Assembly (NCBI RefSeq): GCF_900110765.1
Contig: NZ_FOEO01000006.1
Location: 156,849-216,482 of the forward strand
From: Pseudomonas sp. NFACC02
Lineage (GTDB): Bacteria; Pseudomonadota; Gammaproteobacteria; Pseudomonadales; Pseudomonadaceae
DNA: 59,634 nt
Direction of reading: 5' to 3'
The number at the start of each line of letters is the position of its first letter. Within the stretch, counting starts at the first letter, position 1. This document shows positions 1 to 59,634 of this stretch, one piece after another. The notes under the pieces were generated by a model. That model was not told the origin of the DNA. It saw nothing but the letters and a program-made list of their open reading frames with translations, and ran no database searches. The position numbers and the translations under genes are program-made.

Positions 1-233
1 CCTGTAGGAGCCGTCCGAGGTTACGAGGGCCGCGATGCGGTGGGTCAGTCACTGTTGAAGGTGATGATCCACTGCATACGCCAGCAAGCCGGCACGGTTT
101 CAGCGTCGTCCCCACGTCTTCGGAACGACGCGGACCCTGTAGGAGCCGTCCGAGGTTACGAGGGCCGCGATGCGGTGGGTCAGTCACTGTTGAGGATGCT
201 GATCCACCGCATTCGCCAGCAACCCGGCTTCAA
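1..233. repeat. Tandem hairpin-forming extragenic repeat, two copies
   Basis: Two units start at 1 and 136 and are identical over their first 58 bases, then diverge slightly. Each can fold into a hairpin: in the second copy ATGCGGTGGGTCAG (170-183) pairs with CTGATCCACCGCAT (199-212). Each unit ends in a REP-like stretch (CGCCAGCAAGCCGGC in the first copy). A third, more divergent copy lies at 59150-59304. Short ATG-initiated frames cross the repeats but show no protein-like features, so I treat the tract as non-coding. Confidence 0.8.
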
Positions 234-323
234 CCGATCCAGTAAGTGTGGACGCTGTGCAAATCCACGGAACCGCTGAGATACCCAATGATCTAGTGCT
301 AGCAGCCCCATCAGGATATCGCC

Positions 324-1490
324 ATGTTCCAGTTCTTCGAACAACTCAGCACACGGATCGCGGCGCCCTTCGCCGGTGAAAGCAAGCGCAACAGCAAGGT
401 TTGGCAATGCCATTGCGGACAGTCAGTGTTTTTCCGCAACAGCCAGTGCCTGGCGTGTTCCGCCGCGCTGGGCTATCTGCCTGAGCAGAGCAAAATTGCC
501 GCGCTGGAACCGGGGCCTGACAACAATACCTGGCGTCTGACCGACGAGCCGCAGGCTGGCCTCTACCGTCGCTGCGCCAATCTCGACACACCGGCGGCCT
601 GCAACTGGCTGTTTCCCGCCCACGACGCCGGGGAGTTTTGCGTCGCGTGTAGTCTGAACAGGACCATTCCGGACCTTTCCGTTCCGGAAAACGCTGATCG
701 CTGGCGCAAGATAGAGATCGCCAAACGTCGTCTGGTCGCGCAACTCATCACACTCGGCCTGCCCGTCATTCCCAAAAGCATCGACGAAGAGCACGGCCTT
801 GCCTTTGAGTTTCTAGGCGTCGACATGGAAGGCAACTTGCCCACCACCGGGCACGCCAATGGTCTGATCACGCTTAACGTTGAAGAAGCCGATGACGCGA
901 TTCGCGAGAAAGTGCGCGTGCAGATGCACGAACCCTACCGCACGTTGCTCGGGCACCTGCGTCATGAAGTGGGGCATTACTACTGGGACAGGCTGATCGC
1001 CAACACCTACTGGCAGGACGGTTTCCGCCATCTGTTCGGAGACGACCGCGCCAGCTATGCCGACGCGCTTGATCACCACTATCAACATGGCGCCCCGGCG
1101 GACTGGCAGCAGCACTACGTCAGCGCCTACGCGACCATGCATCCCTGGGAGGACTGGGCTGAAACCTGGGCGCATTATCTGCATATGATGGATGCCGTCG
1201 ACACGGCATTGAGTCTGGGAATGAGCGCGCGAGACATGGACCTCGACTACAAGCCCTTCGAGCTCGAAACCCTCTACGATCCGCAGCATCCGGGAGGGCC
1301 TGCATTTCTCGCCTTCGTCAATGCGTGGATCGAACTCGCGGGCATGCTCAATGAACTCTCTCGGGCCATGGGGCAGCCGGATTTCTACCCCTTCGTCCTG
1401 CCGCGCGCAGTGATCACCAAGCTGCATTTCATCCATCTGGTGATTCAGGGTGCCGGCGGCAAGGCGGATGAAGTGCTGCAGGTTCAGTAA
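324..1490 (+). CDS. Zinc-ribbon putative metallopeptidase (DUF2248-like)
   Basis: The 388-residue product has an N-terminal cysteine-rich zinc-ribbon region (Cys29, Cys31, Cys42, Cys45, then Cys84, Cys93, Cys106 and Cys109). An HExxH motif follows (HEVGH, residues 214-218) in a helix rich in aromatic residues, and WEDWAETWAHYLH downstream may supply the third metal ligand. This layout matches the family annotated as putative zinc-binding metallopeptidase. The substrate is unknown. No signal peptide is seen, so it is probably cytoplasmic. It is monocistronic, with hairpin repeats upstream and an inverted repeat just after the stop. The family call is firm; proteolytic activity is inferred from the motif only. 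Confidence 0.85.
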   Translation: MFQFFEQLSTRIAAPFAGESKRNSKVWQCHCGQSVFFRNSQCLACSAALGYLPEQSKIAALEPGPDNNTWRLTDEPQAGLYRRCANLDTPAACNWLFPAHDAGEFCVACSLNRTIPDLSVPENADRWRKIEIAKRRLVAQLITLGLPVIPKSIDEEHGLAFEFLGVDMEGNLPTTGHANGLITLNVEEADDAIREKVRVQMHEPYRTLLGHLRHEVGHYYWDRLIANTYWQDGFRHLFGDDRASYADALDHHYQHGAPADWQQHYVSAYATMHPWEDWAETWAHYLHMMDAVDTALSLGMSARDMDLDYKPFELETLYDPQHPGGPAFLAFVNAWIELAGMLNELSRAMGQPDFYPFVLPRAVITKLHFIHLVIQGAGGKADEVLQVQ

Positions 1491-1509
1491 ACCCCTCATC
1501 TGGAGGCAG

Positions 1510-1533
1510 AGCGCGTTAGGGGGGTAACGCGCT
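1510..1533. promoter_or_regulatory. Perfect inverted repeat AGCGCGTTA-N6-TAACGCGCT
   Basis: Nine-base perfect arms flank a G6 loop between the metallopeptidase and the EAL-domain gene. No T-run follows, so it is not a classical intrinsic terminator. It could be a transcript-end hairpin or an operator for the downstream gene. Confidence 0.45.
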
Positions 1534-1664
1534 GCAACGGGGCGGCACTACTCGGTCAATGCCGCCGGTCTGCGAGTGCCTGCAGGTCGGCGCATCTAGT
1601 GCTAATTTGCCTACCAATATCGTTTTGATACCACTGGCAAGCCGCTGTGCAGAGATTTTCGCTT

Positions 1665-3470
1665 ATGCCCGATAGCGCTCCAATTCCCCTGAATGAGGCC
1701 TCGCGGTTATCCCGCATCACGCACATGGGGCTTCTCGATTCAGCTGCTGACGAAGTACTGGATCATATCGTCGACATGGTGGCTCATTACTATGAGTTGC
1801 CCATCGCGCTGGTGTCCATTGTCAGTGAACACCGGCAATGGTTTCGCGCGGGCACCGGGCTCGATGAGCGTGAAACACCTCGGGAAATCTCCTTCTGCGC
1901 TTACTCCATCCTTGGCCACGAAGTGTTTCAGGTGCCGGACGCGAAGCTCGACACGCGCTTCAAAGACAATCCGCTGGTCCTGGGCGAACCGCACATTCGA
2001 TTCTATGCCGGGGTGCCGCTGATCACCGCCGATGGGCTGGCCTTGGGCACGCTTTGCATCATCGACACCAAACCTCGACCGCCGTTGGACTCACGCGACC
2101 TCACCATGCTGGAAATGTACGGCGAGTTGGTGATGAAGCGGCTCAACAACATGCGCAAGGCCAGTTATGTCGATCAACCGACAGGGTTGTTCAATCGCCT
2201 GCGCCTGGAGGAAGACATCCTGGCGCTGGCCGATCGCGACGACCATGCACTGGTCGCGCTGGACATGGTCAATCCGGTGTTCCTCGACAGCATCATCAAA
2301 GCACTCGGCTACAGCTTCGCCCAAGACCTGGTGCGGTGCATGATCGATAGCTGTCGCGAGCAACTACCGGCCGATACGGCTTTGTACAAGGTGAGTCCGA
2401 CGCGCATCGCGCTGCTGACCCGGCACACTGGCCCGGAACAGGCAGAGCAGCTGTTTCGCAGGTTGATCAAACATTTTCAACGGCCACTGGTCTGCCGCAA
2501 CATCCCGATCCAGATGGACGTTGGCATCGGGGTGCTGCCGCTGGGATTGGGGCGTTGTGATGAAAAAGACTGGATTCGTCTGGTGGTCAGTGCCGCCGAT
2601 GAAGCCCGGGGGAAGGCGACCGGCTGGCGATGGTACGAGCCGCATCTGGACTTTGCACAGCAACGCGCCTTCTTGTTGTTGGCGTCGCTGGCCGACGCCG
2701 TCCGCAGCCCGGATCAGCTGTCGCTGGTGTTCCAGCCCAGGCTCGAAGTCGCGACCGGTCGCATCGTCACCGTCGAAGCGCTCCTGCGTTGGCAGCATCC
2801 GGTGCTGGGGCCTATCAGCCCGGCCGAGTTCATTCCATTGGCGGAAAAGACCGCGCTGATTCGCTCGCTGAGCCTGTGGGTGTTGCGCAACGCCGTGGAA
2901 CAGGCACGGAACTGGCAGCGCCAGGGATATGCGTTCAAGGTGGCCATGAACGTCTCCGCCATCGACCTCGCCAACTCACAGTTCAGCGACGCGCTGTTCG
3001 AGCAATTGGCGATCAGTGGGCTCGATCCGGGACGCTTCGAGCTCGAATTTACCGAAAGCGCGCTCTGTGATAACCCCGACGTGACCCGGATGCAACTTGA
3101 GCGCCTGCGTGCGCTGAACATCGACATCGCCATCGATGATTTCGGGACCGGCTACAGCAACTGGACCTACCTGCGCCAATTGCCAGCCACCACCGTCAAG
3201 CTCGACAAGTCGCTGGTGGAAAATCTGGACGCCAACGAAAAGGATCGGCGGCTGGTCGAAGCCATCGTCGACCTGGCAAGGCGGCTGGGCTATCGCGTCG
3301 TCGCGGAAGGGGCGGAGACCGAGGATGTCTACGAGATCCTCTGTCAGTTGGGCTGTCACGAGGTGCAGGGCTACCTTATCGCCCGGCCGATGAACGTCAG
3401 CGCCCTGGAGCACTGGATGAATGGCGAACGCAGCAACAAGGTCAAGCAGCTGCGAGCCTTGGGGCGCTGA
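1665..3470 (+). CDS. GAF / degenerate GGDEF / EAL cyclic-di-GMP signalling protein
   Basis: A soluble protein of about 601 residues that turns over or senses cyclic di-GMP. An N-terminal GAF domain covers roughly residues 15-165. A GGDEF-fold domain follows, but its active-site loop reads SPTRI where GGDEF is expected, so it should not synthesise c-di-GMP. The EAL domain (about 340-590) keeps its key motifs: EALLRW, MNVSAIDL, FELEFTESAL, IDDFGTGYS, VAEGAE and QGYLIARPM. It is therefore probably an active phosphodiesterase with a GAF sensor. No membrane segments are seen. The start is uncertain: an in-frame GTG at 1647 would add six residues, and neither start has a strong ribosome-binding site. 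Confidence 0.85.
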   Translation: MPDSAPIPLNEASRLSRITHMGLLDSAADEVLDHIVDMVAHYYELPIALVSIVSEHRQWFRAGTGLDERETPREISFCAYSILGHEVFQVPDAKLDTRFKDNPLVLGEPHIRFYAGVPLITADGLALGTLCIIDTKPRPPLDSRDLTMLEMYGELVMKRLNNMRKASYVDQPTGLFNRLRLEEDILALADRDDHALVALDMVNPVFLDSIIKALGYSFAQDLVRCMIDSCREQLPADTALYKVSPTRIALLTRHTGPEQAEQLFRRLIKHFQRPLVCRNIPIQMDVGIGVLPLGLGRCDEKDWIRLVVSAADEARGKATGWRWYEPHLDFAQQRAFLLLASLADAVRSPDQLSLVFQPRLEVATGRIVTVEALLRWQHPVLGPISPAEFIPLAEKTALIRSLSLWVLRNAVEQARNWQRQGYAFKVAMNVSAIDLANSQFSDALFEQLAISGLDPGRFELEFTESALCDNPDVTRMQLERLRALNIDIAIDDFGTGYSNWTYLRQLPATTVKLDKSLVENLDANEKDRRLVEAIVDLARRLGYRVVAEGAETEDVYEILCQLGCHEVQGYLIARPMNVSALEHWMNGERSNKVKQLRALGR

Positions 3471-3488
3471 GGGCTTGGCGTCATCATC

Positions 3489-3989
3489 TTAGAACAGCTT
3501 AAACACCATGCGGCGCTCGAACCCCGACAACACCCGGTCGGCGTCGCCGTCGTCCTGCCAGCCGAGGCTTCGGTACAGCGCATGGGCTGTCGTGTTCCCG
3601 AGATCGACCGCCAGCATGAGTTGCCGGGTGTCAGGCCAGAGTTCGCGGACCAGATCCGGTAAGCGCTCCAGACAGGTTTTTCCCAGCCCCAGCCCTTGAT
3701 AACGCCGATCGATCATCAAGCCGTGCAGACTGACGGTCTGACCGTTTGCCCAACGCGGCAGCAGCGATCTGCGCTTGAGCAGAAAAAAGCCACGGGCAAC
3801 GTCATCGATCAGCAGGGCATAGCCCTGAATGTCAGACGCCGGTCGCGCCGTTAGCGCATGCACGGCCCCATACGCATCGCCGACCAGGGTTTTCTGTTCA
3901 TCCAGCAATTCGATCTCCAGCACCTGCTGGCGCTGTACTGCCGACAGCGTTTCGTATTTTTCCAGAATACTGTTCATGAGCGCCACCAT
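3489..3989 (-). CDS. GNAT-family N-acetyltransferase
   Basis: The 166-residue protein has the GNAT core: the acetyl-CoA loop signature RRYQGLGLGKTCLERL (Q/RxxGxG/A type) and a C-terminal NTTAHALYRSLGWQ, the usual strand-helix around the conserved Tyr. It presumably transfers an acetyl group from acetyl-CoA to a small-molecule amine, but the substrate cannot be read from sequence. It is convergent with the EAL gene and divergent from ffs. The start at 3989 has AGGGAC upstream; an internal Met five codons in is an alternative. Confidence 0.85.
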   Translation of the reverse strand: MVALMNSILEKYETLSAVQRQQVLEIELLDEQKTLVGDAYGAVHALTARPASDIQGYALLIDDVARGFFLLKRRSLLPRWANGQTVSLHGLMIDRRYQGLGLGKTCLERLPDLVRELWPDTRQLMLAVDLGNTTAHALYRSLGWQDDGDADRVLSGFERRMVFKLF

Positions 3990-4116
3990 GCCGCGTCCCT
4001 GGCGGTCCTTGCAAGTGGTTGAGCCTTATCAAATTTTTTATCTGCAACCAGAGGTTGTAACTTCGCGCCAGACCGGTACAATGGCGCGGCTCGCCGACTG
4101 GCGAGTGTCGTTATGG

Positions 4117-4222
4117 TGACCCCATCGGTCCCCCCGCAACGATTACCCGTCAACCTGGTCAGGCCCGGAAGGGAGCAGCCACAGCGGGAACATTGTGTGC
4201 CGGGGTGTGGCTGGTGGGGTTG
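4117..4222 (+). ncRNA. ffs: 4.5S RNA (bacterial small signal recognition particle RNA)
   Basis: The apical part is diagnostic of SRP RNA: CCTGGTCAGGCCCGGAAGGG, then AGCAGCC, and GTGTGCCGGGGTGTGGCTGG on the return strand. The terminal stem pairs ACCCCATC (4119-4126) with GGTGGGGT (4213-4220). The RNA binds Ffh to form the particle that targets nascent inner-membrane proteins. The exact mature ends are not visible from sequence alone. In many pseudomonads ffs lies just upstream of dnaX; here it is followed by accessory genes. Confidence 0.95.
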
Positions 4223-4641
4223 CCTCCTATCTCCAAGGTCCTTGATCTTACAAGGATATCTCGCTCAAAAATCTCGAAGTGTGGCAGCGTTTAGGGATAC
4301 CTAAATAGTGCGCTTTGCCGACGATCAAAGCTTTCCACGCTCTTGCGTTCCAAGTGCTTCGACCGGTGTGCCCTCACCATTCCTTACCCCCCTGAAATGC
4401 TTTCCCTGACGCAAGCTGGAAGCATGTGACGTCTACGCTTGGGTGGAGTTATCGTTGAGCCCTCATTGGTCTGGCAGGGGAGCTGGCATAAAAGAGTACG
4501 TATTTGGTCGGCGGTGGTATTGACACTTTCAAGGACTTTTTTGCTTGCGAAAGCAGGCCGTTGGACAGCTCTAGTCTCGTAGAACGCTTGACAGGAAAAC
4601 ACCACCCGAACATTGAATTAACAGAATCAAAGATTGCTCCG
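4223..4641. other. Gene-free AT-richer tract behind ffs
   Basis: This stretch has a weak stem TCCTTG-N6-CAAGGA (4239-4256) just after ffs. Otherwise it holds only short frames lacking ribosome-binding sites or recognisable motifs. I saw no integrase gene and no clear direct repeat that would mark an attachment site. It appears to be the left junction of the accessory block. Confidence 0.5.
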
Positions 4642-5319
4642 TTACTTTGCTGCCAAGAGCCTGGATGCGCTGTTCAAAATGATCTCCATCTCGAAATCGA
4701 GTTGCTCTACGCTGTAGGTATTTACGCCTAACTCTATGATTCTATGGAGGTTTTCATATTGAGTTGCGGCAAGCTTGTCGAGAGCACCCCTTAACGCAAT
4801 CGGGCGCGACTGGGACTTGTTATTCCTGTACGTCAAGATGTCACGAGCATGGCCCAGGCAAACTGTGGAAAGCATGGTGACGAGCCGTACTGAATCCTCA
4901 TCGGAGAAACCCGCCTCTTTTAGTTTGGCAAATAACGCTTCCACAGGGTCAAGTGAGATCATTGTGAGCGGATCGCCGAACCAAATATGCTCAGCAAACG
5001 CGCCGAGACTGATAATGCCACTCACAAATGTTTCTGCATATGCCTTCAATGCCGACTGCCAATCAACAGCCTCTGCAACACCGAGCCCTGAAAAGTGGCC
5101 GTTGAACGCTTCAATAGCCAATAACTGAAAGAGGGACTTTCGATCCTTTACATAATAGCTTAAGGCTTTTCTGTCGACCTTCAACTTAAGCGCGAGTGCG
5201 CTTAGGGACAGATCTTCCGGCCTAAAACTTCTGGCCGCTTCAAGAATTTGTTCCAGGTCCAAGCCTGCGCGCTGCCCCTGGGCTCTAGGCGAGGTGATTA
5301 GCTCATCTTTTGACTTCAA
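4642..5319 (-). CDS. TetR/AcrR-family transcriptional regulator
   Basis: The 225-residue protein has an N-terminal TetR helix-turn-helix (about residues 20-70; LSLSALALKLKVDRKALSYYVKDRKSL). The C-terminal ligand-binding region is all-helical and not specific enough to predict a ligand. The start is a TTG at 5319, supported by a strong AGGAG six bases upstream. The gene is divergent from the MpaB-oxygenase operon across a 302-bp gap that contains an 18-bp perfect palindrome, so it probably controls that operon and itself. Its GC content is lower than that of the flanking core genes. Confidence 0.85.
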   Translation of the reverse strand: MKSKDELITSPRAQGQRAGLDLEQILEAARSFRPEDLSLSALALKLKVDRKALSYYVKDRKSLFQLLAIEAFNGHFSGLGVAEAVDWQSALKAYAETFVSGIISLGAFAEHIWFGDPLTMISLDPVEALFAKLKEAGFSDEDSVRLVTMLSTVCLGHARDILTYRNNKSQSRPIALRGALDKLAATQYENLHRIIELGVNTYSVEQLDFEMEIILNSASRLLAAK

Positions 5320-5545
5320 CTGTTTCTCCTGACCGTGCCGATGCGATGATTAAGGCTTCGGTGACGGGATAAAACATAGGGTTATAGCACAGACCCCACT
5401 GCGTCGATCCAAGGTTTGAGGGTATATTTTTTTCATACTTCTCGAAAAAAATCTAGCGCACCTACGGCGTGGCCTTGAAGCCTCACTTAGAGCGATCCCA
5501 AGCAATTTTTTTTGCTGTCTCGTGCAAAATCCGACGAGCGTGATC

Positions 5546-5600
5546 TTGACACGGCTGTTTTTCCAGGAGTAGCGTTCGCTCATATTCCCACGTGGGAATA
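5546..5600 (+). promoter_or_regulatory. Candidate promoter and TetR operator of the oxygenase operon
   Basis: TATTCCCACGTGGGAATA at 5583-5600 is a perfect 18-bp palindrome about 20 bases before the oxygenase start codon. Upstream lies TTGACA (5546-5551), a consensus -35; a -10 at about 5570 is poor. If that promoter is used, the palindrome would overlap the start site, a typical repressor position. The link to the divergent TetR gene is inferred. Confidence 0.5.
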
Positions 5601-5621
5601 AGAACAAAAAAGGAGATCGTG

Positions 5622-6716
5622 ATGTCATCCGATAACACAGCCGAAGCGAGTACACGCCAGCCTAACAGGGTAGTGAGCCGAGAACGCCTGCTTGGACAAG
5701 AGTCCCGCTGGAGGCGCCACGGTGAGCCGACGCCTGCAGGCACCGGCGAGGTGATTGACCATGGCGTGTTTGGTCCAGGTTCTGTCGCTTGGGAAGTCCT
5801 GCTGCATCCCGCGACGATCGTGTTCCAATCTGCCGCCCAATTCGTACTACAGCTCACCTACAAACCGATTTTTGCAGGTGTACGGGATTGGGATCCCATC
5901 TCGAAAAAAGCGGGGAAAGGGACACTGACCCTTTTTGACATGTTCGATCGTGCCCAAAGGAATTCCGGCATCCACGCCCCCATGTGGTTGGGTGACAAGG
6001 CAACCGCGCAACGCGTTGCGAAGCACCTGATGAACATCCATGCGAAGGTAGCCGGAGACGTTGTCGATCCGGGTAATCCTGAGCTTGGGGGCTACGCAGC
6101 AAACTCGCCGCGAGAATCGATGTGGGCAGTGCTTACAGAAATGCACTCCATGCTCTGGCTCTACGAGTCGCTGGCGTTCCGTGGCGCAAGGCTTCCGAGA
6201 AAGCTGAGCGCGGCAACGCGTGATCAGTTCATCGCAGAAGTGGCAGAATATGCGCGATTGTTCCCGGCTGCGGAGGAAAATCTGCCGAGTAATATGGCCG
6301 AATTGCGTAAGCTCTATGAGCGTGACGCAGCGCTGTTCGGTGGATCCGACACGATCATGACTATTCCCGAAACCGGGAAGAACTGGCACCACATCGTGCA
6401 GGCGTCCATCGAAAACAACTATCACCCTTCGCAGTTCAAAGTTAAAGTTCAAATGTTTTTCCAGAACAAGTTATTCCGAATGCCAGTGTTGGCGTCTGTG
6501 TCTGGAAAAACCCGCGAGTCGATGGGTATCAGCAAAAAGGCAAGCAGAAAGATTTTCTTGTACCGCGCGCTTATGCTTCCTGTTATCTGGTTCTTGCAAC
6601 AACCATGCTGTGAGCGTTACTTCATGAGAATGATGTGGGGGCCAGACGCCGTCAAGTTGATCAAGTCTGCGCGCGAACTTCATGCCCAGGCTATGAAAGG
6701 GCGTGTCATACGGTAG
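5622..6716 (+). CDS. MpaB-family oxygenase (DUF2236, latex-clearing-protein-like fold)
   Basis: A 364-residue protein with the family signature near the N-terminus (GVFGPGSVAWEVLLHPATIV, about residues 46-65), followed by an all-helical core. Members (MpaB, latex-clearing protein Lcp) bind haem b or act on alkenyl/isoprenoid chains, and Lcp cleaves C=C bonds to carbonyl products. The substrate here is unknown. The start at 5622 has a strong AAAGGAG; an upstream in-frame codon at 5592 lies inside the palindrome and is less likely. It is first in a run with aldehyde dehydrogenase, porin and ferredoxin genes, which suggests its product is an aldehyde. Fold assignment is fairly sure; chemistry is inferred. 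Confidence 0.75.
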   Translation: MSSDNTAEASTRQPNRVVSRERLLGQESRWRRHGEPTPAGTGEVIDHGVFGPGSVAWEVLLHPATIVFQSAAQFVLQLTYKPIFAGVRDWDPISKKAGKGTLTLFDMFDRAQRNSGIHAPMWLGDKATAQRVAKHLMNIHAKVAGDVVDPGNPELGGYAANSPRESMWAVLTEMHSMLWLYESLAFRGARLPRKLSAATRDQFIAEVAEYARLFPAAEENLPSNMAELRKLYERDAALFGGSDTIMTIPETGKNWHHIVQASIENNYHPSQFKVKVQMFFQNKLFRMPVLASVSGKTRESMGISKKASRKIFLYRALMLPVIWFLQQPCCERYFMRMMWGPDAVKLIKSARELHAQAMKGRVIR

Positions 6717-6722
6717 TAAAGA

Positions 6723-6734
6723 AGCGTTCGCTCA
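6723..6734 (+). promoter_or_regulatory. 12-bp direct repeat shared by two leaders
   Basis: AGCGTTCGCTCA occurs at 6723-6734, upstream of the aldehyde dehydrogenase gene, and again at 5571-5582, next to the 18-bp palindrome upstream of the oxygenase. A 12-mer recurring 1.15 kb apart in two leaders may be chance or a shared regulatory element. Confidence 0.25.
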
Positions 6735-6788
6735 CTTCAATAACAATACTGAACGGCACCGTCAGGCACGTTCTGAGAGAAACTGGAT

Positions 6789-8192
6789 ATGTCATTTCGA
6801 CTACTGATCAATGGAGATCTCATTGAGACCTCCACGTCCATTAACGTCTTCAATCCGGCAACCGGCCAGGTATTGGAGACGTGTGCGAAGGCAACTATCG
6901 AACATGCTGACCATGCAGTTGATGCGGCTGATAAAGCATTTCCCGGCTGGTCCTCGGCAGGATACGAGTACCGTTCAAAATGCCTTCATGCCGCCGCAGA
7001 TGCAGTTGAGAGTCGTCGTTCCGATTTCTCCAGGCTGCTTACGCAGGAGCAGGGGAAGCCGTTGCATCAGGCATTGCAAGAAGTGGACGGTGCGGTGGCG
7101 AGCCTCCGCTACTATGCGGGCATGTCTCTTCCACTGAAGAAGATGCACGACAGCGACACTGCGCTGATTTATGAACAGCGTTCTCCACTTGGGGTGGTAG
7201 TGGCTATCACGCCTTGGAATTTTCCTCTGTTGTTGCTGATGATGAAGCTGGCGCCTGCTCTGATTGCCGGCAACACGGTGATCGCCAAACCCTCTCCGCA
7301 AACTCCGCTAACCACGGCGTTGCTCGGAGAGGTTATCGGCCAGATGTTTCCAAAAGGTGTGGTGAACGTATTATTGGATGAGAACGATCTGGGCCCGTAT
7401 CTTACGTCCCATCCGAAGGTTGCGAAGATCAGCTTTACCGGCTCAACCCAGACCGGAAGAAGGGTCATGATCAGCGCTGCGGGTACTTTGAAGCGTTTGA
7501 CACTGGAGCTCGGCGGTAACGACGCAGCGATTGTTCTAGACGACGCCGATATCAATCAGATTGCACCCAGCTTGTTCTGGGCATCGATGTTCAATTCTGG
7601 CCAGGTCTGCCTCGCAACGAAGCGGATTTATGTCCATGAATCGCTATACGACAAAGCGTGCGAGCTTTTGGCGAATTTATGTGATGAGGCGGTAGTGGGC
7701 AACGGTCTGGATGCGGGTGTTCAAATTGGGCCCGTCCAGAACAAAGCGCAATTCGAAAAGCTGCGAGACCTCATCGAAGACTGTCGCCAGCATGGGCACG
7801 TCATCGCTGGCGGACAGGCGGTAGGGAATGAAGGCTACTTCATCAAGCCAACCCTTGTGACCGGATTGGGCAGCCAGTCCCGACTCGTTTGCGAGGAGCA
7901 ATTTGGTCCCATCATTCCAATCATCAGCTTTCGAGACATCGATGACGCGATCCGACAAGTCAATAACAGTGACTACGGGCTCGGCGGTTGTGTCTGGACG
8001 TCCTCGATAGAGCGCGGACTGGAAGTCGCTACCAGGATCGAGACAGGTACTGTTTGGGTCAATAAATACCTGGACATGCCTTTGGATATTTCCTTTGGCG
8101 GAACTAAACAGTCTGGAATAGGAAAAGAACAGGGGCTGGATGGACTATTGGAGTATACGAAAAGCAAAAACATCAACATTTCGAAAGTCTGA
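6789..8192 (+). CDS. NAD(P)-dependent aldehyde dehydrogenase
   Basis: A 467-residue ALDH-superfamily enzyme that oxidises an aldehyde to its carboxylic acid. All catalytic elements are present: Asn144 (TPWNF), Glu240 (LELGG) and the nucleophile Cys274 (GQVCLATKR), plus the cofactor-loop FTGST at 216-220. Length and motifs resemble the succinate-semialdehyde/aromatic-aldehyde branch, but the substrate cannot be fixed. It follows the MpaB oxygenase by 72 bp on the same strand and probably takes its aldehyde product. Codon use is more AT-rich than in the core genes. Confidence 0.92.
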   Translation: MSFRLLINGDLIETSTSINVFNPATGQVLETCAKATIEHADHAVDAADKAFPGWSSAGYEYRSKCLHAAADAVESRRSDFSRLLTQEQGKPLHQALQEVDGAVASLRYYAGMSLPLKKMHDSDTALIYEQRSPLGVVVAITPWNFPLLLLMMKLAPALIAGNTVIAKPSPQTPLTTALLGEVIGQMFPKGVVNVLLDENDLGPYLTSHPKVAKISFTGSTQTGRRVMISAAGTLKRLTLELGGNDAAIVLDDADINQIAPSLFWASMFNSGQVCLATKRIYVHESLYDKACELLANLCDEAVVGNGLDAGVQIGPVQNKAQFEKLRDLIEDCRQHGHVIAGGQAVGNEGYFIKPTLVTGLGSQSRLVCEEQFGPIIPIISFRDIDDAIRQVNNSDYGLGGCVWTSSIERGLEVATRIETGTVWVNKYLDMPLDISFGGTKQSGIGKEQGLDGLLEYTKSKNINISKV

Positions 8193-8261
8193 GTTTGAAT
8201 GCCCCTCCCTGGTGAGGAAAACAAAAATAATAAAATCTCATCGATTGAATTAGGCCGCATA

Positions 8262-8273
8262 GACTGATCAGTC
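8262..8273. promoter_or_regulatory. 12-bp perfect palindrome GACTGATCAGTC before the porin gene
   Basis: The palindrome lies in the 114-bp gap between the aldehyde dehydrogenase and the porin, preceded by an A/T-rich stretch (8219-8240). It could be an operator for separate control of the porin, or part of a secondary promoter. No regulator can be assigned. Confidence 0.35.
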
Positions 8274-8306
8274 GACGAGCTTAGCTTGCATTGCCGGAGA
8301 AGCAAA

Positions 8307-9725
8307 ATGGCTAACTTGTTATATTTAGTTGGGAACCGTCGCGTGCGTAACGTCCTGGAAGGGTGCACTTTCGTCAGCGCTGCAACGGCGATGCTGATTG
8401 CATCCACAGTGGCACAGGCTGATTATAAAGACCTGGTGGCAGTAAAAACTGAAGGTCCAAACGATACATTACCTCTGGCGGCACCCGCGCCGGCACCTAC
8501 ATCCTTAGATAAGCTGAAGGCACTCAATCATTATCAAGAGCAAGGCACTCTCATCAAGGTACCGGGGGTACAGGACACAGTCCTTGGAGATTACAACGGC
8601 TTCCGGTCGAGCCTGGCGGAGCATGGATTTGGCTTGGTGATCACAAGTCTTAACAATTTCGCATACGACCTTGGAAGCCCTCCGAGTGCCCATCCTCAAA
8701 GGTACAACGGGCAGGACCTGACGGCGACTGGCCTGGAGCAAGTCATGCTGACCTATGATCTGGGTTCTTCCGGCAAAGATCAAAAGCAGCTGATTGGTGC
8801 TGTCGTCTCGTCGCTAGCCAGTTGGGAACCCTTGGGACCTCGTACGCATGCGTCGATCAGTCGCCTGGCTTACTATCAATCGTTCAACGACAAACAAGTC
8901 GAGATGAAAGTAGGTTATTTGAGTAATGCGCTCGAATTCATTGGTATCTACACAGGTGGATCTTTAGCAGGCGGTACGCAAGGCCCCAGTGCAATCATTC
9001 CTTTCCAGTTAGGGTTGAGCCGCCTTCCTATGGCGTCGCCAGGCTTGAACCTCACCTTTAATGGTGATAGCGGACTGTACGATAAGGTGGGCGTTCAGCG
9101 CAGTATCAGCCCGTACGGCGCTCAAGAAGAGGTGGAAACCGACTCCCACGGCTTGCGCTGGCGCACGAAAGGCGGGGACCCGCTCGTCATCAATGAGTTG
9201 GGCTACAAGCGCGAGGCCAAGCCAGGATCCAAGTACATTTGGGTGCGCGGTGGGTTTATTTACAACACCTCCGACTATCAGAAGTACACGGGAAATGAAG
9301 AAAGCGATGATAACCATGCACTGTTTCTGGCAGGGGACGTGCAGGTATCAACTCCGGAAGGAGGGTTGCCGTTTCAAGGCTGGTATGTCGGGGGTACGAC
9401 GTATCAGGCGCCGGGAGATCGAAATTTGTACGATAAATATTTCGAAGCCAGGACCTATAAGATCGGAACATTCAAGTCGCGACCTTTTGACATGCTGTCG
9501 CTCACGGTCAACTACAACGATTTCAGCGACGATGCCCGACGCCATTATGGGAATTTAGGCGTGGAAACCGAAGGGCTCACCAGTTCCATTACCGCGTCCT
9601 ACATGGCGCGGCTCTACCCTGGTGTTTACCTGAGCACTGGCCTGAGTCGAACACGCAACCCCGCATTTACTCCGAAAATGGACGATGCTTACAATCTCCT
9701 GGTTGGGCTTAACCTCTTCTTTTGA
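8307..9725 (+). CDS. OprB-family outer-membrane porin
   Basis: A 472-residue precursor. The N-terminus is basic then hydrophobic (about residues 15-38) and ends AQA-DYKDL, a plausible signal-peptidase site. The mature part shows OprB/carbohydrate-porin features: GDYNGFRSSLAEHGF near the start, many alternating aromatic strands, and a terminal LLVGLNLFF with C-terminal Phe, as in outer-membrane barrels. Despite the family name, members take up varied small solutes. The start at 8307 is chosen for GGAG at 8296; an earlier in-frame Met at 8286 lacks a site. It probably admits the substrate of the neighbouring oxygenase and dehydrogenase. Confidence 0.85.
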   Translation: MANLLYLVGNRRVRNVLEGCTFVSAATAMLIASTVAQADYKDLVAVKTEGPNDTLPLAAPAPAPTSLDKLKALNHYQEQGTLIKVPGVQDTVLGDYNGFRSSLAEHGFGLVITSLNNFAYDLGSPPSAHPQRYNGQDLTATGLEQVMLTYDLGSSGKDQKQLIGAVVSSLASWEPLGPRTHASISRLAYYQSFNDKQVEMKVGYLSNALEFIGIYTGGSLAGGTQGPSAIIPFQLGLSRLPMASPGLNLTFNGDSGLYDKVGVQRSISPYGAQEEVETDSHGLRWRTKGGDPLVINELGYKREAKPGSKYIWVRGGFIYNTSDYQKYTGNEESDDNHALFLAGDVQVSTPEGGLPFQGWYVGGTTYQAPGDRNLYDKYFEARTYKIGTFKSRPFDMLSLTVNYNDFSDDARRHYGNLGVETEGLTSSITASYMARLYPGVYLSTGLSRTRNPAFTPKMDDAYNLLVGLNLFF

Positions 9726-9737
9726 AGGTGTAAATCT

Positions 9738-9926
9738 ATGCGACTCAAGATCGATCAATCACTTTGCGTCGGCGGCAGCGCTTGCGTTAATAAAAATCCG
9801 ACTCGGTTCTCGTTGGATGACGATAACGTGGCAGTTGTTTCAGAGCAGCCCATTCTCGAGAGTGAGATCCCGCTGCTGAAAGAGATTGTTGATGATTGTC
9901 CGATGCAGGCTATCTCGCTGATATAA
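9738..9926 (+). CDS. Small [3Fe-4S] ferredoxin of the P450-partner type
   Basis: The 62-residue protein has Cys10, Cys16 (CVGGSAC, C-x2-G-x2-C) and Cys54 (DDCP). Gly replaces the second cysteine of the usual C-x2-C-x2-C, the pattern of single-cluster [3Fe-4S] ferredoxins that feed cytochromes P450. No P450 or ferredoxin reductase lies in the window. The gene starts 12 bp after the porin stop with GAAGGTG upstream, so it is in the same operon. It may deliver electrons to the haem-type MpaB oxygenase or to an oxygenase elsewhere. Confidence 0.88.
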   Translation: MRLKIDQSLCVGGSACVNKNPTRFSLDDDNVAVVSEQPILESEIPLLKEIVDDCPMQAISLI

Positions 9927-9990
9927 AGCACAAGTTTTGCTGGAATGTGCAGTGCCTGCAGCTCTGGTTCACACCTGTGTGAGGTGAACA

Positions 9991-10170
9991 GTGAATAGGG
10001 TTTCAATGATTATCAAATTAACGGGAGGGCTGATTGGCTGTCTAGCTTTAGGATGGGTGATGATCGTGCTTGCGACGGTCATCGCCCTGGATCTCAGCGG
10101 AGTTAATGCCGCCGGCGGTGGGCTCGAAAAGGCTAAAGCGGCACCACCCGAAAGCAGTGAAAAAGGCTGA
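9991..10170 (+). CDS. Small single-span membrane protein
   Basis: A short frame of 59 codons from GTG 9991 (GAGGTGA just upstream) or 54 from ATG 10006 (AGGG upstream). It has one hydrophobic helix (GLIGCLALGWVMIVLATVIAL) followed by a Lys/Glu/Pro-rich tail. It lies between the ferredoxin and the multispan membrane protein on the same strand. I do not recognise a family. The stable frame, two usable ribosome-binding sites and a clean membrane helix argue that it is real. It may be a small subunit for the protein downstream. Confidence 0.55.
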   Translation: MNRVSMIIKLTGGLIGCLALGWVMIVLATVIALDLSGVNAAGGGLEKAKAAPPESSEKG

Positions 10171-10237
10171 TAAGTCTGTCGTTTTAATGCCCAGCGGCAT
10201 AGCGATAAAAAACCATAAAAATAAAAAGGTGATTTAA

Positions 10238-10753
10238 ATGTCAAACGCTCCTACTGGAAATTCTCGTATATTTCGCGATTCAGCGATCATTGTTGCCTGG
10301 ATTATTTTTGTCGCAATGGTAGGCCTGAAACTTGGATTCAGGGAGCTCTGGGCTCCCTTCTTCTGCGCGATCATGTTCAGCGTTGAAAATAAGGACAAGG
10401 CAAAAATTCCGGGGATTATCTTAGGTGCGGTGTCTGGCGTCTGGTTGGCATGGGGGATAGTCGTTAGCATTGGATTAAGTACGCCGTTTTTCGGCGCTTT
10501 TTGGGCCACGGCCGTAGTGTTGTTTTTTGGGGTCTATTTGATTTTTTGCGGTGGAGTCTTCATGCCACTGCTGATTAATAAGTCTACTTTTGTGTATCTG
10601 ACCGTTGCGCTTGCCACTCATGTTTCAGCGCCTCCATTAGAGGCGACAAGCCTGATACTTGTTGGGGGAACACTGTTGCTGATTGGCGAGGTTGCGATTC
10701 TAGCGGTTCTACACGGGTCGAACGCATCCCTTTCTAATCATAGATTGGAGTAA
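10238..10753 (+). CDS. Multispan inner-membrane protein, possibly DUF1097/YcdZ-like
   Basis: The 171-residue protein has about five hydrophobic segments (near residues 16-34, 37-50, 59-80, 86-112 and 120-160) and little soluble sequence. A good site (AAGGTGATTTAA) precedes the ATG. Size and topology resemble DUF1097 (YcdZ) proteins, but I cannot confirm this by eye. As last gene of the oxygenase cluster it could export or import a pathway metabolite. Base composition is AT-rich like the rest of the block. Confidence 0.6.
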   Translation: MSNAPTGNSRIFRDSAIIVAWIIFVAMVGLKLGFRELWAPFFCAIMFSVENKDKAKIPGIILGAVSGVWLAWGIVVSIGLSTPFFGAFWATAVVLFFGVYLIFCGGVFMPLLINKSTFVYLTVALATHVSAPPLEATSLILVGGTLLLIGEVAILAVLHGSNASLSNHRLE

Positions 10754-11605
10754 ATCCGATCATACGGGGGACACGTGAACGCATCGTCATTCCGCAGAAT
10801 TGCTGGGGAAAGGAACTCTGCGATGGCGAAGCGTTACGAACTTGCGATCGAGGTCTGGAGAGCGGCCTCGCCTGAACGAACGGCTGGCATGCTTTTTTCA
10901 ATCAGTTGGGCGGGCTTATCAGCAGTGACAGGTGCTGTCTCGCGGTCGCGCCAGCCGTAAACCTTTCGAACGTCTTTGCCTGAATCTCTGCCAGTACTGT
11001 TTCGTCAAGTACGCAGTTGCATTGGCCCCAGGCTGCTCCCGGAACGCGATCACCAGCACTGCGGCCAGGCGAGAGTTGAAAACTTCCCTTTATTCCGGGG
11101 GCAGCATGGCCTTGGCCAACGCTTTGATTTTTGTATATTCGCTTGCGCTCTCGGACACCCCGCTCAGGTTACGGTAATGGCAACCGATGTTTCCGTTGCC
11201 TGAAATCCAGACAATGAACTTGGAAAATCTTGAAACCACCGTTCTGGGCGCGGATTTTAAATCTATTGCAGATTTTAGAGAGAGAAGGGCGTCGTCAATT
11301 TTTTCCTTGTTTCGACTTTTTAATATAACGTGCAGCACTGAAAGTATTAGCCCGTCAAGATCCGTTGTGGGGATTCTCATGAACTTTTTATTGATGATGC
11401 TGATCAGCAGGGTGGCGGCGGGGCACACCCTTAGTCGATTGAACTGCGCCTGGGGCGCTTGTTAGACCGGGTAACGGGTCGATGCGGATCGGTTCGAGCT
11501 TAGTCAGCCCTTGGGTGAACGACGTAAGATGGGAATGGGTGGCAAGCTGCTGCCGCAGTCACGATCTACAAATCATCACTGCGGCGTATCCACGCGTCTG
11601 CCTCC
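10754..11605. other. Decayed tract with no convincing intact gene
   Basis: Short overlapping frames on both strands show mixed composition and no consistent coding pattern. A frame at 11090-11428 on the minus strand (112 codons, GTG start) and one at 10932-11177 on the plus strand have protein-like patches, but neither has a good ribosome-binding site or a recognised motif. I read it as gene debris at the right edge of the accessory block. Confidence 0.5.
10823..10960 (+). pseudogene. Possible remnant of an IS5-type transposase N-terminus
   Basis: The frame opens MAKRYEL followed a few residues later by a Trp, and it has a ribosome-binding site (GGGAAAGGAAC). This resembles the first residues of many IS5-family transposases (M-x-R/K-R-Y-E-L-S-D-x-x-W). 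The similarity is lost after about 15 codons and the frame soon stops. It could equally be coincidence. Confidence 0.25.
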
Positions 11606-11818
11606 CTACATCATCGGAAGACAGCGTGCTCTATCGCTCGCGAACTGTTTCCCTCGCGCGGTGCGCTCTGCGACCACGCATCCATCCCTGATAGACACAG
11701 ATGCGTAGCCCATATCCCTGAGATAAAGCAAGGCAGTGAAATCCAGCGGGTTGATCCTGGAAGGCGCTCCATCCGTGAGCGTTTGAAGAAGTCGAATGGC
11801 CAAGGATTCCAGCCGCAT
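11606..11818 (-). CDS. Small hypothetical protein
   Basis: A 70-residue frame with GAGG eight bases before the ATG. The sequence (MRLESLAIRLLQTLTDGAP, then a Tyr/Leu-rich stretch) looks protein-like and may form a small helical fold reminiscent of winged-helix DNA-binding proteins. I do not recognise a family. It lies between the decayed tract and dmeR. Confidence 0.45.
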   Translation of the reverse strand: MRLESLAIRLLQTLTDGAPSRINPLDFTALLYLRDMGYASVSIRDGCVVAERTARGKQFASDRARCLPMM

Positions 11819-11950
11819 AGGGCATGCCTCAGGAGGTGATTGGGATAGTGGCTATTTGTCACCTAGGGGCATGGGGAGTTCCATTTATTTGTGCCTTCGA
11901 TTAAGGCCGCCTTGTGCATGTCGGCGGATCGGCCCATCATGCCGCCCAAT

Positions 11951-11972
11951 ATAGGTAGGGGGGGTATGGTAT
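11951..11972 (+). promoter_or_regulatory. CsoR/RcnR-type operator overlapping the dmeR ribosome-binding site
   Basis: A G7 tract is flanked by AT-rich half-sites (ATAGGTA-G7-TATGGTAT), the layout of operators bound by RcnR/DmeR repressors. It ends on the dmeR start codon, and the G-tract is also the only Shine-Dalgarno candidate. Repressor binding here would block transcription of dmeR-dmeF. Confidence 0.6.
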
Positions 11973-12246
11973 GGCGCATTTGCATGCCGAGAAGGACGAT
12001 TTGCTCAAGCGCGTGAGGCGTATTGCGGGGCAGGTGCAGGCCATCGAACGCGGGTTGGAGACCGACACCGATTGCGCCAAGACCCTGCATCTCGTGGCCG
12101 CTACCCGTGGTGCGATCAATGGCTTGCTTGATCAGATCATCGAAGCCCACGCGCGCGAGCATGTGGCTCATCCTGATTTGAGTGATGAGGACCGGGCACA
12201 AGGCCTTGAAGATTTGCTCGAAGCGATTCGTCGCTATTCAAAATAA
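11971..12246 (+). CDS. dmeR: DmeR/RcnR-type metal-sensing repressor (CsoR family)
   Basis: A 91-residue all-helical DUF156/CsoR-family repressor. The metal-site residues match RcnR: His3, Cys35, His60 and His64, the set that binds Co(II)/Ni(II). A Cu-sensing CsoR would instead show a C-H-C pattern. The core helix LLKRVRRIAGQVQAIERGLE is typical of the family. dmeF follows 26 bp later on the same strand, so metal binding probably releases a common operator at 11951-11972. A formaldehyde sensor (FrmR) is less likely given the neighbour. Confidence 0.88.
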   Translation: MAHLHAEKDDLLKRVRRIAGQVQAIERGLETDTDCAKTLHLVAATRGAINGLLDQIIEAHAREHVAHPDLSDEDRAQGLEDLLEAIRRYSK

Positions 12247-12272
12247 GTCGTCTGGCGATACACGGAGGCCCT

Positions 12273-13241
12273 ATGGCCCTTGCGCAGAAACACACCCATG
12301 AACATGTCTTTCTCGGTCAGTCCCACGACGAGAACGCCCGCCGTACGTTATGGGTGGTCGTGCTGACTTTCGTGATGATGGTCGGGGAGATTGCCGCGGG
12401 TTACGTCACGGGCTCGATGGCGCTGCTGGCGGACGGTTTTCACATGGCAACCCATGCCGGGGCGTTAGGCATCGCGGCGGCGGCCTATTCGTTTGCCCGA
12501 CGCAACGCCAATAACGCTCGCTTCAGTTTCGGCACGGGCAAGGTGGGCGATCTGGCGGGGTTCGCGTCGGCGCTGATTCTGATGATGGTTGCGCTGGGTA
12601 TCGGTATCGAGTCGCTGATGCGCCTGTTTCAACCGACGCAGGTGGCGTTTGGGGAAGCCACCTTGATTGCGGTGGCAGGGCTACTGGTCAATATCGTGAG
12701 CGCATTCATGCTGTCCGGCGGACACGGGCACGGACATCACGATCACCACGGGCACCCTCATCATGGGCATCACCCGCACACAGAAAACGACCATCACGCT
12801 CACGGAAAACATCATGCTCACGACGGTGACAACAACCTGCGCTCGGCTTATGTACATGTACTGGCCGACGCACTGACTTCGGTGCTGGCGATCGGCGCGC
12901 TGCTGGCAGGACGTTACCTGGGCTGGGTCTGGCTCGACCCTGTGATGGGGATCGTCGGTGCGGTGGTGATCGCCAAGTGGTCGGTGGGTTTGATCAGGCA
13001 GAGTGCCAACGTGTTGCTGGACGTCACCGATGAACACGTCGCGCAAGAGATTCGCGATGTGCTCGAAGCGGATGACAAGGTGCAGATCACCGATCTGCAT
13101 GTGTGGAAGGTCGGCCCGGATGCCCGTGCGGCGATTGTCAGTGTGCTGGCAAAAGTCGACGTAACGGCGCAAGAGGTTCGCGACCGTCTCAGTGCCGTGC
13201 ACAAGGTGTCGCACCTGACCATCGAGTGTCGAACAGCCTGA
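12273..13241 (+). CDS. dmeF: Cation-diffusion-facilitator efflux pump DmeF (Co/Ni)
   Basis: A 322-residue CDF transporter that exports divalent metal against protons across the inner membrane. Six membrane helices are visible. The metal-site motifs are LLADGFHM (about residues 50-57) and HVLADALTSV (about 197-206). A very His-rich loop (about 150-185) separates helices IV and V, and a C-terminal ferredoxin-like domain follows (about 245-322). A His-rich CDF next to a DmeR repressor is the arrangement known for cobalt/nickel resistance in rhizobia. Zinc transport cannot be excluded from sequence. Confidence 0.9.
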   Translation: MALAQKHTHEHVFLGQSHDENARRTLWVVVLTFVMMVGEIAAGYVTGSMALLADGFHMATHAGALGIAAAAYSFARRNANNARFSFGTGKVGDLAGFASALILMMVALGIGIESLMRLFQPTQVAFGEATLIAVAGLLVNIVSAFMLSGGHGHGHHDHHGHPHHGHHPHTENDHHAHGKHHAHDGDNNLRSAYVHVLADALTSVLAIGALLAGRYLGWVWLDPVMGIVGAVVIAKWSVGLIRQSANVLLDVTDEHVAQEIRDVLEADDKVQITDLHVWKVGPDARAAIVSVLAKVDVTAQEVRDRLSAVHKVSHLTIECRTA

Positions 13242-13406
13242 GCGGCTGCTTCCTGCTGAATCGTACCCAGCGCTTTCCCACGCGCGGATTCGGCGCCGAA
13301 TTCGCCAATATTGCGTGTCAAATCAAAGAAATCTGCCCCGTTTTTGGGGCAATACGATAGTCTTCGCACCATTGTCGACACGGACACCTGGATTGGAAGG
13401 CTATAG

Positions 13407-14333
13407 ATGGCGCCTGATGACTATCTCGTAATGACCAGCAAGGAATGGGCGGGGCTGCGCGCCAGTACGCCACTGACCTTGTCCGAAGAAGATCTGTCGG
13501 CGTTGCGAGGCGTAAACGAAGATATTTCCCTGGAAGATGTCGTCAACATCTACCTTCCGCTGTCGCGCCTGATCAATCTGCACGTCAGTGCCGCGCGCAA
13601 TCTGGCGAGCATCAAGGACACCTTCCTGGGGCGTCCGGCGAAAAAACAGACCTATGTCGTGGCGGTTGCGGGCAGTGTGGCGGTCGGCAAAAGCACCTTT
13701 GCTCGTGTTCTGCAGGCGCTGATGGCGCGCTGGCCTGATCATCCGCGGGTCGATCTGGTGACCACCGACGGTTTCCTGCATCCGAACGCCAGGCTGGATG
13801 CGGACGGCATCATGCACCGCAAGGGCTTTCCGGAAAGCTACGATCGCAAGCGCATGGTCAAGTTTCTCTCGGACCTCAAGGCAGGCATTCCCGTGATCAG
13901 TGCGCCGGTCTATTCGCACATCAGCTACGACATCGTGCCGGACACATTCATCGAGATCAGCCAGCCGGACATCCTGATTTTCGAAGGCCTGAACGTGCTG
14001 CAGACCGAGGGCAATGACGGCCAGAAACCGGGCAGCATCGTGTCGGATTTCTTCGACTTCTCGATCTACCTGGATGCGGCAGAAGGCGACATCGAGCGCT
14101 GGTACGTTGAGCGCTTCCTCATGCTGCAACGCACTGCATTTCGTGCTCGCGGTGCTTATTTTCGTGAACTGGCCGACCTGCCGCCTGAAAAATCCCCGGA
14201 CGCCGCGCGCAAGATCTGGCGCGACATCAACCGTCCCAACCTGCTGGAAAACATCTTGCCCACCCGTGAGCGCGCGAGCCTGGTGGTGCGCAAGGCATCG
14301 GATCATTCGGTGAAAGAGCTGTGGCTGCGCTGA
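13407..14333 (+). CDS. coaA: Type I pantothenate kinase
   Basis: A 308-residue enzyme phosphorylating pantothenate with ATP, the first step of coenzyme A synthesis. The P-loop GSVAVGKST lies at 89-97. Other CoaA landmarks are TTDGFLHPN, KGFPESYD, PVYSHISYDIVPD, DILIFEGLNVLQ and the C-terminal NILPTRERASL. Length is close to E. coli CoaA (316). GGAAGG precedes the ATG. Pseudomonads usually rely on the type III enzyme CoaX, so a type I copy here may be a second isozyme or an acquisition. The next gene overlaps its end by 13 bp. Confidence 0.93.
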   Translation: MAPDDYLVMTSKEWAGLRASTPLTLSEEDLSALRGVNEDISLEDVVNIYLPLSRLINLHVSAARNLASIKDTFLGRPAKKQTYVVAVAGSVAVGKSTFARVLQALMARWPDHPRVDLVTTDGFLHPNARLDADGIMHRKGFPESYDRKRMVKFLSDLKAGIPVISAPVYSHISYDIVPDTFIEISQPDILIFEGLNVLQTEGNDGQKPGSIVSDFFDFSIYLDAAEGDIERWYVERFLMLQRTAFRARGAYFRELADLPPEKSPDAARKIWRDINRPNLLENILPTRERASLVVRKASDHSVKELWLR

Positions 14334-14701
14334 AGATCGTATCCGCCGTGGTGTGTTCAGCACTGCTCGCCCTGTGTCTCAGCGTTGCCGCAATGGCAGA
14401 CGGCAACAAGTTGCTGCTCGAATGCCAGGACGGTATCAACAGCATGAGCGGCGGGGTGGCCAGCAACCCGGTGGGGATCGGTCACTGCGTCGGGGTATTG
14501 CAGGCGACCATGGACACTCTCGACATCTTTCACGAAGCCGGCGGCCTGCCCAAGCTGGTCTGTGTGCCGGAAGGCGGGATTCCGATGGTGCAGTCGATGC
14601 GCGTCGTGGTTCAGTCGCTTGAAGAACATCCGCAGAGTCTGCACCTGAACGAGTCGGTGCTGGTCGTCGCCGCGCTGAAAAACGCGTTCCCCTGCCGCTG
14701 A
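14321..14701 (+). CDS. Secreted Rap1a/Tai-like protein
   Basis: A 126-residue precursor with a signal peptide (about residues 1-27, cleavage near AMA-DG). The mature part follows the Rap1a/Tai pattern: GNKLLLECQ..., a second Cys in GHCVGVL, a third in KLVCVPEG, then LEEHPQSLHLNESVLVVAALKNAFPC. The family includes periplasmic immunity proteins of type VI effectors, but many members are free-standing and uncharacterised, and no T6SS effector lies nearby. The start is GTG, overlapping the end of coaA by 13 bp, so the two are probably co-expressed. Confidence 0.7.
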   Translation: MAALKIVSAVVCSALLALCLSVAAMADGNKLLLECQDGINSMSGGVASNPVGIGHCVGVLQATMDTLDIFHEAGGLPKLVCVPEGGIPMVQSMRVVVQSLEEHPQSLHLNESVLVVAALKNAFPCR

Positions 14702-14811
14702 TCAGTCTCCAGTCCTGAGGGCCGTTCGTCGCGGCCTGGAATCAGTGCTGGTTTTTTTGACTTTGATCGCTATCCTTACCGGTCAGTACAGTTCATTTGC
14801 GAGGGCGACCC

Positions 14812-15390
14812 ATGCCGAGTAGCCGAGACGCCAGCGTCAATCATCAACGCCTGATCGATGCCGCTTCCGCATTGTTTTTCCGTGACGGCATCAATGCGAC
14901 GGGGATCGCCGCCGTGGCTGAATTTGCCGGCGTCTCGAAGATGACCCTGTATGCCCACTTCGCGTCGAAGGACGAACTGATCGTGGCCTTTCTCGACAAG
15001 CGCAATGAGCGTTGGGAGGCGGCAGTGGAACAGACGTTGGCGGCCAGCGAAGCGCCCGCCGAGAAACTTCTGGGGCTGTTCGACCTGCATCGGCAATGGC
15101 TGCTGGACGGTGGTTTGCGCGGCTGCCCTTATGTGAATTCAGCTGCCGAGTTCCCGGACCGCAATCACCCGGTTCGCCTGGCGGTGGATCGGCATAAGCA
15201 AGGGGTGAAGCAGCACCTGCTGGACCTTGCCGAACGTGCGGGACTGACTGACCCGCAGACGCTGGTCAGGCGATTGTTTCTGTTGTTGGAGGGGGCGTTT
15301 CTGACCGGCGCTCTGGAAAACGACGACAGCGTATTTCTTGTGGCGCGAGCGCTTGCCGCCGAGCTGATTGAGGCAGCGCAACCTGCCTGA
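14812..15390 (+). CDS. TetR-family transcriptional regulator
   Basis: A 192-residue regulator with a clear TetR helix-turn-helix (residues about 8-55; GINATGIAAVAEFAGVSKMTLYAHFASKDEL). The ATG at 14812 follows GAGGG; an in-frame start five codons upstream is weaker. The MFS transporter begins 38 bp downstream on the same strand, so it is the likely target. A GRP-type ACCGGT palindrome near 14780 may belong to its operator, but the dyad is weak. Confidence 0.88.
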   Translation: MPSSRDASVNHQRLIDAASALFFRDGINATGIAAVAEFAGVSKMTLYAHFASKDELIVAFLDKRNERWEAAVEQTLAASEAPAEKLLGLFDLHRQWLLDGGLRGCPYVNSAAEFPDRNHPVRLAVDRHKQGVKQHLLDLAERAGLTDPQTLVRRLFLLLEGAFLTGALENDDSVFLVARALAAELIEAAQPA

Positions 15391-15428
15391 CCCTGTTCTC
15401 TTGATCTCACTCAAGAAGGAAGCTGACC

Positions 15429-16652
15429 ATGCGTATCAATGCACTGATTGTGGTGCTGCTCACCGGGCTGGTGGCGGCGACGTTTGGCTTCGGTATTTAC
15501 CTGTTCGCGCAACTGGTGCCGGACATGCGCGCCAGCCTCGGCTTTGATATTTCCTACGTGGGCACGATCACCGCCTCCGGGCAGTTCGGTTTTCTGGTCT
15601 GTGCGTTGTTGGCGGCCTGGATAACCCCACGGGTGGGCGGTGGTTGGGTGATTTTCGGTTCCGGGGTGGTGTGCGCGGTCGCGCTGCTGCTGATCCCGCT
15701 GACGCACAACATCCTGCTGATTGGCGCCTTGCTGACGGTGTTGGCCGGCACGGCAGCGACGGTGTTCGTGCCCATGGTCGACGTGATTGCCCGCACGGTG
15801 GCTTACAAGTCCCGCGGTATGGCGATGGGGCTGGTCTCCAGCGGCACCAGTTATGGCGTGTTCATCAACAGTTTGCTGGTGCCGCTGTATGCACCGCAGG
15901 GTGAATGGCGGATGGTGTGGTGGATCGTCGGACTGATCACCGTGGCGATGGCGGTGGGCGTGTTAGTGGTGTTCAAGCGGGCGCGGTTGTTCGTTCATGA
16001 CAGGGGGGCGGCATCCGGCACTGACCGGACCTCACAGGCTGGCCGGACAGCGCTGAAGCAGCCATGGGTGCTGACGGTGTGGACGATGAACTTCCTTCTC
16101 GGTTTCTCGACCTTTCCCTTTCAGAATTACCTGTCGTCCTACCTGCGCAGCGAATTGAATTTTGACGTGACCTACACCGCACACATCTGGGCGAGTATCG
16201 GTTTCGTGGGCATGTTTGCCGGGCTCGCCGTCGGCTGGTTGTCGGACCGCATCGGTCTGCGCGCCGCGATGTTACTGGTGTATGCCTGCGTAGGCGCGGC
16301 GGCGTTGATCTTCGTGGTCCATCCCGTTGGTTACTGGCCGTTGGCGGCGGGTGTCCTGTTCGCGGTGGCGTTCTACCCGATCTTCGGGCTGATTCCCGCG
16401 TATGTCTCGAAGATGGCAGGCAGTGCCACCCTGGCCGTGACGATCTTTGGGGTGGCCAATATCCTGCAAGGTGTCGGCGGCATGATTGGAAACTTCTGCG
16501 GTGGGTTGTTGGCCAGTTTCAATGGTTCGTTCGTGGGTGTTTACGTGGCCATCGGGCTGGTGGCCGTGCTGCTGGCGATGTTGACGTGGCGGCTGCCGAA
16601 GGAGGGGGACGATCGGCAAGACGTCGACGCGGTGCTCTCCACTGGCACGTGA
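15429..16652 (+). CDS. MFS transporter
   Basis: A 407-residue membrane protein with about twelve hydrophobic helices. The cytoplasmic loop between helices 6 and 7 lies near residues 185-215 (RARLFVHDRG...), and a GWLSDRIGLR motif-A copy follows helix 8. The family is a general major-facilitator type; the substrate (drug, sugar or organic acid) is not readable. AAGGAAG precedes the ATG. It forms a pair with the TetR gene upstream. Confidence 0.85.
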   Translation: MRINALIVVLLTGLVAATFGFGIYLFAQLVPDMRASLGFDISYVGTITASGQFGFLVCALLAAWITPRVGGGWVIFGSGVVCAVALLLIPLTHNILLIGALLTVLAGTAATVFVPMVDVIARTVAYKSRGMAMGLVSSGTSYGVFINSLLVPLYAPQGEWRMVWWIVGLITVAMAVGVLVVFKRARLFVHDRGAASGTDRTSQAGRTALKQPWVLTVWTMNFLLGFSTFPFQNYLSSYLRSELNFDVTYTAHIWASIGFVGMFAGLAVGWLSDRIGLRAAMLLVYACVGAAALIFVVHPVGYWPLAAGVLFAVAFYPIFGLIPAYVSKMAGSATLAVTIFGVANILQGVGGMIGNFCGGLLASFNGSFVGVYVAIGLVAVLLAMLTWRLPKEGDDRQDVDAVLSTGT

Positions 16653-16750
16653 GTCAATGCCCGGCGACCGTGTGTCCCGACGCGCCGGTTCGGCGGACAA
16701 CGAGGTGATCCGACCGTCCGGCGGCGCGACACTCAGGCTGTTCAGGTGTT

Positions 16751-17587
16751 TTACAGTGTGACAATCCCGGCAATGCACGTCTGAACGTCGCCACCGACCC
16801 AGATCTGATCGCCCACTTGTTCGATGGAAACACAGCCGCGATGGCCCAGTACCGTGCCTTGGCGTGTGGTGTATTGGCATGGGGCGAGACCGGCCGGGAT
16901 CAGCCATTGTGCGAGGCTGGCGTTGAGACTGCCGGTCACCGGGTCTTCCGCATTGAGGTCGCCGGTCAGCGCCCGCACTTCGAAGTCTGCTTCGGCGTCC
17001 AGCCCGGTCCAGGGCGCGACGATGCCGACATTCAGGCCTTTCAATGCGGCGTAATCGGGACGGATGGCGAGCACTTCTTCACGGCTCGACAGCATCACCG
17101 CGACCCAGCCTGGACCGTTGTCCGCCCACTGGCTGCCAATGATCTGTTCGCGCCGCACGCCCAGCCCCGCCACCAGACGGGCCAACACCTCGTCCTCCAC
17201 CGGACCGCTGCGCAACAGCGGCGGGGCGCAGAACGCCAGGCGTGAGCCGTCCCGGCGAATGCGAACCAGACCTGCACCGCACTCCTGCACCACCTCCTCG
17301 GCCTTGGCGGCGCGGCCGTTGTCCAGCCAGACGAAACAGCTGCCCAACGTCGGGTGGCCGGCAAATGGCAGTTCGCGCGTGGTGGTGAAGATGCGCACGC
17401 GGTAGTCCGCTTCGGGGTGGGTCGGGCGCAGCAGGAAGGTCGTTTCACTGAGGTTGGTCCAGCGTGCGAACGCGGCCATTTGCGCGTCGGTCAGGTCATC
17501 GGCAGCACTGACCACGGCCAGCGGGTTGCCTTGCGTGGCGGCGCTGGAAAACACGTCAACCTGCTGGAACTTGAGCGAATGTGCCAT
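16751..17587 (-). CDS. PhzF-family isomerase/epimerase-fold protein
   Basis: A 278-residue protein of the PhzF family (diaminopimelate-epimerase-like fold). The N-terminal motif QQVDVFSSAATQGNPLAVV, the ...NLSETTFLL segment with the conserved catalytic Glu, and ELPFAGHPTLGS are all present, as is EDPVTGSLNASLAQWL near the C-terminus. Most members are of unknown function, and there are no phenazine genes here. The start at 17587 has GGAGAA upstream; a longer frame to 17713 has no site. A LysR gene lies directly upstream on the same strand. Confidence 0.88.
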   Translation of the reverse strand: MAHSLKFQQVDVFSSAATQGNPLAVVSAADDLTDAQMAAFARWTNLSETTFLLRPTHPEADYRVRIFTTTRELPFAGHPTLGSCFVWLDNGRAAKAEEVVQECGAGLVRIRRDGSRLAFCAPPLLRSGPVEDEVLARLVAGLGVRREQIIGSQWADNGPGWVAVMLSSREEVLAIRPDYAALKGLNVGIVAPWTGLDAEADFEVRALTGDLNAEDPVTGSLNASLAQWLIPAGLAPCQYTTRQGTVLGHRGCVSIEQVGDQIWVGGDVQTCIAGIVTL

Positions 17588-17718
17588 GGTGTTTTCTCCT
17601 TGGACGATGGCGTGGTCGGCCACTCTAGGGAGACGGTACCGGGCTGTACAGAGACAGATGGTCGTGATTTTTTCAGGCGTCTGAATGGTTCGGGAATCAA
17701 AAGCACAGGTCACTGAGG

Positions 17719-18645
17719 TTACGCTTCACCACCCGCCAGCACGAAGCCCGTCGGCATCTCCTGCGCGTACTCGTTCACCACCTCGCGCGTCAGGCTGACG
17801 ATGTCCTCGACCAGTTCCATGCCGGCGCCGGTTCGCCAACTGGCGACAATGTCCATGACCGGCGGCAAAGGCACGTTGTCGATACGCGTCAGCACGCCTT
17901 GAGCGAGTTCTCCGTGCACCAATGTGGCGGGCAATGCGCCGATGCCGAAGCCATCGCGCACCAATCGGGTGATCGCCGAGGCCGAGTTCACGCAGTTGAT
18001 GCGCGGGGTGACGATGTTGGCGGTGTGCAGCATGTTGAGGATGTCCTGATGCGGCCGTGAATGACGGGAAAAGGTCACGATTCGCGCCATGGCGATCTCT
18101 TCCAGCGTCACGTCCGTGCGGTCGAATGCCGAGCCGGTCGGCACCACCCAATGCAGTGGGTAGCGGGCGAGCGTGGCATTGCGAACCGTATCGAAGCGCA
18201 GGACGTCGGTCTGGAAAATGATGTCCTGGTAGCCTTTTTCCAGCTGCGAGCACAGATTGCTCGCGGTCTCGGCGGTCAGTTCGATCTCAAGGTTGGGGTA
18301 ACACTTCATCAGTCGTGTTACCAACGCACTGAGCCAGGTGTGTATGACCGTATCCATGGCGCCGATGCGAATCCGCCCACGCACTTTGCTCGGGTCCTTG
18401 ATTGCCGCCTTCATGCTCTGCAGGGTGTCCATGATGTGCTCGGCGTAGTCGAGGACCCGCAAACCGTCAGGTGTCAGCGATACGCCCTTGGAGTCCCGCA
18501 CGAACAGTCGCACGCCCATTTCGTCTTCCAGCGCGGCGATCCGGCTGGAGATAGACGCTTGCGTGCTGAACAGTTTTTCCGCCGTGAGCCGAAAGCTTTT
18601 CAGCCGTGCGACCCAGACGAAGGTTTCCAGAAACTTGAGGTTCAC
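17719..18645 (-). CDS. LysR-family transcriptional regulator
   Basis: A 308-residue LysR-type regulator. The winged helix-turn-helix covers about residues 3-62 (NLKFLETFVWVARLKSFRLTAEKLFSTQASISSRI), followed by a periplasmic-binding-protein-like effector domain. The start is a GTG at 18645 with AAGGA upstream; the frame runs open to 18825 but homologous sequence begins here. It is immediately upstream of the phzF-like gene and on the same strand, which it may regulate. Confidence 0.88.
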   Translation of the reverse strand: MNLKFLETFVWVARLKSFRLTAEKLFSTQASISSRIAALEDEMGVRLFVRDSKGVSLTPDGLRVLDYAEHIMDTLQSMKAAIKDPSKVRGRIRIGAMDTVIHTWLSALVTRLMKCYPNLEIELTAETASNLCSQLEKGYQDIIFQTDVLRFDTVRNATLARYPLHWVVPTGSAFDRTDVTLEEIAMARIVTFSRHSRPHQDILNMLHTANIVTPRINCVNSASAITRLVRDGFGIGALPATLVHGELAQGVLTRIDNVPLPPVMDIVASWRTGAGMELVEDIVSLTREVVNEYAQEMPTGFVLAGGEA

Positions 18646-18840
18646 CGAATGGATTCCTTGAACGGGTGCGACGATGCGCGCTCGACAGGATCGACCGTCG
18701 TGCGCCATCGCCCGCGTTGGCATACAGGTAAGGATAAACAGCAGGTTGCATGCCAGCCGATCTATGGAAATTCTTATCGGGAATCGTGATTTTTCTTGTT
18801 GGACGTCGCGCTCACGTTCTGCCATTCCCCAATGACACGT

Positions 18841-19071
18841 CTAGTCTACGAGGTACAGCACCGGTCGACGGGGCCGCGACGGCGGCGCTGTATCTGGCCG
18901 GTCTCTGGTCATGGCCTGCAGCTGCACGTCCAGCTTCTCGGTGGCGATGAGGAGTTTTCTCAGGGCATCAAGGAGAAACTTTTGACCGTGAATGTTCAGG
19001 TCGCACCGTTTCTCGGCCATTTCCTGCAGCAGTGCTGTCAGGTTCATGCTCAATTCGTTGATAGGTTCCAT
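18841..19071 (-). CDS. Small hypothetical protein
   Basis: A 76-residue frame (MEPINELSMNLTALLQEMAEKRCDLNI...) with AGGA seven bases before the ATG. It is mostly amphipathic helix over residues 1-50, with a basic Pro-rich tail. I do not recognise a family. It sits 52 bp downstream of a chemoreceptor on the same strand and could be a small accessory protein. Confidence 0.5.
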   Translation of the reverse strand: MEPINELSMNLTALLQEMAEKRCDLNIHGQKFLLDALRKLLIATEKLDVQLQAMTRDRPDTAPPSRPRRPVLYLVD

Positions 19072-19123
19072 GACTAATCCTGGCTCAATCCTTCATGCAG
19101 CGGTTGCGTGCAGCGAGGCGGGT

Positions 19124-20767
19124 TCACCCGAAGGTAAATCCGTCCAGACGCTGCTTGAGTGCTACGGCGATCTGCGCCAGCTCTTCGCTCGCCGCCCGGG
19201 TCTGATCGGAGCGCACCGACGATTGCACCGCCAGGTCGCGTATGCGAATGATGCTGCGGTCCACATCCTTGGCGACCAGCGCTTGCTCTTCACACGCCGT
19301 GGCGATGAGGGTGTTGCGTTCGTCAATGCTGCTGACCGTGGTCGTGATGCCTTGCAAGGCCCTGTTGGCAGAAGCCGCCTGCTCGCGGGTCTGCGCCGCC
19401 TGAATGGCGCTTTCGTTCAAGGCGCCCACGGTGTCCTGTGTACCGTTCTGGATATGGCCGATCATGCGTTCGATATCCATGGTCGAGGTGCTGGTGCGAT
19501 GCGCCAGTGACCGGACTTCGTCGGCGACGACGGCGAACCCCCGGCCAGCTTCCCCTGCACGTGCGGCTTCGATCGCGGCGTTGAGTGCCAGCAGGTTGGT
19601 CTGGTCGGCGACTGAACGAATGACTTCGAGCACCTTGCTGATCTCTACCGTGTTGGCCGCCAGAATGCCTGCGCGTTCGGACGCGCCGTTGACGCTGGTG
19701 TCCAGCCGTGTGATCGCATTGAGCGTCGACGTCAGTTCCTGCTGGCCGTCGCGAGCGAGGGTCAGAGACGCTCGCGACTCATCGCACGTGCTGCTTGCGT
19801 TGCGTGCGACCTCGTCGACGGCCTGGCTCATTTCGGTAATGGCGGTCGCCGCCTGTTCCAGCTCACTGTTCTGCACCTGCAGGTCTTCGTTGCTGGTGCT
19901 GACGAGCATGCTCAGTTCCTCGGCAGCGCTCGACAGCTGGCCTGCGGCCTGGTGCACACCTGTCAGCGTCTGACTGAGGCTTTCTCGCATGGTCACCACC
20001 GCTCGCAGCAACTGCGCGGCTTCGTCGTTGCCGCTGACGTCCAGTGCGGTTTCACGCAGGTCACCCCGCGCGATGGTGTCGGCCGCGTGCAGCGCCTGAG
20101 CGACAGGACGTGCGATGCTTTCGGTCAAGCGATAGGCGATGAAGATCGCGCCCAACGTCGACAGAATGATCACGGCCAAGGTGACACGAATGGAGGTCTG
20201 GTATGCGTGCTGCCCGTCCGCGCTCGCCGTTTGCTGCGCATGGTCATTGAGTTGCTCCAGCTCCCCCAGTGTCTTGGTCATGGCCTGGGCAGTGGCCGTC
20301 ATCTCGCCGTTCACCAGTGCATTCGCCTCGTCGGAAGCGCCTCGTTTGAGCAGGTCATGAACCTGAACGGCAGCGGTTCGGTACTTTTCGAACAGCGTGC
20401 CAATGGTGTTGAACAGGGTCCGTTCCTGATCCCCGCTGATGATCGGCCGATAGGTGTCCTGAGCCTTCGTGAACGCCTGCGTGTCAGCGACAAACGCCGC
20501 ATAGTTGCTGTCCAGCGTGGTGTCGCTGGTGGAGGTCAGCAAGCGAACCACGCCGAAGCGGGTTTTGGTGAAGGCCAGCGTGATGTCGTCACCCAGAGCG
20601 ATGCCGGGCAGGGCATCCCGCTCGATCACCAGACTCGCCTCACGTATCTCCCTGGCCTGATAGATGGCGAAGGCACCCACGCCCATCAGCGCCACGATCA
20701 CCAGGGCAAAACACAGTCGGATTCGCACTGCGAAGTTAAAGCGTCTTAGCTGCATCGTTTGATTCAT
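19124..20767 (-). CDS. Methyl-accepting chemotaxis protein (4HB-type sensor)
   Basis: A 547-residue chemoreceptor. Membrane helices lie near 14-34 and 190-212, bracketing a periplasmic four-helix-bundle-like sensor of about 155 residues. A HAMP domain follows (about 212-265). The signalling domain contains the conserved hairpin tip ([20 protein letters not shown]). There is no C-terminal CheR-docking pentapeptide. Its ligand cannot be predicted. It signals through CheA/CheW in the cytoplasm. Confidence 0.93.
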
Positions 20768-20924
20768 CCATGTGAAGGTGAGGTCTTGCTGACTTCTACC
20801 GTGTTAGTGGCGTCATGAGTAAGGCAGTCCAGCGGCGGATAAATGAAACCCGGTTGCGGACAACAATAACGGACCGTTGTTAGTGCGCATTTACGCGTAA
20901 GCGTTAGCCGGCTATCGAATAACG

Positions 20925-21926
20925 TCAGGCTTTTCTGTTCCGGCGATATGTTCCCGGCGTCACGCCGAACCATCGTTCGCACGCTTTGTTAAAGGCGCTG
21001 GGGTTTTTGAAACCCACGCTGTATGAAATCTGTTTAAGGCTGAGCGAAGTGTTCATCAACAGATGATGACTGTGTTGCTGTTTGACAATGTCGACCAGCT
21101 TCTGAAAACGCTGCCCGTCCTTGTCCAGCGACCTGATCAATTGGTGGGTGGACAGCCCCAGGGTCTTTGCGATGTCTTCCATGCCCAGCGGCCGGGCCTG
21201 GTTGAGGTGTTGCAGTATTGCGCCGGTGGTCCTTGCGGTCACGCTGTTGCTGTTCTGCTCAGCCTGACACCGCTTCAGGTATTGGTCGTGGATCTGTCGC
21301 AGGGACGGATCGAACGTGGCGACGGCCCGATCTGCGTCAGCACGCCGGAACGTCAACGCGTTGACCGGGCAGGAAAACCGAAGGTCGGTGCCGAACAGTT
21401 GTTCGAGTCGCCGCGTGTCCCGGGGTCGTTCATAGGTAAATTCGCCTCGGACTGGCGTCATTCGCACCGACGGCGCCAGCCAGTGGAGCAGGCCCAGCGT
21501 AATCGACGCCACCGCATCGACGAATGCCCGGGGCAGGGGATTCTGCGGGCTGACAGGCAGTCCCGCCATTCTGAGTGTGCTCGCCGTGCAGTCCAGAAAC
21601 ATGCAGAAGCCGGTGCCGATCATGGTCTGGTGTTCCACCATGCGCGCCATGGCTTCACCCAGTGTGGCGCTGGACATGGTTGCGTAACCCAGTGCGCCCA
21701 AGTGTCCGGGATGGGCCTTTTCATAGGCCCGCAAACCCAGGTCATCATCCCCAGTGCGCTTTTGAGTGTCTTCAATGAGTCGTGAAAGTTCATGCAGGGG
21801 TATCCGCGCAGGCGTAAACGATGCAGCTATTTTTGTCAGCGTTACCGCAAGCGGTTCAATCGTTTTATCGGCACCGCTTACTGCCTCGATAAGTGCGAGG
21901 GCGAATGCAGGAGAAATACTTTGCAT
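20925..21926 (-). CDS. AraC-family regulator (arabinose-binding-domain type)
   Basis: A 333-residue regulator. The N-terminal half resembles the PF12625 domain of OruR/ArgR-like AraC proteins, and the C-terminal AraC helix-turn-helix pair is clear (LSLKQISYSVGFKNPSAFNKACERWFGVTPGTYRR). It is divergent from the OprD porin and the DUF969/DUF979 pair across about 445 bp, so it is a likely activator of them. Confidence 0.88.
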   Translation of the reverse strand: MQSISPAFALALIEAVSGADKTIEPLAVTLTKIAASFTPARIPLHELSRLIEDTQKRTGDDDLGLRAYEKAHPGHLGALGYATMSSATLGEAMARMVEHQTMIGTGFCMFLDCTASTLRMAGLPVSPQNPLPRAFVDAVASITLGLLHWLAPSVRMTPVRGEFTYERPRDTRRLEQLFGTDLRFSCPVNALTFRRADADRAVATFDPSLRQIHDQYLKRCQAEQNSNSVTARTTGAILQHLNQARPLGMEDIAKTLGLSTHQLIRSLDKDGQRFQKLVDIVKQQHSHHLLMNTSLSLKQISYSVGFKNPSAFNKACERWFGVTPGTYRRNRKA

Positions 21927-22371
21927 ATCGACTCCATGGGGAGAGTGAGTGAACTCCTGTTGTTCTTGTTATAGGGATCATTATTGTTGACGGGTTGATC
22001 AGGAAAATAAGCTGGATGCTTTTTCATTGTTGCGTCATGGGAAGCGTTCGACCGAATGCAGGACACGTTTAATACGCCGGGAAGTTGCTGACTCATCCGG
22101 CGCGGGCGTTATTCCAGTCAAACCCGTGAGCCCGCGGCTGAACAGAAAATCTTATGGGGCATAGCGGTTTTTTCCCGTTGGACGCAACGACCCGGCCTGC
22201 CGAAAGATGGCCGTCGACACGAGAAAGGTACGACGCAGGGCGGAGGTCTTCCACGCCCCGCCGCGCGTCCAGCCTTCAGGGTCGACGTCTTCCGACGCTC
22301 GACCTCATTCATTAGCTGCGCTCTGCCAGCAGTCGGTCGACACCGCTGCGCGCTCACGGGAAGAGGCTTCA
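21927..22371. promoter_or_regulatory. Divergent AraC / OprD control region
   Basis: This 445-bp gap is AT-rich near the AraC start (21950-22035, including CATTATTGTTGACGGG) and GC-rich near the porin. I see no unambiguous direct repeats for an AraC operator. The porin leader ends in AAGAGG before its ATG. Confidence 0.4.
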
Positions 22372-23607
22372 ATGACACATAACAATCAAAAATACGTCTG
22401 CGCGTTGCTGTTTGGCAGCGCCACGCTCACTTGCACCATCACCGCTCAGGCGGATTTTATGGCGGACAGTAAGGGCGAACTGGAAGCGCGGAATTTCTAT
22501 TTCAACCGCGACTTTCGTCAGCAGGGCGCTCGCGACAAGGCCGAGGAGTGGGCGCAGGGCGTTCTCCTGCGGCTGCAATCGGGCTACACCCCAGGCACAG
22601 TCGGTTTCGGGCTGGACGCGCTGGGGATGGTCGGCGTGAAACTGGACTCAGGCGATGGCACGGCGGGCACGGGGCTGCTGCCTGCCGATCGGTCTTCTGG
22701 CGGCTCTCAGGATGACTACGCCAAGCTCGGGCTGACCGCCAAGGCCAAGGTCTCGCACACCGAACTGAAAGTGGGCTCGCTGTTTTTTCGCGACCCTGTC
22801 ATCAACTCGAACGACACGCGGCTATTGCCGCAGACCTTTCGCGGCGGCCTGCTGACCTCGCAGGAGTTAGACAATTTCAAGTTCACCGGTGGGCATATCG
22901 ACCGGATCAAGGCCAACAGTTCGTCCGACTTCACCGAGATGAGCGCTAACCGGATTGGCGGCACCAGCAACAGTTTCAACTTCGGCGGCGGCGATTATCA
23001 GGTCACGCCGAACTTGGCGTTGAGCGCACATTACGGTCAGCTGGAAAACGTCTATCAGCAGTATTACGGCGGGTTGGTACACGTGTTGCCGATCGCGACA
23101 GGCCAGAGCCTGAAGACCGACCTGCGCTATGCGAGCAGTCGCGAAGACGGCCATTTTCGGGATCTCGACAACCAGGCATTTGGCTCAATGTTCACCTACC
23201 GGTTCAAGGCCCATGCCTTCGGTGTCGGCTATCAACGCATGACTGGCGACGACCCGTTCCCCTACATCGCGGGCAGCGACCCGTACCTGGTCAACTTCAT
23301 TCAGATTGGTGATTTCGCCAACGCCAGGGAGCGCTCCTGGCAGTTGCGTTACGACTACGACTTCGCCGCAGTGGGCGTGCCGGGTCTGACGTTCATGAGC
23401 CGTTACGTGTCAGGCGATAACGTCGAGCGTACAGCGGGCGGCGAGGGCAAGGAGTGGGAGCGCAACACGGACATCGGTTATGTGGTTCAGGGCGGAACGT
23501 TGAAAAACCTTGGGGTGAAATGGCGCAACGCGACCGTGCGCTCCAACTTCGGCAACGATCTGGACGAGAACCGGCTGATTGTCAGCTACACCATGCCGCT
23601 GTGGTAA
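22372..23607 (+). CDS. OprD-family outer-membrane porin
   Basis: A 411-residue precursor with a signal peptide ending AQA-DFMAD. The mature protein begins with the OprD hallmark FMADSKGELEARNFYFNRDFR and has the long 18-strand barrel pattern with a C-terminal VSYTMPLW. OprD members admit amino acids, peptides or small carboxylates. The start at 22372 is chosen over an upstream in-frame Met at 22207 because AAGAGG precedes it and the signal peptide begins there. It is followed by DUF969 and DUF979 genes on the same strand, which suggests a common uptake function. Confidence 0.92.
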   Translation: MTHNNQKYVCALLFGSATLTCTITAQADFMADSKGELEARNFYFNRDFRQQGARDKAEEWAQGVLLRLQSGYTPGTVGFGLDALGMVGVKLDSGDGTAGTGLLPADRSSGGSQDDYAKLGLTAKAKVSHTELKVGSLFFRDPVINSNDTRLLPQTFRGGLLTSQELDNFKFTGGHIDRIKANSSSDFTEMSANRIGGTSNSFNFGGGDYQVTPNLALSAHYGQLENVYQQYYGGLVHVLPIATGQSLKTDLRYASSREDGHFRDLDNQAFGSMFTYRFKAHAFGVGYQRMTGDDPFPYIAGSDPYLVNFIQIGDFANARERSWQLRYDYDFAAVGVPGLTFMSRYVSGDNVERTAGGEGKEWERNTDIGYVVQGGTLKNLGVKWRNATVRSNFGNDLDENRLIVSYTMPLW

Positions 23608-23694
23608 GCGCCCTGGCGCCTGCGCCGAATCGGCCGGTCCCACGCGACGTGTCCATTCACTGAATCCGAGCACCCCACTCACGAGATCCCGATC

Positions 23695-24423
23695 ATGCAA
23701 ACCGCTATCAACCTCTGGCCGCTGCTGGGCGTGCTGGTCATCGTTCTGGGTTTTGTCCTGCGCTTCAACCCGATGCTGGTCGTCGCGCTGGCGGCATTGG
23801 CCACGGGCCTGGCCGCGAGCATGCCGCTGGACACCCTCCTTGCCACCCTGGGTACCGGGTTTATCAAAACCCGCACCTTGCCGCTGATCATCCTCCTGCC
23901 GCTGGCCGTCATTGGTCTGCTCGAACGGCATGGCCTGCGTCTGCACGCCCAGAACTGGATTGCACGGTTCACCGGCGCCACCGCCGGACGCCTGTTGATC
24001 GCTTACCTGTTCGTGCGTGAAACCACGGCGGCGTTGGGGCTGACCAGCCTGGGCGGGCATCCACAAATGGTTCGCCCGTTGCTGGCTCCGATGGCGGAAG
24101 GCGCGGCCGAATCGCGTTTCGGCAGGTTGCCCGAGGCGCTGCGCATCAAGCTGTTGTCGTTGTGCGCCGCAACCGACAATGTCGGGTTGTTCTTCGGTGA
24201 GGACATCTTTGTGGCGTTTGGCGCCATTGCATTGATGCACACCTTTCTGCTGGGCTCGGGCATCGATGTCGACCCGATGCACATAGCGTTCTGGGGCATC
24301 CCGACGGCGATCTGTGCGTTTGTGATTCATGCGATCCGTCTGTATCGATTCGACCGGCGACTTGATCGTGAGCTGAACGCCTTGCCAAAACCTTCGACCG
24401 TCGCACCGGAGATTGCCCCATGA
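23695..24423 (+). CDS. DUF969-family membrane protein
   Basis: A 242-residue protein with about six hydrophobic helices and the family stretch KTRTLPLIILLPLAVIGLLERHGLR, followed by FVRETTAALGLTSLGGHPQMVRPL. DUF969 and DUF979 always occur as a pair, suggesting a two-component permease. In other genomes the pair lies near pyroglutamyl-peptidase genes, so 5-oxoproline has been suggested as substrate; no such gene lies here. It overlaps the next gene by 4 bp (ATGA). Confidence 0.85.
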   Translation: MQTAINLWPLLGVLVIVLGFVLRFNPMLVVALAALATGLAASMPLDTLLATLGTGFIKTRTLPLIILLPLAVIGLLERHGLRLHAQNWIARFTGATAGRLLIAYLFVRETTAALGLTSLGGHPQMVRPLLAPMAEGAAESRFGRLPEALRIKLLSLCAATDNVGLFFGEDIFVAFGAIALMHTFLLGSGIDVDPMHIAFWGIPTAICAFVIHAIRLYRFDRRLDRELNALPKPSTVAPEIAP

Positions 24424-25370
24424 TCATTTCCATCCAATACCTGTACTGGCTGGCAGGTGTGACGCTGGCCATCACGGCGTTCATGACGCTGGCCGACCGC
24501 AGCAATCCCAGGCGCTGGAGCACCGGAGCATTCTGGGGGCTATTTGCCATTGCTTTTCTGGTGGGTGATCGCCTGCCGCCGGTGTGGGTGGGCATCGGCG
24601 TCATCGCCATGGCATTGATCGCCGGGTTCGGCGGTGTCGGTTTCGGGCGACACGATACGCTGCCGGAACAAGCGCGTCGCGAGAGTGCCGCGCGCCTGAA
24701 GAACACGTTGTTCATTCCGGCGCTGGCGATTCCGCTGGTCACGGTCATCGGTGCGGTGCTGCTGAAGAACATCAAGTTTGGCGACGTGTTTCTGCTGGAC
24801 CCGGCCAACAGCACCTTCGTTTCGCTGGGGATCGGCAGCCTGGTGGCGCTGGCCTTGGCCTGCTGGCTGACCCGCGACACGCCGGTACAGGCAATGCGCG
24901 AATCCCGACGTCTGACCGACGCCTTGGGCTGGGCGCTGGTATTGCCGCAAATGCTGGCGATGCTGGGCCTGGTGTTCAACGATGCAGGCGTGGGCAAAGC
25001 GGTTGCGCACCTGGCAACGGCCTACATCAACCTGGATTTTCGCCTGGTTGCAGTGACGGTATATGTGTTGGGGATGGCGTTGTTCACCGTCGTGATGGGC
25101 AACGGTTTTGCGGCTTTCCCGGTCATGACAGGCGGTATCGGTGTGCCGGTGTTGGTGGGCATGTACGGCGCCAACCCGGCGGTGATGGCGGCCATCGGCA
25201 TGTTCTCCGGTTACTGCGGCACGCTGATGACGCCCATGGCGGCAAACTACAACATTGTCCCGGCAGCCTTACTGGAATTGCCGGACAAGTACGCCGTGAT
25301 CAAGGCGCAAATCCCCACGGCGCTGGCGATGCTGGTGGCCAATATCCTGCTGCTGTATTTCCTGATGTAG
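24420..25370 (+). CDS. DUF979-family membrane protein
   Basis: A 316-residue protein with about ten hydrophobic helices. The motif-rich region MGNGFAAFPVMTGGIGVPVLVG and FSGYCGTLMTPMAANYNIVPAALLEL is typical of DUF979. It overlaps the DUF969 gene by 4 bp and probably forms one transporter with it, acting behind the OprD porin. The substrate is not known from sequence. Confidence 0.85.
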   Translation: MIISIQYLYWLAGVTLAITAFMTLADRSNPRRWSTGAFWGLFAIAFLVGDRLPPVWVGIGVIAMALIAGFGGVGFGRHDTLPEQARRESAARLKNTLFIPALAIPLVTVIGAVLLKNIKFGDVFLLDPANSTFVSLGIGSLVALALACWLTRDTPVQAMRESRRLTDALGWALVLPQMLAMLGLVFNDAGVGKAVAHLATAYINLDFRLVAVTVYVLGMALFTVVMGNGFAAFPVMTGGIGVPVLVGMYGANPAVMAAIGMFSGYCGTLMTPMAANYNIVPAALLELPDKYAVIKAQIPTALAMLVANILLLYFLM

Positions 25371-25406
25371 GACGCAGGGCTTTTGGTGCGCAAGATGGCA
25401 AAAAAG

Positions 25407-25449
25407 GCAATCGCAAACGATTGCGACTGGCGGTGGTCTGTATAGACCA
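25407..25449. promoter_or_regulatory. Two adjacent palindromes behind the DUF979 gene
   Basis: GCAATCG-CAAA-CGATTGC (25407-25424) is a perfect 7-bp inverted repeat resembling a LacI-family box. TGGTCT-GTAT-AGACCA (25434-25449) is a 6-bp inverted repeat resembling a GntR/FadR-type site. Both lie just after the DUF979 stop and before a terminator, so as operators their promoter is unclear. They may instead be RNA stems. Confidence 0.4.
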
Positions 25450-25481
25450 ATGGCGCCAACCCCTCTAAATCCAGGGTTTTC

Positions 25482-25516
25482 ACGGGTCAGGCAGCGATGT
25501 CTGGCCCGTTTTCGTT
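25482..25516 (+). terminator. Intrinsic terminator after the DUF969/DUF979 operon
   Basis: ACGGGTCAG (25482-25490) pairs with CTGGCCCGT (25501-25509) across a 10-base loop, followed by TTTTCGTTT. It ends the porin/DUF969/DUF979 transcript before the deoxyribose locus. Confidence 0.75.
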
Positions 25517-25564
25517 TGTGCAGCACGACCGCCTATAAAAAATAGGTTGAATAGTCACAATAAA

Positions 25565-25580
25565 TGTTATTTAAATAACA
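25565..25580. promoter_or_regulatory. DeoR operator, perfect palindrome TGTTATTTAAATAACA
   Basis: This perfect 16-bp palindrome fits the E. coli DeoR operator pattern TGTTA-N6-TAACA exactly. It lies 64 bp before the sugar-kinase start in an AT-rich leader. A one-mismatch copy precedes deoR/deoC at 30070-30085. Confidence 0.75.
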
Positions 25581-25644
25581 AAAATAATAACGCGCCGTGG
25601 TTCGGTACTCAGAGCCTCGTCGCGTGCACAAGGTAATCAAACAC

Positions 25645-26565
25645 ATGAACAAGATCGCGGTCATCGGCAGCAACATGGTGGATTTGATCACCTACATCGA
25701 CCGGATGCCGGCACAGGGTGAAACCCTTGAAGCGCCGAATTTCGCCATGGGTTGCGGTGGCAAAGGGGCCAACCAGGCCGTCGCGGCTGCCAAGCTGGGT
25801 GCCGACGTGCTGATGCTAAGCAAGGTCGGCGACGACATGTTTGCCGATAACACCCTGGCCAACTTCAAGCGCTTTGGGATCGACACGCAATTTGTGCACC
25901 GCGTGCCTGGCGTGTCCAGCGGAGTCGCACCGATCTTCGTACAGAGCGATTCGCATAACAGCATCCTCATCGTCAAAGGCGCCAACGCGCACCTCAAACC
26001 GGCGGACATCGATGCGGCGCAAGCCGCTCTGCGTGACTGCACGCTGATGGTGCTGCAGCTGGAAATCGAGCTGGAAACGGTTTACCACGCCATCGAATTC
26101 GCCAAGGCCAATGGCATTCCCGTGTTGCTCAACCCTGCGCCCGCCGTCAAAGGCCTGAGCCGCGAGCACCTGTCGCAACTGGACTTTTTCATTCCCAACG
26201 AGACCGAGCTGGCGCTGATCACGGGGCACGTCGTCGACTCCCTGGAGGCTGCCCGGGCCGCCGCGTTGCAACTGGTACAGGACGGCATCCGTCACGTCAT
26301 CGTGACCCTGGGTGAGAAGGGCGCGCTGTACGTGGGCGAGGAGGGCGAGTTTCGTGTCGAGGGCATCAAGGTCAACGCCCGCGACACCACGGGCGCAGGT
26401 GATGCGTTCATTGGCTGTTTCGCCCGTCACTGGAGCGAGGACGGCGACATGCGCAATGCCATGACCCGCGCGGTGGCTTACTCCGCCTGTTCGGTCACGG
26501 GCCTTGGCACCCAGAGTTCCTATCCGGACGCTGCCACGTTCGGGCAATTCCTCGAAACGCTGTAA
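25645..26565 (+). CDS. deoK: PfkB-family sugar kinase, probable deoxyribokinase/ribokinase
   Basis: A 306-residue PfkB kinase. The N-terminal signature GCGGKGANQAV and the C-terminal ATP/catalytic motif DTTGAGDAFIG (catalytic Asp in GAGD) are intact. Ribokinase and deoxyribokinase are hard to tell apart by sequence. The DeoR operator, a FucP-like permease, an epimerase and deoC make 2-deoxyribose 5-phosphate the likely product. The start at 25645 (MNKIAVIGSN) is preferred over 25597, with AAGG upstream. It is the first gene of the operon. Confidence 0.85.
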   Translation: MNKIAVIGSNMVDLITYIDRMPAQGETLEAPNFAMGCGGKGANQAVAAAKLGADVLMLSKVGDDMFADNTLANFKRFGIDTQFVHRVPGVSSGVAPIFVQSDSHNSILIVKGANAHLKPADIDAAQAALRDCTLMVLQLEIELETVYHAIEFAKANGIPVLLNPAPAVKGLSREHLSQLDFFIPNETELALITGHVVDSLEAARAAALQLVQDGIRHVIVTLGEKGALYVGEEGEFRVEGIKVNARDTTGAGDAFIGCFARHWSEDGDMRNAMTRAVAYSACSVTGLGTQSSYPDAATFGQFLETL

Positions 26566-26645
26566 GTCATCCACGCGCCGCCGCGCCATGACCGGTAATG
26601 CCACCCGCGTGACACGGCAGCCCCTGCACTTCACGGAGAACAACA

Positions 26646-27977
26646 ATGACAAAACCCGCGCTCCAACAATCACCGGACGGGTTCTACCTGAACCGCACGC
26701 CCTGGTTCGCTTTTCTGCTGTTGTGCTGCTGTTTCGCGTTGTGGGCGGCCGCAGCGAGCATGAACGACGTGCTGATCGCACATTTCAAGAAGGCCTTCCT
26801 GCTGAGCGATTTTCAGACCGCTTTCGTGCAATCGGCGTTCTACCTGGGTTATTTCTTCGTGGCGATTCCGGCGGCCATGGTCGTCCGGCGTTTCAGCTAC
26901 AAGACCACCATCCTGATCGGCCTGCTGCTGTACATGGTGGGTTGCTCGCTGTTCTTCCCGGCGGCTTCCATGGCCAAGTACGGCATGTTCCTGATGGCAC
27001 TGTTCGTCATTGCCGCGGGCCTGTCGTTCCTGGAAACCGCCTGCAACACCTATTCGACGCTCATGGGGCCGCGTGAAACCGGTACTCGCCGCCTGAACAT
27101 CTCGCAAACCTTCCACCCCTTCGGCGCCATGGCGGGCGTGTACGTCGGCAGTTTCGTGATGTTCAAGGACACCGACGCCACCCGCGAACAACTGACGCAG
27201 ATGAGCGCCTCGGATGCCGCGATCCAGCAACTGGAAATGATCCAGTCGACCCTGCTGCCGTACAAATGGATGATTGCGGTACTGATCCTGATGTTCGTGC
27301 TGATCGCCTTCACCCGATTCCCGGCCTGCAAAGGCATCGTCAAGGCCAGCGTCAAATCCAGCAGCATCGGTCAGAGCCTGTCGCGCTTGTGGCGCAACCC
27401 GCGTTTTACCTTCGGTGTGCTGGCGCAGTTCCTGTACGTGGGCGCGCAGGTCGGCGTATGGAGCTTTACCATTCGCCTGGCGATGCAGATGGGCGGTATG
27501 AACGAGCGCAGCGCGTCGTGGTTTCTGCTGACCACGTTTGCCGCTTACTTCGTCGGCAAGATGATTGCCAACCTGCTGATGCGCAAGATGCACCCGGCCA
27601 AGGTCCTGGCGATCTATGGCGTGCTGACCATTGTGCTGCTGGCGTACACGATCCTGGTGCCGAACATCAGCGCTGTTTACGCCGCCGTGGGCGTGAGTAT
27701 CTTCCTGGGTCCGTGCTGGCCGACGATTTATGGCCTGACCATCGACGGTCTGGGCGAAGACACGGGCGTGGGCGGCTCGCTGCTGGTCATGAGCATTGTC
27801 GGTGGTGGCGTGATGCCGATCTTTCAGGGCCTGCTGTCCGATGCCACCCACGGCAACATGCAACTTGCCTACACCGTGCCGCTGCTGTGCTTTGTCGTCA
27901 TCGTGGCCTACGCCATCAAATGCCTGCGTGATCCGCGCACTGAAACGGCGCCTGTGGGCGCGGTGACCGCATCATGA
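26646..27977 (+). CDS. deoP: FucP-like MFS sugar permease, probable deoxyribose permease
   Basis: A 443-residue, twelve-helix MFS protein of the fucose:H+ symporter group. Family features are FALWAAAASMNDVLIAHFKKAF at helix 1, SFLETACNTYSTLMGP and ISQTFHPFGAMAGV. The DeoP permease of Salmonella and pathogenic E. coli belongs to this group. It lies 80 bp after the kinase and overlaps the epimerase gene by 4 bp (ATGA), so the three are translated from one message. Confidence 0.85.
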   Translation: MTKPALQQSPDGFYLNRTPWFAFLLLCCCFALWAAAASMNDVLIAHFKKAFLLSDFQTAFVQSAFYLGYFFVAIPAAMVVRRFSYKTTILIGLLLYMVGCSLFFPAASMAKYGMFLMALFVIAAGLSFLETACNTYSTLMGPRETGTRRLNISQTFHPFGAMAGVYVGSFVMFKDTDATREQLTQMSASDAAIQQLEMIQSTLLPYKWMIAVLILMFVLIAFTRFPACKGIVKASVKSSSIGQSLSRLWRNPRFTFGVLAQFLYVGAQVGVWSFTIRLAMQMGGMNERSASWFLLTTFAAYFVGKMIANLLMRKMHPAKVLAIYGVLTIVLLAYTILVPNISAVYAAVGVSIFLGPCWPTIYGLTIDGLGEDTGVGGSLLVMSIVGGGVMPIFQGLLSDATHGNMQLAYTVPLLCFVVIVAYAIKCLRDPRTETAPVGAVTAS

Positions 27978-29056
27978 CCCCATCCGAAAAACGCACCACG
28001 ATCCCCCTTTACCCTGAGCTGTTCGGCGTCGAGAAGACCCTGCTGGAGTCCGCGGACTTTCGTGTGCGGGCGTGGACCTACCCGAGCGGTGTGAAGGCGC
28101 TGGCGCTGGAAAATAATCGCGGTCGTCTAGTGGTTTTGCCGTATCAGGGCCAGATGATCTGGTCGGCCGTGTTCGACGGTTGCGACCTGACCATGCGCAA
28201 TATGTTCGAGCAGCCGCGCCCGAGTGCGACCGTGATCGGCACCTATGGCTGCTTCATGTTCCACAGCGGCCTTCTGCGCAATGGCTGCCCGACCCCACAG
28301 GACGATCATCCACTGCACGGCGAAATGCCCTGCGCGCCGATGGACAGTGCCTGGCTTGAGCTGGGAGAGGATGCGGCCGGCGCGTTTCTGCGCGTCGGCG
28401 GCGAATATGAATACGTGATGGGGTTTGGCGATCATTACTGCGCCCGGCCCAGCGTCACGTTGCGGGCCGGCTCGGCGCTGTTCGATATCGGCATGGACGT
28501 GCGCAATCTGGCTGGCAAGCCGATGGAACTGATGTACATGGCGCACATGAACTACGCCTACGTCGAGGGCGGGCAGTTCGTCGAGCCGCTGGGTGTCGAG
28601 CGCACGCGGGTTCGCAGCAGCGTCCCGGCGCACGTAAAGCCGACCCCGGCGTGGTCGGCGTACATGGCCGAGCTGACGGAAGATCCATCGCGCTTGCAGG
28701 CCTTGAACACGCCTGAGTTGTACGACCCGGAGATCGTCTGTTTCTTCGATGGCGTTCAGGCGGATGCCAGCGGCAACGCGCATTTTCTGCTCAAGCATCC
28801 CGACGGACCTGCGTTCTATACCCGGTACAAACCTCGGCAGTTTGACCATGCGGCACGCTGGATTCTGCACAACGCCGATCAGCAGGTGGCGGCGTTCGTG
28901 TTGCCAGCCACCTGTGAGCCTGAGGGTTACCTGGCCGAGAAAGCCAAAGGCAATGTGCGAACGCTGGCGGCGGGGGAGCGTGCGTCGTTCAGTGTGACGA
29001 CGGGGTATCTGTCGGCTGCGGAAGTGCGGCAACTGGAAGGTGATTTGAAACGCTGA
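27974..29056 (+). CDS. Aldose 1-epimerase-like protein (DUF4432 type), probable mutarotase
   Basis: A 360-residue protein of the galactose-mutarotase fold. HGEMPCAPMDSAWLEL in the first half and MAHMNYAYVEGGQFVEPL hold conserved His and Glu residues typical of the fold. In deoxyribose operons such a gene (deoX/deoM) interconverts sugar anomers for the kinase. It overlaps the permease gene by 4 bp. It is convergent with deoR, separated by a REP doublet. Confidence 0.78.
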   Translation: MTPSEKRTTIPLYPELFGVEKTLLESADFRVRAWTYPSGVKALALENNRGRLVVLPYQGQMIWSAVFDGCDLTMRNMFEQPRPSATVIGTYGCFMFHSGLLRNGCPTPQDDHPLHGEMPCAPMDSAWLELGEDAAGAFLRVGGEYEYVMGFGDHYCARPSVTLRAGSALFDIGMDVRNLAGKPMELMYMAHMNYAYVEGGQFVEPLGVERTRVRSSVPAHVKPTPAWSAYMAELTEDPSRLQALNTPELYDPEIVCFFDGVQADASGNAHFLLKHPDGPAFYTRYKPRQFDHAARWILHNADQQVAAFVLPATCEPEGYLAEKAKGNVRTLAAGERASFSVTTGYLSAAEVRQLEGDLKR

Positions 29057-29086
29057 AAGGTGTTGCTGCTCGGGAATGCGATCAGT

Positions 29087-29218
29087 TGTAGGAGCGTGGC
29101 TTGTCCCGCGATCGGCGACGAAGTCGTCGTAAAGGCGGTTAGGCCCGGTTCGGCAGATAGACATAGTCGTCTGGTTCTGCGGCCTTCGGCCGATCGCGGG
29201 ACAAGCCACGCTCCTACA
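29087..29218. repeat. REP doublet (BIME) with 30-bp perfect arms
   Basis: The stretch 29087-29116 (beginning TGTAGGAGCGTGGC) is the exact reverse complement of 29189-29218. The arms flank a 72-bp spacer with its own short dyad. It lies between the convergent epimerase and deoR genes, the usual position of Pseudomonas REP doublets, and may act as a bidirectional transcript-end hairpin. Confidence 0.9.
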
Positions 29219-29258
29219 CCTACTGCGGCGGTATTCGGGTGCTGTGTTGTCGAGAAAA

Positions 29259-30029
29259 TCACATCACCAACCGCGCCCCATACCCCTGAATCAGGTCGCG
29301 GTACGGCTTGGGCAGTTTCTTGTCGGTGACCACCACATGAAAGCTTTCCAGCGCGGCGAAGTGCGCAGTACGCACGGCGTCGAACTTGGTGTGGTCGGCC
29401 AGCAGCATGCAGTGACGCGCCTGTCGCAGGACCTTCTGCTTGACCTCGACCTCGTTGAAGTTGAAGCAGGTCACCCCGAATTCGTCGCTGACACCCGCGG
29501 CGGAGACAAAAGCCCAGGTCAGGCGAATGCCGTCCAGGATGCTGGCTTCGCTGTGGTGTTCGAAGACCTGGTTCTTGCGATGAAACGTGCCGCCGCACAG
29601 CACGATGGTGCAGTTGGGCTTTTGCTGCAGCTTGAGCAACACGTTCAGCGAGTTGCACACGGCGGTGAACTCCAGTTCGTCGGGAATGAAGTCGATGACG
29701 AAAGGGATCGTCGTGCCACAGTCGAAGAACACCGTGTCACCCGGTTTGATGAAAGGGGCTGCCAGCTTGCCGATGCGGCGCTTCTCTTCGACATGGCGGG
29801 TGCCTTGCTCGGTGACTTTGTAGTCGCTGGCATCGGAGGGATCGAAGGCCAGCGTGATGTGGCCGCCGAGCAGGTGAAATTTGTCGGGATGACGGCCCAG
29901 GTCGCGGCGCAGGGTCATTTCCGAGACGTCCAGCAGGTCGGCCATTTCACGCAGGTGAATGGCTTTCTGATCCTGCAGGGCTTGTTGAATCAGTTTGATG
30001 CGTTCGGATTTTTTACTGTCCACAGGCAT
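29259..30029 (-). CDS. deoR: DeoR-family transcriptional repressor
   Basis: A 256-residue DeoR-family protein. The N-terminal helix-turn-helix is at about residues 8-58 (SERIKLIQQALQDQKAIHLREMADLLDVSEMTLRRDL), and the C-terminal sugar-phosphate-binding domain contains FFDCGTTI and LLADHTKFD. Length matches E. coli DeoR (252). The start at 30029 is used because the family sequence begins there; the frame extends twelve codons further. It is divergent from deoC, with a DeoR-like operator between the two starts. Inducer is probably deoxyribose 5-phosphate. Confidence 0.9.
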   Translation of the reverse strand: MPVDSKKSERIKLIQQALQDQKAIHLREMADLLDVSEMTLRRDLGRHPDKFHLLGGHITLAFDPSDASDYKVTEQGTRHVEEKRRIGKLAAPFIKPGDTVFFDCGTTIPFVIDFIPDELEFTAVCNSLNVLLKLQQKPNCTIVLCGGTFHRKNQVFEHHSEASILDGIRLTWAFVSAAGVSDEFGVTCFNFNEVEVKQKVLRQARHCMLLADHTKFDAVRTAHFAALESFHVVVTDKKLPKPYRDLIQGYGARLVM

Positions 30030-30069
30030 TCCGGCTGTCGTTTGGATATGGTAAAAAAATAACATTTAC

Positions 30070-30085
30070 TGTTATATATACAACA
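30070..30085. promoter_or_regulatory. DeoR operator between deoR and deoC
   Basis: TGTTATATATACAACA matches TGTTA-N6-TAACA with one mismatch. Next to it, ATAACA-N5-TGTTAT (30059-30075) forms a second dyad sharing the left half-site. It sits about 40 bp from the deoR start and 88 bp from the deoC start, suiting control of both. Confidence 0.6.
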
Positions 30086-30172
30086 TAAAATAAAGCGTAC
30101 AAGCTTGCAGCTTAAAGCGTGTCGCTGGTAACTGCTTCTCTTACCCGCTCCCGAACAGGAAGAAGGACCGAC

Positions 30173-30853
30173 ATGAAGATCGAACCCGCAGCACTCGCGC
30201 AGTATATCGACCACACCTTGCTGGCTGCCGATGCGACCCGCGAGCAGATCGCCACATTGTGCCGTGAAGCGCAGGAGCATGGATTCTATTCGGTGTGCGT
30301 GAACTCCGGCCAGGTGCCTTACGCCGCATCGCTTCTCAAGGACGCGCAGGTCAAGGTTTGCGCCGTGGTCGGCTTTCCGCTCGGCGCAGGGCTCAGCGAC
30401 ACCAAGGCCTTCGAAGCAAAGCAGGCGATTGCGGCAGGGGCGGGCGAAATCGACATGGTGCTGAACATCGGCGCCCTGAAGGACGGTCTTCTGGAGCAGG
30501 TGCGTGACGACATCGCCGCCGTGAAGCACGCGTGTGGTGTGGTGCCGCTGAAGGTGATTCTGGAAACCTGCCTGCTCGACGACGCACAGAAAACCAGCGC
30601 CTGCGAACTCTGCCGTGAGCTGAACGTGGCGTTCGTCAAAACCTCCACCGGTTTCAGCCGCAGCGGCGCAACCGTCGACGATGTGGCCCTGATGCGTAAG
30701 GTCGTCGGCGACGCGGTGGGGGTCAAAGCGTCCGGTGGCGTGCGCGACTACAAGACCGCGATTGCCATGATCGAAGCCGGCGCCACCCGTCTGGGCACCA
30801 GCTCCGGGATTGCCATCATCAGCGGTGCTGAGGCGTCGGGTTCGGGTTACTGA
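30173..30853 (+). CDS. deoC: Deoxyribose-phosphate aldolase
   Basis: A 226-residue class I aldolase cleaving 2-deoxyribose 5-phosphate to acetaldehyde and glyceraldehyde 3-phosphate. The motifs are IDHTLL at the start, [25 protein letters not shown] (proton-relay Asp region), [13 protein letters not shown] (Schiff-base Lys) and [13 protein letters not shown] (second catalytic Lys). AGAAGGA precedes the ATG at 30173. It completes the kinase-permease-mutarotase set to the left; with both operators present the whole locus appears to be one DeoR regulon. Confidence 0.95.
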
Positions 30854-30874
30854 CTGTCCGAATTCACTCAAACC

Positions 30875-30897
30875 TGTGGGAGCCGGCAAGCCCCACA
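30875..30897. terminator. Hairpin after deoC, REP-like half-element
   Basis: TGTGGG (30875-30880) pairs with CCCACA (30892-30897) around a Pseudomonas REP-style core (AGCCGGCAAGC). It has no T-run. It probably marks the deoC transcript end. Confidence 0.4.
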
Positions 30898-31021
30898 ATG
30901 GTTACGGTGTTCTGGCAGACAGTGCGCGGTGCCGAGGCCAACCGGCAAACGGCAGTGACCTTGCGCCGCAATGAATGGCAAACTGCCGGAGCGCCCATCT
31001 GATCTCCGGAACCCATCGTTT

Positions 31022-31975
31022 ATGCCGCAACTCTCCCTGGCCCACTTCAAGGCTCGCTGGTTTTTCTGGCTGTGCATGCTGTTGATCGTCGTCGGCCTGC
31101 CGGTCGGCTGCGCGGCATTGCAGCATAAGGAGCGTGAGCTGGTGTTCATGATTGAGCCGGGCGTCGCCAGTTGGTATCACGGAATTCCGGCGGACGTGAA
31201 GGTGCTGGAGCTCAAGGCGCCGTCATTCGGCGTCTCGCAGAACATCCACGCCTGGTGGTGGCCGGCGGAGAAAAAAGACGCACCCGCCGTGCTTTATCTT
31301 CACGGCGCGCGCTGGAACCTGACCGGCCAGTTCTTCCGCATCGAACAATTGCACGCAATGGGCTTCTCCGTGCTCGCCATCGACTACCGCGGTTTTGGCG
31401 AGAGCAAGGGGCAATTGCCGTCTGAAGCCTCGGTTTATGAGGATGCGCGTATCGCGTGGGAGCGGCTGAAACAATTGCAGCCCGACCCCCGGAAACGCCT
31501 GATCTACGGACATTCGCTCGGTGGCGCAGTGGCGGTGGACCTCGCCGCCGAGCTCGGGCGGGATGCGCAGAAGGGCGAGGAGCCGGTACAGGCGCGCGGC
31601 TTGATCATCGAATCGACGTTCACCAACCTCGCCGACGTGGCGGCGTCCGTGGCAAGCAAGCGGACATCGCTGCCGGTGCGCTGGCTGGTGTCGCAGAAAT
31701 TCGACTCCATCGACAAAATCGCCGAGGTGTACATGCCGGTTTTGATCGTTCACGGCACTGCTGATCAGTTCGTGTCACCGAGCTTCAGCCAGGCCTTGTT
31801 TCAAGCGGCGCAGGAACCCAAGAACTTGCTGATGGTGCCCGGCGGCAATCACAACAACAGCATGAATCTGGGGCGGCAGGCCTACAGCCAGGCGATTCAG
31901 GCGCTGCTCAATGCCAGGATGCCAGCCGTACACGCTACCAACGACGCACCGCCCAGCGCGAAGCAGTCGGGCTAG
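31022..31975 (+). CDS. Alpha/beta-hydrolase, membrane-anchored
   Basis: A 317-residue serine hydrolase with an N-terminal hydrophobic anchor (about residues 12-31). The nucleophile is Ser165 in GHSLGG, LHGARWN supplies the oxyanion hole, HGTADQF carries the Asp, and GGNHNN the His. It resembles the BAAT/YfhR-like periplasmic-facing hydrolases of unknown substrate. Start at 31022 is preferred over 30971. The next gene is convergent and its stop codon abuts this one with no spacer. Confidence 0.82.
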   Translation: MPQLSLAHFKARWFFWLCMLLIVVGLPVGCAALQHKERELVFMIEPGVASWYHGIPADVKVLELKAPSFGVSQNIHAWWWPAEKKDAPAVLYLHGARWNLTGQFFRIEQLHAMGFSVLAIDYRGFGESKGQLPSEASVYEDARIAWERLKQLQPDPRKRLIYGHSLGGAVAVDLAAELGRDAQKGEEPVQARGLIIESTFTNLADVAASVASKRTSLPVRWLVSQKFDSIDKIAEVYMPVLIVHGTADQFVSPSFSQALFQAAQEPKNLLMVPGGNHNNSMNLGRQAYSQAIQALLNARMPAVHATNDAPPSAKQSG

Positions 31976-32707
31976 TCACTGCGCTGCGTGGTAATCCACC
32001 GCAAACGGATGGTTGCGCACCACCACCTTGCCCGGATGACTGTCCGGCACGACAACGCCTTTCAGCGTTTCGAGCAGCGCCGCAGGGTCCTCGATGGGCA
32101 GTTCGGCAAGTTGGCGCGGGGTCAGGTTCCACCATTGGCTGGCCAGTAACCCGTCGATGATGTCCTGATTGAAGCGGTAGCGCTGCACCTTGCCCGGCGA
32201 CCCCGTCACGATGGCGTAAGGGGGGACATCTTTGGTGATCAGCGACTGAGCGCCGATCACGGCCCCGGTGCCGATGGTGATGCCTTCGAGAATCAACACG
32301 TCCATGCCGATCCAGACGTCATGCCCGATCATGGTCTGCCTGATCTCCTCGTGCACACACGTGGCGGGGCTTTGGTGTTGCCGCAGCCCGACCAGGCCAC
32401 TGTGGGAACTGAGCCAGTCCAGAGGGTGCGATTTGCGGTGCTGACCAATGGTCACGTTTCGCGCGATCGAGCAGTAGCGGCCAATGCCGGCGACATTATG
32501 CAGTTCTGAACCGCTGACGATATCGGTATAGGCGCCGATGCTCAGTTGGCGGGCGTCGATCTTGATCTGGTGCAGCTTCACGCCGTATTCCAGCGTCAGC
32601 TCCATGTCCTTGCGCAGACCCCGGATGCCACTGTCCAGTCGGCATTCATTCCGGGACAGGGCGCGTTTGAGTTGTCGATCAAGCAAGCGACGTCGCAGAA
32701 AATTCAT
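31976..32707 (-). CDS. CatB-related O-acetyltransferase (left-handed beta-helix)
   Basis: A 243-residue hexapeptide-repeat protein. The repeat tract (about residues 55-180) includes GIGRYCSIARNVTIGQH, IGHDVWIGMDVLILEGITIGTGAVIGA and VTGSPGKVQRYRF, the pattern of the xenobiotic/vat acetyltransferases. It acetylates a hydroxyl of an unknown acceptor, perhaps a surface glycan. A Fur-box-like dyad lies 76 bp upstream. It is convergent with the hydrolase. Confidence 0.85.
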   Translation of the reverse strand: MNFLRRRLLDRQLKRALSRNECRLDSGIRGLRKDMELTLEYGVKLHQIKIDARQLSIGAYTDIVSGSELHNVAGIGRYCSIARNVTIGQHRKSHPLDWLSSHSGLVGLRQHQSPATCVHEEIRQTMIGHDVWIGMDVLILEGITIGTGAVIGAQSLITKDVPPYAIVTGSPGKVQRYRFNQDIIDGLLASQWWNLTPRQLAELPIEDPAALLETLKGVVVPDSHPGKVVVRNHPFAVDYHAAQ

Positions 32708-32782
32708 GGTAGGGCAGTCCGCATAAATGAAGGAGGCTCTGGCTGCGTGTGCCGGATCGATGCCACGCGCCTGTTTTTATTT

Positions 32783-32795
32783 GAGAACGATTCTC
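32783..32795. promoter_or_regulatory. Fur-box-like dyad GAGAACGATTCTC
   Basis: GAGAA-CGA-TTCTC lies in the divergent gap between the acetyltransferase and an AraC gene. Arms of this kind occur in Pseudomonas Fur sites, but the full 19-bp match is partial. Iron control of either gene is a guess. Confidence 0.3.
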
Positions 32796-32977
32796 GATGG
32801 TGTCACATTAATGGCAAGGTCAGTACACGAGAACCGGTGGGTCACGCGTCAGTCGTCTGAAAGCTCCCGGATCAACCCAAGCAGCCCTTCGGACCGCCCA
32901 TGCATCTGAACATTCCCAATAACGTTGCTAAATGGTATCTGTGTCGCGTTGCATCCTTTCAGCCATGAGCCGTCACG

Positions 32978-33817
32978 ATGGATAACTATTCAAACGGAGA
33001 GGCCCATCTCGCCCACTGCGCGCGGGACTGGGTGGTGCGTGCCCAGCCGTTGCCACAGATGGAGCGGATCGAGGCGTATTTCCATGGTCATGGTTTCGAG
33101 ATGCACCGACACGACACCTACGCCATCGGGCACACCCTGTCTGGCGTGCAGAGTTTTCACTACGAAAAGGAGAAGGTGAACAACCTTCCGGGCCAGACCA
33201 TGGTGTTGCACCCCGATGAGCCGCACGACGGTCATGCGGGTACCGAAGACGGCTTTCGCTACCGGATGTTCTACCTGGAACCGGCGATGATTCAGCAGGT
33301 ACTGGGCGGTAAACCGCTGCCGTTCATCAAGGGCGGTGTCTCCAGCGATCCGAGGTTACTCAAGGCGACCCAGGCGTTGCTCCAGGATCTGCAGACCCCA
33401 CTCGATCCACTGGAACTGGATGACGCGGTGTTCGACATTGCCATGGCGCTGCAGGACGCGGCGGGCGTACGCAAGGGCCGGCAAAGCGTCGACTACAGCT
33501 CAGCCGAGCGCGCCCGGGAGTTGCTGATGGCGAGCCTGGAGCAGGGCGTCAGCCTCGACCAGCTGGAACAGGCCAGCGACACCGACCGCTGGCGCCTGTC
33601 GCGGGATTTCCGCGCGCTGTTTGGCACCAGCCCTCATCGCTACCTGACCCTGCGAAGGCTGGATCTGGTGCGGCATTCGATTGCACAGGGCGTGTCCCTG
33701 AGCGATGCGTCGGTGATGGCGGGGTTTTCCGATCAAAGTCACATGACGCGGCATTTCGTGAAGACCTTTGGCTACCCGCCAGGCCGGTGGCTGAAGATGC
33801 TTGGCACCCGAACCTAA
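32978..33817 (+). CDS. AraC-family regulator with cupin sensor domain
   Basis: A 279-residue AraC-type regulator. The N-terminal cupin carries HGHGFEMHRHDTYAIGHTLSGVQ, and the C-terminal AraC domain ends SDASVMAGFSDQSHMTRHFVKTFGYPPGRW. The ligand is unknown. It precedes a cupin-domain gene by 87 bp on the same strand, a possible target. Confidence 0.88.
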   Translation: MDNYSNGEAHLAHCARDWVVRAQPLPQMERIEAYFHGHGFEMHRHDTYAIGHTLSGVQSFHYEKEKVNNLPGQTMVLHPDEPHDGHAGTEDGFRYRMFYLEPAMIQQVLGGKPLPFIKGGVSSDPRLLKATQALLQDLQTPLDPLELDDAVFDIAMALQDAAGVRKGRQSVDYSSAERARELLMASLEQGVSLDQLEQASDTDRWRLSRDFRALFGTSPHRYLTLRRLDLVRHSIAQGVSLSDASVMAGFSDQSHMTRHFVKTFGYPPGRWLKMLGTRT

Positions 33818-33904
33818 TCTGATACCCGTGCAATAACGTACAAGACGCTGCCATCGGGTGCGGATTAGATTGCCGGCTCCCACCCGCTGTATGGAGTCGC
33901 TCAA

Positions 33905-34303
33905 ATGTCCATCGCCAAGCCTGCGCATCCCCTGTCAACCGTCCGCAACCCTGTGAACTTCGCCCAGAAATACAGCCTGTTTAGAGAGCAATGGCAACCC
34001 AAGGTCATTGCGCAGATGAACGACTACCAGTTCAAAATCGCGCGTCTGGAAGGGGATTTTCTGTGGCACAGTCACGCCGACACCGACGAAGCCTTCATCG
34101 TGATCGAGGGCTGTCTGCGCATCGATTTTCGTGACGGTTTCGTCGAACTCAACACAGGGGAACTGTACGTCGTGCCAAAGGGCGTGGAGCATAAACCCTA
34201 TGCCGAACAAGAAGTGAAGCTGATGCTGATTGAACCGGTGGGTGTGATCAATACCGGCGACGACACCAACGAAAGGACGGCGCAGAACGATGTATGGATC
34301 TGA
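33905..34303 (+). CDS. Single-domain cupin protein
   Basis: A 132-residue cupin with a metal-binding motif: HSHADTDEAFIVIEG (HxH...E) and VVPKGVEHKPYA, the second-motif His. Such proteins can be small dioxygenases, isomerases or binding proteins; the reaction cannot be told. It lies between an AraC gene and the itaconate regulator. Confidence 0.82.
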   Translation: MSIAKPAHPLSTVRNPVNFAQKYSLFREQWQPKVIAQMNDYQFKIARLEGDFLWHSHADTDEAFIVIEGCLRIDFRDGFVELNTGELYVVPKGVEHKPYAEQEVKLMLIEPVGVINTGDDTNERTAQNDVWI

Positions 34304-34402
34304 GCGCTGAAGCGTCTGCCCGCCGCATCCGGACGAAGACTGAGTTCCAGGCGCCACTGAGAAGGCAGTTGTACGAGGCGTTCGATGTCTGCGGTGTGTT
34401 CG

Positions 34403-35287
34403 CTAACCCGGCATCAACACCGCAATCAACGCCCTGACCACCCCCGGCAGGGCGTCCAGTTCCCGGACCAGAATGCTGCGCTCGCGCACTGCCCAGGGCT
34501 CATCCAGCTCGATCGTCACCAGTTTCATGGTCTTGCTGTGCCGCAGCGCCGCGGATTCGGGAATGATGCCGATCCCCACACCCGCTTCGACCATCCGGCA
34601 AATCGCTTCAAAGCTCGACACCTGGATGCGTAAGGAGAGGTTCTGCCCCAGTCGCTCCACGTGATCGCGCAGAAAGCTCAGCAGCGTACTGCCTTCGTGC
34701 AAACCGATGTGCTGAAACGCCAGGGTCTGTTTGAGCGTCACACGCTGCTGTTTGGCCAGCTCATGACCTTCCGGCACGGTCAGCACCAGGCGATCGGTGC
34801 TGAAGTGGATGACCTGCAAGCCAGCCGCTTCAACGGGCCCGGCGATGATGCCCATGTCGGTGCTGCCGTCGAGTACGCCGCGCACGATGTCCCGCGAGAG
34901 GCGCTCCTGAAGATCCACCGTCACACCCGGACGTTTGGCAAGAAACCCTGCCAGCACTTCAGGCAGAAATTCGGTGACGGCGGTGGTGTTGGCAAAAATA
35001 CGGATGTGTCCGGCCGAGTCTGTCCCGTAATGGGTGAACTCACTCTTGAGGTAATCCACCTGACTCATGATCAGCCGCGCATGCTTGAGCAGACGCTGCC
35101 CGGCCGGGGTCAGTTCGACACCCCGGCTGTCGCGATAGAGCAGCCGCGTATCCAGCTGACCCTCGAGCGCCTTGATGCGCGCGCTGGCGGCAGCGGGCGA
35201 GAGAAAGGCGCGGCGCGCGCCTTGGGTCAGGCTCGGGGATTCACCGATGTGAATGAAGAGGCGCAAGTCAGCCAGGTCGAAGTGCAT
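34403..35287 (-). CDS. LysR-family regulator of the itaconate operon
   Basis: A 294-residue LysR-type regulator. The winged helix-turn-helix occupies about residues 2-62 (FDLADLRLFIHIGESPSLTQGARRAFLSPAAASARIKALE), and the effector domain follows. It is divergent from ich by 128 bp, the position of PA0877 (a LysR regulator of the itaconate operon) in P. aeruginosa. Itaconate or itaconyl-CoA is the presumed inducer. The start at 35287 is chosen where family homology begins. Confidence 0.88.
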   Translation of the reverse strand: MHFDLADLRLFIHIGESPSLTQGARRAFLSPAAASARIKALEGQLDTRLLYRDSRGVELTPAGQRLLKHARLIMSQVDYLKSEFTHYGTDSAGHIRIFANTTAVTEFLPEVLAGFLAKRPGVTVDLQERLSRDIVRGVLDGSTDMGIIAGPVEAAGLQVIHFSTDRLVLTVPEGHELAKQQRVTLKQTLAFQHIGLHEGSTLLSFLRDHVERLGQNLSLRIQVSSFEAICRMVEAGVGIGIIPESAALRHSKTMKLVTIELDEPWAVRERSILVRELDALPGVVRALIAVLMPG

Positions 35288-35364
35288 GGTGGTGTCCGGA
35301 CATTGCAGAAGGCGTTCAGCATACATGAACGCCGGTATATGGAAATGCAAATTCACAGAATGCC

Positions 35365-35386
35365 GGACAGCTCCCATGATCTGTCC
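35365..35386. promoter_or_regulatory. Candidate LysR operator GGACAG-N10-CTGTCC
   Basis: A 6-bp dyad with ten-base spacing sits midway between the divergent lysR and ich start codons. It contains a T-N11-A-like core. It is the best operator candidate for the itaconate regulator. Confidence 0.45.
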
Positions 35387-35415
35387 ATAACAACAAACGC
35401 GGAGGGTTGCTTGCC

Positions 35416-36255
35416 ATGAGTGCTTCAGATTCGCCTGTGGATTTCAGTGCCTGGATTGGACGGACCGAGGAAGCTCAGGACCACTTGAGCCACAACCTGA
35501 TCAAACGCATTGCGGCCACCTTTGGCGAACCTACGCCAGCCCATGGCGACGCACTACCGCCGCTGTGGCAGTGGTGTTTTTTTCAGGAGCCGGTATTCGA
35601 GGCGCAACTGGGCGGTGACGGGCACCCGGCGCGCGGAGGCTTTCTGCCTCCGGCTGACAACCGCAATCGCATGTGGGCCGGAGGCCGCGTGGAGTTCATC
35701 CAGCCGCTGAAAGTCGGTGCTGACGCCCATCGTTTGTCCACCATTCTGCACATCGAAGAAAAGCACGGCCGCACGGGGTCACTGCTGTTCGTGACGGTGC
35801 GTCACGACTATTCGCAGCACGGTGAACTGTGCGTGCGCGAAGAACAGGACATCGTGTACCGCGAACCGAATCCGCCCAAGCTTTCCAGCGGCGAAGCGCC
35901 AGAACAGGGTGAGTGGAGCGAGACTATCGACCCGACCCCTACGCTGCTGTTCCGTTACTCGGCCGTGACTTTCAACGGTCATCGCATTCACTACGACTAC
36001 CCCTACGTGACCGAGACCGAAGGCTATCCGGGCCTGGTGGTTCATGGCCCGATGATCGCCACGTTCAACCTGCGCGCCTTCATCCGTGGCAACCCGGGCA
36101 AGCGCGTGCGTCACTTCGCCTATCGCGGCGTCAGGCCACTGAACGTCCCTGATGTGTTTCGCGTCGGCGGTCGCATCGTCGAGCCGGGCAAGGCGCAACT
36201 GTGGGCGGGCAATGAAGCCGGTGTCGCGCAAAGCGCCGAAGTCAGCTTCGACTGA
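35416..36255 (+). CDS. ich: Itaconyl-CoA hydratase (MaoC-like double-hotdog)
   Basis: A 279-residue hydratase converting itaconyl-CoA to (S)-citramalyl-CoA. The N-terminal FAS1-like hotdog and the C-terminal hotdog are both visible, with the hydratase segment RYSAVTFNGHRIHYDYPYVTETEGYPGLVVHGPM (Asn-His-Asp catalytic region). It corresponds to PA0878 by family and gene order. GGAGGG precedes the ATG at 35416. First gene of the itaconate operon. Mesaconyl-C4-CoA hydratase is the alternative for the fold. Confidence 0.88.
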   Translation: MSASDSPVDFSAWIGRTEEAQDHLSHNLIKRIAATFGEPTPAHGDALPPLWQWCFFQEPVFEAQLGGDGHPARGGFLPPADNRNRMWAGGRVEFIQPLKVGADAHRLSTILHIEEKHGRTGSLLFVTVRHDYSQHGELCVREEQDIVYREPNPPKLSSGEAPEQGEWSETIDPTPTLLFRYSAVTFNGHRIHYDYPYVTETEGYPGLVVHGPMIATFNLRAFIRGNPGKRVRHFAYRGVRPLNVPDVFRVGGRIVEPGKAQLWAGNEAGVAQSAEVSFD

Positions 36256-36321
36256 ACCCTTCTTCTTATAGATCGCCACGCCCGTTCATTCACGGGCGGC
36301 TGGCAGACGCGAGCGAGCACG

Positions 36322-37485
36322 ATGAACCCATACGAAAACGAAGACCTGAATGCCATCCGCGACGGCGTTCGCGCCCTGTGTGCCGAGTTCCCGGCCGAAT
36401 ACTGGCGCAAGATCGACGAAGAAAAAGGCTTCCCCGAAGCCTTCGTCAAGGCACTCACCGACGCGGGCTGGCTGTCGGCGATGATCCCGGAGGAATACGG
36501 CGGCTCAGGGCTGGGCCTAGCCGAAGCGTCGGTCATTCTCGAAGAGGTGAACGCCTGCGGTGGCAACTCCGGCACCGTACACGGCCAGATGTACAACATG
36601 TTCACCCTGTTGCGGCATGGCAGCGAGGAGCAGAAGCGCTTTTACTTGCCCAAGCTCGCCAGCGGTGAACTGCGTCTGCAATCGATGGGCGTCACCGAGC
36701 CCACCACCGGGACCGACACCACCAAGATCAAGACCACCGCCGTGAAGCAGGGCGACAAATACGTGATCAACGGCCAGAAGGTCTGGATCTCGCGCATTCA
36801 GCATTCCGACCTGATGATCCTCCTGGCACGCACCACGCCGCTGGCTGAGGTGAAAAAGAAATCCGAAGGCATGTCGATCTTTCTGGTCGACCTGCGTGAG
36901 GCCATTGGCAAAGGCCTCACCGTTCAGCCCATCGCCAACATGGTCAACCACGAAACCAACGAGCTGTTCTTCGACAACCTCGAACTGCCGGCCGACAGCC
37001 TGATTGGCGAAGAGGGCAAGGGCTTCAAGTACATCCTCGACGGCCTGAACGCCGAGCGCACGCTGATCGCCGCCGAGTGCATCGGCGACGGTCGCTGGTT
37101 CATCGAAAAATCCGCAGCCTACGCCCGCGACCGCGTGGTGTTTGGTCGCCCGATCGGGCAGAACCAGGGCGTGCAGTTCCCGATCGCCGAGGCTCACATC
37201 GAGATCGAAGCCGCCGACCTGATGCGCTGGCGTGCCTGCGAGGAATACGACGGCGGCAAGAACGCTGGCGCCAGCGCCAACATGGCCAAGTACCTCGCGG
37301 CCAAGGCGTCGTGGGAAGCGGCCAACGCCTGCCTGCAGACCCACGGCGGTTTCGGTTTTGCCTGCGAATACGACGTGGAGCGCAAATTCCGCGAGACCCG
37401 TCTGTACCAGGTCGCACCGATCTCCACCAACCTGATTCTTTCCTACGTCGCCGAGCATTTGCTCGAACTGCCCCGCAGCTTCTGA
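36322..37485 (+). CDS. Acyl-CoA dehydrogenase of the itaconate cluster
   Basis: A 387-residue FAD-dependent acyl-CoA dehydrogenase (PA0879 counterpart). FAD/substrate motifs are MGVTEPTTGTDTTKIKTTA and INGQKVWISR. The C-terminal signature is ACLQTHGGFGFACEYDVERKFRETRLYQV with the usual catalytic-base region. Its substrate is uncertain; a methylsuccinyl-like or other branched C5-acyl-CoA fits the pathway. It is 66 bp after ich and 10 bp before the MmgE/PrpD gene. Confidence 0.9.
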   Translation: MNPYENEDLNAIRDGVRALCAEFPAEYWRKIDEEKGFPEAFVKALTDAGWLSAMIPEEYGGSGLGLAEASVILEEVNACGGNSGTVHGQMYNMFTLLRHGSEEQKRFYLPKLASGELRLQSMGVTEPTTGTDTTKIKTTAVKQGDKYVINGQKVWISRIQHSDLMILLARTTPLAEVKKKSEGMSIFLVDLREAIGKGLTVQPIANMVNHETNELFFDNLELPADSLIGEEGKGFKYILDGLNAERTLIAAECIGDGRWFIEKSAAYARDRVVFGRPIGQNQGVQFPIAEAHIEIEAADLMRWRACEEYDGGKNAGASANMAKYLAAKASWEAANACLQTHGGFGFACEYDVERKFRETRLYQVAPISTNLILSYVAEHLLELPRSF

Positions 37486-37495
37486 GGACACCGAG

Positions 37496-38845
37496 ATGAG
37501 TCATACCCAGGCATTGGCGGGCTTTCTCGCCGAGCTGACCTACGAACAGGTTCCCGGCCACGTGCTGGACCGCACCGAGGACCTGTTTCTGGACTGGATC
37601 GGCTCCGGCCTCGCCAGTCAGGGCGCGCGACCGATTCCGATCTTCGAGCGGTACGCCGAGCGCATGGGGCCGGCCAGCGGTAAGTCGAAGATGCTGGTCA
37701 ATGGACGCGGCACCTCGGCGTACTTCGCGGCGCTGGTCAACGGGGCGTCCTCGCATCTGGTCGAGCAGGATGACCTGCACAACAGTTCCGTGCTGCACCC
37801 GGCAACCGTGGTGTTCTCGGCGGTGCTGGCCGCCGCGCAAGACCTGGATAAATCCGGGAAAGACCTGCTGCTGGCTTCGGTGGCCGGCTACGAGGCCGGG
37901 ATTCGCATCGGCGAGTTCATGGGCCGTTCGCACTACCGCATCTTCCACACCACGGCCACGGTCGGGACGCTTGCCGCCGCGGTGGCGGTGGGCAAGCTGC
38001 TTGATTTCGATAAAGAGCAGTTCATCAACCTGCTGGGCAGCGCCGGGACCCAGGCGGCAGGTTTGTGGGAATTCCTGCGCGACGCGGCCGACTCGAAACA
38101 GCTGCACACCGCCAAAGCGGCGGCGGACGGCTTGCTCGCCGCGTACATGACTCAGGATGGACTGACCGGCGCGCGCAACATCCTCGAAGGGGATCAAGGC
38201 ATGGCGGCCGGCATGTCGACCGACAGCGATCCGGGCAAATTGTCCGACCGCCTGGGGTCGCGTTGGGCGCTGGTGGAAACCTCGTTCAAGTTTCACGCGT
38301 CATGCCGTCACACGCATCCGGCAGCCGATGCGTTGTTGCATTTGATGCAGCGCGAAAATCTGCGCCATGACCAGATCGCCAAGGTCGTCACGCGTGTTCA
38401 TCAAGGAGCGATCGATGTGCTGGGGCGAGTCGATGTGCCGCAGACCGTGCACCAGGCCAAGTTTTCCATGGGCGCGGTGCTGGGCTTGATCGCGGTACAT
38501 GGCAGTGCGCAGTTGATCGAATTCCGCGATCTGGCGCTGACCGACGCGGACGTAGCGGCCTTTCGTGAAAAAGTGACGATGGAGCTCGACCCTGAAGTCG
38601 ATGGCGCTTACCCGGCGCGCTGGCTGGGACGGGTGATTGTGACCACCACGTCAGGGCAGACCTTCAGCGCAGCAATTGATGATCCGAAAGGCGATCCGGG
38701 CAACACGCTTTCGCGGCCTGAGCTGGAGGACAAGGTTCAGCGCCTGTTGGCGTTCTCCGGCGCGCGCACGCCGGAGCAGGGCAGAGCCTTGATCGAGCGC
38801 GTCTGGCACCTGCGCGATGCGCAGGATCTGGCTGATCTGGTTTAA
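37496..38845 (+). CDS. MmgE/PrpD-family protein
   Basis: A 449-residue all-helical member of the MmgE/PrpD family (2-methylcitrate dehydratase and cis-aconitate decarboxylase fold; PA0881 counterpart). Family features are GSGLASQGARPIP, VNGASSHLVEQDDLHNSSVLHPATVV with conserved HPA, and SCRHTHPAADALLHL. The reaction is unknown; a dehydratase or decarboxylase acting on a C5/C6 carboxylate, possibly related to itaconate formation or removal, is suggested by context. It lies 10 bp after the acyl-CoA dehydrogenase. Confidence 0.88.
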   Translation: MSHTQALAGFLAELTYEQVPGHVLDRTEDLFLDWIGSGLASQGARPIPIFERYAERMGPASGKSKMLVNGRGTSAYFAALVNGASSHLVEQDDLHNSSVLHPATVVFSAVLAAAQDLDKSGKDLLLASVAGYEAGIRIGEFMGRSHYRIFHTTATVGTLAAAVAVGKLLDFDKEQFINLLGSAGTQAAGLWEFLRDAADSKQLHTAKAAADGLLAAYMTQDGLTGARNILEGDQGMAAGMSTDSDPGKLSDRLGSRWALVETSFKFHASCRHTHPAADALLHLMQRENLRHDQIAKVVTRVHQGAIDVLGRVDVPQTVHQAKFSMGAVLGLIAVHGSAQLIEFRDLALTDADVAAFREKVTMELDPEVDGAYPARWLGRVIVTTTSGQTFSAAIDDPKGDPGNTLSRPELEDKVQRLLAFSGARTPEQGRALIERVWHLRDAQDLADLV

Positions 38846-38852
38846 CAGCACA

Positions 38853-38964
38853 CTGATCGTGCCCACGCTCTACGTGGGACCGCTTCCCTCGGACGCTCCG
38901 CGTCCTGGGCAGTGACGCAGAGCGTCACGGGATGCATGCCCACGCAGAGCGTGGGCACGATCAG
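38853..38964. repeat. Extragenic inverted repeat (GATCGTGCCCACGCTC family) inside the itaconate operon
   Basis: The left arm (38853-38878, starting CTGATCGTGCCCACGCTC) is almost perfectly complementary to 38939-38964 (CCCACG..GAGCGTGGGCACGATCAG), with an extra dyad between. A related element lies at 51487-51590. Position between the MmgE/PrpD and ict genes may affect message processing. Confidence 0.85.
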
Positions 38965-38992
38965 ACGGTGGAATGTGAAGAGGTTTACCAAC

Positions 38993-40192
38993 ATGACTCA
39001 ACAAAACCCCCGTCCTCTGGACGGCATCACCGTCGTCAGTCTGGAGCACGCCATCGCGGCGCCGTTCTGCACACGGCAACTGGCGGATCTTGGCGCGCGC
39101 GTGATCAAGGTCGAGCGCCCCGGTGTCGGCGACTTCGCCCGGGGTTATGACCAGCGTGTCGATGGCCTGGCCTCGCATTTCGTCTGGACCAACCGCTCCA
39201 AGGAAAGCCTGACCCTGGACCTCAAGCAGGACGAAGCGGGCGACATTCTGGAGTCCTTGCTCGGTACCGCCGACGTGCTGGTGCAGAACCTCGCGCCGGG
39301 TGCCGCAGCGCGCATGGGCCTGTCGTTCGAGGCGCTGCATGCGCGCTTTCCACGGCTGATCGTCTGCGATATTTCCGGCTACGGCGAAGGCGGCCCTTAT
39401 GAAAAGAAGAAAGCCTACGACCTGCTGATTCAAAGCGAAGGCGGCTTTCTGTCGGTCACTGGTGGCCCCGGCGAAAACGAAATGGCCAAGGCCGGATGCT
39501 CCATCGCCGACATCGCCGCGGGCATGTACGCCTACACTGGAATCCTGTCGGCCTTGCTGCTGCGTGACAAAACCGGCGAAGGCAGCCGCATCGACGTGAG
39601 CATGCTGGAAAGCCTGGTGGAGTGGATGGGGTATCCGATGTATTACGCGTACAACGGCGCGCCGCAACCGCCACGCGCCGGCGCCTCGCACTCGACCATC
39701 TACCCTTACGGCCCGTTCCCGACGGGCGGTGGCGGCACGATCATGCTGGGCTTGCAGAACGAGCGCGAATGGGCGCTGTTCTGCGAAAAGGTACTGCTGG
39801 ACAAGGCATTGGCCACCGACGAGCGTTTCTCGGCCAACTTCAAGCGCTCGGAGAACCGTGAGGTGCTGCGTCAGATCATCGTTGATGGCTTTGCCTCATT
39901 GAGTGTCGACGAGGTGGTCGCACGGCTTGAAGACGCACAGATCGCCAACGCACGCGTGAATGACATGCAAGGCGTCTGGGATCATCCGCAGCTCAAGGCG
40001 CGCGACAGCTGGCGCGAAGTGGAAAGCCCTTCGGGTCCGTTGCCTGCTCTGTTGCCACCGGGACGCAACGCAGCATTCACCCCGCGCATGGATGGCGTGC
40101 CGGGATTGGGGCAGCACACCGGCAGCATTCTGGGTGAGTTGGGTTTCAGCGCCGAGGATCAGGCGCGGATGCTGCAGGCCGGAGTGGTCTAG
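38993..40192 (+). CDS. ict: Itaconate CoA-transferase (CaiB/BaiF family)
   Basis: A 399-residue class III CoA-transferase (PA0882 counterpart) that activates itaconate to itaconyl-CoA using succinyl-CoA. The family landmarks are SLEHAIAAPFCTRQLADLGARVIKVE at the start, FVWTNRSKESLTLDLKQ, and AYDLLIQSEGGFLSVTG holding the catalytic Asp. The ATG at 38993 has GAAGAGG upstream; 27 codons of open frame upstream run through a repeat and are unlikely to be translated. Confidence 0.92.
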   Translation: MTQQNPRPLDGITVVSLEHAIAAPFCTRQLADLGARVIKVERPGVGDFARGYDQRVDGLASHFVWTNRSKESLTLDLKQDEAGDILESLLGTADVLVQNLAPGAAARMGLSFEALHARFPRLIVCDISGYGEGGPYEKKKAYDLLIQSEGGFLSVTGGPGENEMAKAGCSIADIAAGMYAYTGILSALLLRDKTGEGSRIDVSMLESLVEWMGYPMYYAYNGAPQPPRAGASHSTIYPYGPFPTGGGGTIMLGLQNEREWALFCEKVLLDKALATDERFSANFKRSENREVLRQIIVDGFASLSVDEVVARLEDAQIANARVNDMQGVWDHPQLKARDSWREVESPSGPLPALLPPGRNAAFTPRMDGVPGLGQHTGSILGELGFSAEDQARMLQAGVV

Positions 40193-40208
40193 CGCCCCAC
40201 ATATTCTT

Positions 40209-40376
40209 CTGTAGGAGCTGCCGGGGTGGCGCGCGACCTTGTCCCGCGATCTGCCGGAAACCGGCAGTAAAACCAGTCACCTTGGTTGTGTCAGACACTG
40301 CGCAGACTCAGGTTTTGCTGCCGCTACGCGACAGATCGCGGGACAAGGTGGACCGCCACCCCGGCAGCTCCTACAG
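40209..40376. repeat. REP doublet with about 45-bp arms between ict and ccl
   Basis: 40209-40253 (starting CTGTAGGAGCTGCCGGGG) is the near-perfect reverse complement of 40332-40376, with a 78-bp spacer. This is the same REP type as at 29087-29218 (shared CTTGTCCCGCGATC core). Its place inside the operon, 50 bp before ccl, is unusual. Confidence 0.9.
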
Positions 40377-40425
40377 GTCAGGCAGCGCTTGCTCATTGAC
40401 TGCTTATTGATAAGGAGTTTCGCCC

Positions 40426-41250
40426 ATGCCCCCATCCACCGTCCGCTCTGCACTGTTCGTGCCCGGCAGTCGACCCGAACGCTTCGCCAAAGCCCTGGCC
40501 GCTGGCGCCGATGCGGTGATCGTCGACTTCGAGGACGCCGTTGAAGAACCGCTCAAACGTCAGGCCCGAGATCACCTGGCGGCGTTTCTGTTCGCCAATT
40601 CGCGGGCGTCGGTCTGGGTGCGGGTCAATGCCCCGGACCACGCCGAGCACGCTGCGGATCTGGCGTTCTGTAAGCAGCACACCGGGGTCGCCGGCGTGTT
40701 GCTCCCCAAAGTCGAAAGCGCTGCGCACTTGGCGGCGGTCTGGCAAACCGGCAAACCGGTCTGGCCGATCATCGAAAGCGCTAAAGGCTTGCTGGCGCTG
40801 GAAGCCATCGCCCATGCACCCGGCGTGGAGCGATTGTCGTTCGGCGGGCTGGACCTGGCGCTGGACCTGAACCTCAACAGCGGCACGCCGGCTGCGTACA
40901 TGTTCCTCGATCAGGCGCGGATGTCGGTGCAATTACATTCACGAGGTGCCGGGTTGTTGCCACCGCTGGACGGCGTGTACCCGGCCATCGGCGACCCCAA
41001 CGGCTTGCATCGGGCGATTCGACATGCCTACGACATGGGCTATGGCGGCGCACTGTGCATCCACCCGAACCAGGTCCCGATCATCCATGCCGCGCTTGCG
41101 CCCAGCGCAGACGATCTGGCCTGGGCACAACGGGTGGTGGACGCGAGTCGGGCGGCGAAGGGGGCGGGGGCCTTTCAGCTCGACGGACAAATGGTCGATG
41201 CGCCGGTCTTGCTGCGGGCTCAGCGGTTGCTAGCCTTGGCCGACGGTTGA
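40426..41250 (+). CDS. ccl: (S)-Citramalyl-CoA lyase (HpcH/HpaI family)
   Basis: A 274-residue CitE-like lyase cleaving citramalyl-CoA to acetyl-CoA and pyruvate (PA0883 counterpart). Motifs are SALFVPGSRPERFAKALAAGADAVIVDFEDAV (metal/CoA region), LLPKVESAAHL and WPIIESAKGLLALEAIA, the Arg/Glu metal-binding sites, and ALCIHPNQVP. Separated from ict by the REP doublet. It completes itaconate degradation with ict and ich. Confidence 0.9.
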   Translation: MPPSTVRSALFVPGSRPERFAKALAAGADAVIVDFEDAVEEPLKRQARDHLAAFLFANSRASVWVRVNAPDHAEHAADLAFCKQHTGVAGVLLPKVESAAHLAAVWQTGKPVWPIIESAKGLLALEAIAHAPGVERLSFGGLDLALDLNLNSGTPAAYMFLDQARMSVQLHSRGAGLLPPLDGVYPAIGDPNGLHRAIRHAYDMGYGGALCIHPNQVPIIHAALAPSADDLAWAQRVVDASRAAKGAGAFQLDGQMVDAPVLLRAQRLLALADG

Positions 41251-42540
<1,290 letters not shown>

Positions 42541-42639
42541 TCCTCAAGGCCGCTTGATCGACACAGGCAGTGATGTCTGCGTGACCACCCGGAGCACGGG
42601 TGGTCACCCTCTACGTTCGAATACGTTCGGAGAATTCTT

Positions 42640-43272
42640 ATGCAATCGCTGACGCGACTCTGGGAGTATCTGGAGGAAGGCATCATCGCCTTTCTGCTGG
42701 CTGCCATGACGCTGGTGACATTCGTCTACGTGGCGCTGAACAACATCTACACGCTGTTTTACACCCTCAGTGATCAGTGGGCGGTCAGCAGTGACTTTTT
42801 CGCAGGGATTGGCGATCACTTGATGGGTTACGCCCAGAGCATGACCTGGAGCGTCGCACTGACCAAAGCCCTCTTCGGCTGGCTGATCTTTTTCGGGATT
42901 TCCTACGGTGTGCGCACCGCCGGACACCTCGGTGTTGATGTGCTGGTCAAGAAAACCAGCAAACCGGTGCAACGTGTCCTGGCCCTGCTGGCCTGTGCCT
43001 GTTGCCTCGCCTACGCAGGTCTGTTTCTGGCGGCGAGTTACAAGTGGGTGTCGGCTTTGTGGGTGGCGGGGATCGGTGCCGAGGATCTGGACCGGTTTGG
43101 CATCAAAGTCTCCTATATCACGCTCATCGTACCGATAGGCTTCACGCTGGTGATTGCCCGTTACCTGGAAATCCTTTATCGCATCTGGACCCACCGGCAG
43201 ACCGGGCTGGGTCTGGCCGACGAAGCGGCCGAAGCGAGCAAGCTGGCCAACCCTGGTGAGGAGCAACACTGA
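42640..43272 (+). CDS. dctQ: TRAP transporter small membrane subunit (DctQ)
   Basis: A 210-residue protein with four hydrophobic helices (near residues 14-34, 78-97, 114-135 and 155-175), the topology of DctQ. The conserved LFGWLIFFGISYGVRTAGHLGVDVL is present. It overlaps dctM by one base (TGATG), ensuring coupled translation. It forms the permease with DctM. Confidence 0.88.
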   Translation: MQSLTRLWEYLEEGIIAFLLAAMTLVTFVYVALNNIYTLFYTLSDQWAVSSDFFAGIGDHLMGYAQSMTWSVALTKALFGWLIFFGISYGVRTAGHLGVDVLVKKTSKPVQRVLALLACACCLAYAGLFLAASYKWVSALWVAGIGAEDLDRFGIKVSYITLIVPIGFTLVIARYLEILYRIWTHRQTGLGLADEAAEASKLANPGEEQH

Positions 43273-44555
43273 TGACGGTTATCTGTTTGTTCCTTTTACT
43301 TTTCGTATTCATGTTCCTGGGTGTGCCCATTGCGATCTCGCTCGGGCTGGCCGGGGCTACCTCAATCCTGCTGTTCAGTCCGGACTCTTTGAGCTCGCTG
43401 GCGATCAAGTTGTTCGAGACGTCAGACAGTTACACGTTTCTTGCGATTCCGTTCTTTCTGTTGTCTGGCGCGTTCATGACCACGGGTGGCGTGGCGCAGC
43501 GCTTGATCGATTTCGCCAACGCCTGCGTCGGCCATATCCGCGGCGGCCTTGCGATTGCGGCGGTGCTGGCGTGCATGCTGTTCGCCGCGCTGTCCGGCTC
43601 GTCCCCGGCGACGGTTGCGGCGGTGGGTTCTATTGCCGTGGCGGGCATGGTGCGCTCCGGTTATCCGAAAGAGTTCGGTGCCGGGATCATCTGCAACGCC
43701 GGTACGCTGGGCATCCTGATCCCACCCTCCATCGTCATGGTGGTCTATGCGGCAGCAACGGAGACCTCGGTCGGCAAGTTGTTCATTGCCGGTGTGGTGC
43801 CGGGAATCTTGCTCGGCGTGGCGTTGATGGTGGTGATCTACATCGTCGCCCGGGTCAAAAAATTGCCCGCCCAGCCTCGGGTATCGTTCCGCCAATGGTT
43901 GCACACCGCGCAACGGGCGTTCTGGGGCTTGCTATTGCTGGTGATCATCCTCGGGGGTATCTACAGCGGCATGTTCACCCCGACCGAGGCGGCGGCAGTG
44001 GCGGCGGTGTACTCGGCCTTTATCGCGCTGTTCGTGTACAAGGACATGAGTTTGCGCGATTGCCCTAAAGTCCTGCTGGAGTCTGGCCGGTTGACCATCA
44101 TGCTGATGTTCATCATTGCCAACGCCATGCTCTTCGCTCATGTGCTGACCACCGAACAGATTCCACAGCAGATCACAGCTTGGGTCATCTCCGAAGGCCT
44201 TACGCCAATCGGCTTTTTGATCATGGTCAACATCGTATTGCTGGTGGCGGGCAGTTTCATGGAACCCTCCGCGATTATCCTGATTCTTGCGCCGATCTTC
44301 TTCCCGATCGCCATGAAGCTGGGTATTGATCCGATTCACTTGGGTATCGTGATGGTGGTGAACATGGAGATCGGACTGGTGCATCCGCCGGTGGGTTTGA
44401 ACCTGTTCGTGACCTCCGCAGTGACCGGATTGACCCTTGGGCAGACCATTCGTGCGGCGTTGCCATGGCTGTCGATCCTGCTTGTTTTCCTGTTGCTGGT
44501 CACTTACGTACCGTTCATATCCCTTGCTCTGCCGAACTGGCTGGGGATGCCTTGA
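43272..44555 (+). CDS. dctM: TRAP transporter large permease subunit (DctM)
   Basis: A 427-residue, twelve-helix DctM protein. Landmarks are FLAIPFFLLSGAFMTTGGVAQRLI, LSGSSPATVAAVGSIAVAGMVRSGYPKEF and LIPPSIVMVVYAAATETSVGKLFIAG, then the C-terminal GLVHPPVGLNLFVTSAVTG. It drives Na+-coupled uptake of the DctP ligand. PA0886 counterpart and last gene of the itaconate locus. Confidence 0.93.
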   Translation: MTVICLFLLLFVFMFLGVPIAISLGLAGATSILLFSPDSLSSLAIKLFETSDSYTFLAIPFFLLSGAFMTTGGVAQRLIDFANACVGHIRGGLAIAAVLACMLFAALSGSSPATVAAVGSIAVAGMVRSGYPKEFGAGIICNAGTLGILIPPSIVMVVYAAATETSVGKLFIAGVVPGILLGVALMVVIYIVARVKKLPAQPRVSFRQWLHTAQRAFWGLLLLVIILGGIYSGMFTPTEAAAVAAVYSAFIALFVYKDMSLRDCPKVLLESGRLTIMLMFIIANAMLFAHVLTTEQIPQQITAWVISEGLTPIGFLIMVNIVLLVAGSFMEPSAIILILAPIFFPIAMKLGIDPIHLGIVMVVNMEIGLVHPPVGLNLFVTSAVTGLTLGQTIRAALPWLSILLVFLLLVTYVPFISLALPNWLGMP

Positions 44556-44599
44556 GGGCTGTTCACGCCCAGAAATAGAACTGTGAGCGCAGTGCCTTG

Positions 44600-44634
44600 G
44601 CCCTCGTTGACGTTGAGTCTTCGGGGGCTTTTTT
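44600..44634 (+). terminator. Intrinsic terminator of the itaconate/TRAP operon
   Basis: GCCCTCG (44600-44606) pairs with CGGGGGC (44622-44628, one G-T pair), followed by TTTTTT (44629-44634). It lies 45 bp past dctM. Confidence 0.75.
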
Positions 44635-44883
44635 ATGCATCCGATTTCATGCGTCCAGCGCCTTTGCGCGCTCGTCGAACGCGCATTGCAACGTGGTGAG
44701 CGAGCATGCGCCAAACGAGACGGAGTAATGGTCGGGTGGAGCATGCTCAACCTCCAGAAATAGACGCCAGGGTATGCACAGGCGCGGGTTGGCTCACACC
44801 GGTCGCCGATTCGCTGTTTTGAGGCTTCCGTGCGGCGGTAATCAGCTAAGCTCGTGGGGCTGCTTGACCTTTCGGGAGCTTCG

Positions 44884-46356
44884 ATGGATCACCTGTGGTT
44901 CGCTTATCCGTTGCTCAGTGCGTCGCTGTTGCTGGTCGTTGATCTGGTGCTTTGGCAATGGATCCCTTCCAGACTGCTACGGCGCAAACTGGTATGCCGT
45001 CTGGTGCTGTTCGTGCTCTTCAGCATGGCCTTGCTCGACGGTGGCCTGAGCCCGCTGTATCCGGTGCCGGTGGACTGGTCAGTGCCCCGGCATGTATTGG
45101 CCACCCTGTTGACCATTGCCTGGTGGTTGTTCGGGGCACGTGCCCTGACGGTGTTGGCGGTTGTGGTCATGGAGCCGCGCATCGGCGGCAAGGGCCATCT
45201 GCTGCAGGATGTCATGGGCGCGATCATTTTTCTGGTTGCGGCCGTGGCCGCTGCCGGCTATGTGCTGGACTTGCCGGTCAAGGGTTTGCTGGCGACGTCG
45301 GGTGCCGTGGCGATCATTCTCGGCCTCGCGGTGCAAAGCACACTGGGCGATGTGTTTTCAGGCATCGTCCTCAATGCGACCAAACCGTTTCGCGTCGATG
45401 ACTGGATTCGAGTCGACGACATCGAAGGCAAGGTCATCGAGATCGACTGGCGCTCCACGCATTTGCTGACCTCCGAAGGCAGCATGGCGGTCATTCCGAA
45501 CGCCATGGCGGCGAAAACGCGCATCGTCAATTTCAGTCGCCCCGACCATTTTCATGCCGTGACCCTGTCCATCGAATTGCCGACCCGTCTGCGCCCGAGC
45601 GTGGTGCTGGATTCGCTGGACAAAGCGCTGCTGGGCTGTCGTGAGTTATTGGCGCAGCCCAAGCCATCGGCCGTGGTGCTGAAGTCGGGCCTGCGCAGCG
45701 TCGAATACGAAGTCACCGGGTACGTGAAATCCCGGGATCGCTGTTCCGCAGTGCGCAACCAGCTCTTTGACCTGATTCACCGGCAATTGGCTTCGACCGA
45801 AACACGGATGGATCAGTCCCGGCCTGCCACGCGCCAGTCGGCGGTGCTCAATACAGTGGGGGCGTTACGCATGCTTGGCGACGACGATCGCGCCCAGCTC
45901 GAACAGCACATGCGACTCAGCGCTTATTCGGCCAAGGACGTGGTGTTGGCGGAAGGCGTGGTGCCCGATGCGCTGTACATCATCGAATCCGGTGTGGTCT
46001 CGGTCTCGATCCCGCGTCCGGACGGCTGGCTGGAAGTCGGGCGCATGGGCCCCGGCGAGTTGATCGGTGAAACCGGGTTCGTTGACAGCACGCCGACGGT
46101 GGGGCGTTTTTGCGCGTACACCGATTGCATGGTCTACCGCATCGAGAAAGCTGATCTGGAGCCCTGGCTGGGAGAGCATCCCGAGTTGCTCGGTGCGCTG
46201 GCCGGTCTGGCGAAATTCCGCGCCAACGCGCGTGCGGCAATGCTTGATAGCAAGCCGGTGGTCGTCGATCCAAGCGGCTTCCTCGGCTGGCTGCGCAAAA
46301 GCGTCACGCGTTTTCAGGTCACTCGCGGTCAGGGCCCGACCGACAGACCGAGTTAA
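44884..46356 (+). CDS. MscS-type mechanosensitive channel with cyclic-nucleotide-binding-fold tail
   Basis: A 490-residue inner-membrane protein. About four N-terminal helices precede the MscS pore and beta domain (LLATSGAVAIILGLAVQSTLGDVFSGIVLNATKPFRVDDWIRV, about residues 140-182). A cNMP-binding-fold domain follows (about 350-460). In the latter the phosphate-binding cassette reads GELIGETGFVDSTPTVGRFCA; the Arg that contacts the nucleotide phosphate in CAP seems to be absent, so ligand binding may be lost or altered. Start at 44884 with GGGAG upstream. It probably gates on membrane tension. Confidence 0.88.
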   Translation: MDHLWFAYPLLSASLLLVVDLVLWQWIPSRLLRRKLVCRLVLFVLFSMALLDGGLSPLYPVPVDWSVPRHVLATLLTIAWWLFGARALTVLAVVVMEPRIGGKGHLLQDVMGAIIFLVAAVAAAGYVLDLPVKGLLATSGAVAIILGLAVQSTLGDVFSGIVLNATKPFRVDDWIRVDDIEGKVIEIDWRSTHLLTSEGSMAVIPNAMAAKTRIVNFSRPDHFHAVTLSIELPTRLRPSVVLDSLDKALLGCRELLAQPKPSAVVLKSGLRSVEYEVTGYVKSRDRCSAVRNQLFDLIHRQLASTETRMDQSRPATRQSAVLNTVGALRMLGDDDRAQLEQHMRLSAYSAKDVVLAEGVVPDALYIIESGVVSVSIPRPDGWLEVGRMGPGELIGETGFVDSTPTVGRFCAYTDCMVYRIEKADLEPWLGEHPELLGALAGLAKFRANARAAMLDSKPVVVDPSGFLGWLRKSVTRFQVTRGQGPTDRPS

Positions 46357-46428
46357 GCCTGAGGCTGGATTCAAGAAGGGGAGTGCTCTACATTGCCGGT
46401 TCATTCGAACGTCAGCCGAGTCTTTGAA

Positions 46429-47358
46429 ATGCCTGTATCCCGCACGATCCTCAACCCCGACGTCTTGCGCGCGGGTGATGCCGTGGCTTTGGTGTCGCCT
46501 GCCGGCCCCGTCGCCGAGGCGAGGGTTCAGGCGGCGGTGCGCGAGTTGACGTCCTGGGGCTTGCGACCCCGGGTTTATCCCCATGCGCTGGACGCCGAGC
46601 ACTTCCTGGCGGGCAGCGACGCCCATCGGGCCGCGGACCTGAACGACGCCTTGGCCGATCCCGAGATCCGTGCCGTGCTGTGCAACCGTGGCGGTTATGG
46701 CGTACAGCGAATCCTCGAGCATCTGGACTACGATGCCGTGCGCCGAGATCCCAAGCTGGTTGTCGGCTTTTCTGACATCACCGCGCTGCACGCCGCGCTG
46801 TGGAACCGCACGGGTCTGGTGTCCATTCACGGCCCGGTGGCCGCGCAACTGGAGCGAGGCGGCGAGTTCGCCAGCACCGTTCGGCGTGCCTTGATGAGCA
46901 CCGAACCGATGGTGGTGCAGGCCGACCCCGCCGAGCCCACCTTTGGCGTGCGGACGTCGGGCATTGTCGAGGGCACGCTGTTGGGCGGCAACCTGAGCAT
47001 GCTCAGCACCTGTGTCGGCACGCCCTTCATGCCGGACCTGGAGGGGGCGATCCTGCTCATCGAAGATGTCGGTGAGCTGGCCTACCGCGTGGATCGTCTG
47101 CTGACCCATCTACGCAATTGCGGGATTCTGCAACGGGTGGGCGGTATTGCCATCGGCCAGTTCAGCGAGCCGGGACATGGCAACAACCCCGTTCGCCCGC
47201 CCGATGTCCTGATGGAGCGCCTCGTTGATCTGGAGGTTCCTTTGCTGGGAGGGCTGCCGATCGGTCACGGAGATCGCAACCTGGCGGTCGCACTGGGCAG
47301 CCGGGCCACGCTCGACGCCGACACGGGCATCCTGACGGTTGCACCTGCCGCGCGGTAA
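46429..47358 (+). CDS. ldcA: LD-carboxypeptidase (peptidase family S66)
   Basis: A 309-residue cytoplasmic serine peptidase that removes the terminal D-Ala from murein tetrapeptides in cell-wall recycling. Family motifs are GDAVALVSPAGP, CNRGGYGVQRIL, VVGFSDIT (the catalytic Ser), and IGHGDRNLAVALG (the His). The start is uncertain: ATG 46429 lacks a good site, and a TTG at 46393 has AAGGGGAG ten bases upstream. It follows the MscS-like gene by 72 bp. Confidence 0.88.
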   Translation: MPVSRTILNPDVLRAGDAVALVSPAGPVAEARVQAAVRELTSWGLRPRVYPHALDAEHFLAGSDAHRAADLNDALADPEIRAVLCNRGGYGVQRILEHLDYDAVRRDPKLVVGFSDITALHAALWNRTGLVSIHGPVAAQLERGGEFASTVRRALMSTEPMVVQADPAEPTFGVRTSGIVEGTLLGGNLSMLSTCVGTPFMPDLEGAILLIEDVGELAYRVDRLLTHLRNCGILQRVGGIAIGQFSEPGHGNNPVRPPDVLMERLVDLEVPLLGGLPIGHGDRNLAVALGSRATLDADTGILTVAPAAR

Positions 47359-47667
47359 GGGGCGATGAGCGTGCGCGTTAACTGCGCACGCGGTATCACT
47401 CACCCTCGATTTGCGCGCTGTCATTGCGCGTGACCTTCCGTCGCGTGGTCTCGCTAAATGAGGCGTGAAGAGCGTCTCCCCCTGTTGATAATGCTGGATA
47501 CGCCGATAACCATTCTGGAAGCGACGTTGGCGTAGCTATTTGCCATTATTCCGACGCCAAAGACTTGTTTTGCGCCTGACCTGTTGCGAATCTGCACGAA
47601 AATTGAATGGCTGTGATCACATGGCCTCGTTGTGTGTGCCTTTTAGCGGTGATTGGGGACTGATCGT
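47359..47667. promoter_or_regulatory. Gap before the HBM chemoreceptor, with a terminator-like hairpin and FliA-like -10
   Basis: CGTGCGC-N7-GCGCACG (47370-47390) follows ldcA and is a probable end hairpin without a T-run. GCCGATAA at 47502-47509 matches the flagellar sigma-28 (FliA) -10 exactly, but no good -35 lies 12-15 bp upstream. It is a candidate chemotaxis promoter only. Confidence 0.4.
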
Positions 47668-49638
47668 ATGATTTCGGCCGTGCAAACGCGTTTTGCCAAT
47701 CTCGGAATGGCGAAGAAACTCGCAATCGGATTCGTGCTGGTGCTCTTGTTGACTGCGTTGGTCGCCGCCATCGGGGTCTGGTCGCTGCGATCGATCAGCG
47801 TGCATTTCGACAGCCTCAAGGAAATGACCGCGCTCAATACCGGCCTCAACCGGGTGCGATTGCTGGAGCAGGAATTCGCGCTGCACAGCGATCCGAAGGT
47901 GGTCGACGAGTTGCACGCGGGGCTTGACGGGTTGAACGCCCAGGCGGAGGCGCTAAAGTCCCGCTCGGCGGTGAATCAGCAAGTCATGACCGAAGTTCAG
48001 CAGGCGCTCGCCGCCTACCGCAAATCGTTCGACGAATTCGTCAGCATCAGTCAGAGCAAGGATCTGGCACTGGAGATGGCCAGTTGGTCAGTGTCCAGCG
48101 TTGCCAACAACCTCGACGTGTTGCAGGCGGGCCTTGCCGACGACGGCGCCTATACCCTCAAGGATTCCCAGGGCCAGCAAGGTTCGGAGTTCATCGAGCA
48201 ATCGGCGCAGGTCAGTCAGATCTCCAAGTTGATGATGCAGGCCATGGACGAGGCCCGCGTGCGCCTGGACAAGAGCCGCAAGACCGGTTCAGGCGAAGAA
48301 GCCAATACCGGCACCATCGAACAGGCGGTGCAGGCGAAGGAGTCTGCCGAGCAACTCAAGGGTGTGATCAAGGACCCGGGCTACCTGACCGTATTGACTG
48401 AGGTCAGTGGGCACATCACCAACTTTGGCGACAAGCTCAACGAGTACACCGGCTTGCTTGCCGATGAGGCCAAGGTATCGCAGCAACTGGCCGCCAACGC
48501 CAAGACCGTCGTCCAGCAAGTGAATCAGGCGTATGCCGCCGAAGATCAGTCAATGATGAACGAGCTGCAAGCCAACTCGATGAAGATCATTGGTTCCTCG
48601 GTTCTGGCATTGATCGTTGGCCTGATTGCGTCGTTTGTCATCACCCGGATCATTGTCGCGCCATTGCGCAGCGTCATTGCCATCGCCCAGCGCATCGCGG
48701 CCGGCGACCTGAGCGGCACTGTGCAGGTGACGCGCAAGGATGAGATCGGTCAGTTGATGCAGGCCATGCAGCAAATGGGCGCAGGTTTGAGCGGGATCGT
48801 CAGCGGTCTGCAAGCGGGTATCGAACAACTGGCGAACTCGGCGCATTCCTTGTCCGCCGTCACCGAGCAGACCAATCTGGAAGTCAGCACCCAGAAAGAA
48901 GAAACCGAACAAGTGGCGACGGCCATGAACCAGATGACGGCCACCGTGCATGACGTGGCGCGCAACGCCGAGGAAGCGGCCATGGCCGCGCAGACGGCCG
49001 ATGCCAAGGTCGACAGTGGACAGGCCGTGGTGCGTCAGAGCATGCAGCGTATCGAGCAACTCGCCACATCAGCCAGTTCGGCCAGTCACAGCATCGAAAA
49101 CCTCAGCGCCGAAATCCAGAACATCGGCGCGGTGCTGGGGGTGATCAAAAGCGTTGCCGAGCAAACCAACCTGCTGGCCCTCAACGCCGCCATCGAAGCC
49201 GCGCGGGCTGGCGAGCAGGGCAGGGGCTTTGCGGTGGTGGCGGACGAAGTGCGGGCCCTGGCCAAGCGTACCCAACAATCGACTGAAGAAATCGAGCGGC
49301 TGGTGACGAGTCTGCAAAGTGGCGCGCAGGCGTCGGTGGCACAGATTCAAAGCAGCGGTGAGTTGGTGAAGCTGGCGGTCAGCGATGCCCTGCAAACGGA
49401 AAGCGCGCTGGGCAGCATCGCGGCGGCGGTGTCGTTGATTCAGCAAATGAACCAGCAGATTGCTGCGGCGGCCGAAGAACAGAGCTCTGTGGCCGAGGAG
49501 ATCAACCGCAGCGTCACCAGCATCCGCGCCAGCGCCGATCAGTCTGCCCTGGCGATGCAGGGCAACGCTGCGTCCAGCATAGAACTGGCGTCACTGGGCA
49601 TGGAATTGAAAGGGATGGTGGGGCATTTCAGGTTGTGA
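47668..49638 (+). CDS. Methyl-accepting chemotaxis protein with large (HBM-type) sensor
   Basis: A 656-residue chemoreceptor. Membrane helices lie at about 20-42 and 308-330, so the periplasmic sensor is about 265 residues, all-helical and the size of the helical bimodular (HBM) domain of P. putida McpS, which binds TCA intermediates. HAMP follows (about 331-385), then the signalling hairpin [20 protein letters not shown]. The start at 47668 follows GGGGA. The HBM call rests on size and helix content; ligand is unknown. Confidence 0.88.
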
Positions 49639-49679
49639 GTCTGGGTGCATCACTGGCCAGCCGTACGCGGATGACCACT

Positions 49680-49766
49680 GTGGGGGCGAATTCATTTGCG
49701 ATGCGTTTTACGTGCGACGAATTTCGGTTGTCTGTGCCGACGTCTCGCGAATGAATTCGCTCCCAC
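49680..49766. repeat. REP pair (GTGGGAGCGAATTCATTCGCGA type)
   Basis: GTGGGGGCGAATTCATTTGC (49680-49699, plus GA) and TCGCGAATGAATTCGCTCCC (49745-49764, plus AC) are inverted copies of the common Pseudomonas REP. They sit between the convergent chemoreceptor and benE genes. Confidence 0.9.
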
Positions 49767-49788
49767 GGGTTGCCTGTTCAGCCTGGCG

Positions 49789-50979
49789 TTAGTGTTTGCG
49801 ATAGTTAAGAATCAATAGCGTCAACACCCCCGCGACAATCCCCCAGAATGCCGATCCGATGGAAAACAGCGTCAACCCCGACGCCGTGACCATGAAGGTG
49901 ATCAACGCAGCCTCACGCTCTTTGGGTTCATTCATCGCCACGGTCAGCCCGTTGATGATCGAGCCGAACAACGCCAACGCTGCAATCGACAGCACCAGCT
50001 CTTTGGGGAACGCCGCGAACAACGCGGCCAGCGTCGCGCCGAACACACCGGCGATGGCGTAGAACACCCCGCACCAGATCGCCGCGGTGTAGCGTTTGTT
50101 GCGGTCCTCATGGGCGTGCGGGCCGGTGCAGATCGCTGCGCTTATCGCGGCGAGGGTGATGCCATGGCCACCAAACGGTGCAGTCAACAACGAAATCACG
50201 CCGGTGGCGGTGATCAGCGGAGAGGCGGAGACGTGATAGTCGTCGGCGCGCAACACGGCAATGCCCGGCATGTTTTGCGAGGTCATGGCCACGACGAACA
50301 GCGGAATCCCGATGCTGATGGTGGCGCCCAACGAAAATGTGGGCGTGGTCCACACCGGTACGGCGACTTCCAGGGCAAACCCGCTGAAATTCAACAAGCC
50401 GAGCATCGCTGACAGCGCCACGCCCACCAGTAATGTGGCGAGCACCGCGTAACGCGGTGAGAAGCGTTTGACGACCAGGTACGTGAAGAACATGCCCAGT
50501 ACCAAGCCGGTGCGGTGTTGCGCGGCGACGAAGATTTCGCTACCGATCTTGAACAGAATGCCTGCCAGCAGGGCGGCCGCCAGTGAGGTGGGCAGGCGTT
50601 TGACCAGTTTCTCGAAGCTGCCGGTGATGCCGCAGAGGAAAACCAGTATCGCGCTGGTGATGAAGGCGCCGATGGCTTCGGGGTAGCCGACATGCCCCAG
50701 GCTGGTGATCAACAGTGCCGCCCCCGGTGTCGACCAGGCGACGGTGATCGGTGAGCGGTAACGCAGTGACAGGCCGATGCTGCAGATGGCCATGCCCATG
50801 AACAGCGCCCAGATCCAGGAGGATATCTGCGCGGAGGTCAAGCCGGCGGCCTGGCCTGCCTGGAATATCAGCACAAGCGAGCTGGTGACGCCGGTCATCA
50901 TGGCGATGAAGCCTGCGACGATAGCGGACGGCGAGCTGTCGGCGAGGGGGCGCAGTGGGGTGGTGGGCGCGTCGGTCAT
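49789..50979 (-). CDS. benE: BenE-family benzoate/H+ symporter
   Basis: A 396-residue membrane protein with about twelve helices and the BenE signature in the middle region (ISIGIPLFVVAMTSQNMPGIAVLRADDYHV, and LLTAPFGGHGITLAAISAAICTGPHAHED). Members import benzoate or related aromatic acids. No benABCD genes are nearby, so the substrate may differ. The start at 50979 has AGGAAAG; the frame extends further without a site. Confidence 0.9.
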   Translation of the reverse strand: MTDAPTTPLRPLADSSPSAIVAGFIAMMTGVTSSLVLIFQAGQAAGLTSAQISSWIWALFMGMAICSIGLSLRYRSPITVAWSTPGAALLITSLGHVGYPEAIGAFITSAILVFLCGITGSFEKLVKRLPTSLAAALLAGILFKIGSEIFVAAQHRTGLVLGMFFTYLVVKRFSPRYAVLATLLVGVALSAMLGLLNFSGFALEVAVPVWTTPTFSLGATISIGIPLFVVAMTSQNMPGIAVLRADDYHVSASPLITATGVISLLTAPFGGHGITLAAISAAICTGPHAHEDRNKRYTAAIWCGVFYAIAGVFGATLAALFAAFPKELVLSIAALALFGSIINGLTVAMNEPKEREAALITFMVTASGLTLFSIGSAFWGIVAGVLTLLILNYRKH

Positions 50980-51164
50980 GCGGTCTTTCCTGGGGCGGCA
51001 GGTTGAACAGGTGTGCAAGCGTATACGCAGTTGTGGCGGTTCGTTGCGATACAGCGGTGTGCGCGATAATCGGCACAGTTGGGAGCTCTGGAGATTGAAG
51101 GTCACGTCCGTTTAGGAGAAGAGCTTTCTTGAGTGATGGCAATCGGGTTTTGGCAGACATCGGG

Positions 51165-51480
51165 CGGTGGTGGTGGCGCTGATATCCTTGGTTCTGGCTG
51201 ACGGCAGAAGCGTTTCGCCTCCGGCGAGTTACTTGAAAAGACACCAAGTAACCAAGTGTCTGGCTCCTGGCTTGGCTCCTCCTTCTTCGGAGTACCCTCT
51301 CTCCGGCGACGCTCCGTGGGCCCGCCGCCATCGGCCATCCATGGCCGGGGGCGGCTCTCGCGGCATCCATGCCGCTCGGCCCACTGCGCGCCACCTGCGT
51401 TCAGCCTGCGCCCACGTCGCGTTTTGCGGTGCCTGGACTGGCGCGGTGAAAGATCAAGATCAAAAGCGGTGGGTGGTGGG
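51165..51480. repeat. Pseudomonas extragenic repeat block
   Basis: The tract contains GCCTCCGGCGAGTTACTTG and GTTACTTG-N9-CAAGTAAC (51228-51252), then CTCTCCGGCGACGCTCCGTG, all of which I recognise as a recurring non-coding sequence in Pseudomonas genomes. Its function is not known. Open frames of 110-150 codons cross it but look spurious (repeat-derived). Confidence 0.6.
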
Positions 51481-51486
51481 TGGTTT

Positions 51487-51590
51487 GATCGTACCCACGC
51501 TCCGCGTGGGGATGCCGGGCAGGACGCTCTGCGTCCGAGGGTGGCGCGGAGCGCCGATAAAAGCGTTACCGCGCGGAGCGTGGATATGGT
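51487..51590. repeat. Second copy of the GATCGTxCCCACGCTC-type inverted repeat
   Basis: GATCGTACCCACGCTCCGCG begins at 51488, and GCGCGGAGCGTGGATATGG lies near 51576-51594. It shares the core of the element at 38853-38964 and is more degenerate. It sits in the benE-marR gap. Confidence 0.7.
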
Positions 51591-51628
51591 CTGGTGAGCA
51601 AAATCCGCATGCTGCTTTGCTTTGACGC

Positions 51629-52072
51629 TTAGCTGCGATTGAGGGTATTGCCCAGTGCCTGGTTCACGGCCAGCCAGCCATCCACGGCTTCGCGTCCGGC
51701 GTCGGCGAATACCCGTTGCAGCAGTTTTACCTGTTCGCGGCGCAGTGATTCTTCGAACTTCGCGCCTTCGACGGTGAGCTCCAGCAGGCGTTTTCGTTTG
51801 TCGTCTTCGGGCGCGACGCTCAGGACCAGTTCCATCTCGATCAACTGCCGCAACGGGGTGTTCAGCGCTTGCTTGCTCACGCCGAGTACGGTGAGCAGTT
51901 CCTTCACGCTTAGCCCCGGATAGCGGGCGATGAAGAACACGATGCGTTGGTGAACCCGGCTCAGGCCACGACGATCGAGCATTTCGTCGGCTTTGGCGGT
52001 GAACGCCTGATAGCCGAAGAAAAACGCTTCCATGGCGATTTGTTGGGTCGATGCCTTTTTAAGGTCAAGCAT
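51629..52072 (-). CDS. MarR-family transcriptional regulator
   Basis: A 147-residue winged-helix regulator: LDRRGLSRVHQRIVFFIARYPGLSVKELLTVLGVSKQALNTPLRQL forms the helix-turn-helix and DDKRKRLLELT the wing. It is divergent from the aminotransferase gene by 81 bp, a likely target. Effector unknown. Confidence 0.88.
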   Translation of the reverse strand: MLDLKKASTQQIAMEAFFFGYQAFTAKADEMLDRRGLSRVHQRIVFFIARYPGLSVKELLTVLGVSKQALNTPLRQLIEMELVLSVAPEDDKRKRLLELTVEGAKFEESLRREQVKLLQRVFADAGREAVDGWLAVNQALGNTLNRS

Positions 52073-52153
52073 ATTGACGTATCCGGGTCTGTCGTCGTAG
52101 TTTGAGTCAAGCAGTTTGACCTATTTTCATTTATTTCCGCCAGCGGTGATCTC

Positions 52154-53320
52154 ATGGCATTTTCCGAACGCGTCACCCGTTTGAAGAGTTCTCTGATTCG
52201 CGAAATCCTGGCCGCGGCTCAGCGTCCGGACATGATGTCGTTCGCCGGTGGTCTGCCGGCCGAATCAATGTTGCCGCAAAGCCAATGGGCCGACATGCCG
52301 CGCAGTATGGGGCAGTACGGCATGAGTGAGGGCGAGCCGCAGTTGCGCGAAGCGCTCGCGGCCCAGGCGCGGTCACTGGGCATTGCGTGCGAGGCCAGTC
52401 AGGTGATGATTGTCAGCGGGTCGCAGCAAACGCTGGACCTGGCCGCGAAGTTGTACATCGACAAAGGTACCGAGATCCTGCTGGAAGCCCCGACCTACCT
52501 CGCGGCACTGCAGATTTTCCAGCTGTTCGGTGCCGACTGCCTGACGGTTCCACTGCTGGCCGAAGGACCGGATCTGGACGTGCTGCGTCAGCGTCTGCAA
52601 CACCACGCGCCGTCGTTCGCCTATTTGATTCCGACCTTCCAGAACCCTTCGGCGGTGCGTTACAGCGAAGAGGCAAGGGACGCCGTGGCGGCGCTGCTGG
52701 ACGAATATGGCGTGACCCTCATCGAAGACGAGCCTTATCGCGACTTGACGTTTGATGGTGGCAGCGCCCGGCCGATCGTCAGCCGCCTGAAGAGCGCCAG
52801 CTGGATTTACACCGGCACGGTGTCGAAAACCCTGATGCCGGGGTTGCGTGTCGGTTATTTGATCGCGACGCCTGATCTGTTTCCGCACCTGCTGAAACTC
52901 AAGCAGTCCGCTGACCTGCACACCAACCGTGTGGGCCAGTGGCAAGCCCTGCAGTGGATCGGCAGCGATCACTATCAGCAGCACCTGCTGGCGCTGCGTG
53001 GTTTTTACCGTACCCGTCGAGACCAGTTCGAAGCGGCGCTGCAACGGCATTTCAGCGATCTGGCGCAATGGAACAGTCCGCAAGGCGGCTTGTTTTTCTG
53101 GCTGACGCTCAAGGAAAAAATCGATACCCGCACGCTGCTGGATGCGGCGTTGGCGCAGAACGTGGCGTTCATGCCGGGTGAGCCGTTTTTCACCGAGCCG
53201 GATGCCAATCCCGGTTACTTGCGCCTGAACTTCAGCCACATCGATCCCGCACGCCTGGACGAAGGGTTGAAGCGACTCGCGGCTGTCATCAGACACGCAC
53301 AGGCTGCCCTTGCAGCCTGA
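52154..53320 (+). CDS. PLP-dependent aminotransferase (class I/II, 2-aminoadipate-type)
   Basis: A 388-residue fold-type I aminotransferase. The PLP-binding Lys is in TGTVSKTLMPGLRVGYL, SGSQQTLDLAAKLYIDKG forms the phosphate-binding start, and LIEDEPYRDLTF carries the ring-stacking/Asp site. The layout is that of the MocR-like transaminases without the helix-turn-helix (2-aminoadipate/aromatic group). Substrate not assigned. It begins 81 bp from the divergent marR gene and precedes a GST gene. Confidence 0.9.
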   Translation: MAFSERVTRLKSSLIREILAAAQRPDMMSFAGGLPAESMLPQSQWADMPRSMGQYGMSEGEPQLREALAAQARSLGIACEASQVMIVSGSQQTLDLAAKLYIDKGTEILLEAPTYLAALQIFQLFGADCLTVPLLAEGPDLDVLRQRLQHHAPSFAYLIPTFQNPSAVRYSEEARDAVAALLDEYGVTLIEDEPYRDLTFDGGSARPIVSRLKSASWIYTGTVSKTLMPGLRVGYLIATPDLFPHLLKLKQSADLHTNRVGQWQALQWIGSDHYQQHLLALRGFYRTRRDQFEAALQRHFSDLAQWNSPQGGLFFWLTLKEKIDTRTLLDAALAQNVAFMPGEPFFTEPDANPGYLRLNFSHIDPARLDEGLKRLAAVIRHAQAALAA

Positions 53321-53368
53321 TACATTACGCACACGCACCACGAGGCAGGATTGAGGGGAGAGCAGCAG

Positions 53369-53971
53369 ATGTACAAGGTTTACGGCGATTACAACTCGGG
53401 CAACTGCTACAAGATCAAACTGATGCTCAGCCTCCTTGGCGCTGAGTACGAATGGGTGCCGGTGGACATCCTCAATGGAGAGACGCAAACCGAGGCCTTT
53501 CTGCAGAAGAACCCTAACGGCAAGATTCCCGTGCTGGAGCTTGAGGACGGTACCTGCCTGTGGGAGTCCAACGCGATTCTCAACTTCCTTGCCGAAGGCA
53601 CGCCGTATTTACTGACCGAGCCTCGCCTGCGCACGCAAATGCTGCAATGGCAGTTTTTTGAACAGTACAGCCATGAACCGACCATCGCCGTGGCGCGCTT
53701 CATTCAGTTCTACCTGGGAATGCCCGAAGAGCGGATGGAAGAATACCGCTCGCTGCACAAGCGCGGCTACCGGGCGTTGAAGGTCATGGAGCAGCAACTG
53801 CAGCGCACGCCGTTCCTGGTGGGCGAGCATTTTTCCATCGCGGACATCGCGCTGTATGCCTACACCCATGTCGCCCATCAAGGCGGGTTCGACCTGGCTC
53901 AGTTCCCGGCCATCGAAAACTGGCTCGAGCGGATCAAGCAACAGCCGGGTTACGTCGGCATGCTGGATTGA
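53369..53971 (+). CDS. Glutathione S-transferase family protein
   Basis: A 200-residue GST. The thioredoxin-fold N-terminus (MYKVYGDYNSGNCYKIKLML, NPNGKIPVLELEDGTCLWESNAIL) carries the usual cis-Pro and Glu-Ser glutathione site, and the all-helical domain (about 85-200) ends HFSIADIALYAYTHVAHQGGF. Start at 53369 with GGGAG upstream. Role is unspecified. A clear terminator follows. Confidence 0.9.
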   Translation: MYKVYGDYNSGNCYKIKLMLSLLGAEYEWVPVDILNGETQTEAFLQKNPNGKIPVLELEDGTCLWESNAILNFLAEGTPYLLTEPRLRTQMLQWQFFEQYSHEPTIAVARFIQFYLGMPEERMEEYRSLHKRGYRALKVMEQQLQRTPFLVGEHFSIADIALYAYTHVAHQGGFDLAQFPAIENWLERIKQQPGYVGMLD

Positions 53972-53996
53972 CACCGAGCGCTGATCCGTCAGAGAT

Positions 53997-54033
53997 AAAA
54001 AAACCGGTCCTGGCAACAGCGACCGGTTTTTTT
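53997..54033. terminator. Bidirectional-looking intrinsic terminator after the GST gene
   Basis: AAAAAACCGGTC pairs with GACCGGTTTTTTT across a 9-11-base loop. The A-run/T-run symmetry allows termination in both directions. Confidence 0.85.
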
Positions 54034-54133
54034 ATGTCTGAATGTTGTGTGCAACACACATGCGCTCGTGGTGATTTACGCTGCGCCCCCGTCTGGCTCA
54101 GGCCAGGCGATCAACTGGAGAAGGGAATATTTG

Positions 54134-54520
54134 ATGCGATTCATGATGATAGCGGTGGGTATGTTCATGGCGCTGGGCATTGGCTGTTCGGCCCAAGCCG
54201 AGGATTGCGACGCGACGCAGGCGTCTATGAACCAGTGCGCGAGCAAGGAATACGCGGCGCTGGATGCCGATCTCAACAAGCAGTACAAGGCGCAGATGGC
54301 CTATCTGACCAACCCGGCGCACAAGAAAGCGCTGCAGGATGCGCAGAAGAAATGGATCGCCTTTCGTGATGCCGATTGCCAGTATCAGGTCGGTAAACGA
54401 GAGGAGGGCGGCAGCCTTTGGCCATTGGCGCAGGCGCAATGCCTGTCAGCGCAGACCAAGGTGCGGGTCGAGCAATTGAAGGCTTACGTGGCGTGTCGGC
54501 AGGAAGGCTGCCCGAAGTGA
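54134..54520 (+). CDS. LprI-like secreted protein (DUF1311)
   Basis: A 128-residue precursor with a signal peptide (cleaved near AQA-ED, residue 21). The mature part has the DUF1311/LprI pattern DCDATQASMNQCASKEYAALDADLNKQY, LQDAQKKWIAFRDADCQYQ, and two C-terminal Cys pairs. Some family members inhibit lysozyme. Start at 54134 with AAGGGAAT upstream. Probably periplasmic. Confidence 0.85.
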   Translation: MRFMMIAVGMFMALGIGCSAQAEDCDATQASMNQCASKEYAALDADLNKQYKAQMAYLTNPAHKKALQDAQKKWIAFRDADCQYQVGKREEGGSLWPLAQAQCLSAQTKVRVEQLKAYVACRQEGCPK

Positions 54521-54576
54521 TGGCTCTGCACAGCTTGATCGGGTAAATCAGCGAATGCCTCGGCGGTACAGGACTT

Positions 54577-54667
54577 GTGGAAGTGAGCTTGCTCGCGAAT
54601 GCCGAGTTTCGGTCACTGAAGATTAGGCGGATGGACCGACTTCTTCATGAGCCAGTTCACTCCCACA
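54577..54667. repeat. Degenerate REP pair
   Basis: GTGGAAGTGAGCTTGCTCGC (54577-54596) and, inverted, CATGAGCCAGTTCACTCCCA (54646-54665) are partial REP copies, imperfectly paired. They lie between the LprI-like gene and the convergent glutaredoxin gene. Confidence 0.6.
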
Positions 54668-54709
54668 GGTACAGCGTCGAGTCAAGAAAGCCATTAACGC
54701 CTGGAGGAG

Positions 54710-55081
54710 TCAAACCGCTGAAAAACGCTGGTTCAGGTAATCGATGATCACCTTGGATTCATACATCCACACCGTCTTGTCGCCTTCTTCGATGCGCAGG
54801 CAAGGCACTTTGATCTTGCCTCCCTCGGTCAGCAGCGTCTGACGGTCGAGCTCGTTGTTCTTCGCATCGCGCAATGCCACGGGCACGTTCAGACGACGCA
54901 ACGTACGGCGGGTCTTTACGCAGAACGGGCAGGCCTGGAACTGGTACAGCGTCAGGCCTTTGGCCGCCGCTTCGACCGCCGCTTGAGCGTGCGGCGAGCG
55001 TTGCTTCCTGGCGGGTCGGGTCAGGAAATCGATCAGAATAACGAGCTGGCCCAGGCCCACCCTCAATGCCTTCATCAACAT
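54710..55081 (-). CDS. Glutaredoxin-like protein with CPFC active site
   Basis: A 123-residue protein. After a short hydrophobic N-terminus (about residues 9-20) comes a GST-N/glutaredoxin fold with Cys51-Pro-Phe-Cys54 and the cis-Pro in KVPCL. It may be a membrane-anchored thiol-disulfide oxidoreductase. The start at 55081 has GAGG upstream. It lies 54 bp after folE on the same strand, so it is probably co-transcribed. Confidence 0.85.
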   Translation of the reverse strand: MLMKALRVGLGQLVILIDFLTRPARKQRSPHAQAAVEAAAKGLTLYQFQACPFCVKTRRTLRRLNVPVALRDAKNNELDRQTLLTEGGKIKVPCLRIEEGDKTVWMYESKVIIDYLNQRFSAV

Positions 55082-55135
55082 GCTTGAAACCTCACGGCCG
55101 CGGACCCGTGGTCGCGGCCTTTCAGGACGCCCGGA

Positions 55136-55681
55136 TCACTTGATCAGGCTAAGGAACTCGGTGCGGGTGGCAGCGTTTTCGCGGAACTCACCCAGCATCA
55201 CCGAGGTGATCATCGAGGAGTTCTGCTTCTCGACACCACGCATCATCATGCACATGTGCTGGGCTTCAATGACCACGGCTACGCCAAGCGCGCCGGTGAC
55301 CTGCTGAATGGATTCGGCGATCTGGCGGCTGAGGTTTTCCTGGATTTGCAGGCGACGGGCGAACATGTCGACGATGCGTGCCACCTTAGACAGACCGAGG
55401 ACTTTGCCGCTCGGGATGTAGGCCACGTGAGCCTTGCCGATAAAGGGCAGCAGGTGGTGCTCGCACAACGAATACAGCTCGATGTTCTTGACCACGACCA
55501 TTTCGCTGTTGTCGGAACTGAACAGTGCACCGTTGGTGACTTCTTCCAGGGTTTGCTCATAGCCACGGCAAAGGTACTTCATGGCTTTGGCGGCACGTTT
55601 CGGAGTGTCGAGCAGGCCTTCGCGGGAGACGTCCTCGCCAAGTTGACCAAGGATCTGGGTGTAGTTCTGTTCCAGTGTCAC
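55136..55681 (-). CDS. folE: GTP cyclohydrolase I (zinc-dependent)
   Basis: A 181-residue enzyme forming dihydroneopterin triphosphate from GTP, the first step of folate synthesis. The zinc ligands are Cys73, His76 ([10 protein letters not shown]) and Cys144 (HMCMMMRG). Other hallmarks are [22 protein letters not shown] and [10 protein letters not shown]. Length is slightly shorter than E. coli FolE (222), mostly at the N-terminus, as in other pseudomonads. It is followed by a glutaredoxin-like gene. Confidence 0.95.
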
Positions 55682-55920
55682 AGGGTTGTGTTCCGTGTGG
55701 GTTCAAAAAAACGCAGGGTTGTCGGCCTGCAAAGGCGCACATAGTAGCGTAGCTGGGCGGGGAGGTGTTATGGCGGGCGATCGACAAACCTGCGGCACGT
55801 CGACGCCATGGGGGTGTAAAGACGCCTTTACCTAACCTTTACCAACGGCATATGTCGAAATGTGTCCGCTCGGTGTCTGAGTTAACGGGTGATAGATGCC
55901 CGGATGAAGAGAGTCAACAT

Positions 55921-56082
55921 ATGATTAGCCGAATCGCGAAAATCGCTCTGGTGATCGCTCTGACGTCGTCGGTTTCGGGATGTTTTTTTGGCCCGGGATG
56001 GGGACGTCACGGTGGTTGGGACCATCGCTATTATGACGGCGGCCACTATTATGGCCCGGGACCTGGGTATTATCGCCGCTGA
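55921..56082 (+). CDS. Small Gly/Tyr/His-rich lipoprotein
   Basis: A 53-residue precursor with a lipoprotein signal peptide: hydrophobic helix then lipobox VSGC (Cys21). The mature part is only about 33 residues, Gly/His/Tyr/Arg-rich (WGRHGGWDHRYYDGGHYYGP). Start at 55921 has GAAGAG upstream; a longer frame opening at 55765 has no lipobox context. Such small lipoproteins are common and uncharacterised; the His content might bind metal. Confidence 0.7.
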   Translation: MISRIAKIALVIALTSSVSGCFFGPGWGRHGGWDHRYYDGGHYYGPGPGYYRR

Positions 56083-56138
56083 CCGACATTGACCTGATCG
56101 GGAGCCTGATCGCACGTGTTGACTGGTTTCAGCAATGC

Positions 56139-56699
56139 TTACTCGTCGCGTCCTTCCATCATCGTGCGCTTGAGCATGACGTACACCGCTCCGGCGCCAC
56201 CGTGTCTGGCGATGCACGAGGTAAAGCCCAGTACCTGCTGATGCTGCCGCAGCCAGGTGTTGACGTGGCTCTTGATCATCGGTCGCTTACCATCCAGTCG
56301 TACCGCTTTGCCGTGCGTGACGCGCACGCAGCGGACTTCCAGCTTTGTCGCTTCGGCAAGGAACGCCCACAGGGTTTCACGCGCCAGCTCCACGCTCATG
56401 CCGTGCAGGTCAAGGCTGCCTTCGAAGCTGATCTGCCCGAGCTTGAGTTTGCGCATCTGGCCTTCCTGAACGCCATCGCGTGCCCAGTAAAGCGTGTCTT
56501 CGGGCCCGACGTCGATCACGAACTGATCGGACAGGCCGTCGACGGTAATGGTGGCGTCAGAGCGCACCGTCGCAGCCTGCCTCAGCCTGGCCAGGTTCTT
56601 ACGGTCGGGTTTGGGTTTGCCTACGTCGGCGTGTTCAGTCTTGATCGGCTTGACGCCACGAAGCTCACTTCTGAACAGGGAAAAGTCGTCGTCTTGCAT
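56139..56699 (-). CDS. Smr-domain protein (SmrA/YdaL-like)
   Basis: A 186-residue protein ending in an Smr domain (about 95-180) with the signature LDLHGMSVELARETLWAFL, RVTHGKAVR and GAGAVYVML. Smr domains are nicking nucleases; SmrA-type proteins are stand-alone. Start at 56699 (MQDDDFSLF) has GGAG; an upstream Met at 56732 is less likely. It is part of the folE/Smr/prmB neighbourhood common in Pseudomonas. Confidence 0.88.
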   Translation of the reverse strand: MQDDDFSLFRSELRGVKPIKTEHADVGKPKPDRKNLARLRQAATVRSDATITVDGLSDQFVIDVGPEDTLYWARDGVQEGQMRKLKLGQISFEGSLDLHGMSVELARETLWAFLAEATKLEVRCVRVTHGKAVRLDGKRPMIKSHVNTWLRQHQQVLGFTSCIARHGGAGAVYVMLKRTMMEGRDE

Positions 56700-56793
56700 G
56701 TTGGTCTCCGCGAAGGACGCCAGTTTAACCAAGTCACGCCGTTCTCGGCTGGACTAAAAACGTTCAAACGGCTGCGGATGACGCGGGAAGGGG

Positions 56794-57114
56794 TCAGTCG
56801 TGTTTTTTCATCAGGTGCGGCGACATATTGAGTTCCCCGGCACGGCGGCGGCGCAGACGGCTGCGACGCCAGAGCCAGACCCCGATGTAAAGCAGGATCA
56901 GGCCGACGATGCTGGTGACCACCGCGCCTGCCGGACTTGCGTTGAGTTCACCCAGTGCTGCCGGATGACCGATCAGACTGGCGACGCCGGCCATGGCGAG
57001 CAGGACCCCGGCGGTTGCAAACAGCGCGGACAGGGCAGCGCCAAAGCGCATCCGCCAGTTGCTCTGGCCTTTGGGCCGCAGGCGACGGGCATCGAAACCA
57101 TCGGATATCTTCAT
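56794..57114 (-). CDS. Small two-helix membrane protein
   Basis: A 106-residue protein with two hydrophobic helices (about 24-48 and 60-83), an Arg-rich juncture and a soluble C-tail. No family recognised. It lies 94 bp upstream of the Smr gene on the same strand. Likely an inner-membrane protein. Confidence 0.7.
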   Translation of the reverse strand: MKISDGFDARRLRPKGQSNWRMRFGAALSALFATAGVLLAMAGVASLIGHPAALGELNASPAGAVVTSIVGLILLYIGVWLWRRSRLRRRRAGELNMSPHLMKKHD

Positions 57115-57347
57115 TCCGACTTCCTCTATAGGTATCGGCGCTCTGACCAGCTTATGCCGGGGTGGTTCCCGTTTGGTCAGCGCTCAAAGGCAAACACGAG
57201 TGATTAACAGATAGGCGGTTATGTGAGGCACGTCACACACCGGATGACTGCATTTGTACGCTTTTTCTTCAGGAACTGCCGGAAAAATGATGTCCGAGGG
57301 GGCAACCCTGACGGATAACGGGTCAGCTCCTGATGAAGGGTGTGGCG

Positions 57348-57971
57348 TCAGATCAGGTCTTTGGTCAGCGCCAGTTTGGCGAAGTTGTCGTTCATGATTG
57401 CCATCTCCGCTTGCTGAACGAGTTCAGCCTTGATCACGCCAGTGGGTGTTGGCAGATCGCGGGTGGCGCAGGCGTCCTCCACCAGCGTGCAGCGGAAACC
57501 GTAGTCCTTGGCCGCACGTACGGTGGTGCTGACACTGGAGTGGCTCATGAACCCACAGACCACCAGGTCCAGGCGGCCCAGATCCTCAAGCAGCTTGTGC
57601 AGGGTCTTGCGGTCGTCGGTGGTCACGGTGCCGTTCAGGGCGTTGGGCAAGCGTTTTTCGATGATGATTTCATCGCCCTGGGGCATCAACTCCGGGACGA
57701 ATTTTCCACGTTCACCTTGCGGATCGAACATGCCGCCCACGGTCCCCAGGTGACGGACATGGATGATCGGTGATTTGGCGGCGCGCGCTGCGTGGACCAG
57801 TTTGACGATGTTGTCGATGGCCTCTTGAACGCCGGTCAGGGCCAGCGGGCCGCTGAGGTATTCTTTCTGGGCATCGATAATGATCAGCGTGGCATTGCTC
57901 AAGGTGGCCGCCGCGTATTCGCGGCCACTGAGTTGAAACATGGTCTTTGGACCGGTCTTTGAAACAGACAT
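57348..57971 (-). CDS. Isochorismatase-like hydrolase lacking the catalytic Cys
   Basis: A 207-residue isochorismatase-fold protein. The Asp (IIDAQKEY) and the Lys (EKRLPNAL) of the usual triad are present. The cysteine that would follow (normally ...THxCV...) is replaced by Ser in [17 protein letters not shown]. It could be a true isochorismatase-like (non-cysteine) enzyme rather than a nicotinamidase-type hydrolase. Start at 57971 has AAGGAG. It is divergent from prmB. Confidence 0.85.
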
Positions 57972-58223
57972 CTGGGGCTCCTTCGAGTGGGGCTTTTGCC
58001 ACATTGTCCACTGGCTGAGCGATTCTGTGAATCTCAATGCTCACAGGTGTCGCTTTTTGCCGGGCTTCAAGCCGTCGAGCAGGTCGCGGTTGCTGTCATA
58101 TTGCCTGCAAATCGAGACAAAGGCTGTGGAAAGTTTTGCGGGGCAAGCCCCTGTCGAGCTCAGGCATCGTTTGTTGAGTGGATGGCTGCTAGAATCGCCC
58201 GTCGTTTTTTCAAGGAGTCTGCC

Positions 58224-59132
58224 GTGATCACTTCCCGCCTGCGCACCCTGCGCGACCATATCCGTTGGGCCGTCAGCCGCTTTCACGGGGAAGATCTGTT
58301 TTACGGTCATGGCACCGACAATGCCTGGGACGAAGCCCGTCAACTGGTGCTGGGCGCGTTGCACCTGCCTTGGGAAATCTCCGACGCCTACCTGGATTGC
58401 AACCTGGAAGATGACGAACTGGTCAATCTGCAGCGGTTGATCAAGCGCCGTATCGAGGACCGTGTGCCGACGGCGTATTTGCTGGGCGAGGCCTGGTTCT
58501 GCGGCATGTCGTTCATTGTCGACGAGCGCGTGCTGATTCCGCGTTCGCCGATTGGCGAACTGATCGAGAACCGCTTCGAGCCCTGGCTGGGCCAGGAGCC
58601 TGCACGTATCCTCGACCTGTGCACCGGTTCTGGCTGCATCGGCATTGCGTGCGCCGATGTGTTCCCTGACGCTGAAGTGGCGCTGGCGGACCTGTCATTC
58701 GAAGCACTGGAAGTCGCCAACCAGAACATTGAGCGCCACGGTCTGGATGAGCGGGTGTACACCGTGCAAGGTGATGGCTTCGACGGCCTGCCGGGTCAAC
58801 GCTTCGACCTGATCGTCTCCAATCCGCCGTATGTCGATGCCGAAGACTTCGCAGACATGCCCGACGAATATCAGCATGAGCCCGAGCTGGCGCTGGCGTG
58901 CGGTGATGACGGCCTGAATCTGGTTCGGCGCATGCTGGCGCAAGCGGCGGATCACCTGACCGAGAAGGGGTTGTTGATCGTTGAAGTGGGCAACAGCCAG
59001 GTACATGTCGAGGCGCTGTACCCGGAAGTGGACTTCGCCTGGCTGGAGTTCCAGCGTGGCGGTCATGGCGTGTTCATGCTGACGGCCGAACAGTGCCGGG
59101 CGCATCAGGCGGTGTTTGCGGCGCGGGTGTAA
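58224..59132 (+). CDS. prmB: Ribosomal protein L3 glutamine N5-methyltransferase
   Basis: A 302-residue SAM-dependent methyltransferase acting on a Gln of ribosomal protein L3. The SAM motif [13 protein letters not shown] and the [10 protein letters not shown] catalytic site are intact, with [28 protein letters not shown] upstream distinguishing PrmB from PrmC. Start is GTG at 58224 with AAGGAG upstream. prmB commonly precedes aroC; here an IS110 element follows. Confidence 0.92.
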
Positions 59133-59149
59133 GCCACATCGCCGATTCA

Positions 59150-59304
59150 TTGTAGGAGCCGCGTCATCCTCAAGTCTTGGGAACGATGCAGATCCTGTGG
59201 GAGAAGTCCGAGGTTACGAGGGTATGGGCCGCAATTCGGACGAATGCGGTATGTCAGTCACTGTTGATATTGCTGACCCACCGCATTCGCCAGCAAGCCG
59301 GCTT
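59150..59304. repeat. Third copy of the left-end hairpin repeat / REP, interrupted by an IS
   Basis: This copy shares GTCCGAGGTTACGAGGG and TCAGTCACTGTTGA with the copies at 1-233. The stem GAATGCGG..TCAG (59242-59257) pairs with CTGACCCACCGCATTC (59273-59288). Its REP end (CGCCAGCAAGCCGGCTT) stops near 59303 where insertion-sequence DNA begins. Confidence 0.8.
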
Positions 59305-59507
59305 GTATGTTTAGACTTGATGGGGTGGGAGGGACGGAAAGCCGAATCTGACTCTAGCCAGTACAGACCGTTGGGAGACTTCCAGCCCCGCCCTGTCACC
59401 TATAAGCGCCGATATGGAATGCATCGGCCTGGACCGACGATAGAAGCAAGCCAGCGCTTACGGTGAACCCCCAGCAAGCTCTTAAACCCTAGCTCGGAGG
59501 GTGTGAC
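59305..59507 (+). ncRNA. Candidate bridge RNA of the IS110 element
   Basis: IS110-group elements carry a structured guide (bridge) RNA in the non-coding left end upstream of the transposase. This 203-bp tract is in that position, gene-free, and has several short GC-rich complementary patches (for example GGGGTGGGAGGG near 59320 and CCAGCCCCGCCC near 59383). Loops were not assigned. Confidence 0.4.
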
Positions 59508-59634
59508 ATGGCAATCCTTGATGCAGCGGCGATTGTGGGTGTCGATGTGGCGATGGCGGAACTTGTCACCGCTCAGCGTGGTGTTGATAAGACTCACTGT
59601 TTGGTCAATGAGCGAACTTCGATTCACCACTGGC
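59508..59634 (+). CDS. IS110-family transposase, N-terminal part (runs off window)
   Basis: The first 42 residues are visible. They begin with VGVDVAMAEL, the motif around the first catalytic Asp (D13) of the DEDD/RuvC-like transposase, followed by a short basic/polar stretch. GGAGG precedes the ATG. The rest of the protein, with its Ser-containing C-terminal domain, lies beyond the window edge. Confidence 0.85.
   Translation, partial: MAILDAAAIVGVDVAMAELVTAQRGVDKTHCLVNERTSIHHW

What the first reader, a model, noticed from the sequence alone, without database searches (positions are those of the whole stretch)
4642..10753. Uncharacterised oxygenase-aldehyde dehydrogenase-porin-ferredoxin cluster
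Seen: TetR divergent from DUF2236/MpaB oxygenase, ALDH, OprB-type porin, [3Fe-4S] ferredoxin, a 54-59-residue membrane peptide and a five-helix membrane protein, all co-directional, with short gaps and AT-richer composition than the flanks. Known: MpaB/Lcp relatives cleave alkenyl chains to carbonyls and ALDHs oxidise aldehydes. Inference: an uptake-cleavage-oxidation route for a hydrophobic, perhaps isoprenoid or alkenyl, compound. I know of no named pathway with this set.
Basis: partly seen in the sequence, partly recalled or inferred. Interest (0 to 1): 0.75.

Follow-up and report, generated by a model that had tools for sequence, protein, structure and literature searches.

The report
Repressor-controlled MpaB oxygenase catabolic island
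A 7.4-kb DNA block in a likely pseudomonad genome, missing from a relative with the same flanks, carries genes for a TetR-type repressor, a predicted haem oxygenase of the MpaB family, an aldehyde dehydrogenase, a porin and a ferredoxin, which would likely take up an unknown alkene-bearing compound, cut its double bond and oxidise the product to an acid; the repressor-oxygenase pair, with one shared DNA palindrome that is its likely switch, recurs in distantly related bacteria and makes an untested enzyme group easy to find.

Summary
The genes are as described. The block is probably a horizontally acquired island: one relative (L219) has the same flanks without window 4228-11660, GC is 51.5% against 60%, and the oxygenase was found in 1 of 398 sampled genomes of the genus. 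The neighbourhood check proposed for Pseudomonas therefore fails, but the core recurs elsewhere. In 20 related loci from Proteobacteria and Actinobacteria, a TetR gene of the same type is divergent from the oxygenase in 17, and an 18-bp palindrome (TATTCCC-N4-GGGAATA and variants), found in this work, lies just before the oxygenase in 14, all among those 17. Searching by palindrome alone found two further TetR-oxygenase loci, along with three sites that are not at one. ALDH genes of three subfamilies follow the oxygenase in 7 of 20 loci, OprB-type porins in 3. The ferredoxin, 59-residue peptide and DUF1097-like protein are not conserved with it. The oxygenase model resembles latex clearing protein and a t-anethole oxygenase; it keeps the predicted haem histidine but forms a separate clade with Asn where classical members have Thr. 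Two related oxygenases of one lineage are followed by a [2Fe-2S] reductase. Most likely a C=C-cleaving, alkene-to-acid route; substrate unknown.

The parts
4123..4219 (+). Bacterial small SRP RNA gene (ffs), left border of the extra segment
   Evidence: Rfam RF00169, 77.1 bits; alignment with relative L219 ends at window 4227
4228..11660 (.). Extra 7.4-kb segment, low GC, probable island
   Evidence: L219 aligns to window 3415-3992, 4012-4227 and 11661-14329 with 268 bp between the last two blocks; GC 51.5% against 60%
4642..5319 (-). TetR-type repressor, divergent from the oxygenase (TTG start)
   Evidence: Distant relative of tetracycline repressors in the PDB, best E 3.1e-8; orthologue in the same place in 17 of 20 loci
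5583..5600 (.). Predicted operator, TATTCCCACGTGGGAATA, 21 bp before the oxygenase start
   Evidence: Conserved palindrome in 14 of 20 loci; only site in the window within 3 mismatches and only site in the own genome within 1 mismatch
5622..6716 (+). DUF2236/MpaB-family oxygenase, 364 aa, predicted b-haem enzyme (H140 as proximal ligand, R110, R113-N114)
6789..8192 (+). Aldehyde dehydrogenase, 467 aa, Cys274 of GQVC and Glu240 of ELGG present
   Evidence: PF00171; best NCBIfam match PRK13473 below its cut-off; 54% to the ALDH beside the Thalassospira oxygenase L014; motif places, motif roles recalled
8307..9725 (+). OprB-type outer-membrane porin, 472 aa
   Evidence: PF04966; 16-strand model, mean pLDDT 81.3; best PDB match P. 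putida OprB 4gey, E 9e-22
9738..9926 (+). Small ferredoxin, predicted [3Fe-4S] (C10, C16, C54 only)
   Evidence: PF13370; alignment to 1rof; cysteine count
9991..10170 (+). 59-residue peptide with one hydrophobic segment, role unknown
   Evidence: No family over a cut-off; hydropathy
10238..10753 (+). 171-residue membrane protein; one relative is named DUF1097
   Evidence: 7 relatives, one named DUF1097 by UniRef; in 3 of 398 sampled genomes of the family, own included

Best explanation
A 7.4-kb segment beside the SRP-RNA gene of a likely pseudomonad genome, absent from a relative with the same flanks, encodes a TetR-type repressor, a DUF2236/MpaB-family protein predicted to be a haem oxygenase, an aldehyde dehydrogenase, a porin and a ferredoxin, which would likely admit a small alkene-bearing compound, cut its C=C bond with O2 and oxidise the resulting aldehyde to an acid. 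Shown here: gene content, the extra segment, and conservation of the divergent repressor-oxygenase pair with one palindrome between them. Predicted: the repressor sits on that palindrome, 21 bp before the oxygenase start, and lets go when it binds the substrate or a product. Predicted: the porin passes the compound through the outer membrane. Predicted: the oxygenase holds a b-type haem through H140 and cleaves the alkene. Inferred from reductases beside two relatives of one lineage: electrons reach it through an iron-sulphur partner, here the [3Fe-4S] ferredoxin with a host reductase, so it would work more like a P450 system than like latex clearing protein, which I recall as needing no external reductant. 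Inferred: the ALDH removes the aldehyde. The substrate is unknown; an aryl-alkene of the phenylpropene type is my first guess, an isoprenoid the second. The last two small genes may be passengers.
Confidence: 0.5

Rival explanations
1. The core is a detoxification switch, not a growth pathway: TetR senses a toxic unsaturated compound (a plant phenolic, an antibiotic or a reactive lipid), the oxygenase destroys it and the ALDH clears the aldehyde; porin and ferredoxin are incidental.
For: TetR and oxygenase stand without a detected ALDH in many relatives, and the palindrome is the only one within 1 mismatch in 9 of the 11 genomes that have one; the repressor is closest to drug-sensing TetR proteins in the PDB; a Tet(X)-like monooxygenase lies 0.7 kb downstream in L007 and an MFS transporter follows the ALDH in L019.
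Against: A linked porin suggests uptake, which a pure detoxification unit does not need. The Tet(X)-like match is far under its cut-off (155 of 750 bits).
Confidence: 0.27
2. The oxygenase is a redox-partner-fed monooxygenase or dehydrogenating enzyme that hydroxylates or desaturates its substrate instead of cutting a C=C bond; the ALDH acts on an alcohol-derived aldehyde made elsewhere.
For: [2Fe-2S] reductase directly after MpaB in L209 and L056 and a [3Fe-4S] ferredoxin in the window; Thr to Asn change in the motif; clade separated from two classical copies at 100/100, on long branches.
Against: Three ALDH subfamilies next to the oxygenase fit an enzyme whose direct product is an aldehyde; a characterised MpaB-family member is reported to cleave C=C bonds (PMC12724181, passages).
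Confidence: 0.15
3. The seven genes are a chance pile-up in an island: only the TetR-oxygenase pair is a unit and the rest have unrelated roles.
For: Ferredoxin, peptide and 171-residue protein have no match in the 20 loci; the two relatives of the 171-residue protein whose surroundings were fetched lie away from any MpaB.
Against: ALDH downstream of the oxygenase in 7 of 20 loci with none in 307 kb of other flank and the porin linked in several lineages exceed chance; genes in the window are close and co-directional.
Confidence: 0.08

Closest known systems
[quoted passage not shown] whole text of PMC6940283), and the S. maltophilia t-anethole oxygenase structure 8s1j
   Different: No sequence match to any PDB chain up to E 10; the JYR-1 papers, as far as read, describe no such repressor, operator, porin or ferredoxin; JYR-1 TAO was described as a self-sufficient flavoprotein, whereas this clade shows haem-type motif residues; the JYR-1 sequence was not examined here
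Latex clearing protein Lcp (5o1m, 5o1l; PMC5522427, one passage read)
   Different: No hydrophobic N-terminal segment by hydropathy, so no sign of secretion; Asn instead of Thr; linked to TetR, ALDH, porin and redox genes
Nro1 of Gordonia sp. J1A (PMC12724181; first of four parts and passages read)
   Same: Bacterial MpaB-family protein with a b-haem-type spectrum that gives aldehydes or ketones
   Different: 323 residues as the paper states, rubber substrate; its sequence was not compared with this clade
Fungal MpaB of mycophenolic acid biosynthesis (as described in PMC12724181)
   Same: Named in the same Pfam family; reported to cleave a terminal prenyl C=C
   Different: Biosynthetic; sequence not compared here

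Membership tests
MpaB/Lcp oxygenase family (PF09995) | Profile match over the curated cut-off | tested here: met
   76.3 bits against 23, residues 57-248; a classical copy in the own genome reaches 232.6
MpaB/Lcp oxygenase family (PF09995) | Shared fold | tested here: met
MpaB/Lcp oxygenase family (PF09995) | Active-site Arg and proximal His | tested here: met
   R110 and H140 align with the classical R and H and are invariant in 55 sequences; roles taken from one passage of PMC5522427; Lcp itself was not in the alignment
MpaB/Lcp oxygenase family (PF09995) | Thr next to the Arg motif (RxxRT) | tested here: not met
   N114 instead of Thr, invariant in 55 sequences; one of three classical rows (L059) also lacks the Thr, and Nro1 is said to have Arg there, so this feature is not universal in the family
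MpaB/Lcp oxygenase family (PF09995) | b-type haem and C=C cleavage | not testable with these tools
   Needs purified protein
trans-anethole oxygenase type pathway | Oxygenase sequence related to TAO | tested here: inconclusive
   No match to any PDB sequence up to E 10, a set that should hold 8s1j though this was not checked; fold match only; JYR-1 TAO sequence not examined
trans-anethole oxygenase type pathway | Aldehyde dehydrogenase in the cluster | tested here: met
   6789-8192; 7 of 20 relatives
TetR (TetR_C_1) repressors | Family profile | tested here: inconclusive
   TetR_C_1 20.9 bits, 0.1 under the cut-off; PDB tetracycline repressors at E 3.1e-8
TetR (TetR_C_1) repressors | Repressor gene divergent from its target with a palindromic operator between, bound by the repressor | tested here: inconclusive
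   Arrangement met: 17 of 20 divergent, 14 with the palindrome; DNA binding untested
P450-type ferredoxins ([3Fe-4S]) | Three cluster cysteines, second replaced | tested here: met
   C10, C16, C54, Gly for Cys in the alignment to 1rof; cluster type itself not tested
OprB porins | Profile and fold | tested here: met
   45.9 bits against 22.9; 4gey E 9e-22, TM 0.68

The most novel reading that the evidence does not exclude
A distinct clade of MpaB-fold haem oxygenases, spread by horizontal transfer across Proteobacteria and Actinobacteria with its own repressor and operator, is fed electrons by iron-sulphur partners and forms the first step of an undescribed alkene-to-acid catabolic pathway; the operator alone can be used to find its members and their partner genes.
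Probability: 0.35. Interest if true: 0.72.

Novelty: new variant of a known kind. Interest (0 to 1): 0.56.

Why it matters
Searches for DUF2236 and for 'oxygenase MpaB family' in the held library listed 12 and 2 papers; by their titles and abstract starts none describes this clade, its repressor or its operator, and the two of them that I opened in part concern rubber oxygenases (PMC12724181, PMC5522427). Most subscription papers are not held, Purwani et al. 2024 on bacterial haem C=C-cleaving oxygenases among them. Enzymes that cut C=C bonds with O2 are wanted as replacements for ozonolysis. The conserved palindrome gives a direct genomic handle: it points to the regulator, to the inducer screen that would name the substrate, and to partner genes, so an unassigned enzyme group becomes testable.

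Tried and rejected
Genus-wide neighbourhood conservation: oxygenase in 1 of 398 sampled genomes, the own one; in the family of the Stenotrophomonas relative 1 of 297 sampled, again only the centre. The 171-residue protein as a marker: 1 of 249 and 3 of 398, the other two without any of the other six genes in the fetched stretches (L051, L052). Plasmids: closest MpaB 56.8% over 61% of the query in Tistrella and 43% over 97% in B. plantarii; no plasmid covers 80% of the block as DNA, and the 20 listed of 79 matches all lie in the ALDH gene; no phage match; no relative in viral contigs. Foldseek gave no significant match for the oxygenase; only VIA-align did. Sequence search of the PDB with the oxygenase alignments: nothing, with the larger one up to E 10. 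The second MpaB copy of the own genome is of the classical type; its PDB search gave two weak, unrelated-looking matches. Direct repeats at the island ends: none convincing. Promoter and terminator scan: no more than shuffles. Palindromes not at MpaB: two sites with one mismatch (G409 C10, G407 C15) and three of the six exact sites (two in G1343, one in G1138). L002 has TetR but no such palindrome; L016 has a version one core letter off, not counted; in L021 the TetR and MpaB matches begin at residues 104 and 134 with no gap between them, so the region between the genes is missing and cannot be judged. A weak ALDH match in L008 (E 2e-4, 34 residues) was left out of the count. ALDHs too distant from the window's would be missed.

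Rows dropped: one search lists the best 120 of 249 proteins; 54 of those plus the window were aligned for the model. The tree used 19 of 20 loci (L021 left out), 8 database proteins, 2 MpaB2 proteins, 2 classical copies and the window; the tool warns that the classical rows are long branches and that their join may be false. L015's ALDH was not classified.
Full report
OBSERVATION. The seven reported genes are in place. The porin start is better placed at 8307, where an ATG follows a ribosome-binding-like GGAGAAG, than at the mechanical 8286. The oxygenase start at 5622 follows AAGGAG. The region is low in GC, 51.5% against 60.2% left and 60.3% right.

ISLAND. The bacterial SRP RNA gene ends at 4219. 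Eleven relatives, fetched by the gene pair right of the block with up to 1.5 kb of flank, were compared with the window. One, L219 (genome G085), has the same left flank (window 3415-3992 at 68%, 4012-4227 at 95%) and right flank (11661-14329 at 81%), with 268 bp in place of window 4228-11660. The other ten align on the right only. So the cluster arrived as a 7.4-kb block beside the SRP RNA gene, or was lost in G085; the low GC and the absence of the oxygenase from the other 397 of 398 sampled genus genomes favour arrival.

THE CONSERVED CORE. The oxygenase has relatives of up to 74% identity; source names include Sphingomonas, Stenotrophomonas, Mycobacterium, Tistrella, Thalassospira and Streptomyces. 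Twenty loci were fetched from species genomes with titles. By tblastn a TetR of the window's type is divergent from the oxygenase in 17 of 20; the other three are L011, L012 (by eye a different TetR-like ORF sits there) and L020. Between the two genes lies an 18-bp palindrome: TATTCCC-N4-GGGAATA in L003, L004, L006, L007, L009, L010, L013, L014 and the window, one end letter off in L008, and variants AAATCCC..GGGATTT (L005, L019), TGTTCCC..GGGAACA (L015), AGTTCCC..GGGAACT (L017, L018). That is 14 of 20 loci: 14 of the 17 with that TetR, one of which (L021) lacks the region between the genes, and 0 of the 3 without. It ends between 33 bp before and 1 bp inside the estimated oxygenase start. The window holds one site within three mismatches, where shuffles give 0.83 on average, so the window count alone proves nothing; the weight comes from the comparison.

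TESTS OF THE PALINDROME. Nineteen genomes were searched within one mismatch: 11 have a site, 13 sites in all, 11 of them at an MpaB gene, including all 10 exact ones; the reversed control pattern hit in 1 of 19 (sites placed, two of them, in G408 and G411, by being the only site of their genome). Henriciella (G414) has two exact sites; the second precedes a second MpaB gene only 42.5% identical to the window's. A scan of 385 alphaproteobacterial genomes by pattern alone found 6 exact sites in 5 genomes; G1051 and G1180, not seen before, have a TetR (49%) and an MpaB (62%) there, the third is the centre genome, and three sites in G1343 and G1138 have neither in the fetched stretches. B. plantarii plasmid L056 has the site with one end letter changed, 133 bp before its MpaB; the second Henriciella site is 129 bp before its MpaB; no TetR of this type was found in either stretch.

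PARTNERS. ALDH genes lie in 7 of 20 loci (L005, L014-L019), all on the same strand and starting within 2.3 kb of the oxygenase end; no other ALDH at E 1e-10 occurs in 307 kb of remaining flank, against 59 kb of downstream sequence. If places were random the chance of 7 of 7 is about 3 in a million (my arithmetic), but L015, L017 and L018 are close relatives, so the independent events are fewer. Three ALDH kinds occur: PRK13473-like in the window and L014, benzaldehyde-dehydrogenase (MdlD)-like in L005, L016, L017 and L018, Rv0768-like in L019, all under the curated cut-offs; L015 was not classified. The two Thalassospira relatives differ, L014 with and L006 without ALDH. OprB-type porins follow the oxygenase in L003, L004 and L005; a search of 19 genomes with the porin found 4, three of them these and one elsewhere in its genome at 32%. 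In the tree these porin carriers spread over several branches near the window. Ferredoxin, peptide and 171-residue protein have no match in the 20 loci.

REDOX LINK. In Henriciella L209 and in the B. plantarii plasmid L056 the oxygenase is followed by a 341-residue protein with Fer2 and NAD-binding domains, annotated PDR/VanB oxidoreductase in L056; the two oxygenases are 88% and the two reductases 84% identical, so this is one lineage, not two independent cases. The third member of that branch, L020, and the other 19 loci have no relative of this reductase in the fetched stretch. Together with the window's ferredoxin this suggests, but does not show, that the clade takes electrons from iron-sulphur partners.

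LITERATURE. The passage read of PMC5522427 names Arg164, Thr168 and His198 of Lcp as active-site residues and Lys167 as distal ligand. PMC12724181 (first part and passages) reports a b-haem-type spectrum and aldehyde or ketone formation for the MpaB-family Nro1 and cites Purwani et al. 2024, which I could not read. [quoted passage not shown] putida JYR-1. By titles and abstract starts, no paper in the listings describes this gene set or operator; searches show only 20 of 66 and 20 of 184 papers.

VERDICT. A real, probably mobile, repressor-linked unit around a distinct MpaB clade, with aldehyde oxidation as the best-supported next step. Substrate, haem and operator binding remain to be tested.

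Noticed in passing
G000:C28:1829-2521 (L058): The own genome has a second MpaB/DUF2236 gene, of the classical type (232.6 bits to PF09995), outside the window.
   Followed up: partly
window 11971-13241: By eye, a CsoR/RcnR-like repressor and a His-rich cation-diffusion transporter follow the island; the stretch matches in whole or part in 93 of 199 sampled genus genomes.
   Followed up: no
window 1647-3989: By eye a GGDEF/EAL-like gene and a GNAT-like gene lie between the SRP RNA gene and a gene (324-1490) that in four of 12 relatives compared (L024, L025, L026, L028) stands next to the SRP RNA gene, so this border may be a repeated insertion place.
   Followed up: partly
L007:11796-12962: A flavin monooxygenase weakly like Tet(X) (155 bits, cut-off 750) lies 0.7 kb behind the oxygenase in Sphingomonas zeae.
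   Followed up: no
L051:6516-9784: A relative of the 171-residue protein heads a same-strand run of what look by eye like phosphotransferase and acyl-CoA-dehydrogenase genes that recalls, from memory, the levulinate (lva) operon; a 4-oxo acid would be an expected product of isoprenoid cleavage.
   Followed up: no
L213, L217 (G1343:C122:838-905): Two exact copies of the palindrome 50 bp apart with no MpaB or TetR relative in the fetched stretch.
   Followed up: no
L021:9658-10685: In the Tistrella mobilis plasmid record the TetR and MpaB matches start at residues 104 and 134 and touch, and MpaB matches in two pieces, so the pair looks like a deletion remnant in that record.
   Followed up: partly
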